DNA of 64,000 nucleotides from NCBI GenBank assembly GCA_000727475.1, contig KL647336.1, positions 62,001 to 126,000 of the forward strand, written 5' to 3'. Of the stretch, positions 1-64,000 are shown piece by piece (within the stretch, counting starts at the first letter, position 1; every line of letters starts with the position of its first letter). Source of the stretch: Sarcocystis neurona. Lineage: Eukaryota; Apicomplexa; Conoidasida; Eucoccidiorida; Sarcocystidae. A model generated the notes under the pieces. That model made no database searches and was not told where the DNA came from. It was given only the letters and a program-made list of their open reading frames with translations. A program made the position numbers and the translations under genes.

Positions 1-790
1 TTTCCCCGCTGCTCCTGCGGCTGGTGGTTCATCTGCTGCTGCGCCTGCTGATTCTGTTGCTGTGGATTCTGTTGCTGGTGCTGCTGCTGCCCAGGTGCTG
101 CTGCTGCTGCTCCTACTGCTGCTGCCGGTGCTCGTCCTTCCACTGCCGCGCGTGCTGCTGTTGATGGTGAATGCGTTTTCTCGGCGAACAGGTGTGGTAG
201 CATAGCAGCGGCTTGGTCAGCAGCAAACTGAGAAACTTCTGCTACATTTTTTGCAGACGAAGCAAGCTGCGTCTCTAGTGGTACTGCTATTGACGCGACT
301 GGTGCTGCCAGTGTTGCGGTTGCTGCCACGGCAGCGGCTGACGTTTCTGCTGACTCTTGACTTCCTGCTACTGCGACTGCCGCTTCTGACGGTGCTGCTG
401 CTGCGGATGTCGCTCCTGCAGTTGCCGGTGCTGTTTCTGCTACCTGTGGTGCTCGTGCCGCTGCTGGTGGTGCCGGCGCTAATGGTGCCGATGCTGCTGC
501 TGAAGTTGCTGCCCCTTCTTTTGCCGCTGCCGCTGCCGTTGCTGCTGTTGCTGTTGCTCCCGCTGCTGCTGCTGCTGTTGTTGCTGGTATTGCGACGGGC
601 GTTGCTGCTGCTGTTGGCGGATATCCTTCGTCGCCTTCAGCGGTTTCTCTTTCTACTGTTGCCGCTGTTGCCGCAGAAACAGCTGCTGCCCCTGCAGCGT
701 CCCGCGTGTCTGCAGCGGCAGCTGTTTCTGCGGGGGCTCTTGATTTTGCTGCGGCTGAGTGAGGTCCAACGGCTGCTGCTGCTGTTGCTG
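1..790 (+). repeat. CTG/CAG-rich island with Ala-rich frame
   Basis: GCT-GCT repeats dominate. Frame 1 from 94 to 760 is Ala/Val/Ser/Thr-rich and is broken only by TGA at 229 and 358. A TTTTTTGCAG acceptor at 253 could remove the first stop, by an intron from 194. The Leu-rich frame 251-1078 and Gln-rich minus frames are alternative readings. Coding status is unresolved. From 790 to 1080 there is purine-rich sequence without a recognisable feature. Confidence 0.5.
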
Positions 791-1099
791 CATGCCAGAA
801 CAGTGGCAGAAAGAAACAGCAGGGCGGCAGCGACAGCACCAGCGACAAAAACAACGCGTGAGAGGAGAGCGGCAGAAAATGAGAAACGGCCGGGGAAGAG
901 AAGAGCACAGGAAAGAGAGAGAGGGACGGGGATGAAATACAAGAGAACTAGACGAAAGGAAGGAAAGCAAAAAAGAGGAAGAGATCCATCCACATTCATC
1001 TGTCTGATCTTGCCACACTCTCAATATTATTCCTTCTCTCTTCATATCAACTGCTGCAAGAGTCATTCAGTCTTCTGACAAACTGTCCTTTCTTGCTGC

Positions 1100-1530
1100 C
1101 ATACATTTACTCACTCCATTCTGTCCACATATACATATATATGTATATTAGATTCTAGCAAGCATATGAATGTGTAACACTCTATTATGCGCATATATAT
1201 ATTTATATTAGACTCTCCTACGCATGTAATAACTCTAGTATACTATGCATGTACATATATATTACACTACTCTACATATATATATATATACTGCATTCCC
1301 TTATTTATATGTGTACACATATAAGACCTAGACCATTGATATATTAACGATAGTATACTATATATACACATACACATATTCCACCATACTACGGACACTA
1401 CCACGCATACACATATATATATATATATATATCAGACTCTACTACGCATACATATAGTAGAGTGCACTGCGCATATGTGCATATATATATAGATACACAT
1501 GCATGTTGGACCTTAGCCTGCCTATATATA
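1100..1530. repeat. TA/ATAC microsatellite
   Basis: TATATA and ACATATAT runs with little other content. The following 1540-1930 is unique sequence, open on both strands, with no recognisable gene. Confidence 0.8.
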
Positions 1531-1924
1531 TTGAACTCTCGTGTGTATATATAATCTGGAAATACATGGTCGCCCAGGTGTTTGCGTGGCAGGAGAGAGA
1601 CAAAGACAGAAGAGACTGGTGATGACTGAAATATTTGCTAGTTTGTTCTTTTTCCTCCCTGCTTCTGCTGCAGACATGCACTTTGTGATACACCCCCCTC
1701 CAACGACTTTCTTGGCCCTTTCTATCTCTGTGTCTGTCTCTGCTGCGTCTCTGTGCCGCTTGGGGGGGAGTTCTGTTTTAGCCGGCCGTCTTCTCTCTGC
1801 ACGACGCTTCTTCGGCTGCGCGGGGGAGACGAGTCCCCGTCGAAGAAAATTTTTGCTTCGGCAACATGGAGAGTGCGCCACACAGGCGTGCGGAGGGGCT
1901 TCCGCAGACTCGCTGCATGCGTCT

Positions 1925-3070
1925 ACGTGAATATATACATCTATTCATGTATGTGCGTGTCTGTCTTTATATGTAGCTGCAGCCGTCTACAATTCGTTGC
2001 AGATATCGATATCCCTGCCCACAAAAAATCTAAACTGTGGATTTATGTCTACGTTAATCTGCTAGTACCTGTATCTAGCTGTCTTTCCTTATCCACAGGC
2101 AACTATATATATATATATGTAGATGTATCTTCATCGGTCTTTATATCTCTGTCCAGTTATATATGTCCCTATCTCTCTGCATCTATCCACATATTAGTGT
2201 ACATTTATAGACATACATATGCACATATATTTGTATCTATATATGTCTGTATCTATCTATCTTCACTTATCTATCTATATATACATATGTATATACCCAT
2301 CTACACATATATATATATACACATGTGTCGACCTATATCTATCTACGTGTGTACCTGCCTGTCTGCTATATATATATATATATATGTGAGTCTATCTACT
2401 TTAGTGTGTCTATAGCTATCCACGTTTACATGCATCTATTTTACTTTCTATTTATATACTTATCTACATCGCTTTATATGTGTCTACATACCCGTGTCTA
2501 TCTCTGTACACTAAGAAGCTACGTCCACGTATCTGCCTAACCAACGACCTCCCTCTGTTTGTATCTCTCTGTCTCTCTATATGTATACATATATATTCGT
2601 TTATCTATGCATGCTTCTCTACCTCTCTCTACACAAATGTCTAAGTCCCCTTCTATTCCTCTCTAGAGGTATATTTATCTATTTGTCCTTATTGAACTAT
2701 GTCTATCTATATTATCTATGTGTATACCTGTCTACGTGACTCTATCCCTCTGTCTCTACGTATTTATCTGCCTAAGACACACACGTATACATTCACATAT
2801 ATATGTGAATATGTCTGTTTCTCTATCTATTCCTCTCTACATCTATACATGTCTGTGTCTATATCTGCATGTCTTGCCCCATTCCTGTCTCTGTCTCTAT
2901 CAATGCCTGTCCACACAGTTGTCTACGTACTTATATGTATCCCTCTCTATATACATGTGTATAGACATCTCTTTATCGGCGTTCAGCTTTACCTACCCGT
3001 GTCTATTTATCTATATGTGTGTGTCTCTCTCTCTCTTGCTCTGTATATATACATATGAATGTATATATCT
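1925..3070. repeat. TA, TCTA and polypyrimidine microsatellite
   Basis: About 1.1 kb of TATATA, TCTATC and CTCTCT-type repeats. The Tyr/Ile/Leu/Ser-rich frames here are repeat shadows. 3070-3290 is short unique sequence without a feature. Confidence 0.8.
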
Positions 3071-3289
3071 GTGTACGTCTTTTGTCAATAGATGAAGAAG
3101 TGATTGAAGACCGTCTCCTTCCTGTATATCTATTACTAATCTTCTTCACAGCTGGACGAGAGAACGCGTGAAGAAAGTCGTACACACATACACGACTACG
3201 CATAGAGATGCAGATGAACATGTTCAAATAGAGAAGAAAAAGGGGGGATAGAAGGTCCACATGTTTCTCCCACACCAGAAATACAGCAC

Positions 3290-3980
3290 TTCACTTATAT
3301 ACATCTGTGTTCATATAAACAAACATATATGCGAGTAAATAGGAGAGGTATATATAGGCACGTGTGCAAGAATTATAAAATATACACAAGTACTCACAGA
3401 CACGCATATACATGTACATATACGTATATGTGTACCTAGTAGAATAAATACATCTGTAGTGCCATTTATACACATATATATATATATATATGAATGGATA
3501 CAAGAGTATAGGTACACATACACATAAACAGATAGATAGATATAGGAGAATAAGTACATATGTAGAAAATAATATGTATATATATATACGTAATATACAG
3601 TACAGTATATATATATACACATACGTAAATGTAAATACATATATAATGTAATATACAGATATACATACGGTGAACTATAATATATATATATATATATATG
3701 AAAATAGTCGAATACATGCGTACATACCGTAATACGTAGTAGATAAATTCATATGTACTGCAATTTGTATGTATATATATACACACCCACATATACAGTA
3801 CCTGATATATATATATATGTATTATACAATATGTATATAATGTATAGTATACAGTGTATTATAGAAATACGCGAAAAATGAAGATTTGAGAGCTGTTGTT
3901 TCTCAAGATTTCTACACGCAAAGACATTACCTGTATACTTCAACACATATGTATATAGAGAATACATTATATGTACGTGT
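3290..3980. repeat. ATAC/TA microsatellite
   Basis: Dense ACATATA and TATATA runs. The Tyr/Ile/Cys frames on the minus strand are shadows. 3980-4180 is unique without a feature. Confidence 0.8.
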
Positions 3981-4179
3981 ACATCTTCAAGTATAGAGGA
4001 TGACAAGAGAAGTACAGGCAATACACAGAGGAATAACATTTGCATGGGAAAGAGAGAGGAAGAGATGCACACGACGATGTCTACGAGAGGAAGATCCGAG
4101 ATAAAGGGATGGAGGGAGAGAAAAACTATGTACAGTCAAACCTTTCGAAATGCTGAGCAACGGCCCATGCAAATAGACG

Positions 4180-4490
4180 GCGAGGATGCTGCTGCTGCTG
4201 TTGCTGCGGCTGTTGCACTGCAGCCAGCAGCACACCTGACAGCGACGCACGACGCAGCAGCAGCAGCAGTAGGGCAGCAGCGGGAAGCGTAGCAGCAGCA
4301 GCAGCAAAAAACAACAGCAGCCGCCTCCAGATCGACAGCAGCAAAATGTAGAGCAGCAGCAGCAGCAGTCTCTAAGAGCAGCAGCAGCAGCCTCTAAGCC
4401 GCAGCCGGTAAGAGCAGCAGCACTGCTCTTACAGGCAGAGACGCGTAGATAAAGAACTCCAGCAGCAACAGCAGCAAAGCTGCGATGGAG
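4180..4490. repeat. CAG/CTG island
   Basis: A short run of GCTGCTGCTGTTG, then CAGCAGCAG arrays on the plus strand. The short Cys-, Ala- and Leu-rich frames are repeat readings. Confidence 0.75.
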
Positions 4491-4499
4491 AAGTAGTCT

Positions 4500-4860
4500 C
4501 CCGTACACCTGTGCAGCAAGCATACCTATATATACGTATACATATGGCTGCCCATATAATCACACACATACACGCATCTATGTACAGCGGAGGCTCTCCC
4601 TCTCTACGTCAACATATAAGTATATGCACATATATATATATATTTATAGGGAGAGAGAGAGCGGGAGAATCAGGAGAGTTGCAGCATTCCTGTATACGGG
4701 TACGTAACTCTATACATATGTATATATACATATATACATATATATAGAGAGAGATAAGTAGGTAGGTACAGATAGATGTACGTAGGTGCAGATATCTCTG
4801 TTTTTTTTTCTCTCTCTCTATATATAGATATAGGTGCGGAGGTGGATGAAGATAGAAAGA
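4500..4860. repeat. ATAC/TA microsatellite
   Basis: TATACATA runs with short GAGAGA tracts. No gene seen. Confidence 0.75.
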
Positions 4861-7386
4861 TTATACAGACATAGGTAGATATGCACAGGCATGGATAAAG
4901 TGTAATATACATAGGTAGACACAGGAAAGGCAGACGTAAAACGATAATGGTTGGATCACACAGACACATGTGGAAACAGATAATAGGCCACACAGAGTCG
5001 TATATCTATTTAGAAGGACAGAGAGACAAAGAGACAGGAAACCGGAAAGAGATAGAGGCAGAGAAAAGGGGACTAATAAGGACGAGACACGTTTCACGCC
5101 TTTGGCAGTTGCACCAGTAGTCGTACATGTCTTCCGTGCCGCTGCAGCGGCTGTTCCCGTAGCAGCAGCAGCAGAAGAAGAAGAATCGCCAAGTAGTTCT
5201 CCTGATTTTGTGCTGCGTTCTTCTTGCTGCTGCTGCTTCTTCTTCGCTTCCTTGGAGAGGCAGATCTCCTGCTGTTGCTGCTCTGCTGCTGCTGACACTC
5301 TCCCTACGGGCGTCTGCGGCTGACTTCCTCTGCAGTCCGGAAGCTGCTGCTGCTGTCCCTGCTGCGGAATAACGCCGGACTGCTGCTGTGGCTTCTTTAT
5401 ATCCCTCTGCAGTTGCGGAACGTCGCGCCGCTGCCCCGGTTGCTCCTCCTCGTGCAGCTGCGGAACGTCGAGCTGCTGCTGCTGCTCCTTCTCCTCCTGC
5501 ACCGGCGGGACGTCGCGCTGTTGCTGTGACTGCTTTCCTTCACCAGCGCGAGTTTCCTGCGCGGGCTCGTCTGTCGCCTGCCTCCTTTGCTGCGGTTGCT
5601 GCCGCGCGTCATCCTTTCTGCCGCTCACTTCATCCTCCGATTGCCCCTGCTGCTGCTTGCAGCTGCCATTACCGTTTTGCTGGTCCTGCTGCTGTCGCGC
5701 GCTGCTGTCGTTGTCATCTTGCTGCTGCAGCGTCTGGGAAGCGTCCCCCGCCACACTCTGTAGCGGCCCTTCTGCTAAAGGCCCAGAGGCAACGACAGCA
5801 GCAGCATCGGCAGCAGCAGCAGCAGCAGTCGTAGGAGGAGCAGATGCGGTCGCCGCGGCAGCAACGGCAGCCGCGAATGGAGCAGCAGGTGCAGCAGCAG
5901 CAGCGGCGGCTGAAAAAGCACCAAGAGGGGCAGACACAGCAGCGGAAACAGCAGAGGCTTTCTTAAGCTGGTCTGCTGCTGCTGCTTCTGCTGTCGTGGT
6001 GAGTGCACCGGCTGTAGGGGGCTGTTTTTTCTTCCTGTCGAGCAGCAATCGGCTGCTGCTGCTGCTTCGGTCAGAAGCGTGAACCCGCTGCGCTGCCTGA
6101 CTGCTGTTGTGGTTTCTTTGTGCTGCCTTCGTCGCGTTCTTTGACAAATGCTGCTGCGTGCGCGACCCCGATGTAATAGCAGCGCCCTTCCTTAACGACG
6201 CTTCCCTTCCCTCCCCGCCCCCCCCGTGCTGCTGCTGCTGCTGTTTCCGTCTTCCGCGCTGCGGCTGCTGCTGCTCTATTCCATCCCGACGTTGCTGCAC
6301 CTTCTGTTGCTGCCGCTGCCGCTCTCTCTCCACCGGCCGCTGCGGATCAACACTTTTTTTCCGCTGCGGCAGCTGCTGCAGCTCTCGCCCTCTGCGCCGC
6401 TGCCGCTGCCGCTCCTGCGCATCCTCCTCGTCTGCTCTCTTGTTCCTCTTCGCACGCGGCTGCCGCCCCTCCTCCTGCTTCACTTTCTGTTGTTGTTGCT
6501 GCAGCTCCTCCTCCCTGTCGTTCTTCTTCTTCCGCTGCTGCTGCGGCTCCTCGTCCCTCGTTTTCTTCTTCCCCTGCTGCTGCTGTTGGTCTTTGGCGAT
6601 CTGCTGCTGCTTCTTTGCCTGTCGCGTCAAGTGTTGCCCCTGCTGCTCCTGCTGCTGATGCGTGCGTCGATGCTGCTGCTGTTGCTGCTGCTGCTGTTGG
6701 CGCTTGAGGCGCAGTCTGCGCAGCAGCAGCAGGCGGCCCTCTCTCGCTTTGACGCATGCCTGCAGATGCCTTTGTATCCTTGTGTCTACGAACTTCCTGC
6801 AGCAGCAAGAGCAGAAGAGAAAGGCAAGGGAAGCCCAGCCGGAAAGGGAGAAGGTGAAACAGCAGCAGCAGGAGAGGCAGCCATGGGGCGCCGGAACACA
6901 CAGCTGCAGTGCAGCACAGGAGGAGGAAGAAGCAGCAGCAGCAGTCGCAACAGAAGCAGCCGCAACAGCAGCAGCCGTAACAACACAGCAGGAACAGTAG
7001 CAGAGAGGGGAAGAAAGCAGCCGCAGCAGGAAAGGAAGTGACCGGTGCACGTGCTGTTGAGCAGCGGGCATAAGGCAAAGACGAGAAGACGCAGCACCGC
7101 CTGCAACAACAGCAGCACCAGAACAAGCAGCAGCAGCGCAACCCCACCAACGGCTGTTTCTTCCTTTTTTCTCCCCCTTTGTCCCTGCTGGAGCGGCGCT
7201 GGGATGCCTGAAGGCAGTGCGGCAGGAAGTCGAACTGCTGCCGTGCCTCTCCCGATTTGCCGACCGCTGCGTCCCGCGAGGCGACGGGCAGCAGTCAAAA
7301 ATCGCCTTTTTCCCTTCACACTTCGTCGCGCGCCTCGCAAAGCAGCGGATATCTATACACGTAGAAATATGTAAATGAATATACAT
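4861..7386 (-). CDS. Long Gln/Ala/Lys-rich open frame, possible exon
   Basis: An 841-codon minus frame. Its ends are clearly non-coding: the TA microsatellite start and the Leu/Cys/Tyr-rich tail below about 5110. The core (about 5110-6790) has poly-Gln, Gln/Lys/Arg repeats, Ala runs and some varied sequence such as RIQRHLQACVKAREGRLLLL and QSVAGDASQTLQQQDDNDSS. The core has no Met, so it would have to be an internal exon. Given that similar frames lie inside ZC3H15 introns, intronic repeat is a real alternative. No domain was recognised. Confidence 0.4.
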   Translation of the reverse strand: MYIHLHISTCIDIRCFARRATKCEGKKAIFDCCPSPRGTQRSANRERHGSSSTSCRTAFRHPSAAPAGTKGEKKGRNSRWWGCAAAACSGAAVVAGGAASSRLCLMPAAQQHVHRSLPFLLRLLSSPLCYCSCCVVTAAAVAAASVATAAAASSSSCAALQLCVPAPHGCLSCCCCFTFSLSGWASLAFLFCSCCCRKFVDTRIQRHLQACVKAREGRLLLLRRLRLKRQQQQQQQQQHRRTHQQQEQQGQHLTRQAKKQQQIAKDQQQQQGKKKTRDEEPQQQRKKKNDREEELQQQQQKVKQEEGRQPRAKRNKRADEEDAQERQRQRRRGRELQQLPQRKKSVDPQRPVERERQRQQQKVQQRRDGIEQQQPQRGRRKQQQQQHGGGGEGREASLRKGAAITSGSRTQQHLSKNATKAAQRNHNSSQAAQRVHASDRSSSSSRLLLDRKKKQPPTAGALTTTAEAAAADQLKKASAVSAAVSAPLGAFSAAAAAAAPAAPFAAAVAAAATASAPPTTAAAAAADAAAVVASGPLAEGPLQSVAGDASQTLQQQDDNDSSARQQQDQQNGNGSCKQQQGQSEDEVSGRKDDARQQPQQRRQATDEPAQETRAGEGKQSQQQRDVPPVQEEKEQQQQLDVPQLHEEEQPGQRRDVPQLQRDIKKPQQQSGVIPQQGQQQQLPDCRGSQPQTPVGRVSAAAEQQQQEICLSKEAKKKQQQQEERSTKSGELLGDSSSSAAAATGTAAAAARKTCTTTGATAKGVKRVSSLLVPFSLPLSLSGFLSLCLSVLLNRYTTLCGLLSVSTCVCVIQPLSFYVCLSCVYLCILHFIHACAYLPMSV

Positions 7387-7499
7387 AAATATACATATAT
7401 ACAGGTATATTCATATACATATATATATATACACACGTATATTCATATATGTCTACATACACATATATATACACATGTATATTTACGGAGACGTAGAGC

Positions 7500-7910
7500 G
7501 AGAAAGACAGAGACAGAAGAATAAAAAGAGACAGAAAGAAGAAGAGAGAGACACAGACAGAGAGAGACACACAGAGAGAAACAGGCAGAGGGAGACGGGC
7601 AGAGGGAGACAGGCAGAGGGAGACAGGCAGAGGGAGACGGGCAGAGGGAGACAGGCAGAGGGAGACGAGGCAGAGGGAGACGGGCAGAGGGAGACAGGCA
7701 GAGGGAGACGGGCAGAGGGAGACAGGCAGATGGAGACACACGGAGAGAGACAGGCAGATGGAGACACACAGAGACAGGCAGGTGGAGACAGGCAGGTGGA
7801 GACAGGCAGACGGAGAGAGGCAGAGGGAGACACACAGAGAGACAGAGTGAGAGAGACGGAGAGGCAGAGAGACAGACAAAGGGAGGCATATGCACGTACG
7901 TGAGGAGACA
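7500..7910. repeat. 14-bp minisatellite GGCAGAGGGAGACA
   Basis: Around 7575-7740 at least ten near-identical 14-bp units alternate between GACA and GACG endings, with degenerate flanking units out to 7910. Because 14 is not a multiple of 3, each frame reads a 14-residue cycle of Arg/Gln/Gly/Glu. The minus Leu/Ser/Pro frames are shadows. Confidence 0.9.
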
Positions 7911-7929
7911 GAGAGACACAAATGAAGAG

Positions 7930-8330
7930 AGATTTGACTTCTCTCTAAATACACAAGTATGCGTTTCCCTCCACAAGCGTCTACGCAGGTGTACGTACAC
8001 CCGCAGCGAGACGTAGATCTGGGGGTGTATGTACACCAGGGTAAAGGTGTTTTCTCCACTTTTGCGTCTGTCCGGGTGCAAGTAAGTTTTCTTCTTTCAT
8101 TCCTGAATTTCTCGTTTTTCGACCTCCGTTTGAGAACGAAGAATCAAAAAAAAGGAGCAGCAACAGATCGGGAAACCACCACTTCGGGCCGCCGTCACTG
8201 CCTCTTGCTTCGTGACACTCCCCAGGATATACTCTATGCATGCTTTCCTCTCTCTCTGTTGCTCTTTCAGCTATCATAAAAGTATATGCGCAGAAAAAAA
8301 TTCATGCCTCCTTCTATCCCTCTTTCTCTC
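7930..8330. other. Unique spacer with palindromes
   Basis: Holds GGTGTACGTACACC at 7988-8001 and GGTGTATGTACACC at 8024-8037. No gene recognised. Confidence 0.6.
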
Positions 8331-8331
8331 T

Positions 8332-8370
<39 letters not shown>

Positions 8371-9204
8371 NNNNNNNNNNNNNNNNNNNNNNNNNNNNNN
8401 NNNNNNNNNNNNNNNNNNNNNNNNNNNNNNNNNNNNNNNNNNNNNNNNNNNNNNNNNNNNNNNNNNNNNNNNNNNNNNNNNNNNNNNNNNNNNNNNNNNN
8501 NNNNNNNNNNNNNNNNNNNNNNNNNNNNNNNNNNNNNNNNNNNNNNNNNNNNNNNNNNNNNNNNNNNNNNNNNNNNNNNNNNNNNNNNNNNNNNNNNNNN
8601 NNNNNNNNNNNNNNNNNNNNNNNNNNNNNNNNNNNNNNNNNNNNNNNNNNNNNNNNNNNNNNNNNNNNNNNNNNNNNNNNNNNNNNNNNNNNNNNNNNNN
8701 NNNNNNNNNNNNNNNNNNNNNNNNNNNNNNNNNNNNNNNNNNNNNNNNNNNNNNNNNNNNNNNNNNNNNNNNNNNNNNNNNNNNNNNNNNNNNNNNNNNN
8801 NNNNNNNNNNNNNNNNNNNNNNNNNNNNNNNNNNNNNNNNNNNNNNNNNNNNNNNNNNNNNNNNNNNNNNNNNNNNNNNNNNNNNNNNNNNNNNNNNNNN
8901 NNNNNNNNNNNNNNNNNNNNNNNNNNNNNNNNNNNNNNNNNNNNNNNNNNNNNNNNNNNNNNNNNNNNNNNNNNNNNNNNNNNNNNNNNNNNNNNNNNNN
9001 NNNNNNNNNNNNNNNNNNNNNNNNNNNNNNNNNNNNNNNNNNNNNNNNNNNNNNNNNNNNNNNNNNNNNNNNNNNNNNNNNNNNNNNNNNNNNNNNNNNN
9101 NNNNNNNNNNNNNNNNNNNNNNNNNNNNNNNNNNNNNNNNNNNNNNNNNNNNNNNNNNNNNNNNNNNNNNNNNNNNNNNNNNNNNNNNNNNNNNNNNNNN
9201 NNNN
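8371..9204. other. Assembly gap (834 N)
   Basis: A run of N. Both edges end in the same CCTCCTTCTA...CTCTCTACACATATATA sequence, so the gap sits in or beside a duplicated microsatellite. Confidence 0.99.
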
Positions 9205-9228
9205 CCTCCTTCTACTCCTCTTCTCTCT

Positions 9229-9267
<39 letters not shown>

Positions 9268-10250
9268 AAGATATACGAGTATATAAATAGGAGTAGATGC
9301 ATGTGTGTGCACGTACGTGTATATATATTTATGCATATGGATGCCTGCGTGTAAGCATATCTATATTTATTTAGCTACCTGTATATGTATATGCGCAAGT
9401 ACCTGTACGGATACGTATACGGGAATATATATCTGCGTACATATGCATATATATATATAAATGTGTGTATGGATGTCTATTTGTATGTATATATATATAT
9501 ATGTATTTACCTGTATGTATATGTATGTATATGTGCGTTAGACACTACTGTGTGTCTATATCTCACATACAAATATAAATATATATGTGCATATAAAGCC
9601 ACATACATCTACGTATGGGTACACACGCATATATTGCATGTATACGGGCATGCAGGCATGTTAGTGCAGCAGGTGTATATTTTTGCGGGTGTGCCTTGGT
9701 GTGTATCAATATAGATACAAGTGTTGCTACACGGGATATCTGTACCTTTTCTATTTCTCTCTCCCTGTCTCTCTTCTATTCCTCTCTCTCTCTATCGGAT
9801 CCTTCTACAACAATATCAAAATGTTGATATTCTCACGACGTGCTTCTCAGGTGTGGACCAACGTGTGCGTATGTACACACACGTACATATACATATACGA
9901 ATATACGCACACATACATATATACACATACAAACATATATATATATATGCGTGTGGGGGATATAGACACACAGTAGTGTCTAACGCACATATATATACGT
10001 ATACATACATGTATATATATATATATGTACACACACATCCGTCCATCCATCCATCGACACATACACACATGCATATATCCATACACACATACGTAGATAC
10101 ACACATATGTATATACACATATACAAGTACACACATGGGTGTACACATATCCACATATATATGAATACATACAAGGATGTACGTAGATATATAGCTACAG
10201 ACGTGTACATACATACATATTTACACATACGTATATGTGTTCCTGGGCAA
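9205..10250. repeat. TA/ATAC microsatellite with an embedded inverted repeat
   Basis: Mostly ATATAC and TATGTA runs. A perfect 34-bp inverted repeat lies at 9529-9562 and 9959-9992, and the segment between contains about 250 bp of unique sequence (9620-9880). Confidence 0.8.
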
Positions 10251-10422
10251 AGCTACACACAAGATATTGGCTTTCTGCTGCATCTCTGTGTGTTTTTCAG
10301 CCGCTTTCTTTTTCTCTGCCTTTCTCCCTCTCTCTTTTTCTCGTTTTCCTTTCTCATCTGAAGACCGCACCACCGGGTGAACTTCTTTGATAGGTGTGCA
10401 TGCACCGTGGAGTGTTGCATGT

Positions 10423-10685
10423 CTACAACATCGAGCGCGTGCACCGAGAAATAATACGTGTGTGTCTGGTGGACAGGAGAAGAAGTTGAAGCGAATCAAT
10501 TTGGAAGCGTCTCTCCTTCCCTTTTCCATGGGAAACTGCAGCTGCTGACGTCCCTGCACCGGTGCAGATCGTCTCTGTAGCTACCGGCTCCTCCTCGCCT
10601 GCTGCTGCGAGAAATTTTATTTTCTCCCTGCGTTCTACGTTGAGGGCGACGTGAGCAGCGCGTATTCTCTCTTTTCCTTCGTCAC
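10423..10685 (-). CDS. Candidate downstream exon of the 10.9-11.7 kb gene
   Basis: Following a CCCCACGTCTCTATGCAAG acceptor the minus strand reads DEGKERIRAAHVALNVERRE then KIKFLAAAGEEEPVATETI, convincingly protein-like. Its required phase (1) does not match the phase-2 donor at 10866. An intervening exon is therefore missing, or this is another gene. Confidence 0.42.
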
Positions 10686-10866
10686 CTTGCATAGAGACGT
10701 GGGGTGGAGACAGCAAGTGAGAAGAGGACTTATGCGTCTTCATCTCTTTTATCCGTCAAAGACGCAGTGTACAGACATTAAGAGGAGAATCGGCTTTCTC
10801 GAGGCCATTTTTTCTTTCTAAGGAAGGACAAACACGTGCTGCGCCCACTCCGCCCCGTCTCCTTAC

Positions 10867-11671
10867 CTCTGGCAGCACGAGCAGGAGACCAGAGGCAGTT
10901 CTATCTCCCCGTCGGAAACTTCTGTTGCTGCTGCTGTTTCGTTGTTTTCACCGAGAAGCTCTTCTCCTCTACTTTTCTCCTGTACTTCTCCAGCTTCTCT
11001 TCCCTTGCGTCCTTCTGCTGTTGCTGGTCCTCCCTTGTCTGCTTCGGAAGTCGCTTTTTCCTCTCTGTTTTCCTTGTCGTCGCCCTCTTGGACCGCCTCT
11101 CCCTGCTGCAGCGTCGCGTCCCTGCTGCTGTTCTGCGTGCTGCTGCTGCTGCTGCTCCTCGTCGCAGCCCTGCTGCTCTTCCTGCTGCTGCTGCTGTCCT
11201 TGCGGGTTTTCGTGCTGCTGCTGTTGCCACTGATGCTGCACCTGCTCCTCGCCCCACCGTTGCTGCTCTCACGGCTCCCGCTGTCCTTGCCGTTGCTGCT
11301 GTTCTTGCTGTTACTGCCCTTGCTGGTGCGAGACGACGCATGCAATACTTTTTCGACTGCTTGTATGAAGTCTGCCAGAGACGAGCCGGGCAGCCCAGAC
11401 ACAGGAACGTCATCTAGCAGCAAGCAGCTGTGTTTGCTATGACTGCTGCGTCTTCTTCCTTCCGGTGTTTCTTCTTCGATTTCGGCAGCAGTTGCTGCTG
11501 CCTGCCTTCTGCCTCGCTCCTGCTGTTTTTTCTTCCCCTCTTCTTCTTCTTCTTCCTCTTCTTCCCCCTGCCCTTCCCCACAAGAGCCGTCAAACACCGG
11601 CCCGCACAAAAGTGGGAGCTGCAGCGCATGCAGGACAGCACCAGTAGCCAGTGTCCCGGCGCATGCATCAA
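10867..11671 (-). CDS. Exon of unknown Ser/Glu-rich protein
   Basis: It follows a T-rich tract and GTGAAG acceptor. The frame begins DACAGTLATGAVLHALQLPL, passes an acidic Glu run, then LLLDDVPVSGLPGSSLADF and IQAVEKVLHASS, then a Ser/Asn/Lys-rich low-complexity tail, ending LPLVSCSCCQ at a GTAAGG donor in phase 2. The helical, varied core is hard to explain as repeat shadow. The plus strand is CTG-rich here, so Leu-rich plus frames are shadows. No family was recognised. Confidence 0.6.
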
Positions 11672-11699
11672 CTTCACCCAGTAGAAAAAAATAAATGAA

Positions 11700-12830
11700 G
11701 CCACCCACAGACTGATGCACACATACACGTAAACATTTATATATGTATATGTATACACACATAAACGTACATTTATGTATGTGTGGACAACTCGCCGTCC
11801 TCATCTATCCATCCGTGTGATGAGAATGTCATATATATATTTGCAGAGAAAAAGCGAGACCGCCGTGCGTATACACAAATGTATGTAGGGAGAGAGAGAG
11901 ACACACACACACAGAGGGAGAGACAGAAATACAGCCTGCATACACAGACACATGTATACACATATATATATATCCGTGTACATATATGCGTATGTGTAGC
12001 CATATATATAAAGGTATATGTACCCAGATGCGTAGAAAACGAACATACGTGTGTGTCGTATACACCTTGGTATGGAAACATTGATGTAAGTCATATACAC
12101 ACATAAAAGGATATACACACACCCCACATATGACTATACATTCATCAATATATATATATATATGTACATGTATGTAGCTGTAGGTACACCCAGAGGCAGC
12201 AATGTGGAAGTAGCGGTGGTGGCGTAGGAGGTTGTAGTTAAACCTTCTCATTAGCGGATCGCCACGCAACAGATTCTGAAGACGCCGTTAGAGAGGCAAC
12301 AGATCATATATATACATATATATATATATATGTATGTATATACTTATGATGCTGTGTATATATTATAATTAATATGGAGAGTAAATTAATCTGTGTATAT
12401 ATACGTATAAGTATACATATTTGTATATATATGTGTGTATCTATTTGTGTGACTGTGTAGTTTTCTAAGTTTATATGGGAAGCAAATTAATGTGTGTACA
12501 TATATATGATTATATACAGAATACATATATACATACAATATTCCATACGGTTCTGCTTACACCTACATATATATATATACACGGGTTGCGGACTCGAATA
12601 TATGTACACGGAAAGCCCATCAGCCTCTTCACATGAATATATATATCTACATATACATATGTATACATAAATGTACGTGTGGAATGGTCAAGCGAACCGT
12701 ACATATACATATATATATGTATACGGGGACATGTGTGTATATATATAAAGGTGTTCGTAGTCGTGTACCGACGTGTATTCAAGTGTATATGTGCAAACTG
12801 GTGCGCGTGAACGCAGAAGCAGCTGGCGAG
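11700..12830. repeat. ATAC/TA microsatellite
   Basis: Runs of ACACATA, TATATG and short CA and GAGAGA tracts. 12180-12300 is unique, containing nothing recognisable. Confidence 0.75.
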
Positions 12831-12834
12831 TCTG

Positions 12835-12924
12835 CCTGCAGCAAAAGAGATTTTCCTGAGGACTTAGCGGCACCCCTCCCGTTGCAGCAACTTCTTCGGC
12901 GTTGTTTGAACTGACAGCGGTGTC
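12835..12924 (-). CDS. Candidate second exon of the 13.6-16.2 kb gene
   Basis: After a pyrimidine-rich tract and AAAAG acceptor the minus strand reads DTAVSSNNAEEVAATGG then VPLSPQENLF, varied and protein-like. It starts in phase 0, matching the phase-0 donor at 13585. The 3' end is uncertain because the frame runs on into ATAC microsatellite. It could instead belong to a separate gene. Confidence 0.4.
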
Positions 12925-13089
12925 CTTTTCGCCGGGAAGTAAAGAGAGAGAGAAAGGACAGGATGTTTCTTTTATTCGAAAGAACAAAAACCTCGGCCCC
13001 GCCTTTTAAAGAAAACAACAGCAACATCTGTCGTCGAGAGGAAGAGAAAAAGGGAAAGTGCTGTGACGCCGTCTAGCCAGAAAGCTTCA

Positions 13090-13330
13090 CGAGGTCGCCA
13101 ATATAAATATTTACACTATATAGGAGCACACGTATATACAGATATGCATAGACATTTACATATATAAATATATACATATATACACATCTGTATGTACGTG
13201 TATACACACGTATACATGTACCTGTATACGTGTATTGATATCTTATGCATACACGGATATACCTCCCTGGGTACGCACGCATGTGTGTATACGAACGCAC
13301 ACATGAACGTGTGAATAGGTTCGTGTATAG
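13090..13330. repeat. ATAC microsatellite
   Basis: TATACATA and ACACGTATA repeats between two candidate exons; probably intronic. Confidence 0.7.
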
Positions 13331-13585
13331 ACAGATGCGACAGCAACGGCAGCAACAGCAAGAGCAACAAAGCAGGTTCTCGTCAGCAGCCGACGCATGC
13401 GCAGCACCAGTGTTTCAACTAGAGCAGCAGGAGACGGCGGGACGTGCACGCCGCAGCAGCAGCCGCAGTGACGCAGAGAAGATGCGACCTGTGCACATGG
13501 CAGCAGCAGGCAGAAACAAAACAAAGCTGCAGCAGCAGCGGCAGAAGAGGAGAGACAGAGAGCAGCAGCGGCGCTCCGCGCGTAC

Positions 13586-16222
13586 CTCTTCCCGGGTTAC
13601 TAGACGAGAGCCAGTAACTGTTCTATGTGGCAGTTCTGTTACACCATCAGCAGCAGCAGGAGCGCCTGAATTTTGCGAGAGACAGCACGTCGCTGTTGGG
13701 TGGCGCTTCCCGGCTGTGAAGGCGGCTTCTGTTGCGACGGCGGGTCGAGCAGTGGTTTCTGTTGGGGCTGCGTTTCTCTTTGCTGCTGCTGCCGCCGCGG
13801 TGGGCGTGAGTCCCCAGGCGTCTGCTGTTGGTGCGTCTGCCGGGAGAAAGGCTTTGGTTGCTTCTTTGTCGGCAGCAGAGAAGCGTGAGCAGCAGCGTCC
13901 TGCTGCAGTTGTCTGCATAGAACTTGTGCTGGTTTCGCCAATTGAGAGTTTGCGCAGCTCCTTCCTAAAAGCACCGTCTTGCAAAGCTGCTGCCTCTGCG
14001 GCTGCTCCGCTGCCAGCGCCGTCATCGGTGACGGAGAAAAAGTTCCCATTTGTGGAGCAGGCGTCCCTGCTGCTGCAGCTGCTGCAATGCAGCGGCAGCG
14101 GCAACGCCCGCAGCAGAGCAGTCGCGAGCTGCTGTTGCGGCACTGCAGACGGTCGCTCGCGAAACTGCTGCCGCTGCTGCTGTCCGCAGCGCTGCAGCTG
14201 AATCGACCCTGCCTCCTGCTGCTGCTGCAGCTGCATATTGTCCTGCTGCCGCGTCGCGGGGGCTCGTAACAAGGTCGTCTTTTGCTGCTCGAAGGACGCG
14301 GCAACACCGAGAGCGTTTGGCGAGTGCCACTGCTGGTGCGCCAGAAGCAGATGATGTCTGCACGCCCGCTGCTGCAGCCAGTTTCCAGATTTCTCCTGGT
14401 GAGATTCTGGCCCGTTCTCTTGCTGCTGCTGCTGCTCCTCCGAGTTGTCGTCCTGCAACGGCTGTTGCTGCTGCTCCGAAGTGTGCTGCCGTTGGTGCGG
14501 GCTACGCTCCCGTTGGCATGGCTGCGGCATAGCGGGCAGCTGCTCAGAGCGTTGCAGGTAGGAGGAGAGAGCGAGGTAGGAGAGAGGACGTTCTTTCTCC
14601 GACACACTGCCGAGCAGCTGTTGTGGGAAGCTGTATTTGCAGAGGTAGTGCTCCAGCTGCCTGTAGCAACACGTGGAAACCGGAGGATCAGCAGCGGTGG
14701 CAGCAGCAGCAGCAAGGCGGCCGCCTTCGGAGAGAGACGCAGCGTCGCCAGCAGGAGCACAAGCAGCAGAAGAATACGCGCTGGGGAGGGACGCAGCAGC
14801 AGCAGTCGTCCCACCAAATGCAGCAGCCGCAGGCGAAGCAGCAGCAGTGAACGTCGGAGAAGCAACGGGGAACGCGGAAGCCAAGGAACAAGAAGAGAGA
14901 GTCGCACAAGAAGGCGCAGAAGTAACAGGAGCCTGTGAAGGAGGGAAAGCACCAGCTAACGCTGTCTCGCAGCCGTTCTGCGCCTTTACGTGTGTGCATC
15001 TCGTCTCGATGCTGCATTCTTCCCTTTCTCCTTCTCCTTCTGGAGTGCTGCTGCTGCTACCGAAATTTCCGGTCGCCAAGCAGTGCTGCTCGCAGGAAAG
15101 CTCTTCAGCTGCGTCTATCCTCCTCTGACCGAACACTCCTCCCGCAGAAGTTATTGCAGGATCTGGAGTGGGGCCGCCTCCCCTCTTCCTCTCCTCTCCC
15201 GTTGCGCTGCGCGTCTCCGCAACACTTTCTGCTTCCCACACAGCAGCAGACATCTGTGTCTCGTTGGCAAGACGGGAGGAGGCGGCTCGCTGTTGCTGAG
15301 ACGCTAGCACCTGCTGTAGCCACTTTTCCCGGCGAGTCTGCAGGGGCACGGATAGCACCGGCTTTTCGTTGAGAACCATAGAATCCAGTTTTGCTGAGAA
15401 ATCGCCTTCTTCGCTGCCCACGATGCAGACATCACCGTCTCCCGCTGCTGCTGCGGCTGGGTTGTTGCAGCGGCTCCCGACGGACAGAGAAAAAGTGCCC
15501 TTCGCCGCTGTGTGTTCAGCAGCAGCAGCAGCGCAAGAAGCAGGGTCTTTTTTTTGAGTGTCTGCCGCAATGGCGGGAAAAAATTTCCCCTCTTTCTCCT
15601 TCTCCTCGTCCTGCTTGACCGGGGCCGAAGGAAGACGAGATCTGCACGTGCAGGTGTGTCTAGCCTCGCCACCAGCGAGGAAGGTCGCAGTAGAGAATCT
15701 GTGAGGACGTTCGAAGTTCTCTTCGAGAGGCTTGCGCGAAGGCTCCTTGCTGTCTCGTGAAGAGGCAGGTGGCAGCGAGACGGTCTCGTCTGTTCCTGTC
15801 TTTGCCCCAGCAACTGCAGCAGTTGTACCGTTCGAGCCAAATGCGACATGCGGGCTTTCCGGCTCCCTGACAGCTGCGGAAACGTTACTTAACTCCTCTA
15901 AATATACTTTGTCTTTTCTCGCTTCTTCGCCGACTATAGGCATCTCCGCGGGGCGGAGGAATCTCGTACGAATCGTGTTCTCGCCACCTGCTGCGGCTCC
16001 AGGGGCGCGGCTGCTTGCTGCAGCTGAGGCAGCGTCGGTGTCTGTAGCGTCTCTCTGCTTCTTTTGAGAGCAGCAGTATGATCCTCTGTTGTTGCTGTCA
16101 CCGTCACCAGAAGGGGAAAGAACGCGAGCTGCGGTATGTAGTGGTACACGTCGCAAAGGACTGCATCCCGTCGTGCACGGCTCAGCTGAGGAGGTTTCTT
16201 CTATTTTGTCCGCAAGCTCCAT
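13586..16222 (-). CDS. Large exon of unknown coccidian protein
   Basis: An 879-codon open frame starts at an ATG in good context (GTGACCATGG) and ends at a GTACGC donor in phase 0. Without splicing it would run to 13415 (about 935 residues), but the last 57 codons turn Cys/Leu/Arg-rich and look intronic. The first 500 residues are varied acidic and Ser-rich sequence (for example KDKVYLEELSNVSAAVREPE). The middle has Ala runs and the last third Gln runs. No domain was recognised. Real coding is indicated by length and by non-repetitive composition. A protein-like minus frame upstream (16559-16951, with a CTTCGCAG acceptor before VDADGSPPASRAS) may be a 5' exon. Role unknown. Confidence 0.72.
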
Positions 16223-19200
16223 GGTCACTGACGTGTTGCGGCCGCTCGAAAGCGTCTCTCCGGGAAGGCAATGTGAGCGTCTCAGCCGCTGTATTATCTA
16301 CGATGGGACTGGTGCAACTCCGACCAACGGCGGAAGATCCCGCCTCAGTGCGTCGGACGGAAAACGAGGTGTCAACAAGCTGGAGAAGTGTTTCTCTGTT
16401 GCAGCAGGTCTCCCTGCGACTGGCACTGCTGCTGCGTCAGTGGCGCCGGCACTCGCTGCATATGAGGCTAGAAAGGTGATAGATCGTCACATCCAAGTGA
16501 GCGAAGATGTTACACCCAGGATGATTCTGCTGCTGCTGATACAGACCGTAAAGGCGCGCTATAGTTGCCCCTGGCGGTGCTGCAGTGCCGCTGCTGTTGT
16601 TGCAACTCGGAAAGGCTTGGACGCAGACGGGAGGCGGCTTGAAACTGCTGCTACTGTTGGAAAGGCTGCTGGTGCTGTCCCCACAACAACAGTGGAAACG
16701 CCTAAATCAACTGCCGTGACTGTGCGTTTTGCGCAGAAGTAACTGCGCAAAGTTAACCGTTCAATGTGTTGATTTCGACCACATTCTACCACAGAGTGTG
16801 TGTCTTGCGTGCGTAGGCACTCTGCAGGTAAGCCGACCGATGCGCGTGATGCAGGTGGAGAACCGTCGGCGTCAACCTGCGAAGAGGAGAACTCTTCATT
16901 TTTAATCTTATCTTCTGCAGCGCGGTGCTGTCGGTGATGGTACCTTCGCACGTTTTCTGGCCAGCGACTCCTTCAGGTAGTTTGTTGATGCAACAGAAGT
17001 CAACCTTGTTGGTAGTTTAATAGGAAACCAGCAACTGCGGTAGGGGTGGGGTATACGGAGAAATGCTTTCGCTGGCAGCTCAGCAGCGGAGTAGCAGATG
17101 CGGGACAACTGGGAACACTGAGGAGAATGCGTCCGACTGGTGTATTCACCAGCAGCTGCAGAGCAGCGAGTGCGAAGTCGCAAGATATATATGAAGAGTG
17201 TACAGGGTGCCGCCACTTCAGCAGCACCAGCGCAAGACATAGAGGGAATTAGGCACCCCAGAATACTTTGGCGAGACTGCAGTCCCCACGGGAGAAAGCA
17301 TTGCACCGAGCCTGAGTGAAAATTAGAATTATAGCAATGGAAGTGTTCCCTTGCGAATTGCATGGCCTTGCATCTCATGACGGGGGAGATCCGGCATGCC
17401 TTCCGTTGCTGGATGAGAAGGGACGTGAGAAGCTTCCGGTTAGCACACGCGGAATATGGAAGCTTCTGTTGAAAACGTGTTGTGCTCCGTTCCACGTTCT
17501 TGAACTATTGCGAGTACTACTGCCGACAGGACAGTAAATTTTGTCGCGTTGCACCGTAAAGCTCTAAATAAAGAAGTAGGGTTGTACGGGCAGAACGACA
17601 GTGGGTGCAGGGTTTCGAATTTTGTTGATGTAGCAGTGTGAAATTGAGAACCTACTGCATGTGTGGTGAGGCGCAATGCACGTACACTCAACGTAGCGGG
17701 CATTTTCACCTGCAAATACTTACGCGTAATGTCTAGCATATTTCTGCTACTGATCTCATTGAACTTTCAAGAAGACACCTCAATGCGACATCCCCTAGGC
17801 ACACCCGTTGTTCGTTGGTATACACACGCACGCATAGCGGCGCGGTCTTACAGGAGTGCCTTACTCAGCATCAGTTGGTACACACACTGCACCGCAGGTG
17901 CTTTTATGAAATAAAATGTACCATAGACAAAGGCGACTACGCTGGGAGTTTCGCTGTCTTCTTGTCGCACCTACGCGTACAAAAGAGCATCAACGCAGCA
18001 GTAACATTAACAGAGAAACCACCACATGGAAGTTATTGAGCTCTCAGGAGAAGCATGCCTCAGAGTATTTCTCCTCTCGCAAACACTAGAGCATGAAACA
18101 CGGAAGCATATCACCAATAACAAGTGTGTGCAGGTGACGATATTTGAGGCCGTGCTGCGAGGGAGCTGCTGTCTCGCGTGCAAAAAAGTATTGCTGCCGT
18201 ATCATCACCAACGCGCCAGAGGAACGGCATGTTCTTATAAGAAGCAGTTCAGCTGTCTGCGTCTGTTGGCGCGAGACGCACCGACGTGACAATAGCACAC
18301 GTGCGGGTAAAACGCCCTGTGAATGTGTAAGGTGACCTACCCCGCAATCACTTTGCATCGCGAGAGGATCTGGTGAGTCGCGTTGTCGCACAGCAAACTT
18401 CACCGAGTAGTCACCGCAGGTTTTTCCGAATTATCTGGAACAATTCTCTCCGAGGACCGCTCCAACGTCACAGCCAGCGAGTTTCGTCGACTGTCCGTAC
18501 GCGCTCTTTTTTTTTAGGAAGGAAACCGGCGGGTAAGAACACGGCAGTGATGGCCGGAATTTTCACGGCGTTGCAAGTTCGGAAATCCGAATGATTCTCA
18601 GGGAACGGATTCAGTTGTGAAGATGGGAGATCTCTTGGACACACTACAACGGTAAAATCTGGAGGGAGGTGCGCGGGTCCACCTGGTTACCAGCAAACGC
18701 TCGTCAATCCGTTGACACTAGTCAAACGAACACTCTGCAGAAAGTGCGTGTGCCCGCCTCTCGAAAGATTACTCGCTTCACGCGTGCATTAATCGCAGGC
18801 GAACAGAAAGTGGCTATTCATTGCACTATCGCAGTCCCTACCTGCTCGCCTCACGCCCTCTGGTAAACCTCGTGCACCCGCCAGACGCGCTGAAGAAGAC
18901 ACCGAAGTGTGGAGCGAAAGTCGGAGGGCGAAAATGCTTCCAAACTACAGGAGAATATAAACTTTTTAGCAGAGAGAAATCGAGTAGAGATCCACTGAAG
19001 GCTGGATACTCTTAAGACACACGTAATTCTTTACTCGTGAGCTCCCGGAAAGGATCTAATCTTCACGTACGGCCTTTGCGTCGGACGCGCTCTCTCGCAT
19101 ATAACCAACGTAGATTCCACAAGAAATGACACAAAGAGATGAACATTTCAACACACACGCGCTCAAATGATGCACACGTCCCCATTAACAAAGTACCCCT

Positions 19201-21160
19201 CTAGCAAAGTGTACACCGTCTTTAATGGAAAGCATTTCGTCCTCTACGAACGGGCGCTAGCCACCGGGTAAGGCACAGGCACTGCAAGACACGCACCATA
19301 AATCTCAGCGCTGACCGCGCAAGGCGGATTCACGATTTCTTCACTATTCTGCGATGTTGCCACATTACGGTCGAGCTATTGTTATACGGCAGGTGTCATA
19401 AAATTGTCGTATAGAGAGGAAGGGCTCGGGATGGCAGGGCTTGTAAACGAACGTACCTGGCGCAAACTCTGAACTCTCCGCAGTAGCGCGCTTTATAGGA
19501 GGGGAGCACACACCCTGCAGGTCACCTTCAACCCTGGGAAGCAAAAAGCCAGTTGGTGCCTCCCCGGAGCCTTGAGAGTCGTATGTGTTGAATTATCAGG
19601 CGCTACCCTTCCCTACTTTTGCCACCTTCGCGGCATCACTTGAGTCATCGTCTTCAGTTTATAGCCCTTAGCAGTACTGGATGGGTTCAGCGTCAACTGC
19701 GGTTGGAAAGACATAAAATATAGAACCAGTCCTTTAAAGAGAGCGGCTAAATCCAACCGGAGTACACGTTGGAAATGCTATTTCTCTCTACATATACATA
19801 TGTATATATACATATATATATATATATGTATGTATACGGATGCACTCACGGGCTGCTATGTATGTATCTATACATATTTATGTGTGTATGTACACCGAGG
19901 GAGATATGCATGTTCTGGCGGATGCATATAAGTGCGTGTGTGTGTAGAGGGATAGGCTCTGAGCTGTGGCACAAACGTAGGCGCAGGGAGCAACTGCAGA
20001 TCTCACAGATATGCCGTGTCACACGCACATCTCATTGACTAACGCCTCAAGCATGAACGTCACCGTGTAACGGTGGCAATCGGGCACGCGTGAAGGGGGA
20101 GTTCATCTGTACTATAAATCAGGTCAACGTTACGGTTGTGATTTTGTTAACAAACTAGCGACGAACGTAAAGTTTTCTGTGGGTTGTGTACAAGCCTGTG
20201 CAAAATTCAACACAAGGACAGCGTCTAAACGAGGAAATCTAGGCACAGCAAGGAAAATCAAACTACCTCTATGTCGTGTTCACTCCTGTGATAAATTCGA
20301 CGCATGAAGAAGGGCAGCTGAAACTAGTCAATTCACGCACACCAATAAGTAGTAAATTCCCCTCCGCTGTGTCCGCACCGTGTTGCTGCTCCGTACCAGA
20401 AAAATACACTGATCCAACTGCGCTTTCCGCATGGGTAGAAACAATTCTTCGCGTAGGAACCTGTTGCCAGTGTGTTTGCGACATTTAGTATACGCAGTCT
20501 AGAATGTCTCCCACCCCTTGTTTTCAGGTCAAAATGAAATTTCAGACCCACTTTTCTAACCGTCGCCTCTGTCCGTAACACACTCGGGATAGAAGGCGGA
20601 ACTCACTGCGACCAGACAGATTATTCAACCTGTTGCTTCCCCCCGTATACGTTAGCGCGACTCCTTTTTCGTGGTGACCATGCTACCTTTCTGCCTGAAT
20701 ATCAGAACGATAAAGTGAGGCAGAACCCTGCCCGGAGATTTACACACAAATGCTTTTCTGAGCAAGAGATGTTCAGGCAATAGCATTGTTCGGTGGACAT
20801 GCCTACACAACTTTAAAGATACTTCTTTGTCACGAATATGGGGGTCTTTTGATTTATATAAAATACATTGAGTTGACGTGCTCTCCCAGGTGATTGCTAC
20901 CAACAAAGAAAAAGATTTTTCATGTACTCGGGGATCAATAGTCAAATGCTTTTGTCAGTGGCACGCCAGGTTGTACTCTGCTTCTTCATGCATAACGTTG
21001 ACTTAGCCTTGTACCGGCTCAACCACGGAAGATTCACTGTTCACTGAGCTCCTGTGGACTGGTTCCACAACACGAGTGACTCTCAATACGCCTATCCAGC
21101 ATTCCGCGTTCTCACGTACAATGCTTCTCTCTGCATTGACCGCTTAACAACTCCGCATCT

Positions 21161-21298
21161 ACCCGTACATGGCTCCTCTCGGCTGTCCTGGCTTTATTAA
21201 TGTTCGTGACAACTGCTTCAAAACAATCTACCCGTGCGTGACTCGTCTCGGCTGTCCTGGATTTACTAGTGTACGTGAAAACTGCTTCAATACAGTGA
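21161..21298. repeat. 69-bp tandem duplication
   Basis: Two diverged copies, 21161-21229 and 21230-21298, each starting ACCCGT and containing CTCGGCTGTCCTGG. The unit is exactly 23 codons. On the minus strand both copies read a related 23-residue repeat (EAVxTxxxKxRTAExSHxRVD). Confidence 0.85.
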
Positions 21299-21370
21299 CG
21301 TTTTACTGGAAGAATACTTTTGAATGAAAGCGAGGTGGTGCACCAACAACTGCAACTGCTATTACCATTG

Positions 21371-21430
21371 CTACTACTACTACTACTACTACTACTCCTA
21401 CTACTACTACTGCTACTCCTACTACTACTG
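21371..21430. repeat. TAC/CTA trinucleotide array
   Basis: Imperfect CTACTACTA repeats next to the 69-bp duplication. The minus strand reads a Ser run. Confidence 0.9.
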
Positions 21431-23999
21431 TAGTGCTGCGTGCCCGCGAGTACAGTGACAGGTCCGTCGGTACTACTGTGTGCGTGCGTTGTAAAGTCGG
21501 ACGTGGCGTACGTAGTGTTAAATGCGAAACGGTTTCTTAAAAAGTGGATGTTGGGAGAGATAGCACTCGTGTGACGTATACAGACAGACGCTGTTAGAGA
21601 GGCCCAATAGTGCAGAAGGACGGGGATAGCATGGAGTTCAAAGAAGTCTATTTTCTCCTTCAACCGGAAGTGGAAAGTGTTGTACACTGTGATGCTTCAC
21701 GTTGTCCTATTTCTGCCAGTCGGGAAAAAGTGAGGATGTCCCCACGGTGGGATACGGACGACGAGCGCAGCTGTTGTAGCCGGCAAAGATGTTAATTCAA
21801 AATGTAGGTATATTCACTAGAAGCGCTAGAAAACGGGTTGAAGAAAGTGAACGGCGGTGGTTTGAACTACCCGACAACCAGGCTTCCTACAAGCGATAGC
21901 TCTGAGACATACAGAAGTGTTTTCGTTTTTCAGGACTTCATCAAGTCTTATCAGCGACGAATGTGCATAGACACAAATACTGCATTCTACAGCTGTGTCG
22001 CAGTTCACAACACAGGAATGATATCTCACCGGCTGGAAAGTGTAGCTAGCACTCATACACAAGAACGTACAGCGAGATGCCTTTGCTGCTTTCATCCAGG
22101 TACTGGAGCAGGCACATAAAGAGCACCACAGTAAAAAACTGTAGCAGCAACCGTGTGATCTAAATCTGACTTACGACGAAAAATACTAGCCGGTTCTACT
22201 CTCTAGGTGCTCTCTATGTGCTTCACCCTCCTGGGTACATAAAAAGACATTGTAGTCCCGCTGCTTTTTTCCATGCATTACGTGAGCGAAAATATGCGTG
22301 CACGACGAGAATAATGTTGCTACTGACTAGAAATATAGTAGCAAATTGCTGAAGTGACACATTGTGACACAGTGAGGCTTCTCCCGCACTTGTAGCGCGA
22401 CTTCTACTACTTGTTCCTTTCACGGGAACCGTTAAGTCACTACGACTTCGCAATCTCCGCATTTTCCGCAGGCAGAAAACCCAGTGTCTCCAGTTTAAAG
22501 TTTTCCGTCTCACTCTCAGCTTGACACTATGAAAATCCTCTATTGAACTTGTCTCGCGAGGCAGCAGCAGATTATCCACTGCGTGCCGTACCGGCTCATC
22601 CCTTTACGTCCACTTCAAAAACGGTCACTTGTTACCTTTACGTACGCAGACGTACGTATAAGCATCTATATACATGGTAGTCGGGAAGAACGGCGGAAGA
22701 GAAACAATCATCACAACGTGGACAGTTTTTTTAAACTAATCTGCCCTGTTCGAGGAAACTGCATCTGTTTGCAGGGCAGCTCGCTGCCGAGAGACGCACA
22801 GGATAACGTGCTGGCTGCTTGCATAGGAAGGACAACTTCAACAGAAACGACGAGATCCAGATGTGCGCAGCAACTCCCCGCAGATCGAGCGCAACAGGAT
22901 TAAGACAAGGTGAAGCTCCAAAAAAGTCGCAGAGTGGAATACGATCGTGCAAGGCGAAAGAACGGGAGAGATAAGGTGAGCAGGAAGAGCAGGACCAGCA
23001 GAGGAGGAAAAGGAGTAGGCAAACCCGGGGAAGGTGAAGTCCAGGCAAGGAGGAATCAAGAAAAAGCGCGTGCTGGAAGGACGCGGTGGACCGCAGAGGT
23101 AAAGCCGAAGACGAGAAAGAGACGCGGGTATCCAGGAAACACCTGGGGAGAAAGACGGTGGCGACAAGAGAACTGTAGCGACGCAGAACCGAGCTGGTAG
23201 CCAAAGGATTGACATTAATTATCGAGGTTCTCCAGTTCATTCTGCAGTCAACGCAGATCCCACGTACACACAGACGGGCGACATCTGCTGAATGCTTTTC
23301 TACCGAAGAAAAGTGGAGAAATTATGTCATCCATAAATAAGCACAACTCCGCAGGTGGGCTGGAACATCCTGGGGGTTTTTTTAAGTGCGAAGAAAGACT
23401 CCATACATGCGTACGAGTGATTTTGCCGTGCGAGAGAAAAGTGCTGTCTAGCAGACATTAGTGAGTGTCTTTCTTGAGAAGACTATCTACACCAGCACAC
23501 CAATTTCATCGAGAAAGCCGCTTGCGTGCGGCACCATTTCTCGATACACATGCGCGGGGCTGCAAACCATGCCGACACAAAACCGCCGGAGAATGTCTCC
23601 CCTTCAAGTGAGGTGAAAATACATGTAAGTTGCTAAAATTGGACTATGAAGCGCTGGCGTCTCAATCACGCCCAGCTCTGCGAATGTCAAGCAATCTTTC
23701 ACCCATTTCCCTGATGCTGGAATCCCGGCCCGACTCTCCGGGAGAAAGAATCACGACAAGACACCAGGTGCACACAGACACTTGATATCAGACTGGGTGC
23801 GCAGATGCGAATTTATGTCCACACTAAAATCTTTGAGACAACTTTTCTTCCACATCTACATTCTCCCGGTTATACTGCGTTACACGTGGATCGGTGCACT
23901 CCTCCGGCGTGACGACTTCCCGGTTGTGACTGTGACAAGTGCGCAGCCGTCACGGTCGAAACGTAATCGTTGACCTTTACTTTCACCGCCTGACACAAA

Positions 24000-25490
24000 G
24001 ATATATATATATATATTTATATACGTATACATACACACGCACACACACGTACGTCTACACGCATGCCTACATTTATGTGTGTATCTTCAAATATGTATCT
24101 CTTGGGTGGTACGCACTTTCCTGCGATTTTGTATCCACAACAGGATTCAGCTCGATCAAACTGCAAAGCAATACGTAAGGGTGTTTTCTGACTTTCTTCT
24201 GATAAATAACAAAAATTGCCGTACTATAAACAGCAGATTCCTCTTTTTTAAAATGAAGAGGAGGCGGTCGCACGGCGTCACGAGGAAAAACGTCGTTCAA
24301 ATGCTCGCAAAGCAAGTGAAATACGTTCTCAACTCCATAAAAGTGGAGAACAACTGCCCTTCCTCAAGGCAAAGACAAGCTTTACAGCAGAGACGCCAGG
24401 GCAAAATCTACCTTTTAATACAACTACAAATGTGTACTGCCGACGGCTGAGTCGGGCAGTCAGACAAATACGCAAATACGTATACAATTACTCGCTAACA
24501 TACGTCCCCAGATACGTAAACCTAAATTTAGATGTGTATACTCAAAATATCTATAAACGCACACGTGTACGTATGCGTATAAGTACCAAATTGTACTGTC
24601 CCGCCTGAATACTTGCATATGTACACCAGATGCATACAAATATATATATTAGTATACACATACAAACTCACGTTCTGAAAGTATACCTGTCTATAAATCT
24701 TAAATCTTTACCTTCATTTAGACGTTCAACTTGGTGAAGTGTATACGACATAACGCTTTAACGGGAATCCGTCGACTTTTCACGTGTTGACACACCACCC
24801 TCGAAAACTGTTTGCCGGACCCCTTCCTGCCGTGTAACCGTCGCGGTATGCTTTATTTGAAACATAGGAAAAGACCCGCGACTGAAATATCGTTCAAAAT
24901 GCTCCTCGTCCGCTGTTGTACGTACAGCTCAGTATAGAAGAAGTGCAAGTGTGGCAGAATGCTGGTGTCTGTACACCTGAGCGCGTCTTTACCTCTAAAA
25001 CGCTGACTCGTAGGTACGGTCAACCAAGGAAACCATTCACACATTGCCTGTATTCGACCCCAGACAGTACGCGGCAGTGCAGTTTAGACAAATGTCCCGA
25101 ACATTCGGTGTACGTACACCCGAAGAAAATAACCTGTGTGCCGCATTGTGCTAGGGCAGAGAGTCGATCAAATATGTCCTGAAAAAAAAGTCAGTCCTGT
25201 GGAGTCCAAAACCTCTCATCCCGCTGGCGCGCAAGAACACGTGTGACACAGTTGCTGTCAAAAAGAGTTCCTGTGTACGTACACCAGAAAAACTCTGGTG
25301 TACATACACCAGAAATTTCCGACACACGATCTCAGCAACTCCCTGTCAACGCAAACATCCGAACACTCCTGCTGTACACACATACACTCCACTCATTCAG
25401 GTGTACAAACACTCTAACATTTCTTGTCTACACACACTCTGGAGGTTCCCAGGTGTATATACACCTAAGCACGATTCCACTTCGTCTCGC
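24000..25490. other. Region downstream of ZC3H15
   Basis: Microsatellite at 24000-24110 and around 24540-24670, otherwise unique. Several GGTGTAC-type palindromes lie between 24964 and 25465. No gene recognised. The 3' end of ZC3H15 or one more small exon may be here. Confidence 0.5.
24964..25465. promoter_or_regulatory. Cluster of GGTGTACGTACACC-type palindromes
   Basis: Copies at 24964-24977 (one arm diverged), 25107-25120 (perfect), 25272-25285 (one mismatch), 25297-25310 (GGTGTACATACACC) and 25452-25465 (GGTGTATATACACC, abutting the ZC3H15 stop codon). Regulatory role is inferred only from conservation of the dyad. Confidence 0.4.
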
Positions 25491-25682
25491 TTACCTCATC
25501 AAAGTCGTCCCCGTATAAGAAGAGGTCCTCGCGAATTGCCGTGACACCAACTGTCGCACTTCCTCCACCGTCATCTTCACGCTTTCCTTTTGAGCGCTTT
25601 TCTTCTTTTCCTGAGTTCTCTCCTGCTTCGTCGTCGTCGTCACTGCTGCCGGCCTCGCTGCTGCGACTTTGCTGCCGCCTCG
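25465..25682 (-). CDS. ZC3H15: ZC3H15 exon 7, acidic C-terminus
   Basis: It follows a GCAG acceptor and reads a Ser/Asp-rich acidic linker (GSSDDDDEAGENSG) then TAIREDLFLYGDDFDE, matching the conserved ENLFTGEDLDE C-terminal motif. A GTAAGC donor-like site follows, but simple read-through ends after ten more codons at TAG. Either this is the final exon or one further tiny exon lies below. Confidence 0.85.
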
Positions 25683-28600
25683 CTGCATCGCAGCCACACA
25701 CACATACGAAAGAACTCTACCTACGCATCGTCACTAATCGAGCTAACCCTCTCCCAGCGACATACACATACATGCATACATATATATATATATCCATCCC
25801 CGCATACAGTTACACACACAGACACCCACGTATGTAAATACACAGACATGTATACACAAGAAAAAGCACTCAGATATGTGTATGGAACCAGAATGTAAAA
25901 ATCAGTAGAGGCAGATGCACACGTAAAAAGGACAGACAGACATATGTACATATGTACAGAAAGATAAAGACATGTGTCTGTGCGTACGAGCGGTTTTACG
26001 TGAGACATACGTAAACGTGTTTGCCCAGCTATTACATGTTTGGAGAAGCCCGCGCAAGTGTAGCAAAGTGTAACAGCTTCTTCATTTCTTCTTTTTTGCT
26101 TCATTTCACGAGCACTGCGAAACAAAGACTTCAAGACTTCTACTTTGTCTCTACCTACAGCGGCAGCCCCACCAGTTCCCGGCGACGCCTGCTGCTACTG
26201 TGGGCCAGGCCCCGGGCAACTGCAGACGCAAGAGGAGGAGAAGGGGACATTTTACGTCGGGAAGCTCCCCAACAGCAGCACCAGCAGCAGCCGTAGAATG
26301 TTCCAAGCAAAAGGCCACCGTGCAGCAGCAACACCAGCAGCAGAAAAAAGAAGAATCCTGTCAGCACAAGGCTACCGAGCAGTTGCAACAGCAGCAGCAG
26401 AAAAAGATAAGCATTGACAGCAGAAAGTTCCCGAGCAGCCGCAGCAGCAGGCGCAGCAGCGGAGTCGACAGGCATTGAGCGGAATTGCTAAGCAGAAGTA
26501 GCGCCTCCAACAGCAGGAAAAAAGCGACTTTTTACGGTGAGCGAAACGCCCTGCTGCAGCAGGCGACATTTTTGCCACTCACCTGGGGCTCAGTCTTTTG
26601 TATCTAAAACGGATGAGAAAACTGCCCATCAAACACAGATTCAGAAATGTCTGTTGCCGCAGAACGAAGCAGAAGACCGCACGAGAACACATCAACAGAA
26701 AATCTCCCTTCCACGCAAATCAAGCAGAGCTCCCACCTGCTCCCCGACTTGCTCCGCTCAAACCTGTCGGCCATGTACAGGAGTGATCACCTATATACAT
26801 GCACATACACATGTATATTATATATATAGCTATACAGAAGCGTTTCAAACATAAATGAATGTAGAGATATATGTCGAGAAAAAGAGAGAGAGAGAGCCGT
26901 CTGCCTGTGTCTACCTATGTACGTCCACATATACGTATATAGACATATATATTCATATATACATATACGTGCGTATACGTGGAGGAGACACCCACGTCCA
27001 CAAGATATATACCGAGCCACAAAGACAGAGACAGACACGAGGACACAGATAGATAAAAACAGAAACAATCTTCAAAAGTCCTTTTCTTTCTCTATATATA
27101 ACCTGTTCACATCTATCTATCCACACGTATATACACATATGTATGAAGACCAGACATACATATATACATATATATATGTATATACAGAAGAATTAGAAAC
27201 TCTACGTATCTCTCTCTGTCTCTATCCATCTATCTCTCTCTGTTTCTCGCTCTGTCTCTAAATATAAAATATTCAATGTGTCTACTCTAGCCTTCCTTGC
27301 ATTGTCCTCTCTTCGTATTGCTTCTTCATTTTCGTTTCTTCTCCCATTTCCGCGAAGCTGTTATCTGGTGGAGTGTTCCATGAGCCCGTTGCCGTTGATG
27401 AATTTCCCGTCCCTTCCCACCTCTTTCTCTGCTGGTCCTTCTTGACCTGCTGCTTCTTCCGCTTTTCTCTTTGCTGTTCCGTTGTTTTCTCACATGAGTC
27501 GCTACCACCGCCTCCTGCGCCTCGCCTTCTTCGCGGCGCTTCGCTTTCTTTTCCTTTCTACGTCCGCTGTTCTCCGACACTTTCTTCTTCTTCACCTTCT
27601 CGTCACTTTACTCAAAGTTCGTATCCCTTCCCTTCCTCCCTCTCTCCGGCCAGAGTTCCTCTCTCCTGAAAAGAGTAAGAAATTCCTACCGCCGCTGCTG
27701 CTGCGGCTGTTCCTCGGTGCCTGCTGCTGCTGCTACACTTCCTCACCCGCCTGTCCCCTGCTACGACTGCTGCTGCTCCTCCGCGTACCGACCCGCTGCC
27801 GCCCCTCGCACTGCTGCTGTTGCTTATGAGAGTGCTGCTGCTCCTGCTGCTTGAACAGATTGCTCTGCTGCCGCTTGGGATGTCGCTGCTCCAACTGCAC
27901 CTGGTGCTGTTCGTACACTACTGCTGCTGTTGCTGCTCGTATACTATTGTTGCTGCTGCTCGTATACTGCTGCTGCTGTTGCCGCTTGTATACTGCTGTG
28001 CAGCTGCTCGTATACCGCTGGTGCTGCTGCTGCTCGTATACTGCTGGTGCCGCATTTACTGTGGCTGTTCGAACTGCTGTTCCTGTTTGTGCTGCGTGGG
28101 CAGCTGCTGCTTCTGATGCTGGTGCGCCGTCGAGCGGCTTTCTGCTGTTGCTGTTCCTGTCTACCCGATTCTTAGCGGAAGCATTTCTCCTTACCGTTGG
28201 CTTGCTGCTCCAGAGCGTCTCTGTTCGCCTGGTCAAGAATCCGCTGATTCTCCTTCGCGACTTCCTCTCGCGTTGCTTCGTCTTCTTCTTCGTAATCTGC
28301 CTCCGCCGCGGCTCCTTCGTCGTCAACAAACAACGACGGGTCGAACTGAAACAAATCTTTCCCGGATAGAACATGCAAGCCTTTGTTCCCTCCTTTCTTT
28401 GCCTCCGCCACCCGCTGTGCTTCGACCGCGTCTCGCCGCTGGCTCTCCTGCTTCTCTTTCCACGCCAGAAACGTCTCCAGGGTCACCGGCGTCCCTCCCG
28501 GCGGCAACGCCGCCCGCTGTCAGACAGCAGCAGCAGCAGCAGCCAAACGACAGCAGCAGCAGTACACCCAGCACTAGCAGCAGCAACAGCAACTCCGTGC

Positions 28601-31359
28601 GGCAGCCGCAGCAGCAGCAACGCCATGCGACGACAGCACCAGCTGCAGCAGACAGGCGGCCGCACGGCCAGCTGGAACAGCAGCAGCGACCCCCCGCGGG
28701 TGTTCTAGCAGCCGAACAAAAAAGCGGCAGCAACGCCGGCCAGTGCCAGCCGCAGCAACCGCGTGTACACACGACACGCGGCGGCCTGACAGCAGCAGCA
28801 GCAGTCGCAGCAGAGTCGCCAAAGCAGCAGCAGCAGCACGAAGGCACCAGCACAGTAATTTCCCCCCTTCGAGAACAAAAAGGAACGGCAGCAAGTTCAT
28901 GCTGCTGAGACAAAGGGGGAAGAGAGCAAACGAGAGGTGGAGAATAACGACAGCACAGCGTTAAGAGAAAGCAAGGAGGCGTCAGCATCTCTATGCAGAT
29001 CACTGCGTTGTGTGTGAACCGGCCGACTTCGGCAAGACGATGCAGCGTAAGTGTTGCCGTCATTTGCTACGACGTAGACGTGGACGTCCTTCAACATTGC
29101 CTGCCTATTTTCTATATATATTGCAAGGAAGCCTTCCGGACACAGAACTTTCATTTGTGGGAGGAAATGTACCTCTCTCTCTACGATCACTTCGATCAAT
29201 TCCTCTTCCTGCTCCGGCTCCGGCGGCAAATCGGACTTCAGCACATAGCCTACAGCCGCAGCAGCAACAGCAGCAGCAGCAACAGCAACGGCAGCCGCAG
29301 AACACAGCAGCAGCAGCAGCAAAAGCAGCATCAACACAAGCAGTATTAAAAGAATTGGCAAACGAAGGCGGTCGGAGAGGAAGCTACGTGACTAGTACAA
29401 GGTGCAGAAGAAGAGAAGAAAAAGCAACGCAGTCGGAGAGGCAGCAACACAGCAGCAGCAGCGACAGGAGCAGCAGCGGGTGAAGCAACACAAGACGCAG
29501 CACCGGCAGATGCAGAAGTGTCGGTAGCAGCAAAGAACTGACGAGATGAAGATGGGCGCGAAGCAGACGGCGAAGCGAAAGACACAAACTAAGCAGGTGA
29601 AGCAGAAACGAAATATTTACTCCAAACAGAAGGCGCAGCAGGAGCTGCTGACGTCGAAACGATAAGGCAGCGGCAGCAGATGAGGAAGACGCAGAAGCAA
29701 CGGCACTGGGACAAGGTGAGGCGTAGGAGCGGAGGAATGAGAAGGAGAAGCGGTAACGGCTGCAACAGCAACAGGAACAGCAGCAGCAGCAGCCACACGA
29801 AGCCGCAGCTGCAGAAAAAGCAGCCGAGGCAGCTATACACGAGCGGCAGCAGAAAGAGGAGCCGCGCTAGAGAAACCAGATGCAGCAGCCGCAGCTGAAG
29901 ACGCAGCAGCAGCCGCCGCTGAAGAAGAAGCAGTCGCCGCTGAAGAAGCAGCAGCACTCGCAGTTGATGAAGCAGCGGCAGTCGCAGCTGATGAAGCAGC
30001 AGTAGCCGCTGCTGATGAAGCGGCAGTAGCCGCAGCTGATGAAGCGGCAGTAGCCGCAGCTGATGAAGCGGCAGTAGCCGCAGCTGATGAAGCGCCAGTA
30101 GTCGCAGCTGAAGAAGCAGCAGCAAACGCCGCTTCAGACGAAGCAGTCGCCGCTTAAGAAGCAGCAGCTGTCGCAGCTGTAGAAGCAGCAGCAGCAGTCG
30201 CTACAGAGGAAGCAGTCGCCGCTGAAGAAGCAGCAGCAGTCGCAGCTGAAGAAGCAGCAGCAACCGTAGCTGAAGCTGCTGCAGCCGCAGCTCAGGCAGC
30301 AGCAGCCGCCGCTGCACAGGAAGCACTCGCTGCTGAAGCTGCAGCAGCCGCAGCTGAAGTAGTAGCAGCCAAATTAGCAGAGGCGGCTGCAGAAGGGAAG
30401 ATAGCAGAGAGAGCAGCAGGGACGAGTGCGCAGAGAACAGCAGCAGAGGCGGCTGCGAACGCCAGCCGCTGCACACGAGAGAAAGAGCAGCCGCTGCAGC
30501 AGCGGCAGGATCCGCAGAAGTGACGGCACTTGCAGAAGAACAGCAGTGACGGAAGAAGCAGCAACAGCGTGAAGACTCAGGAAGAAGAAAAGGATGGAGA
30601 AAGACAGGAAGAAAGGAAGATGCAGCAGGCAACCAGAAACAGCGGTCCTTTCACGAGCAACAGGAGCACCAGCAGCAGGACAGGCAGCTGCGACGGGGCA
30701 GCAGCAGCAACCGTGGAGGCAGACGCAGGAGCGGCAGCAGTCAGAGCAGCAGCTGAACGCGGGGAAACAGCCGCAGCACGGGCAGCAGCAGGAGAGGGAG
30801 AAACAGCTGCAGCAGTAGCAGCAGCAGGACGGGAGAAACAGCAGCAGCAGCAGCAGTGGCAGCAGCTGCACAAAAGGCACAACGTTGAGCAGTAGCAGCT
30901 GCAGCAGTCACGGAGCAAAGGGCCAGAGCGGCAGTTGAAGCACGAACGGAAGCGAACCGCACGAGAATAACGACAGGGAGAACGAGCAGCAGCGGGCGAC
31001 ATGCAGCAGGACCGCGCGTCAGGGGCAACTGCAGCGGCAAACGCAGCACCAGCAGCAGAATTCCTTCTTTTGCCTTTCCACAACTTGTTTATCCCGCTGC
31101 GTTCTGCTCCCGCCTTCTTCACTATCTTTCTCGTCCCTTCTTGCCATGTACAAATCTCCCCCCTTCTCTGTCTTCTTCTTGGTTTCTCCTCTCCCGCCTC
31201 CTCCTCCATCCGCTGCTGCCGCTTCTCTTGCCGCCGCTTCTGCTGCTGCTGCTCCTGCTGCTGCTTTGGCTGTTCCTGCTGTTCCTTCTGCTCCTGCTTC
31301 TGCTGCTTCTGCTGCTTCTGCTGCCGCTTCTCTTGCCGCTGCTGCTTCTGCCGCTGCTT

Positions 31360-31408
<49 letters not shown>

Positions 31409-34400
31409 TTCTGCTGCTGCTTCTGCTGTTCACGTTGCTGCGTCTGCCGCTCCTGCTTCCGCTTCCGTTGTTTTTTCATGTCGCGCAGCTCACCCGGGGG
31501 GAGGCAGTGTCTGTATATGCATGCGTCTCCGCCGTTGGGGCAAGACCAGAACCAGCCATACTGCTTTTTCTCCACGGCTTCAAGGAAATGTTTGCAGATA
31601 ATTGCCGTTGAGTTCCTCTCGTTGTGTTGCACGTGCTTCGTCCGAATGACGTCCTCGAGTTGCGCCTGGTCCCACCCTTCCATCGTCTCGCCTGCCGCGC
31701 CTCCTCCTGCAGCACCAGCAACAGCAGCAGCAGCAACAGCAGCTAGAGTTACCTCTACACAACAAATACGTCTATGTCCATAAAACTTCTTCTCTCTCTT
31801 TCTCTCTCGTTTTCCCTCTACCCCTCACTCTCTCGCTGTACATACATATATATATATATAAATGTATATATGATTCTCTGCACGTCGGCATATATACACA
31901 CAGACATATACACATACACACACATATATATATATATTCTACTGGTATACATATATACAGGGTTTTGCGCTCTCTATCTCTGTTTCTCCCCCTCTCTCTA
32001 TGTCTCTCTCACTCTCTCGCTGTGTCTGATGTAGAGACGATTTGCCGTACGTGTGTATATATATTCATACATACATACACACATACATACATCACATATA
32101 CATACATGCATACATGCATATATATGTATATATATACACATATACCACTACTATATATATGTGTACATACGCATAGGAAAAAATATGATTGAATAAATAC
32201 ACGTACAAACTTATGCACTTATACATATACACATCTATACAAACACATATATGCATATATATACACATGTATATATATTTGGGTGTACATCTATGTATGT
32301 GTACGTATGTACACACGTATATGTATACATATACATGTAGACACATACAAAATTACATACGAATACACACCCATATATGTATACGTGTAAACACATATAC
32401 ATGGAGATATATATGTAACAGGAGAAACTTACTCTGGACACGTTGATCGGTGAATAAGTCAATTCTTTGACTTTCTTTGCAGGTCTTGGGGTCGTAGGTT
32501 CCCGCCTGAAGATAAAAACAGTTGCGGGGTCATCTCTGCTCTATACAGTACATCAAAACCTGCAAATATATACACCAACCTACGTGAACATACGCATACA
32601 AACACACACATGATAAGACTCGAATGTACCGGCATATGCACATATATACACACATATCTGTGAACACACATATACACAGATACACACCCATACACATACA
32701 CAAACGAACACGCATCTATACGTGCGTATAAATAGAGACATTCACGTATGTATGTATGCACGTATGTGTGTATATTTACATATCGAGAGGGAAACCGACC
32801 ACCAGATATTAGCTGCGCGAATATATTGATGTGTTGTACGTCCGCACACACACACACACACACATACGCACGGAGACAGAGGAGACGGCGCGCGCGTGTG
32901 CGGAGACGGGGCGCGGGCAGAGACAGCAGGGAGAGACACGGAGACAGCCGCCACGTCTCGCCCAGCAGAGACGCGACAGCGAACAGACAGCACCTCGGAG
33001 ACGCGGAGACGGGGAGACAGATGTGGCGGACGTCTACATGCATGCAGAGACACGGAGACAGCAGAGAAAACTGCAGCAGACGAGCGCGCACAACGCCGAC
33101 CGACCCCCGCCCCACGGAGAGCGGGAAGTGGAGGAGACGCGGACACCTCCGTGTCTCCGTCTTTCCCACTAAAGCGACGTGTGTCGGCGAGACACACACA
33201 CACACATACACGAGCGCATTCGTCCCAAATAACGCGGGTATCTAATAAGTGTGTGTGCAGCAAACAGAAGAGAGCCTGTCTATACATCGGTAGACGTGCG
33301 GGAGGGAAGAAGAGACGGCGACGGAAGGACAGCATTTCCGCAGGAGAAATTGGACGGAACCGCCTTCTGATCGACACACACGTGGACGCGTCTCTCTACT
33401 TCTGAAACGGGGAGGAAAATACAACAAAAAGTGCGGGAAGCGTCTCTTCAGTTTAAGCAGGTGCACATACACATACATATATGCGTTTGTGTATATATCA
33501 TGGACTTCGCCCTTCCTCTCTTGCGCTCTCGAGGCGGTGCCGCATGGCCCATAAAAACTCGTTTTCAGCAGCAGTCACATTTATGTGTGTCTGTCGCTCT
33601 CTTCCCCGTCCTTCGCGTCTCTCTTCCCGTGACTTTCTTGCTGTCGCGAGGAGGTTCACAGAAAGAGAGACACACGCACGGACGAAAAGTCCGCAGCCGC
33701 GAGCAACACTCGCAGGAAGGGTCGCGAGGAAACTCGGCGGCGTCGCGTCGCGCAGACCGACCGGCCAGGACGGAAGGCAAAGCGGAGGACTCTCTATCTG
33801 CCAAGAAAACGACCCTCGCCAATGTGTGTGTGTGTGTGTGTGACACAGAATGAGGAAGGCTGTCCCAGGCTGTCAGGAGGAACAGGCGAAGGACGGAAGC
33901 AAAACGCATTTCTTCCCCGAGACGTCGTATCTCGCCAGCGTCGGCGACACACGCATGCAAGGCACAAACGCAGAGAAGTCACAGGGGAAAACGCGCAGAA
34001 AGACGAAGCAGCAGCTCTTCTTCAAATTTCTTTGCTGCTGATGTGCTTCTCCTTTCCTCTCCTGCTCTCTCCTCCTCAAAAGGAAACGCACGTGCGACAA
34101 TTATCTCATCGAAGCTCCACTTCGTGTACGCCAACGTCTTCTCCTGCCTCATGCTGCTAGACAAGGAGAGCTACCAACGGCGCTGTCAAACAAGGACAAC
34201 TTCCTGCGCGCACTCCCCATTATAAAGTACATATACGCACACGCACCATATGGCCAGACGCAGACATCAACATATATATATGTATATATGGGAGTACACG
34301 CATGCACACAGCACATGCAGATGCAAGCATCAGTATAGGGATATACGCGTGTGGGAGTACACACATGCACGCCCAGCATATGGGCAGACGCATATATATA

Positions 34401-37400
34401 TATATATATTTATACATGTATACATATCCATATGCATGTATGTATATGGGAGCACATGCATGCACGCCCAGCATATGGGCAGTCGCATACATTAACGTAT
34501 ATATGTGTTTGTGGTGGTGTTACGGATGTGTACAGACACCCAAGTGGTCGGCCTGGTGAAAGTGTCCACGGTGTACGTACACTTCCCGAGTGGGACGGAA
34601 GATGCCGGTCAACGCGCACAGTTGGCGTGTCTTTCGAGATGAACTGCACTTGCGAGAAGACATTTCTTTCCCTTCCTTTTCCTCTTTTCTTTCTGTCTTT
34701 CTGCGCGTCTCTTCTTCCCCCCCGCGAACAAACACGGGCGGTCACAGTGGACACGTGCCGGTGTACGCACACCCCACGCAAAGGCTGCTGCGCGTACCCG
34801 GGAGTTGCCATCAACTGCGATTTTTTTTACGTTTTCTGTGCCTCGGAAGAGCGACGCCAGGAGCGCCTGCTGCTGCGCTTCCTTCTTCTTCTGTTCTTGC
34901 TCTTCCTTCTTCTTCGCGATCAGCGCCTGCTCACCGCCTTTCTGCGGACCTTTCACCTGCTGCTGCACCGTCTTGATGTACCTGTTGACCCACCCGCACA
35001 AGGCACCCCACACCACACACACATACACACACACTTTTATACATACACACATACGTATATATGTGCATAGACGTGCAGGAGCAGCAAACTCCCCCCATCA
35101 AGCATGTGTGTATATATATAGATACATATGTATGGACACAGATACATGTGTATATGTACGTGTGTGCGGAATACGCGTAGTTTGCCACCCACGGACGTAT
35201 CTGCTTTCCATCCCGGTGGGCTGCGAGTGCACCGCCACCAAACACGCCCATACACACCCACTACATGCTTGGGTGTATGTACACTCTATTACCATCTTGT
35301 CGAAATGGGTGTGTATACACTGTGTAACGAACAGATCGACATTCGGTGTATACACACTGGGTGTACATGCACTCAGTTATAAACACACCGAAACTGGGTG
35401 TACATACATTGCACTATAGTTACACCTAAACTGGGTGTATATACACTGTAGTCACGCCGAAATTGGGTGTACACGCACTCCACTACACACACATATATCG
35501 AAACGGGTGTATATACACTCTACAGTCACAGCGAAACTGGGTGTACGTACACTCCGTACAATCATCCACACTGGACTACATGCACTGCTCTGGACACACC
35601 TCCATGTGTACACGCGCACCCCACCATTTAACAACAGACAACACACGTATCCACAGACACAGACCTCTTTCTAAAGAATGTGAACATCTACACATACACA
35701 TATACACACATACACTCATAAATGTCTTCCGCTCGGTGTCTCTGTCTCTCTCTTTGGATATGGGGAGGGCCACGGGAACTACGTCAAACGCGTTGAGACG
35801 GAGAGGGCGATAATAGAGGAAGCGAAGCGACCCTCTAACGTCTGCTGGAAAGTATGTAATAATACATCAACGCACACACACACACACACACAAACACATA
35901 TACAGACATACACACATATGCATACAGAGAAGGAGAGACGTTTACAGCATCTCGCAGAAAACTGCAGAGAAGACGAAAGACTGAGCGGACGAGAAAAAGA
36001 CGGCGAAGAGAGGGGGACCTACGCTGGCAGCAGGGCCGCTATCGAACATACGTACAAGGGGTGCAGCGGCACAGGGATAGAAGAAAAAGGCGGCGGCACG
36101 TAGCAACAGCAGCAGCAGCAGCAACGCAGCAGCAGCTGCGCAGGCAGAAAGAGGGGACAAACGAAAAGCGAGACGCAGATATAGAGAGAAGACCCCAGGC
36201 ACACATCCGTATAAAATGAGAAGAGTACTTCCTGGTATGTTTGGGGAGCAGCAGCCAGAGAGAGATCCAGACGCCACTGACAAGACGCATGCACCTGGAT
36301 AGACAAATCTTCAACAGCAGCAGTTTCTCTTTCTTTACAGAGGACAGACACTCCGAGATCTCCCCCTTTCTCTCCCCGCCCAAATACTCATCACGCTGGT
36401 ACACGCATGCGCATATGTTATATATATGCTTGTGCATATATAATATCACTTACACATCTGTATATATACTTACTTCACTCAGCTAACTTCACTCGGACGC
36501 AGTCATCTACATACACATGTACAGATAAATGCAAGCATATACGTACTTACATATACATATATATTTGTATATATGTAGAACAAATACATATATAGAGAGA
36601 GACAGATATACGTCTACAAATGTGTGCGAACATATATATATATATATATGTGTTTGTACGTGAACAGATATATACAACCATACATATATATATATATATA
36701 TACATACGTTTACAGACATACGCAAGCAGATATATACACACGTATATATATATATGTATGTATGGAAAATACTGTCGGGCGTACACACACACACACACAA
36801 ATATGCAGATACACGTGTGTGTGTACGTGTGTGGATGTATGTGTGCGCAGAAGTACGGATATAGGTACCTACGTATCAATCTACCTACTTCTCTGTATAC
36901 CTATTCATGGACATATGTGTGGATTTGATTTGATAAATGAATGGGTGTGGGTGATTGATTTATAATGCGGATTTCCCGCGCATATATACACATGTGTGTA
37001 GGGGGAGCTGAGCAGCTCCCCCTCTTTTCGTATGTGTCTAGACACGTAGACTTCTAGAAAGAGAGAAAAGGGGGGGAGAAGGCGACAGCAGAGGAGAACG
37101 AGCGAAGTGGGACGAAAAGCAGAGAGGACTCCTAAAGAGTCAAGAAAGGAGCAGCAGGTAGAAAGAAATCACACGTATTCACTCCAGCAGCACAGAAGAC
37201 ACGTGCAGGCGAACAACAGCAACGAACCATCATCATACCTACATATGTATTATATCCAAACACGAATACGCACACAAATATATACGTGTATATGAATGAT
37301 ATATATACATATATTAATCCGTAAATACAAAGATATATATTTACATACACACGAATGCATCACACACACACACACATACATACATACGTATACACACATG

Positions 37401-38862
37401 CATACATAAACACATATACATGTATACGTATGGAGCCATACATACATATACGGAGAAAGAGAAATTTCCTCTGCAGCAGGATCAGCAAACGTCGAGAGAA
37501 AGTTGTCTTGATGTGTGCGTAGCGCGTGGAGGGAGGCAGAACAGCAGTGGCGTCAGCAACAGCGCAGCAGGAGCAGCAGCAGAACTGACAGGTGGGGCAC
37601 GAGCAGGGCAGCAGCAGCAGCCGCAGCAGGACGCACAGCAGCTGCAACAGATGTGAACGTGTTCAGCGCACTCGAATGCTACGAAAAAAGACGAAGCAGC
37701 AGCAGGAGGGTCCCGCAAAGCAGCAGCGGCTGCTGCAGCTTCCTCGAAATTCTCGTGGAAGATGCTGCAGCACATGCGACGCACGGCGTCCGGACTTGTG
37801 AAGCCCCGCGCGGCCACGTCGAGGACAAAGTCGGAAATCGAAAAGAAAGAGAGAAAAAGAAAAGCACCTCTCCGCCGTCGCCGGGTGGACTTCATGTTCG
37901 CATGCACACATATACATGTGTGCACATATATACATATATATATATGTATACAGAGAGAGAGAGAGATAGAAAGATGTACCGGTAGAAGCGCTAAGTAGAC
38001 AGGAGCGACACAAAGTCGACTATTTATATCTCTGTCTATCTATCTCTATTACTAGCTATCTCCATATCTATCTACCTTCTGTCTTCCCGTGTCTCTCGGC
38101 CTCTCCCTCCTTTTCTATGATGACTGCTGCACAGTCACATGCGGAACAGCAGACGCGCACAAATGTGTGTTTATCCATCTTGATCCCCCCTCCCTTTCCC
38201 TTTCCTCGTCTTTCTTCTCTTTTCCCTTCTCTCGCGGCAGATCGGTAGGACGGAAGAAACGCCGGGGGACGGTTATGGACGCGTAGGGGAGGGTCACGTC
38301 ACACAGAGACGTCCAGGTTGAAAATCTTCAATATGATTGGAGAAGGTAATCATTTATTTGGTAGAGTCAGACAACGCCCTTCGTGTCTAGACATGTGCGC
38401 ACGCCTATATCCATAAGACACACTTACTTAGAGAAGGGTGTCAGTATTACAGACTCGCTCGCGCTCACGTATATATGCATATGTAGGAAGACAGAGAGAG
38501 ACACACAGAGAGAGAAACATACATATATATATGTGCGTATATAATATATACACGCATGTATGTGCACACATATATATAGGGAGAGAGAGAGAGAGAGAAA
38601 TATCAGCGACACCTACATATGAAGGCCTGCATGTAGATACATGCGTACATTTCCGGCAAGAGAGAGAGGCAGGCTGAAAGACAGGTGTATTTATTCAAGG
38701 ATTCGAGAGTTTCCCTGAGCGATGAACTCACTTCTGCACGGCTTTGCTTTTGTTTTTGTTTTTGAGGCCGAATGTCTTGTCTTCGACGATTTTCTGTTTC
38801 TCCTTCTCTGCAGCCTTCTGCATCCCCTTCTCCGCTTTCGGGTCCTTCTTCTTCGGCGGCAT
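25465..38862 (-). CDS. ZC3H15: ZC3H15/DFRP1 (Tma46-like) zinc-finger protein, seven exons
   Basis: This is a homologue of ZC3H15/DFRP1 (yeast Tma46), a cytoplasmic ribosome-associated partner that stabilises the GTPase DRG1. Exons, in coding order, are 38862-38732, 34981-34798, 32505-32433, 31706-31494, 29249-29173, 28516-28195 and 25682-25465. Family landmarks appear in order: EDKTFGLKNKNKSKAVQ near the N-terminus, YIKTVQQQVKG, RIDLFTDQR, the second CCCH finger CKHFLEAVEKKQYGWFW...C-x6-C-x3-H followed by a GYVLK motif, a Glu-rich ELIE segment, TPVTLETFLAWK, LFQFDPSLFVDDE and a C-terminal LFLYGDDFDE. All six junctions are GT-AG and phases 2,0,1,1,0,1 agree. The last exon can read through a GTAAGC donor to a TAG at 25465, giving about 405 residues against 426 in human. 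The first CCCH finger, expected between exons 2 and 3, was not found, so a phase-0 microexon may be missing. Family membership is very likely; exact ends of exons 4 and 7 are less sure. Confidence 0.9.
25683..28194 (-). repeat. ZC3H15 intron 6 with CAG islands and microsatellites
   Basis: It contains a CAG island (about 26160-26470), TA/ATAC microsatellite (about 26790-27260), purine/pyrimidine-rich sequence (27260-27690) and a CTG island with a repeated CTCGTATACTGCTG unit (27690-28150). A 92-codon minus-strand frame ending in TAG at 27282 (reading RKRWEGTGNSSTATGSWN) looks protein-like and could be an alternative exon. Confidence 0.65.
28195..28516 (-). CDS. ZC3H15: ZC3H15 exon 6
   Basis: After RAALPPGG it reads TPVTLETFLAWKEKQ, then GLHVLSGKDLFQFDPSLFVDDE, the conserved DFRP1 block, then an acidic coiled stretch. 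The donor is GTAAGG after one base of a codon. An in-frame TGA lies just upstream of the acceptor, confirming that the upstream CAG-rich sequence is not coding in this frame. Confidence 0.93.
29173..29249 (-). CDS. ZC3H15: ZC3H15 exon 5
   Basis: A short exon after a TAG acceptor completes the split Gly codon and reads GYVLKSDLPPEPEQ then EEELIEVIVERE, matching human GFVLK...SLEDLIERE. It ends in phase 0 at GTACAT. It joins exon 6 to restore ERERAAL, as in orthologues. Confidence 0.9.
29250..31493 (-). repeat. ZC3H15 intron 4, filled with CAG/CTG arrays
   Basis: This 2.2 kb intron is mostly trinucleotide repeat. On the plus strand it is CAG-rich from about 29250 to 31000 and CTG/TTC-rich from about 31190 to 31450. 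Long Gln/Lys, Ala, Ser and Leu frames run through it on both strands. It is called intronic because the flanking exons splice in phase and restore the conserved LPPG-YVLK junction. Confidence 0.8.
31494..31706 (-). CDS. ZC3H15: ZC3H15 exon 4, second CCCH finger
   Basis: It encodes TMEGWDQAQLEDVIRTKH, then the second zinc finger C-x17-C-x6-C-x3-H with the conserved YGWFW and CPNGG, then YRHCLPPG. The donor GTGAGC sits inside the PPG motif and splits the Gly codon. Reading on instead gives a long Lys/Gln repeat frame that has no family counterpart. A second in-phase acceptor at 31691 would drop five residues and give a closer family match. Confidence 0.92.
32433..32505 (-). CDS. ZC3H15: ZC3H15 exon 3
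   Basis: This is a 24-codon exon, between a TTCAG acceptor and a perfect GTAAGT donor, reading TYDPKTCKESQRIDLFTDQR. It corresponds to the family segment just after the first CCCH finger (plant RKGEKIDIYSDKR). It is too short to stand out as an ORF and was found by homology. Confidence 0.9.
32506..34797 (-). other. ZC3H15 intron 2
   Basis: It contains ATAC and CA microsatellite (32580-32860), a GAGACACGGAGACAG-like purine-rich stretch (32870-33150), unique sequence (33180-34200) and a three-copy minisatellite (34240-34495). It should hold the exon for the first CCCH finger. A manual search for C-x7-C-x5-C-x3-H on the minus strand found none. Confidence 0.55.
34240..34495. repeat. Three-copy minisatellite
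   Basis: Units carry CAGCATATGGGCAG with a GGGAGTACACRCATGCA arm. The clearest copies are at 34374 and 34469, 95 bp apart, with a partial copy at 34245. Lies in ZC3H15 intron 2. Confidence 0.75.
34798..34981 (-). CDS. ZC3H15: ZC3H15 exon 2
   Basis: The exon begins at a CAG acceptor with the single base that completes the split Lys codon, then reads YIKTVQQQVKG and a Lys/Gln/Glu coiled region ending in SLFRGTENVKKIAVDG. This matches the family block between the TFGLKNK motif and the first zinc finger. The proposed donor is GTACGC, in phase 0. The downstream frame stays open for a while, so the donor position rests on homology and phase. Confidence 0.88.
35263..35600. repeat. Minisatellite built on GGTGTAYRTACACT
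   Basis: Eight or more units of roughly 35-42 bp. Each has a CGAAAYTG lead and a GGTGTA-N2-TACACT-like dyad, for example at 35272, 35398, 35433, 35506 and 35541. Units are diverged outside the dyad. It lies in ZC3H15 intron 1. Confidence 0.8.
37640..37850 (-). other. Protein-like frame inside ZC3H15 intron 1
   Basis: The minus strand reads SISDFVLDVAARGFTSPDAV then RRMCCSIFHENFEEAAAAAA, which looks like folded protein rather than repeat. It lies in intron 1 on the same strand. The plus strand is also open here (reading SALECYEKRRSSSRRVPQSS). Neither direction has a clean acceptor. Confidence 0.3.
38732..38862 (-). CDS. ZC3H15: ZC3H15 exon 1 (start)
   Basis: The ATG opens MPPKKKDPKAEKGMQK and continues to EDKTFGLKNKNKSKAVQ, the hallmark N-terminal block of ZC3H15/Tma46 proteins. 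The exon ends after two bases of a Lys codon at a GTGAGT donor. The Lys-rich start is typical of the family. Confidence 0.93.
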
Positions 38863-40230
38863 CTTCGTGACAAGCGAAGAGGAAACGAGACAAGCAGCAG
38901 CAAAGAAAGACCGTCTGGCCCGGCGCGCGCGGCAGAAAACGAAGACACCCCCCCTGCCCCGCAGGGGAGAAAATCAGCTGCTGCTGCTTCGTGTGTCGGC
39001 GCCGCCGTGGAAGAGGGGCACCAGCTGCGCTGCTGCAGAGCGCGGAAAAGATGAACTCCCGCAGGTCGCTCTATGAAATCCCGAGCTTTTGTCTCTTTTG
39101 TCTTCCCTTCCTTTCTTCTCCCTTTTCTCCTCCTCCTACTCCTCTTCCGTTTCGTCCTGTTGCTGCCGGCACTGCTGCTCCGCCTCTTCTCGCTGTTTCC
39201 TGCTCGCTCTGTTCTCTTCGCCTTCGCTGGCCGGTCCCTGCTGGTCAGACGAGACGTAGCCGCAGCCTCGACTCTGCCCGCCGCCCGTTCTTCTCTCAGC
39301 GCCAGCCGCCTTTTCCTTTCCACGCGAAAGTGTTGTTCAACAACGCTGGGAGAGAGTGCGAAAGGCAGAATTGTCTTCGAGAGAAGGATCCGCTGCACGT
39401 CGCAGGGAGGCAAATTTGTTGAAGAGAGGAGACCCGGCGCCCTTGGTAGACGAAGAAGGGTGAAGAAAAGGAAGAAAGAAGCAATCGTCTCGGAAATGTA
39501 CTGGGCCTTTCACGAACACCGGCGACTGAGGGAAACAACCGCCACTGACACACTCGTATGCGTGCGGGAAAGAGGGAAAGAGAAAGAGAGAAGCAGCACA
39601 CGGGTGGGACTTACAAGAAGGTAAGCGAGAAAAGAGGAAAGGCGGAAAAAGGGGCACGGAGCACGCCAGAAAAAGGGGAAAAACTGTGCGTTCACGCGCT
39701 CGGATACACACGCGTGAACTGTTCGCACAGAGGACGCACGTGCGCTGGCGCGGTGTACAGACGCCGCAAAGAGACCGTGACGACGCGGTGTACGTACACC
39801 CGAGCGACACTGTGTCGTCGGAGAGCTCTGAACGGGAAAAGGACGGCGCTGTGACTTCCTTCTTCCGACCTGCTGCGGGAAGCTGCCCACTCGACGCAAC
39901 TTTGCGGCTGCTCCCGCTCCCGCCTTCCTTCTCCTCACACGGGGTGTACGTACACCGCAGCCGCAGCACCGCCCGGGAAGTCCGCGTCTCGGACGTAAAA
40001 AGGAAGGCGTGGCCAGTCAAGGCGGCAGCCACGGTAATAAAAGCAAAAGCACACCACGTGCGTGCGTGCGTGTCTCCCCCTCTTTTACGAAGAAAGAGTC
40101 CTTCGTGGTGGAACAGGAAAAGGAACGTGTGTCCACGTGTCAGTGTCAGTCACCGAGAAACGGGAGAAAAAGTCAAATCGTCGTCGAAAAGGCGGCATCC
40201 AGACGGAGATCTGCTGCGCAAAAGACGTGC
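38863..40230. other. Upstream flank of ZC3H15
   Basis: CTG/CAG-poor but biased sequence, open on both strands. Minus frames here are Arg/Lys/Ser-rich and probably 5' UTR or promoter. No independent gene is recognised. Contains the palindromes described at 39752-39956. Confidence 0.4.
39752..39956. promoter_or_regulatory. Palindromes upstream of ZC3H15
   Basis: Two perfect GGTGTACGTACACC copies (39787-39800, 39943-39956) and a degenerate one (39752-39765) lie about 0.9-1.1 kb upstream of the ZC3H15 start. Possible binding sites for a dimeric factor. Confidence 0.4.
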
Positions 40231-40239
40231 GTCTTTATC

Positions 40240-40640
40240 AATTTGTGCCACTCCCTATACACATATACACAAGGTTCTATATGTATACATACATATATAT
40301 GTATGTGTATGTGTATGTGTGTGGATGTCTTTATCTATCTACTACATATCTATACGTACATGTATATGAAGAAAAAGTGCTGCGCAAAAGATGCATTCGT
40401 TCACTTATGTGTCTCTCTATACATACACACCTGCATCTATATGTAGGCCTTTCCATACACATATAGACAGGTATATGTGGAAATCTGCATCTACCTAGGG
40501 GACGTATATACATATATGTATATATATGTAGACGTATACACGGCGTTCCTGTGGACTGCTATTCCATATACTTACACATTTATAACTCTACGTGTACATA
40601 GAAATTGTATGTGCGAAGTGTATGCGACACAACAGTAGCA
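40240..40640. repeat. ATAC/TA microsatellite
   Basis: TATACATA and TATGTGTA runs. 40640-41400 is unique, purine-rich and open in plus frames rich in Lys/Arg/Glu, with no recognisable family. Confidence 0.7.
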
Positions 40641-41439
40641 GCTAGAGTCAAAGATATATGTCTTGGAAGGCGCGTATACGGATATGCTTGCGCCTTTATG
40701 TATTTTTGTTGGCGAGTATACATACAGGCGGACTCGGAGGTTGCTTGGGACAACACTTCTCTCTTTCGATGTGGAGATTTACTCGCGCCGGCGACGAGTA
40801 CACAGAAGTCCTTTTCCTTGTCCTTGGGTACGCGAGCAGAGAAGACCGAAGAGGCGGAGAGAAGAAAGATAGGCCGCAACCTGGGCGAAAAGAAGAGACA
40901 GCCGCGCACAAAGACGTCGGGCAAAGAAGAAAGAGGCAGGAAGAATCGCGAAAAGCAGCCGACCAGGCCGGGGATGTTCGTGCGTTGAAAAGAAAGCGGG
41001 GAAGTGAGGGCGATGGAGCAGGCGGCACTGCGGACGAAACGGACGGCAGAGTGGAGAACAGAGAAGCCAGTTAGGAAGAAAGACTCCGACCGCAGCGTTG
41101 AGACGAAAACTGCGACGCGAAGAACACTGAAAACAGGTGATACTCAAAAAGGGAATTCAGCAAGTCCCCGGGGGCCGACCGCATGCGGAGCAGCGTCGGC
41201 AGATGATGGGAGGAAGGGACTGATGAGAAAGGAGAGAAAGCAACGGGCGCACGACGCGTTGCGGGCCCCGATTTCTCTCGACGGAAAAAGTGTCGCCAAA
41301 GGAGCAAGCCAACGGAAACACAAGACAAATGCCTTCATGGAAAAAAAAGAAAATTTCCAGCACTTCCCGCATGCAAACTCACACTATCTTTCATCTCTCA
41401 CAGAGAAGCAAATACATACCACTACTACGGCAGCGCAGC

Positions 41440-42180
41440 GTCGTCGCTTGGCTCAGGCTCTCGCTGCTGCTGTGCGACTCCTCCGCTCCCTCAGCGCTGC
41501 CGTTGTCCGTTCTCCCTCCCAATGCGATGTCTACCAACGGGCTCCTGCCGGCTGCGATCCTCTGTTGTTCTGTTCTGCTGCGCTTCTGCCATTCTGCTGC
41601 TGTTCTGCTATTCGGCTGCTGTTGTGCTGCTGTTGTGTTGCTTGCCGCTGCGGCTGATGTGCTTCGGTTCTGCTGTTCTGCTGCTGTTCTGCCACTGGTG
41701 CTGCTTGTTGCTGCTTGCTGCTGCTTGCTGCAGCTGCCGTTCCGCTGTTGTTCTGCTGGGCCTGCTCTCTGCTGCTGCAGTTGGACGTGTGTGTTTGCAC
41801 ACAGCAGGGACTGCTGCTGCCTCTGTGCTGCCTCTGCTGCGCTCCTGGCTGCTGCTCCTGCTGCTTCAACTACCTGGCAACACGCTCCCGCTGCTCCTCC
41901 TTTTCAAGACTGCTCGCGCACGTTTCTTCATTTCCGTACTTCTCCCTCCCCTCCTTCCTCCCACCTGCCGCCGCTGCTGCGCACGTGCGGTCGGTCCCGG
42001 GGGGCGTTGTCCGTCCGCCTGAGTGTCACTTTCACTCTTCTTGGTGGTTTTCTCCGCCTGGGGCTCCTGCTGCTCTGGTGACTGCTGCCGCTGCCGCGGT
42101 GCGGGCTGCGGGCTGCTCTGCTGTCCCCATAGTATTGGCACACACGCACTCACACACACAGCAGCAGCAGCAGAGTAGCT
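41440..42180. repeat. CTG/CAG island
   Basis: CTGCTGCTG arrays on the plus strand. The minus strand reads Gln/Ser/Asn-rich sequence (41531-41869) and then a basic Pro/Gln frame (41866-42159), which may be coding. Given intronic arrays elsewhere, this is left as repeat. Confidence 0.6.
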
Positions 42181-42205
42181 GTACCAGCGGTTCTTCCTCC
42201 TTGAA

Positions 42206-42334
42206 CTAATAAAGAGGAGACACCTGTGACGGGCTTGACTCTCTGTTCAGTCGAACTTCCTGGTGCCTCTTTTTTCTGCGCGATCCTCCCCGTCTCAACC
42301 GCTCGAGCACGACATTGGTGCTATACGTCGTCAC
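42206..42334 (-). CDS. Candidate basic 3' coding segment
   Basis: The minus frame reads STNVVLERLRRGGSRRKKRH then QEVRLNRESSPSQ, followed by either a GTGTCT donor or a stop a few codons later at 42206. It is basic and could be the C-terminus of the 42-43.7 kb gene. No homologue was recognised. Confidence 0.3.
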   Translation of the reverse strand: MTTYSTNVVLERLRRGGSRRKKRHQEVRLNRESSPSQVSPLY

Positions 42335-42366
42335 ACGTGGCGGGAAGGAGACGCGTTGGCACTTAC

Positions 42367-42413
42367 TGTGCCGATGTAGCAATACTTGGTATAGCTTATG
42401 TAAGTATAGACAC
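42367..42413 (-). CDS. Candidate short exon
   Basis: A 47-nt segment lies between a CCAG acceptor and a perfect GTAAGT donor and can read VYTYISYTKYCYIGT. It may belong to the same minus-strand gene as the exon at 43531-43702. The phases do not join directly, so at least one more exon would be needed. Confidence 0.35.
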
Positions 42414-42702
42414 CTGGTTCCCATCTATCAGTCCACCACACACACGGACACGTGTGTTGGTAAGAGCATGTGCTGGTTTTAGGCATTTATCTGTACATAT
42501 ATTTATTAAGGAAGGAAGTTGTCCTTCCTTCCCATCCACGCGCACTTCACACATATACGAACACGTACGTCTACATAGCGAGGCGGCCTTTTCGCACAGA
42601 AGTATATATCTACGAAATGGGATCCCTTGTGTCTGCTTGTAGGCATCTACTAGATGTATTTTCTCTGTGTGTGTGTGTGTGTGTATGTATGCGTAGACTT
42701 AC

Positions 42703-42744
42703 AGCTGTGTGTATGTCGCCTGAGGGGCGCTGATACTCGCAGTT
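42703..42744 (-). CDS. Candidate microexon
   Basis: Fourteen codons, NCEYQRPSGDIHTA, lie between a GTGAG acceptor and a GTAAGT donor. It sits between the exons at 43.6 and 42.4 kb on the same strand. Support is splice signals and phase 0 only. Confidence 0.28.
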
Positions 42745-43278
42745 CTCACCCACACAGAAAAAGGAGCGCAAGGGGACGTTTACAGGCATGCAGATATAGC
42801 GTATAGATACATGTTTCCGGCTGTATGTAGAAAGGCTCGTATCTTCGTTTTTTGTCACTGCTGCAGCTATGCGCGTGTTCACATATATGTGTACCCACAC
42901 ACGCAGACACACACGGACACGCGCCCCGCCGAAAAATATCTGCGCCCATAGAGAATTGCGTCTAAGTGTCCACGTCGACTTCTGCCCACGTGTCCACCCA
43001 CAAGCATCCGCCTGGTTTTCCCTCTTTTGCACTCTCTCTCTGTTTTTCTCCCTACATAATAAAGCCGCAGACACCAAGACGCACATGTATCAATAGATAC
43101 ACACACACACACACACACAAGAGGCCAGACGCGATTTTCTCTGCACACACCCAGGACCTGTAGATATATGTTACTGTCTTTGAATGCGTATATATAATAT
43201 ATATATATACATACGTGTACACCGGTGGAGTGCCAGCTGCTTAGTTCTACATGTGTATACCCCACAAGTGTGGCGCAG

Positions 43279-43480
43279 GAAAAGGAGAAGAGAACACGGA
43301 AAAGAAAAAGAGCGAGGTTCAGAAGAGAAGTAGAAATCGTGGCGGTCGAATTTTTCTTTCTTAGGCCTGCTTCGACTCAAAAATGCGATCCTCCCTTTTC
43401 TCGCAAGCAAAGAATTATTTTCATGTCGTTCAATTTAGCAGCCGTGCAGATATTACAGCCACCACGTGCAATTATTCACG
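43279..43480 (+). CDS. Candidate plus-strand exon
   Basis: Between a GGCGCAG acceptor and a GTAGGT donor the frame reads a Lys/Arg-rich start (EKEKRTRKRKRARFRREVEI), then VAVEFFFLRPASTQKCDPPF and MSFNLAAVQILQPPRAIIH. It is protein-like and free of repeats. It lies just left of the minus-strand exon at 43531, so one of the two may be spurious. Confidence 0.35.
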
Positions 43481-43530
43481 GTAGGTACATATATATATAT
43501 ATATATCCAATGGTGCATATTTCTCCATAC

Positions 43531-43702
43531 CTTTTTGTTCATGTCTGTGAACGCTCTCCGGAGTATAGACCCATATGTATCCGAAATTGATAGAGAAACA
43601 CACGTCGGCAGAAAAATATTGTCGGCAGACGCCCACGTCCAAAATAGATCAAGATTCATTTGAATGAACTTGATGACATCAACGTCCGCTATACGTAGAG
43701 TT
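43531..43702 (-). CDS. Internal exon of unknown protein
   Basis: It is bounded by a strong acceptor (TTTTTGTGCAG) and a GTATGG donor. The 57-codon frame reads TLRIADVDVIKFIQMNLDLF then WTWASADNIFLPTCVSLSIS and ILRRAFTDMNKK. Composition is mixed, hydrophobic and repeat-free in a region otherwise made of microsatellite. It is the most convincing single exon without an assigned family. It ends in phase 0. The gene it belongs to runs leftwards. Confidence 0.55.
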
Positions 43703-43859
43703 CTGCACAAAAATGTAGACAATCGTTTTGAAACAAAAATCACTTAGTTTTACGGGTCTCGATATTTTTCCGGATCCACGTGTGTATACTTACTGCGTGC
43801 ACATTCATACATGTGGGCTATGTACATACGTAGACTAACAGACACTGTGTAGTCTAGCG

Positions 43860-44330
43860 TTTACATACATGACGGTATATACATATATATACACATATGT
43901 ATATATTGCACATACCTTTTTTCACTGCATTTTCCGTTTTTTACACACAGGGTACAAATGTGGAGATAGGCAGTGTAAATTTGTGTATATATACGGGTAC
44001 ACAGGTATACATATGAATGACTATGTATGTGTGTTGGGACAGATATATGTGTAGACATACACATGCAAGAATACTTACAAAAATGCATATATAGCCACAT
44101 CCAATGTAAAGTAGATGATAGCATTTCTCAGTGTACGTATGATTACTCTGCTTTTCTTCACCATATAATCGCACACGACACCAACCTTATCGCGAATTCA
44201 TATATATATATATATGTATATACATATATATGTGTCTTTCTCTCCTTCGTTGTTGCACGTATCTATTCACGCCGATGTACATATAATATATATATATATA
44301 TATATAATATGTGTACATCTTTTCTACTCC
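43860..44330. repeat. ATAC/TA microsatellite
   Basis: TATATATACA and TATATG repeats, with a TA/GT tract at 44260-44310. No gene seen. Confidence 0.75.
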
Positions 44331-44507
44331 TCTGCCCCAATTCGTATTCATGTTGGGTGCGTGTGTGTACAGCAGAGATTGGACCACACAGGAGTGTCCA
44401 CATATATACAGCCATCTCTTTTTTTGGGGGGCGTATCTCTACACACATCGATCTCATTCAGGAGCGTCTTATTCCCTATTTTCCTACGCGAGCGCGCTGC
44501 CAGATGG

Positions 44508-44540
<33 letters not shown>
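44508..44540. repeat. GT dinucleotide array
   Basis: About 16 uninterrupted TG units. From here to 45400 the sequence is mostly unique, with no recognisable gene. Confidence 0.95.
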
Positions 44541-44543
<3 letters not shown>

Positions 44544-45581
44544 TTCTTTTTCCTGCCATCCCGCGTGTGCATTTTACCTCGTACGTATTTATATATATTG
44601 CCGCTGAATATATCGTTTCCAATAGAGATGGACAGCGTACGTATTTATATGTGGCACCGCGTATATCGTTTCCAGGACAGGGAGAGATAGAAATTCGTGC
44701 AGAGTTAGAGAAGTACACACATAGGATCGCATGTACTCGTGTCGGTATCCGCATGTACGCACGTGAAACAGGCATACCTATGAGTGGTAGACTATCCTGC
44801 ACAGAGATATAAATACGCTTCATTACACATCCACATGTTCCTCAGCTGGATATATGTGGATCTTCAGTGCATCCCGGCGCATGTGTGAAAAACAGTAAAC
44901 TCGCCTTCACGTCTGTTTCGAGCTGTTGTTGGTATGTGTGTGAAAGTGTGTGTATGTCATGCATCGTGTCTGCGTGTGTGTGGCGACCTGAAGGAAGAGG
45001 AGATCATCCCTTTGATAAAGACGTTTAATTAACGAGTGGGATGATTATGCTCTCTAGCTTTTATGCCGCCTTTGATGCGGGAAATCCACGGGAATGGTAA
45101 TGATGATGGAATGATGGATAGGGGATTTTTCGACTGCCTTTGTACCACGGAATGTTACAGAGGACCTCGACTTCCCACCACCACAGCTGCGCGAAGGAAG
45201 TTCTCTTCTCTCTCTTACGCGCCCTTTTCCCGTTCCACCAGGCGCGACAGCCCGCCGTATTTGCACAGTGGAGTAGTAGCATCCGTCTAGCTTTCTGTCA
45301 CCCCCCCTGCTCTTCCTTTTGCGAAGTTCTTGCTCTTTGAGAAGGCTTTCAGTTCTCACGTATCTTTACAAAAGTGAAGGACACAGCCGTTGGTTTTTTG
45401 ACCCACCACCGTGTGCCGCTACTCGCCAGTAGTATGTGTGTGTGTCCACACGTGTTTGCGGGCACACACACAGAAACACCGGTATCTGCTTGTGCGTACA
45501 CGCATATGTACATTTATATAAAGAGATAGACAGATTTATGACATACCCTACGATTTATGTATGCATGTGTTTGTGTACGTA

Positions 45582-45915
45582 TCGTAGATACATGCAAAGA
45601 CAAAGAGGTGGCTGTTTTCGTCTTTCTTCTCGAAAAATTTTTTCTTGCTCTGCCTTTCAGGTGTGTAGACACCCCTACGCTAGAAGCACCACTCGTTGTA
45701 AAAACTTCCTTTTCCCTCTCCTCCGCTCGTGTTCACTTTGATTCTGTGTGTGTATACATATCCTAGGTACATGCAAAGACAAAGAGGTGACCTTCTCCCT
45801 CTTTCTTCCCGGAAGAATTTTCTTTTGCCCTTCCCTTCAAGAGTATAGACACCCCCTCCGGCAGGAACACATCCCGCTGTAAAAACTCCGTTATTCCTTC
45901 CCACCGCCCTTGTCA
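45582..45915. repeat. 179-bp tandem duplication
   Basis: TACATGCAAAGACAAAGAGGTG begins each copy (45591 and 45770 at the CATGCAAAGA). Both continue through a polypyrimidine stretch, a TAGACACCCC motif and a TGTAAAAACT motif. Diverged but clearly homologous along the unit. Confidence 0.85.
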
Positions 45916-46209
45916 TTTTTTTTTGTTCTATTTTTCTCAGCGTTTCGGTATCACAAAACAACAACAACTCCGTTTTTTCTGCCAGATTCCAGGAGAAATC
46001 TTCTCCACTACACATCCTCAGTTTTGCCGCATTTCTAGCCTCTCTCCAGTAGAAGTCTCTCTCCGCGTGAAATTTTTCTCCCCTTTTTTGATTCCACTTC
46101 GAATCCCTTCAATCCAACCGTGTCTTTTCTCTCTCCGTTTCTCTGCCGGCGCGCGGACCCCCCGTCCGCTCGGCCGCTCTCTTCGACATGTGTGCAGGAA
46201 CGTGTGTGC

Positions 46210-46388
46210 GCGCACGGAACATGTACTATCTTCTCAACACCGGTATCCACATCGTCTGTCATGAAGTCAACACACTTTTCTTCTCTTCTGGCTGTCCTCT
46301 TTCTCCGCAGAATGCTTTTCCTTTCGCCCCTTCTCAGTCCTTCCCTGAAAGACGTCATCTCCTCGTTCTCCTCCTTTTCCCTCTCCAC
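46210..46388 (-). CDS. Candidate exon, charged frame
   Basis: The minus frame reads REGLRRGERKSILRRKRTAR then EEKCVDFMTDDVDTGVEKI up to a GTACAT donor. A second minus frame through the same DNA is also open and ends KEDSQKRRKVC. It lies in a polypyrimidine plus-strand block, which favours open minus frames rich in Lys, Arg and Glu. Confidence 0.27.
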
Positions 46389-46979
46389 GTCCTTCGGTCA
46401 TTTCGTCTCTCGCAACACTCCCTGGTGAGGAAAGAGGTGAGCTTCGACGTCTCCCGTAGCTTGTGTGAATAGACATCTTCCGTATGTAGACGGAAGCGTG
46501 TCCTGCATCGATGTATGTGGAAAGGCAGCCGATCTGGCATACACGTGTATATACACATATGTAGAAGTGCGTGTATTGCTTGTGTACATAGAGCACACGG
46601 GAAGTACGCTGCACTGTACTTGGGGTAGAGGAAGAGAGAAAGGCAAACAGACAGAAAAAGACATATATATCTCTATATGCATATCTCTTCCTTCCTTCAC
46701 GACCTATTACAGTCTGGTGAAACTTATAGATAGATTTAGGGAGTTATACATCCGCACGTGTGCGGTCTTTTTACTGTTGGGCAAAAGAGATTTCTGTTTC
46801 TCGTGCGGCTCGTCATGTTCGCCCTCATCTCGTTTTCTTTCGCAGTCTTCTGCCCGCTCGTCGTTCGTTTCTTCCTTCCCGCTCTATTTTCCACCTTTCA
46901 CACCTAGTTCTCTCCCATCAACAGCAAAGGACGGGCTGAAAAACAAAAGCGGCGGCAGAAATTAAGTTCCAGCCGGATA

Positions 46980-47690
46980 TCGATGCAGCTGTTGCACGAG
47001 CAGCAAGACTAGCAGTTGGAGAAGAAGCATCAGCAACACGACAAGATGCAGTACAAGCAGCAGGAGTTTGGAAGTGCTAAGAGACGCTGCAGCAGACAGA
47101 AGAACACCAGCAGATGCGGAGAGAGACAGCGGAAAATAGGTCAGCCGCAGAAGCAGTAGTCGTGGGAATCGTAGCTGCAGCAGAAGCGAAGAGCGGAAGC
47201 ACCGACAGGAGAAGTAGCAGCAGCACGAGAACCTGCAAGAGCAGCAGTAACGCAGCAGCTGCTGCGGCAGCAGCTTCTTCTATTCAAGCAGCGCGCCGCC
47301 GCAGACGCCCTCGTCAGCTGCTGCTTCGTGTCCTCTTCTGTTTTCCCGTTTTGCCTCTCCATTTCGTTTTTGTTCTTCAGCAGCAAATATCAGGAGCGGT
47401 TGGATCAGTCGCACATCACCACAGGCCGCCGCAACAGTAGAGACCCACCGGCGTATCCGCTGGAGGAGAAACAGCAGCAGCAGCAACATCACAGCCGCAG
47501 CCGCAGCAGCATCACACCTGCTGCAGAAACGGCAGCTGCAGCGTCATCGCTGCAGCACTAGCAGCAGCATCTTTTGCTGAGGAGGAGAAGGCACAGCAAC
47601 ATCAAAGCTGCAGCAGCAGCATCACAGTTGCAGCAGCAGCAGCCTCTTCTGTTGAGGAGGAGGAGCAGCAGCACATTGGTGGGCTATTTT
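46980..47690. repeat. CAG island
   Basis: CAGCAGCAG arrays on the plus strand, leading into the frame that starts at 47705. Short Ala/Arg/Gln frames. May be upstream exon or intron of that gene. Confidence 0.65.
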
Positions 47691-47704
47691 GAATACAGGG
47701 TGAA

Positions 47705-50700
47705 ATGCTGCTTCTTCAGTCAGGTGCTGCTGCTGCTGCAGCATTAAATGGGAAGCAGTGGAATAGAAGAGCTGCGGCAGCACTTTGTTTCCTTTCTGAT
47801 CGAATCATTGTCCTTCGACCGACTTTTCACGCACACAGAAGTGTTACCAGCAGTCCAAGCAGCACAAGCGGCAGCAGCGGCACAAGCGGCAGCATCAACC
47901 CCGTGGGCTGGAGCAGCAGCACCCGAAACAGCAGCGGCAGCACCAGGAACGGCAGCAGCAACGCTCAGGACGACAGCAGCTGCCTCACGAGCAGCGCAAA
48001 CGCGTCTCCTACGACAGGGGTGACACGAGAGTTGCCGCAGCAGCAGCTGTTGCTCTCTGCTGCGTCCATCTCCTCAGCGCCAGCGACTGTCATGCACATG
48101 CAGCAGCAGCAGGGGCGGGGGAAAAAGGAGCGGGAAAAGGAGCGACGACAGCAGAAGGGAAAGCAGCAGCTGCAAGCGCGGCAGCACGAAAAACAGCAGC
48201 AGCTGCAAGTGCAGCAACAAGTGCAGCAACGGCGCGTGAAACAACATCAAAAAACGGAACAGCGACAGCCGCAGCACCCGCCTTACCAACAACAAATCTG
48301 GTGCTTGTGGGCCCCTGGGGGAAACCGCAGAGCCGTGCGTTACGGTGAAGTCGCAGGAGCAGCAGCATGTCCTTTGCTTGTCCTTGCTGCTGCAGGTGAT
48401 GCTCCTGCTGCTGTTACCCACCCTACTTCTCTCCCTCCTCTTCTTGCTGCTGCGAGAACTTTTGTTCCTGCTGCATCTACTAACTCTGTCATTGTAACTC
48501 CTGCTATTCCTCCTGCTGCTGCCACCCACTTCTCGTCTGCCGCCGCTCCTGTTGCGTCGTCGCCCTCTGCTGCGGCGTACTCTCCGACGGCTGCTGCCAC
48601 TGCTGGTCCTTCCACTGCAGCTGCTACTCCTCGTGCTGCTGCTGAGAGGGGGGGGGGGCTTCCGCGACCCACTCCTCGTGAGGATGCTGCTGCTGTTGCT
48701 GCTCCTTCGATCGATATCTTTCCGGATGGTAGTGCTGCTGCCTCTGCTGTGCCTGCTGCTGCATTGACTGCAGTCCCCTCTCTTCAGTATCCTGCTGTTG
48801 ACTCTTCTGCAACGCCACTTCCTGCTGCTACTGCTATTGGTGCTCCTTCCTCTGCTGCCGCCTCTTCTTCTGCGGGTGAGACTGCCACACAGCTTCCAGC
48901 TGCTGCTGCTGCTTTTTCCGCTGTCGATTCTTCATTCTTCCGTCGTCCCCACGAAGTTGTTCAAAAACAGCTGTTCTTACTAGAGAACCCTGTTGCCCCT
49001 TCCGCTGCTGCTGCTGGTGGTGTGCGTCCACCTGCTGCTGCTGCTGCGACGGCGTCCTATTCTCCACCGCTTGCTCCTGCGGCCCCGCGTCCTCCTCTTG
49101 CAGCACCAACAGCAGCTTTGAGCGTGCTGCTGACCAGCAGCGGCAAGAAATTTTGCGGTCGAAAGAATCTTCGTAGCAGCCGCACGAGGGCTGCTAGTAC
49201 AACAACCAGCAGCAGCAGCATCAGCATGAGAACAAGCCGCAGCGCCGTCAACAGCAACAGCCGCGCCACACGTGATAATAATAGAAGAAGGAACCTCAAG
49301 AGTCGTGGTAGTAGCAGCAGCAAAAATAATGAGAGTGTCGGAGTAGCAGCGTCATCAGCAGCAGCAGGAGGAAGACTGTCCTTGAAGCGGCTGGAGAAGA
49401 GAAGGGAGGAGAAAAAGGCAACGACTTCTCTAGATAAGCCAGCAGAAGCGGGAGCAACAGCAGGAGAAGGAGGAGCAAGAGGAGCAGCAGCAGCAGGAGT
49501 GGAAGCAGCGGCAGCCATAGGAACAAAAGGTAGAGCAGGAGCAGCTGCGGCGGAAAGATCAGCAGAAGGAACAGGAGAAGCAGCAGTTGCAGGAGAAGAA
49601 GCAGCAGGAGCAGGAACAGCAGGAACAGGAGCAGCAGGAGAAGAAGCAGCCGCAGCAAGAACAGCAGCAGATGCATGTGGTCGAATTGCCCCTAATTCGG
49701 TAGGCATCTGGAAGGTGCTTCTTTTGGGGTATCTTCGTATTGAACAGCAGCAGCAGCGGCAATTTGGCGGGCACTGCTATAACCGTGGCTTCACTACTGC
49801 TGCCGCGCCGGATAATCGACTTCAACAGCAGCAGCAGCAGCAGGGGAAGCATCACCGACAGCAGCAGGAGAAGAAGCGGCAGCAAGACAAGAAGCGGAAT
49901 GAGCTCGTGAGGCGAAAGCAACAGCTGCAACAGCCAGAGGAGGAACAGCGGCAGCAGGAACAGCAGAGAGAAGAGGAAGAGGGAAAGAAGCAACAGCAGC
50001 AGCAACAGCAGCAGCAACAGGAGCAGCAGCAGCAACAGCAGCAGCAGCAACNNNNNNNNNNNNNNNNNNNNNNNNNNNNNNNNNNNNNNNNNNNNNNNNN
50101 NNNNNNNNNNNNNNNNNNNNNNNNNNNNNNNNNNNNNNNNNNNNNNNNNNNNNNNNNNNNNNNNNNNNNNNNNNNNNNNNNNNNNNNNNNNNNNNNNNNN
50201 NNNNNNNNNNNNNNNNNNNNNNNNNNNNNNNNNNNNNNNNNNNNNNNNNNNNNNNNNNNNNNNNNNNNNNNNNNNNNNNNNNNNNNNNNNNNNNNNNNNN
50301 NNNNNNNNNNNNNNNNNNNNNNNNNNNNNNNNNNNNNNNNNNNNNNNNNNNNNNNNNNNNNNNNNNNNNNNNNNNNNNNNNNNNNNNNNNNNNNTGCAGC
50401 AGCAACGGCAGCAGCAACAGCAGCAGCAACAGCAACAGCAAGAGCGGCAGCGACAGCAACCAACAGAGAGGAGGCATTTGAAAAGGAAGCAGGAGTTGCT
50501 CCTTATGACAGACGACGTTGCAGGTGGTTCTCCTTGTTCTGCTGCTGATATTGTTTCTTCTTCTTTCTCTGCTCGTGCTGCTGCCTCTTCGTCTTCCGCC
50601 GCTGTTTCTGCTGTCCCTTTGCTGCGGGACTCGCTGCTTCAATTCAAAAATGCGGCTGCTGCCGTCGCGAAGGAGAGAGCAGCACAGGCGTGGTGCGTTT

Positions 50701-50783
50701 ACGAAGGGTGGCCCCCCCGCTCTCGTATTCCCATCGGCGACAACAAATCTCGGGTATCATCCACAAAAGAACCTCCGCGTTAA
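47705..50783 (+). CDS. Low-complexity Ala/Ser/Gln-rich protein, interrupted by assembly gap
   Basis: The frame from ATG 47705 stays open to the gap at 50052, through Ser/Gly, Gln, Ala/Pro and Arg/Ser blocks and into poly-Gln. Beyond the gap the matching poly-Gln is in a different frame, read from 50397. It continues ERRHLKRKQELLLMTDDVAG, an Ala/Ser block, then VPLLRDSLLQFKNAAAAVAK and AWCVYEGWPPRSRIPIGD, to TAA at 50783. The gap length is therefore not a true multiple, and the conceptual translation across it is wrong in either frame. Short non-repetitive patches (WCLWAPGGNRRAVRYGEVAG) support coding. The start is uncertain, and no domain was recognised. Confidence is higher for the post-gap C-terminal part. 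Confidence 0.5.
50052..50394. other. Assembly gap (343 N) within poly-Gln
   Basis: CAG arrays on both edges. The Gln frame changes across the gap. Confidence 0.99.
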
Positions 50784-50799
50784 AAAGCGCATATACTTC

Positions 50800-51240
50800 T
50801 CTTCGCGCATATATTCACATATATGTATATATCACTTATATGGCAAGAGTGTAGCGTACAGAGAGAGAACAGAGACGTACACCTGTACGTGTGTAGAGCT
50901 CAATCTATATGCGAAGCAGCGTATATCTGTATATACATAGAGACAGCGATAGAGGGAGAGAAGAAGACGTACACATACATATATATACGTGTGTGTGTTC
51001 ATATAAAGAGACGCACATATGTATACAGAGAGAAACACACACATATATACATGTATTTGTGTGAAGAGTGAGACATAGGGAACGTCGAAGAAAGAGGACT
51101 ATATAGCGATAGAGAGAGAGCCGGAATGACGTGCAGAAAGAGAAGTACGTATATATAGGTAGATTTATATCAAGTATACAACGTATACCTACGTAGATAT
51201 ATTGAGGGGATACACACACATATATATGTGTGTGGGTATG
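50800..51240. repeat. ATAC/GAGA microsatellite
   Basis: ACATATAT and GAGAGA repeats. 51240-51870 continues with similar low-complexity sequence and no gene. Confidence 0.75.
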
Positions 51241-51874
51241 GGAGAAGATCTACAGAGATGATACCCACGCAGATAGGAAGGAAACTATATATACGTCAGG
51301 GAAAGGAGAGGAAGGCAGTTGTATTGATAGAGATCGATAAAAAGGAAATAGATGTGTAGATGCGAGTAGTGATGTATGAATACATACTCACAGCTGCTGA
51401 CAGGTGCACTTCCCGGCCAAGGTCTACACTACATATACATATGAGAGATAGAAAGAGAAGAGAAAGCAGAGCGAGGGGAAGTGAGGAACATTTGTTATAG
51501 GGGGGAGGATAGATACACGCAAGGAGACATATATTATATGTGAAAATCTATTGAGCGGGTTGCTACACATACATACATATATATACGTATATGCATGCAT
51601 ACGTGTGTCTATATATGGTGAAAGAGTAGATGAGATATCTGTGGAGACTAACCTGTGAATACGTGGATTCATCTGCAGATGCATGCATCGACGTCCTTGT
51701 ATATATGTTGGAGACTATATAATACATATAAAGCATCTGTAGAATGGCACGTACATCTGTATATGTAAAAGTTTGTCCACAGTGAAATAAATTTATACAC
51801 AGACCCCCACACATATATATATGTTAAGGAGATACACACGTGACTGTATATTTATCTATCTATCTGTATATATA

Positions 51875-52165
51875 TGTAGAGAGAGAGGGACAAGAGAGAG
51901 GTACACACACACAAACATACGTATCAATATGTGGGTATATATATATGTATATATACCCACATATTGAAGGAATAGGCAGATAGAGGAAGACATATATGTA
52001 TATATACGTAGAGAGGGAGAAGAGAGAGGTACACACACACACACACATACATACGTATCAATGTGTGGGTATATATATATATATGTAGGAAGGAATAGGC
52101 AGGTAGACGAAGACATGTATGCACACATATGTAGAGAGAGAGGGAGAAGAGAGAGGAAGACCTCT
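51875..52165. repeat. About 125-bp minisatellite with a 42-bp palindrome
   Basis: Two full units and a partial third, each starting TAGAGAGAGAGGGA and containing GAGGTACACACACAC, ACGTATCAATRTGTGGG and GGAATAGGCAG. The first unit holds a near-perfect inverted repeat, CAATATGTGGGTATATATAT to its complement, at about 51926-51967. Confidence 0.85.
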
Positions 52166-52199
52166 TTTTGGTGCATATCCCATGAAGAGATATATTATC

Positions 52200-53260
52200 G
52201 TATAGAGGTGTCTTTATACATATACACATATGTATGTGTATTATACATATATATATTAAGAGAGAGAGAGAGACTCACAGGTAGATATAGTCTGTTTTAA
52301 ACGTATATGTGTGTGTAGGTGGACAATTGTCAGAGAGATATATTATCGTTTCGAGATGTGTATGTGTCTGCTTATAAACAAATACGCATATGTATGCAAA
52401 GAGGAATACCCCAGTAGATAGGGGTATATCTACACGTGCATATACATATCTTGTAGAGAGGTATATTATCCAATGGAGACGTGTATATGTACTTATATAT
52501 GAAGAGAGATAGATAAGTAGATAGGGCTATACATATATATACATATGTGTATATGTGTACGTAGACATATCGTGGAGGCATGTGACCATATAAGGAAATA
52601 GATATATGTGTATATAGAGTACACAGTTAAATGTGTACATATAGATAACATATATATGTACGTGTAGATGGAGACATATGATTTATGTGTGTGTGCATGT
52701 TTTGTATATGTGTGTGGAGAATATGCGCGTCTATTAAGGTTAGAAAGACGAAGATTTGTCTGCGTCTTCCATTGTGTGTTTCTTCTCCCGAATAGAGAAG
52801 TCTGGCCAAAAGAAGGAAGACTCCTCTTGGGAGAAAACTATAACTTTCTTCGAGCGGTGTATACCTGTTTGTCTATGAAAATATGTGGAAACAAATATCT
52901 ATCTATCTATATCTACATGTGTCGTAGCTATGTGTCTACTTCTATATATATGTATATATGTAGACATAGATGTAAGTGTATATGTTGACTTTTGTCAAGA
53001 ATATGTTTGTGTTATATATACGAGGACAAACTCCATACATTGGAAAAGTAAATATCAAAGAACCAACAGGACTCCCCTTACATATGAATATGGTCATGTG
53101 TGTGTGTGTGTGTCTCTCTCTCTCTCTGTATATATATATATATATATGTCCACTTGTTGAAAGAAAGGATCATTCTTCCTGTTGTGTTTCTCTCCACTAT
53201 ACACACATTTGTGAAGACGAATAAAAGCTTGTTCATACATATATATATGTATATGCGAGT
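52200..53260. repeat. TA/ATAC microsatellite with unique patches
   Basis: Long TATATG and GAGATA runs. 52730-52870 and 53000-53080 are short unique patches with no recognisable coding. Confidence 0.7.
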
Positions 53261-53371
53261 ATATATAATGAGAAAGAAAAGGAGTTCTTCTTTGTTTAGA
53301 TGGGGGAAAAGTATCCAAGAACTGCTTCTCTGCAGTTAGTTTGTTTCTCTGCTGCTCACTCTTCATTATAC

Positions 53372-53720
53372 GTGCCCTCAGCTATTCTAACTAATATATC
53401 AGCGAATGCTCTACGGTCCCATATTTATATATATACACACCCATAAATACTTGTATCTCACTATATACACGTTCACATATATATATGTGTAGTTATAGGT
53501 GCCTCCACCTATTCTAGCTAATATATCAGCAGACGCTCTATGGACCCACATTTATATATAAACACGTAAATACTCATATTTGTCTATATATGCGTACTGA
53601 TATGTAGTTATAGGTGCCCCCATCTATTCTAGCTAATAATATGCGAGTGCTCAACAGACTCATATATGTACATAAATACATATACATATATACACGTAGA
53701 GAGAGGTATACGTGTATATA
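53372..53720. repeat. Three-copy tandem repeat of 115-127 bp
   Basis: Each copy begins with a TGCCYYCA-CTATTCTARCTAATA block and a GCTCTAYGGWCCCA-like follow-on. The ATTCTA positions are 53384, 53511 and 53626. Confidence 0.85.
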
Positions 53721-53786
53721 GACATATATATACACATGTATATACTGTGAATGATTGGCTGAGGAAGCATTGATTCATCTCTTTAG

Positions 53787-53970
53787 GAAAGTCTTCACTC
53801 AGGCAGATTATCAGTCGGGGCAGGGGAAATGCCATTTGGTGAAGGTCGATGAAGCCGCCTCCTCGCTGTACTCGAGGAAGGTCACTTTCTCTCTTCGGTC
53901 GTCAGTGAAGAAATTGGAAGGGGAAACTCGTGTCACTTATAAATCCGCTTTAGTTTTCCCACCTTTTTGA
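53787..53970 (+). CDS. Candidate 3' exon of unknown protein
   Basis: After a TCTCTTTAG acceptor the plus strand reads KVFTQADYQSGQGKCHLVKV then DEAASSLYSRKVTFSLRSSV, ending KSALVFPPF and a TGA. The sequence is varied and repeat-free. Its end overlaps the end of the minus-strand frame at 53933, so the two would be tail-to-tail genes sharing about 40 bp. Family not recognised. Confidence 0.4.
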
Positions 53971-54487
53971 CGTGCGTCGTCTCTTCTTCTCCTTCAAGCG
54001 GCTCTCTCTGTGACGCCGTAAATTTCGTCCTCTTCTCTGTCTCGCTGTGTGTTTTCTTCTCACTGACTTTCATCTTCCCCGTCGTTGATTTCCCTCTTCT
54101 TCGTTTCTCGTTTTTTCTCGTTTGTTCTCCTCCTTTCTGCTTCTTCCGACTCTTTTCTTGGGCGTCTCCTTTTCTGCTTGCGTACTTTTGCTTTTCCTGT
54201 TGTCTTCTTGCTGGGCCTCCTTTCTGTTCTTCCGGGTTGTCATCCTTTCCCGTGCTGTTGTCCGTTCCCCTTTCTTCTCCCTTTTTTTTGTGTCCCGTCG
54301 CCTCCATTCTGCAAGTTACGTTTTCGTGGAATTTCCTCTTCAGTTCGGACCTTTGCGGCGTCACATTTTCGTCTTCCTGAGACGCGAAGAGAGCGGGAGA
54401 AGAAGAGAGGCGACTCTGGCGATTTGCTGCGGCAACAAGCCAGTGCTGCTTCTGAGTGAAGAAGAATTCGAACAGCTCGTCCTTCAC
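53933..54487 (-). CDS. Basic Lys/Glu-rich C-terminal exon, unknown protein
   Basis: A 184-codon frame reads VKDELFEFFFTQKQHWLVAA, then a Ser-rich patch and a long Lys/Arg/Glu/Gln-rich tail, ending VKKVGKLKRIYK and TAA. There is no ATG (the first codon is GTG), so it should be a 3' exon with an acceptor just above 54487. The tail suggests a nuclear or nucleolar protein, which is an inference from composition. The plus strand is polypyrimidine and also open, so coding is not proven. Confidence 0.42.
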   Translation of the reverse strand: MKDELFEFFFTQKQHWLVAAANRQSRLSSSPALFASQEDENVTPQRSELKRKFHENVTCRMEATGHKKKGEERGTDNSTGKDDNPEEQKGGPARRQQEKQKYASRKGDAQEKSRKKQKGGEQTRKNEKRRRGKSTTGKMKVSEKKTHSETEKRTKFTASQREPLEGEEETTHVKKVGKLKRIYK

Positions 54488-54789
54488 TTCCCGTGGATAA
54501 TGCGGGAATTAAAGGAGTTTCAAAAGTTGCTTTAGACGCAGCCGCACAGTCGGTTATAAAACAGCAGAAGCAAACGGGAAAAGAAGGAGTCGAGGGACGT
54601 GGGAAGATCTGCGCACTGCCCCCCAACGGTGATACAAAGGGACCGACGGAAAGCAGAGATGAAAGTGCAGGAAAGGGGGAAACCGAAGAGTGAAGGGGAA
54701 GAGAAGAGAAAGACAGGAAGAGAAAGTGAGACAGAGAGAAAGGAGAGAAGAGTTGTAGTGCAGCAGATGTGTGTTAATCATATGCCTTA

Positions 54790-55560
54790 TTCAAGTTGAC
54801 TTCAAATATCTACAGGGAGTAGTGTTAGTTACAGTATACACACACACACATATATATATAATATATACGTAGCGTTGAAGACGTATCAGTGTTTCTATTT
54901 TTTCTATGGAAGGGAAGAAGACAAAATAGAGAAATGGGGCAAAGGAGTGAAAGAACACAAGGAAGTTGAAGCCGAAGAAAAAAACGACAACCGAGGGAGG
55001 CAAAAAAGAACAAAGAAAGAAATGAGAAACTGCTGGGCAGGCGGAGAGTCAGAAGAAGAGAGACAAAACGAAACAGGAAAAGGGATTCAATAAAGACAAA
55101 CATACAGACGCAAAGAGAAAAGGAGAAAGGTTGCTCCTTCTTTACGGAGAAGAGAAAGGCACACAGACAGAGACAGGGAGAAGTAGACACATACACACGC
55201 ACATATATACATATAGATGGTATTCGTGTTTATATATATATGCATACATTCATGTATGTATTTGTGTAAAAATATATATATATATTCTCTCTCGTGTATA
55301 TGCTTACGTATTCATTCATTCATATAATTGTGTATGTATTCGTGCCCGCATATATTACACAAATATACGTACGTAAATTTGTATTCATATACATATATAC
55401 ATATATACATACATGTTTGTGTCTGCATTTAGGTATACGATGATATATATGCAGGGGTAGTGGATGTGTTTATGTGTGTATGTATGCAAATACAATGCGC
55501 AAGCTAGTTGTGTTTATAAGTTTGTGTTGATGTGTAGATATCGTTCTACACAGAAATTGT
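54790..55560. other. Purine-rich spacer and TA/ATAC microsatellite
   Basis: AGAA-rich sequence to about 55190, then TATATATA and GTATG repeats to about 55450. No gene seen. Confidence 0.6.
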
Positions 55561-55569
55561 CGTCAGAAA

Positions 55570-56280
55570 TACTTTGCCGTCTGACAGGTGGAAAATTCAC
55601 TTCGTTCATCTACTGCCACGGAAACATTTGAGCGTAGCTCCGCTTGGAACATGCGTTTTTTTCTTCTCTTCAACGCAAGCGCCGCCCATCTGCGTAGGAT
55701 ACCGCGACGTACTCGTAAAGGCCTTTGTCAACTTACAAATAGTAACTTGGCACACAGACCTAGAACCGCTTACATTCGTGGGGGCGGACAGACGCAAAAA
55801 ACGTACACACCACCACACACACACACACACTTACCTATTTATAGTGCCCTGCGAGGAAGAAGGACACGTGAGAATACAGATGACTTTTTGAGAGAAACGT
55901 GACGCTCGAGTCACCCAGAACCCATTTCTGGGTTCTCCACGTGATGGAGTCAAACAGAGACGCCATGCGCCGGAAAAGCAAAATTCACTTCGTAGTATTC
56001 TCGAGTCGCAGTAGTAATGAGGCGGTTTTCTGCAGTGCATACGAAAGAGTTACACCACTCGTTTTTCTCCTTCTCTTTTTCTCTGTTTACGTGGACGTCA
56101 CTCATTCCTCATCAGCGTCTTTCTTTTCAGTTAATCGTTCGATCACCTTGTTATTCCTGTTCCTCTTCTGTTTGTTGTTTGCTCAAAATTGAGTGGACAC
56201 ACCGGTTTTGAGTCAGCGGAGTAGTTCTCGAACAGACGAAGGGGCAGCACCAGGAAAGATTTTTCGTTCTTCTTTTGGCG
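55570..56280. other. Unique sequence, no firm gene
   Basis: A plus frame after a CTGACAG acceptor at 55587 reads VENSLRSSTATETFERSSAW and is protein-like for about 70 codons before CA repeats. Support is weak. Confidence 0.3.
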
Positions 56281-56603
56281 GTGCAAACTCCCCTGTCTCT
56301 GTCTCTCTCTCTGCACTTTCCGAATTTTCGCTACGGTAGTTGCACGAAAGCACATTTCTCCTGGGTCACGAATGTTGCATTTTTCGGACTCCCGGCCTTC
56401 TCCAGTCTTCGTGTGACATTACCTCAGAGAACTGGTTGTACGCTTTTTCTCGTGAAAGCCAAATTGAGACAATGTTATCCACTGCAGTTTGCTTCGCTAC
56501 GAAGCGAACACTGTCTTCTCCGAAGATTTTTGCGGTTCTTCCCTCGAACAACGTTGGATACCTTCCGTTGCCTGAATCCTGGCGCACGTTTGCACAGCAT
56601 CCC

Positions 56604-57327
56604 CATATTGAGTTTACGCGTCGCTTCGGAGCGCTCCCTCACTCGTTGAAATGCTATATGAGGGCAATTCACTACTGTTGCTTTACCGTTCTTGTGGCTT
56701 GTTCTCGCTTGAGGGCATAGCTGCTATTGCGCCCCGGGAATATCATTTTTTCGCAAAGTCACAGCGCTACCGTCTATGTGAGGAGGCTTGTAATGCTAGA
56801 CTTTCCTTCATTTTGGGATTTGCACCCGTACTCTTCTTTGCTGAAAAGCTGAGTCTCTCGTTCACCAAAATGCTCATGACAGGCCGAGTTCCAAGTAAGT
56901 AAAAGCTCTCGTTTGCCCTAAAGAGTATAAACCCCTCTGGATTTCCCGGAATGGTGTTTGACTTCCTTGCAGATTGTTTTGTGGATATACGTATATGCGG
57001 ATGTACATGGGTTCAGACATATACATGTATGTGTGCATACACATATATGCACACACATCTGTATCCGTGCGTGTACAGACATACACACACACACGCTTGT
57101 TCTGCGCGAGTATGAAGACCGTGTTTGCTACGCAGGTAAAACAGAAGATTCACGTACACGCCTATGACTGGCGAGACCTCCACTACCACACACGCGAGGA
57201 GGCTCCAACTTTACCCTCCTGTGCACCAAATTTACCAGTAGCAGTAACAGAGAAGCTCCAAATGATTTCTCTCATTCGTCTTCCAAGCCTGACCATCACA
57301 CAGAGATACAGAGACGTGCCAACATAA
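56604..57327 (+). CDS. Candidate two-exon gene of unknown function
   Basis: The first segment (to about 56900) reads SLVEMLYEGNSLLLLYRSCG, then REYHFFAKSQRYRLCEEACN and a hydrophobic LSFILGFAPVLFFAEKLSLS, possibly one membrane helix. It meets overlapping donors GTAAGT and GTAAAA. A TTCCTTGCAG acceptor at 56972 follows, and the second donor keeps the frame. The second exon crosses a CA/TA-rich stretch, then reads MKTVFATQVKQKIHVHAYDW, RDLHYHTREEAPTLPSC and ends at 57327. A second protein-like frame at 56460-56720 (reading LPSNNVGYLPLPESWRTFAQ) competes with the first exon. Confidence 0.35.
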
Positions 57328-57329
57328 AT

Positions 57330-59390
57330 CATATGCACACACGTATGTGTACGCCACCTCCTGTGGATATGCGTAGAACAAGCGTTCTCAAACAAAAACC
57401 TGACGCTTAACGCAGAGGCTGGCATGGTTCAATCTTTCTTACATCGTTCTTGTGCCGTGTCGGCGTTGCGACCTTCGTGTTTGAAGTACAGTGTATATGC
57501 GCCTGCATGAGCAGAGGCCAGGTCACTGCAGCTGATGACGCTCCACAGAAAAAGCCCGTCTTTCTTCCTAATGTAAGCGCTTCTTTGTAGTGGTTTTGAA
57601 AGGGCAACTCCCCCTCCCTTCACGCACGCGGTCCATAGGGGTACAGAGGTATGAGTTCAGACGTTCGATAGTGGAGCTTTCTGAGGCGGTCCTTCCCCGG
57701 TAGCGAGGGTGTCCTCCCGAAGATCCCCGTGTGCTGCTGGAAACAGGGAACCTCTCACGGCTAGAGATCTTTGCATACTTTTTGAAAACAAGAAAAGGAC
57801 GGCTCCGCAGGCAGAATGGCCGAGTGGTCTAAGGCGCTGCGTTTAGGCCGCAGTCCGAAAGGGCGTGGGTTCGAACCCCACTTCTGTCAAACTGCAGAAC
57901 ATATCCGGCATTTCTCAGCATGGGTGTGATTTTCTTCGCCGTCTTTCTTACACTATGCATACGACGTATCCGCTGCTCTATTTCATCCAAATCACCGCTA
58001 GTTCTCCGGTGAGCCCGGTGAATGGTATGACTTGAGACCCGCTTCTTCAGACGGGCGCACGGTTTGCGCGTCAGGCTGATCCGACTGCGAAAGGTAGACA
58101 ATGCCCACGAAAAAGGACCTTCTTTATTCCCATGTTCCTCAACTTCATTTTCGAGACTCTGGGCGAAACCGTCCAACGTCGATTTTTTTCAGTTTGACAA
58201 GAAGTTTTGTCTTGCACTTATATCCATCCATCTGTGAAACCGGTCGTGTCCCGTCACCAAGTTCAACTGTCTTGCTAAATTTTGACTTCATTTGTAGATA
58301 TTTCCTTCTTGCTGGAAATTCAGTGCATGCACAAAGCAGATTTGTTATCATTACGTATTTACTTCGCACACACCAGGTCCTCCTCGGCACTGCTAAAGAG
58401 AAATGCTTGCTCTTACTCTGCTCGTGTGTACCATCACCGTCGAATTTTTCAAGACATCGCAACGTCGAAATTCTGCAGTCTTGCCACAGCCCCAGTTCTC
58501 ATTTTCCATTAGTGACTTCCGCGTACACCTCAGACGTCTCGAACGGCACGTCCATTTGTTACATTTATGTTTCTGTTCTGTGTACAGCTCTCCTCTCTTC
58601 CTTCAAACTTCTTTCTCGCCGCACAGAAAAACTGCTGCAGACCCAGTTTCAGTCGGTGCCTCCCACAGGGCTCTTCCAAACCCGTTGGTCCTGCAGCTCC
58701 TGTATGGACTTCTTGCGATGCTTTTCTTGTTCACTTTCCAGGAACGATGCTTGAAACTGGTGTGTGTCTTCTTTATGACTACGTCGACAGACTTCACTTC
58801 GAACATTTCTCGTATCCCCGGTAATGTACAGTTCCTTTACTGCGTCCCACCAATTTCAAGTGCGGACGACCAGTTCAAACTCTCAACCTGCGATAAGACT
58901 TCCTGCTTCGCGCAGCCCGAGCAAGTTACTGCTCCATCACCAGACCCATAAATGTTTCTTCTAGCAAACACACATTTATTTACTTTCTTGTTTCGGCAGT
59001 CGTCCGTTGTTCTGCTATCTTTCCCTCCGTTGTGCTCTGCTCCATTGATCTTCGATAAGCCTGAGCAGCTTCTTCTTCTTACCTTACCATGCCAAGCACC
59101 TCGTTTTGTCGTCTTTGGTCCCGTGGACGACGAAAAGCGTCATATTCTTTTCTTTCTTTCTGCCTCACGTCAAGGAAATTCCCGACGTCGCTCGAGCAAA
59201 CCACCGGCCAATTTTCGTGTGCTCCTACACAGTCGTCAGGAAGTGACAGCTGTGAGCCATACGACTGCACATCTTCCTCGTTTTTCCTCTCAAAACAGGA
59301 AGACAACTAGATTTCACACTGAGCACTTCCACCTCACAGAGAGTTACGTCTGCGCAGAGATGTGGACATACTCCTAAATCTCGGAAGCTG
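57330..59390. other. Repeat-poor segment around the tRNA
   Basis: Unique sequence with many overlapping open frames on the pyrimidine-rich plus strand and a charged minus frame at 59079-59306 ending near a GTAAGG donor. Apart from the tRNA, no gene could be assigned. Confidence 0.45.
57810..57889 (+). tRNA. tRNA-Leu(UAG)
   Basis: A full cloverleaf is visible. The acceptor stem GGCAGAA pairs with TTCTGTC with one G-U pair. The D arm carries TGGCCGAGTGG (box A), and the anticodon stem CTGCG/CGCAG closes a TTTAGGC loop with anticodon TAG at 57844-57846. There is a long class II variable arm and a T arm GTGGG-TTCGAAC-CCCAC (box B). The discriminator base is A, no CCA is encoded, and there is no intron. 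The anticodon plus long variable arm identify leucine. Confidence 0.96.
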
Positions 59391-60330
59391 TTGCTCTCTC
59401 TCTCTATATATATATATTTACGCAATACCACTTCCTCTCGACAGAAGAGGCCGGCTGCACTATTTGTTTTTTTAGTCCTTTAGTAGATACAAATATAGTA
59501 GCAGAGGTAAAAGTGAGGATACAAGAAAATATTACTTTTTGCGGAGATCCTTGTGTTTATTTGAGCGAACACCTCTCGATCAAACCTTATTCCTCCACGT
59601 GTGTGTATGCAGATAAGGAAACGTACAGCCGTAAAAACTACGTAGGATTGTACACATGCCCGTTTTTCTTCAAATAAAAAAGCGTCCCTTTCTAAGAAAT
59701 TGCCGGCCGTTGGTGTGAAGATGCATCTCTCCCTCCGTCTTCTTTCTTCATTTGTTTCTAACCTGTTGTAAATTCCTCCATCTTAAGTATAATTCGTTTA
59801 CGAAGAAATGCTGTTTCGTCGGTTCTTCGTTTTCAAAAGGTCTTCTATCGGAAGCTTTTGTGTCTTTTCCACTGTGAATATCTACATATCTCTCTCTATA
59901 TATATATTATTGTGTACACCGCTATATAAACATGCAGTACGTACATATATATACACATAATATATATATATATATATGCACCCAAACATACATATACACG
60001 CCACATGTTCATACATATATATACACAGATTCATACCAAATTCTATACACAGATATACACACGCAATATATATATATATGAAATTCTATACGCAGATCTA
60101 CACACATGTAGTACGTATATATATATATATATATATATGCGTTGTAAGAAACCAGGGAGGAAGAAAATAGTGAAGAGAAGCAGAAGAAAGCGTGGAAGAG
60201 AAGAGGTCAGAGAGATATATAGAAAACGGGAGAGAGAAGGGGCCACAGCGATGACGATATGTTGCGATTCGTAGTTTTCCCTCAGACTAACTTGCCAGAA
60301 TTAATATCAGCATATACATGTATATATGTC
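59390..60330. other. Transition into TA microsatellite
   Basis: 59390-59880 is unique and AT-leaning without a feature. 59880-60140 is TATATA and ACATATA repeat. Confidence 0.6.
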
Positions 60331-60819
60331 GATATAATGGTATCCTATTATATAAGTAAGCATATATAGACAAATAAGTGGTTGCTGGGTGAAGTGGCCA
60401 GGATTTTTCACCATAGAGAAAAGGGAAGAGAAAGAAGAGTTCAAGAGCGGTGGATAATATACGTAGCTCTTGACCATATATCCCGGACTCGAACACATAT
60501 ATACATCTATATATCTTTCTATGAGTATGGCTGCCCGTTCAACGCAGCTTGCTGCCCACCTGTCTCTAGCTATATCTCCCTCACTCCATCCACACATTAA
60601 TATATGTCCTTCTCTACATCTACCTACGTGTCTATATTCATCAATCTATATCTCTCTATATCTGTCTCTCTGTCTGCACGCGCCCACTAATACACAATAT
60701 ATAAACAAAAACAAATGTATGTATATATACGTGCGTATATATATGTGGCTGTCTCACCCTACGTATCTCCCCCCTCTTTCTCTCTTATACGTACATATCT
60801 TCATATATATATAGACACA

Positions 60820-61052
60820 CTGACACAGCGTAGATGAAGAAGAAGATGCAAAATGAAGAAGAGACGCAGGTGCCACTTGGTGACCGTGGAAAGGGGAGAT
60901 TATTGACTTGTATAAAGTGGAAGAATGAACGAAGGGGAGAAGACGGGCGAAGAACCTCCTGCGCGGAGTCGCCCAGGCTGCCGCTCTCTTCTCGCATGGT
61001 AGATCGCCAGAAGCTGCTGCCAGGCGATTCTTTCCCGTGGACCTGCTTCGGT
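60820..61052 (-). CDS. Candidate first exon with targeting-like N-terminus
   Basis: From an ATG the minus strand reads MKKVFYRSRSTGKNRLAAAS then RRRFFARLLPFVHSSTLY, basic and Ser-rich without acidic residues, like a mitochondrial or apicoplast presequence. There is no confirmed downstream exon. The purine-rich plus strand gives an alternative frame. Confidence 0.22.
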
Positions 61053-61149
61053 AGAAGACCTTCTTCATATATTTCCCCTTCGTTCTTCGATTTCTGAATA
61101 AAAAGCAAAAGTCTCGACCTCAGAAACTTCTCTATCTAAAGCTGCTGTT

Positions 61150-62250
61150 TAAACTTGTTCCCTCTGTATCGATCGGTCTATCATCTGTGTTTCTCTCTAT
61201 ATCTACGTGTCTCTATATGTCTACATCTACGTGTCTACATCGGCCTGTCTACTTATATTTATCTGTCTCTCAATCGCTCTGTATTCATGTGTCTATTTCT
61301 ATTCATGTGGTTGTATATCTGTATCTATCTACGAATCTCTGAATCTGTATCTGTCTATATCTATCTGTCTATATTTATATACCCACCCATCTATCCATCT
61401 ATCTACCTACACATATATATATATCCATATCTGTTTCTCTATCTCTATCTCTCTAAATATATGTATATATATACGTATGTATCTACCTACATATATATAT
61501 ATATATATTTGTATATATCTATATATGTTTCTCTGTCTCTATCTCTCTCTCTATATATATACGTATGTATCTACCTATACATACATATATCTGTGTATCC
61601 GTATATCTATATATCTATCTATCTGTCTTTCTATCTTGCTTTCTCTCTCTCTCTCACTCTCTCTATCTCTATACATATATGTATATATCTATATATATAT
61701 ATTATCTATGTATATGTCTGTCTGTCTCTCTGTCCCTCTCTCTCTATATATGTATGTTTTTGTGTATATATATATCTTTATATATCTATATAATATCTCT
61801 CTGTCTCTCTATCTCTCTCTCTCTATGTGCACATATATATATGTATATATCTCCCTATACATATGTATATATCTCTATATCTATCTGTCTATCTCTCTAT
61901 CTCTCTCTCTATATATGTATCTGTCTATATATATATATGTATCTGTCTATATATCTGTCTGTGTATCTCTCTGTCTCTCTCTCTATATATGTACGTATCT
62001 ACCTACACACACACATACATATATATATATACCTATATATCTATCTATCTGTCTCTCTCTCTCTCTCTATATGTATGTATATATATGTATACATCTACCT
62101 ACACACATATACATATATATACATGTATCTGTGTATATATGTATCTGTCTATCTATCTCTTTCTCTCTCTCCCTCTCAATATATACATATATATGTATAT
62201 ATGTCCATTTCTACGCGTGTGTTTGGATACACTTGAAGCCATGGATGTAC
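61150..62250. repeat. Long TATC/TCTC/TATA microsatellite
   Basis: About 1.1 kb of TCTATC, TCTCTC and TATATA repeats with no stop codons in one frame, producing a spurious 419-codon Tyr/Ile/Ser frame. 62250-62465 continues as TATGTA repeat. Confidence 0.9.
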
Positions 62251-62467
62251 GTACATTATATATATATGTATGTATTTGTGTGTATATATGTATTTTATAT
62301 ATATGTATATATCTCTGAGTATGTCTGTATACTGTGTCATCCATATAGATGTGTATATTTGTCTGCGAATATATATTTGTGTGTATATGTTTATATACGT
62401 GTGGGTACAGGTGTGTATATGTGTGCATGGCTACACATTCACATATATATATGTATATATATGTAGA

Positions 62468-62700
62468 AGAAAGATTTTTGAACAACTATGCAGTCGAGCG
62501 GGGGAAGTTCTCTCGATTTGTCATTCTTGCTAAAATAGGGGCCGCGCAGGACTCTCGCGCCACCCCCCCCCCCCCCCCACCTGTGTCTCCTTTTCTCTGG
62601 CTTTACGAAAAGAACGGACGTTTTGGTCCTTTCACTGATGTACACGTGGAAGTCTCCAACCCACGGAAAGCAGCCAAAAGTTTGGAACAAATCAAAAATT
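62468..62700 (+). CDS. Candidate exon containing a poly-C run
   Basis: After an ATATGTAG acceptor the frame reads RFLNNYAVERGKFSRFVILA, a Pro run from 16 consecutive C (62563-62578), then LWLYEKNGRFGPFTDVHVEV and NPRKAAKSLEQIK. Both sides of the C run are protein-like in the same frame as assembled. No family was recognised and the donor is unclear. Confidence 0.38.
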
Positions 62701-62739
62701 CCTGTGTGCCTGTAACATACATAATATGCACATACATAC

Positions 62740-63330
62740 ACATATATGTAAAGTTGCATATATATGTGTGTGTGTATAGGAGAGTGCGGGTTTCATCTAT
62801 ATGTATGTGTATTGTATGTGTATGTGAGAGTATTTTGTGCGTTCTGTGTCTCCTGGTGGATGTATTTCCACCGGTTTGTTCGTCGCGTCTCTGTCTCTCT
62901 GTATGTCCCCGTCTCCCCGTCTCTCTTCGTATCCACCCATCGAAAGACGGACCTCCATATCATCTCCACATATATATGCCGTCAAAAAACAACACCGCAC
63001 ATATATGTGTGTAAACCAACACACATCCGCATATGTACGTATACACGTGTATGCGTATCTATACATATATACATTCGTATATGTAGCCCGCACTTTCTCT
63101 ATCTCTCCATACACAACATGTATGTACGAACATATACCCGTTTCTGCAGAACACAGCTGCAATCGTTGGCGCCCCTCCATTCACTTGTCTCTTTCTTCTG
63201 CAGTTCGAATATACGAATACACGTGAATGTGTCAAGAGCCATATGCACAAACACCTCTCTGTGTCTGGGGGTGCGTGCTGGTACGCATTTCTAACACACC
63301 TCCACCTACACGAGTGTGTGTGTGTGTGTA
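62740..63330. other. CA/TA-rich spacer
   Basis: ATATGTGTG, ACACATA and CTCTGTCTC stretches with some unique sequence. No gene seen. Confidence 0.6.
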
Positions 63331-63770
63331 TATTTCTGATGCATTTGTGGATCCGGGAGTTTTGTTCTGACAACAAATTTACTTTCCTCTCCTGCGAGTT
63401 CTTCTGCCTTCCCTTTCTTCTTCTCGAATTCCCCCTTCTTCATCTTCTTGGCGACCCGTCCTCCCTTCTGTCCTTCTTCGTCGCACGCGCTGCTGGTGGC
63501 TTCCCTGCTGCTGCTCTTTGAGCGTTTCTCCTCCTTTTCTTCTTCTTCGCCTCCTTCGAGTGCCTGCCGCATATGAAGAGTCTCGGTCTCCTCCTTCTTT
63601 GACTCTCCCTTCGTCTCCGTGGAAAGCTCTCTGTCTCTCTGTCTCGTCTCCGCGAAGTGTCCCTTCGCGCGCTGCAGCACTTCTCTGGGCAGCACTGCAT
63701 TCCTCCTCGAGGCCGCCTCGTAGAAGTTCAGATGTGGCCCTCCCTGTCTTTTTGTGTAGGACTTCCTTTT
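63330..63770 (-). CDS. Exon of unknown Lys/Glu-rich protein
   Basis: The minus frame reads GGPHLNFYEAASRRNAVLPR, EVLQRAKGHFAETRQRDREL, a Glu/Lys-rich middle, then AKKMKKGEFEKKKGKAEELA and SKFVVRTKLPDPQMHQKY before running into CA/TA repeats. The sequence is varied, charged and convincingly coding. The 5' boundary is near 63770 and a matching basic frame continues at the window edge (63900-64000). Family not recognised. Confidence 0.5.
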
Positions 63771-63899
63771 CCTCTCTTTTGTATTTCTCCTCCTGTCTCT
63801 CTCCGCCTCTCTCTCTGTCTCTGTCTCCGTGTCTCTGTGTCTCCTTTGTTTTTGCTTCCTGCTTTCCGCTCCCAAGCTGCGTGCATGCGCGTGAGTATG

Positions 63900-64000
63900 T
63901 GGAGACATGTTTAACGTTTGCATGTCTTTCCCTCTTCGTTTCTCTCTTCCTGTCCCCCTTTCTTCGAGTTCTGTCTCTGCTTCTTCTCTTTGGAGGGCGT
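63900..64000 (-). CDS. Partial basic frame at the right edge
   Basis: The minus strand reads TPSKEKKQRQNSKKGGQEER then NEEGKTCKR and a stop. It is probably part of an upstream exon of the gene at 63330-63770. Truncated by the window edge. Confidence 0.28.

Follow-up and report, generated by a model that had tools for sequence, protein, structure and literature searches.

The stretch of DNA analysed here (the window; 64,000 nucleotides, C49:62001-126000 of a 123-Mb assembly comprising 74 contigs) contains a minus-strand gene spanning the interval 29250..31493, which is the orthologue of ZC3H15/DFRP1/Tma46. Joining of seven exons yielded a protein of 391 residues, in which the Pfam scan detected the DFRP_C domain (PF16543) with 59.8 bits against a cut-off of 27.5. 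Among the named homologues listed, the best were the proteins of T. gondii (68% identity over 99%) and Besnoitia besnoiti (76% over 82%), with lower values for Eimeria (54-60%) and Cyclospora (55%, and 47% for a second entry); the organism is accordingly a coccidian of the sarcocystid type. ZC3H15/DFRP1/Tma46 is a DRG-family regulatory, ribosome-associated protein encoded by a housekeeping gene, and the parasite orthologue would likewise be expected to bind DRG1 and ribosomes.

All exons are located on the minus strand. Exon 1 (38732..38862, MPPKKK...KAVQK), exon 2 (34798..34981, YIKTV...DGNSR) and exon 5 (29173..29249, GYVLKSD...VERE) were each placed by motif, joined model and homologue alignment, as was exon 4 (31494..31691, SETMEGWDQ...CLPPG), whereas exon 3 (32433..32505, AGTYDPK...DQRVQ) was deduced from the joined model and the homologue alignment. 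Exon 6 (28195..28516, RAALPPGG...QQAN), which holds the bulk of the DFRP_C match, is based on the joined model and the Pfam scan, and exon 7 (25495..25682), encoding an acidic tail up to DDFDE, on motif and joined model; a possible short last exon past 25494 lies outside the model. An alternative acceptor for exon 4, starting at 31706, would add five residues. The introns in the 3' part of the gene are intron 4 (29250..31493, 2244 bp), intron 5 (28517..29172, 656 bp) and intron 6 (25683..28194, 2512 bp), the last of these featuring sense CAG near its donor and sense CTG in its second half.

Animal and fungal members of the ZC3H15/DFRP1/Tma46 family feature two CCCH zinc fingers. This two-finger form was not found in the orthologue: the second finger (C...C...C...H), encoded in exon 4, is present by alignment, and the first appears from the alignment to be degenerate or lost, as in the aligned apicomplexan homologues. 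The zf-CCCH profile gave no match in the protein at E<=0.01, nor in the window at E<=0.001. Furthermore, no additional genes became apparent from six 5000-residue frame stretches of the window (two forward frames of 1-15 kb and, within 38-53 kb, three reverse frames plus a single forward one), in which 0 Pfam families were detected; the same scan did recover DFRP_C in the orthologue, confirming that the method works.

The initial annotation had interpreted the interval 29250..31493 as an intron, and its boundaries proved to be exact to the base. Intron 4 extends from the donor G at 31493 to its last base at 29250, reads GTGAGC...TGTAG, interrupts the frame in phase 1 and is a multiple of three in length; its assignment is based on exon joins, splice sites and stops. 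Excision rebuilt the conserved motif across LPPG and YVLK just as had been proposed, giving CLPPG-GYVLK (...YRHCLPPGYVLKSD...) in the 391-residue model. The splice pair scored approximately 6.3 (the score used for the gap sample below, computed by hand), and only 0.75% of 400 random placements reached a score of 5.5. A zone of 132 nt ahead of the acceptor is free of AG, the terminal TAG containing the first one. With 274 CAG/CTG triplets, the intron exceeds the 90th percentile (216) of 221 same-size windows of the contig. The earlier description of the interval as CAG DNA thus holds for its CAG/CTG density, but the sense strand features CAG for approximately the first 300 nt and CTG from roughly nt 400 up to the acceptor. 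The arrays are interrupted and longer periods of 24 and 69 bp occur inside the intron, making it likely that they grew by duplication of longer units.

To evaluate the junction of exons 4 and 5 in other organisms, 225 proteins were considered, taken from the listed best 120 of 308 and best 120 of 2798 matches. The 200 of these carrying YGWFW.C were counted; the 25 uncounted ones include P0007 and many variants, e.g., YGWLW or YGWRW. Sequences were contiguous across the junction in 197 of the 200 listed homologues, 184 matching LPxG[YFHW]xL at 18 or 19 residues and 13, read by eye, being contiguous with a substitution. P0002 and P0124, both marked as transcriptome-derived by their names, belong to the contiguous proteins, and yeast Tma46 (solved structure 7rr5) also aligned with no insert at this position. 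The remaining three listed homologues diverge exactly at the LPxG of the junction: P0147 (Eimeria intestinalis) and P0149 (E. magna) carry unrelated inserts, and P0200 deviates after LPEG. Similarly, the Cystoisospora suis model P0007 contains unrelated residues up to GYVLK. A Gln/Lys insert was found in none of the 200 listed homologues. Judging from these sequences, the deviant models probably represent the footprint of a mis-modelled intron that would be shared at this position among coccidia. Taken together, the 2.2-kb repeat very probably constitutes intron 4 of the ZC3H15 orthologue; the exon joins, the stops, the conservation and the shared position were demonstrated here, along with the orientation bias in other introns described below, whereas the splicing itself is an inference. 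For this gene, the original view that the arrays are intronic and not coding is well supported by the homologous proteins, by the splice sites and stops, and by the position of the intron, which is shared with other coccidia.

It had also been suggested that intron artefacts may account for long poly-Gln or CAG frames elsewhere in the genome. For three other families (kinesins, chaperonins and kinases), the gaps separating neighbouring domain pieces were therefore compiled, with 67 of 145 kinase (134 of 297 candidates scored), 69 of 71 chaperonin and all 64 kinesin entries contributing to a set of 120 gaps. Fifty-nine gaps were taken whole, 58 of them with a GT-AG pair; from the other 61, 18 contributed just an acceptor window each (every third gap of the list, regardless of content, and excluded from the openness counts), and 43 lay outside the sample. 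Seven of the 58 gaps were stop-free in the carried frame. One of them, 98 nt long, shifts the frame and has a splice score of 6.2. The other six, distributed over four genes, are 120-969 nt long, each with a length divisible by three, and reach splice scores of at most 2.5. Sense CAG far exceeded CTG in five of these six, the sixth (C14) featuring 49 CAG to 40 CTG, and their translations are mostly inserts rich in Ala, Gly, Ser and Gln. If introns were independent and random in length, all six would be in frame with a probability of (1/3)^6, approximately 0.0014; the six are located in four genes. Being in frame and devoid of good splice sites, they look most likely like coding insertions. Among the remaining 52 gaps, 45 scored at least 3 (well-spliced) and seven below 3, and a CAG-class array was present in 14. 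Since all six long open gaps look coding, the generalization to other frames of the genome failed in this sample, and the warning of intron artefacts is valid for individual cases but not in general. The genome most likely harbours coding inserts in addition to intronic arrays.

Detailed analysis of the acceptor regions revealed a pronounced orientation bias of the repeat. Between 3 and 30 nt before the acceptor, 45 introns contained 2 CAG and 44 CTG triplets in sense, and in a set of 52 introns the final 200 nt, with the acceptor triplet omitted, contained 140 CAG and 345 CTG; per intron, CTG prevailed in 36 and CAG in 7 (Wilcoxon, 2e-6). For 70 acceptor windows, consisting of the 52 whole introns and the 18 acceptor-only windows and leaving out the ZC3H15 gene, those with at least 12 triplets were CTG-dominant in 21 of 24 cases and CAG-dominant in three (two-sided binomial, 2.8e-4). 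At thresholds of at least 10 and at least 8 triplets, the ratios were 25 CTG to 5 CAG of 32 and 34 to 10 of 48, respectively. The six open gaps were omitted from these counts; restoring them by hand gave 22 CTG to 6 CAG at the threshold of 12. Two acceptor-only windows (C22:1909534 and C9:86345) are CAG-dominant with at least 10 triplets. In the ZC3H15 gene itself, the last 200 nt held 0 CAG and 20 CTG in intron 4, 2 and 29 in intron 5, 0 and 6 in intron 6, 2 and 9 in intron 3 when 31707 is taken as its last base (31692 in the joined model), and 0 and 3 as well as 3 and 3 in introns 1 and 2, respectively.

Donors showed no such bias, the first 200 nt of the 52 introns containing 207 CAG and 228 CTG. 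Fifteen donor arrays with at least 10 triplets comprised 7 CAG-dominant and 7 CTG-dominant ones, and those with at least 12 triplets numbered 3 CTG to 4 CAG, differing from the acceptors (Fisher, 0.03). A general hairpin design with CAG at the donor and CTG at the acceptor, at which introns 4 and 6 had hinted, was accordingly rejected, the donors of the sample being unbiased; the CAG-first layout of these two introns is not general. In a limited search of the literature, no earlier report of the orientation bias was found.

Spliceosomal 3' splice sites are characterized by an AG exclusion zone and a polypyrimidine tract. In the sampled introns, the AG-free stretch at the acceptor had a median of 35 nt (mean 42), whereas internal AGs were spaced by a median of 7 nt (mean 15). 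CAG runs contain one AG per three bases and CTG runs none at all, so that only sense CTG fits into an AG-free zone, and we infer that avoidance of AG causes the orientation bias. An alternative would be a general T-over-A skew of the 3' halves of introns, with AG avoidance playing no role. This is possible but doubtful. The same windows were skewed as strongly for TTT over AAA (397:136) and TGT over ACA (514:216), and the means of the AG spacing differ less than the medians; on the other hand, T/A reached just 2.9 in the last 3-30 nt, where CTG exceeded CAG 22-fold, and the difference between the medians also speaks against the skew as the sole cause. The CTG excess reaches far upstream, with ratios of 1.8-3 at 50-500 nt, where T/A was 1.2-1.4, and thus farther than AG avoidance should require. 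Together with the TTT and TGT skews, this indicates that AG avoidance is not the whole cause of the bias, and that the general skew explains part of the upstream CTG excess.

The open frame pointed out in the initial annotation was recovered at its full length of 1107 nt, running on the minus strand from an ATG at 31683 in exon 4 into intron 4, up to a stop at 30577 (30577..31683); past 31494 it was judged to be non-coding. The carried frame meets six stops in intron 4, at nt 914, 1199, 1337, 1658, 1874 and 2099, so that read-through never gets to GYVLK. A homopolymeric amino-acid repeat (HAAR) would leave one frame open across the repeat and on into the coding sequence that follows, which the six stops preclude here. 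The longest stop-free runs in the six frames of the intron are 203, 177, 304, 185, 201 and 174 codons. In the 221 same-size contig windows, the mean stop-free length correlated with the CAG+CTG content (Spearman 0.49), and order-2 Markov models of intron 4 or of its first part (2000 simulations each) gave a probability of 0.03-0.09 for an open frame of at least 914 nt. In the 45 well-spliced gaps, read-through past the domain match had a median of 75 nt and a maximum of 246 nt. The carried frame is therefore unusually long, yet no coding function is required. A DDHD match on this frame remained under the cut-off and was judged to be a composition artefact.

In the explanation favoured here, intron 4 is very probably an ordinary GT-AG intron at a position common to other coccidia that has accumulated interrupted CAG/CTG-rich DNA. 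No frame of CAG-class triplets yields a stop codon, so that stops are scarce in every one of the six frames of such DNA, and the frame carried over from exon 4 very probably stays open for 914 nt through composition and not through coding. On the acceptor side, sense CTG supplies an AG-free and partly pyrimidine tract, for which sense CAG could not serve. The length divisible by three and a 914-nt read-through that is uncommon for the composition and unmatched in the 45 well-spliced gaps count against this explanation. Regulated or alternative retention of the intron, by which a truncated isoform with a Gln/Lys/Ala tail would arise in some stages, is improbable: the donor is indeed followed by a long open frame, with no early stop, that could encode a novel tail, but the product would end after 500 residues and lack exons 5-7 and thereby the DFRP region, and the extra sequence in P0147 and P0149 is unrelated to Gln repeats and looks like annotation errors. 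A coding insertion separating the CCCH finger from the DFRP domain, resembling the homopolymeric repeats of Eimeria, is less probable still, since the length divisible by three and the precedent of six stop-free, in-frame, predominantly CAG-over-CTG gaps within kinase, kinesin and chaperonin domains are opposed by the six stops, by splice sites that are strong, unlike those of the coding-like gaps, by a retention product ending before exon 5 and by the missing Gln/Lys insert in the 200 listed homologues. Intron 4 itself is ordinary.

Pure runs of the repeat appear to be subject to a ceiling. In 264 kb of the contig, 866 pure CAG-class tracts of at least 9 nt were counted, eight of which are 19 nt long and none of which reaches 20 nt. 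The chance of one more unit decreased from 0.39 to 0.15 and 0 at 4, 5 and 6 units, whereas AC, AG and AT repeats featured no such fall over the same unit numbers and extended up to 13-16 units. Throughout the 123 Mb, 228 placements of (CAG)7 and 5 of (CAG)9 were found, overlaps counted; this type of DNA search skips simple repeats, yet its outcome is in line with what was counted directly on the contig. One N run of the contig is located inside a CAG array, and the ceiling may therefore reflect assembly effects.

In E. falciformis, by contrast, runs of 9-16 units rank with the most abundant simple repeats (PMC4287421). The CAG repeats and HAARs of Eimeria (PMC9131526, PMC4287421) resemble the present case in the abundance of CAG-class repeats, which here probably also lie inside conserved domains with Ala/Gly/Ser/Gln content; compared to E. 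falciformis (PMC4287421), pure tracts are short here and the intron 4 example is intronic. With the known AG exclusion zone, the introns of this genome share the AG-free stretch preceding the acceptor and differ in that it is often built of a sense-CTG trinucleotide repeat. More speculatively, and with considerable reservation, interrupted CAG-class repeat DNA might be used by the splicing machinery: sense-CTG arrays might serve as AG-free 3' splice-site tracts with an orientation controlled separately in each intron, and in-frame sense-CAG blocks devoid of splice sites might become protein, such that orientation and stops would decide between removal and translation and a ceiling of about six pure units would prevent ordinary microsatellite behaviour.

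For the annotation of coccidian genomes, these results mean that gene predictors can push exons into CAG-rich introns, the ZC3H15 orthologue being a clean example; in Cystoisospora suis and two Eimeria species, gene models fail at this very junction. The sample provides a working rule: repeat blocks lacking stops and splice sites and with a length divisible by three are probably coding, and blocks that contain stops and in which sense CTG extends up to a YAG are probably introns. Most worth pursuing are the orientation rule and the ceiling on pure runs; the orientation bias ties the strand of the repeat to splice-site function.

Among the homologues of the ZC3H15/DFRP1/Tma46 orthologue, the gene models of Cystoisospora suis (P0007), Eimeria intestinalis (P0147), and E. 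magna (P0149), as well as one further protein (P0200), were found to derail precisely at the position of intron 4 (29250..31493, minus strand). A clear first CCCH finger was detected neither in the orthologue itself (window 25495-38862, minus strand) nor in the apicomplexan homologues aligned with it.

Among the 866 pure tracts of the CAG/CTG repeat family of at least 9 nt on contig C49 (264 kb, the window included), the longest were 19 nt in length (eight tracts), and none exceeded this value. Within the 123 Mb genome assembly, 228 placements, overlapping ones included, were obtained for (CAG)7 and five for (CAG)9. The shortness of the pure tracts contrasts with the fact that CAG-rich DNA is common, with 379 out of 2610 bins of 100 bp being CAG-rich. 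On the same contig, a CAG-rich array encloses a run of 343 Ns (window 50052-50394), and two of the four remaining N runs border on AT repeats.

Stop-free in-frame inserts were also identified in conserved domains sampled elsewhere in the assembly, namely in a kinesin (L029, contig C1), a chaperonin (L036, C1), and a kinase domain (L041, C14), and at L051 (C25:180941-182408), a further locus of this kinase, chaperonin, and kinesin domain set. Most of these inserts are rich in Ala, Gly, Ser, and Gln, and they are probably coding.
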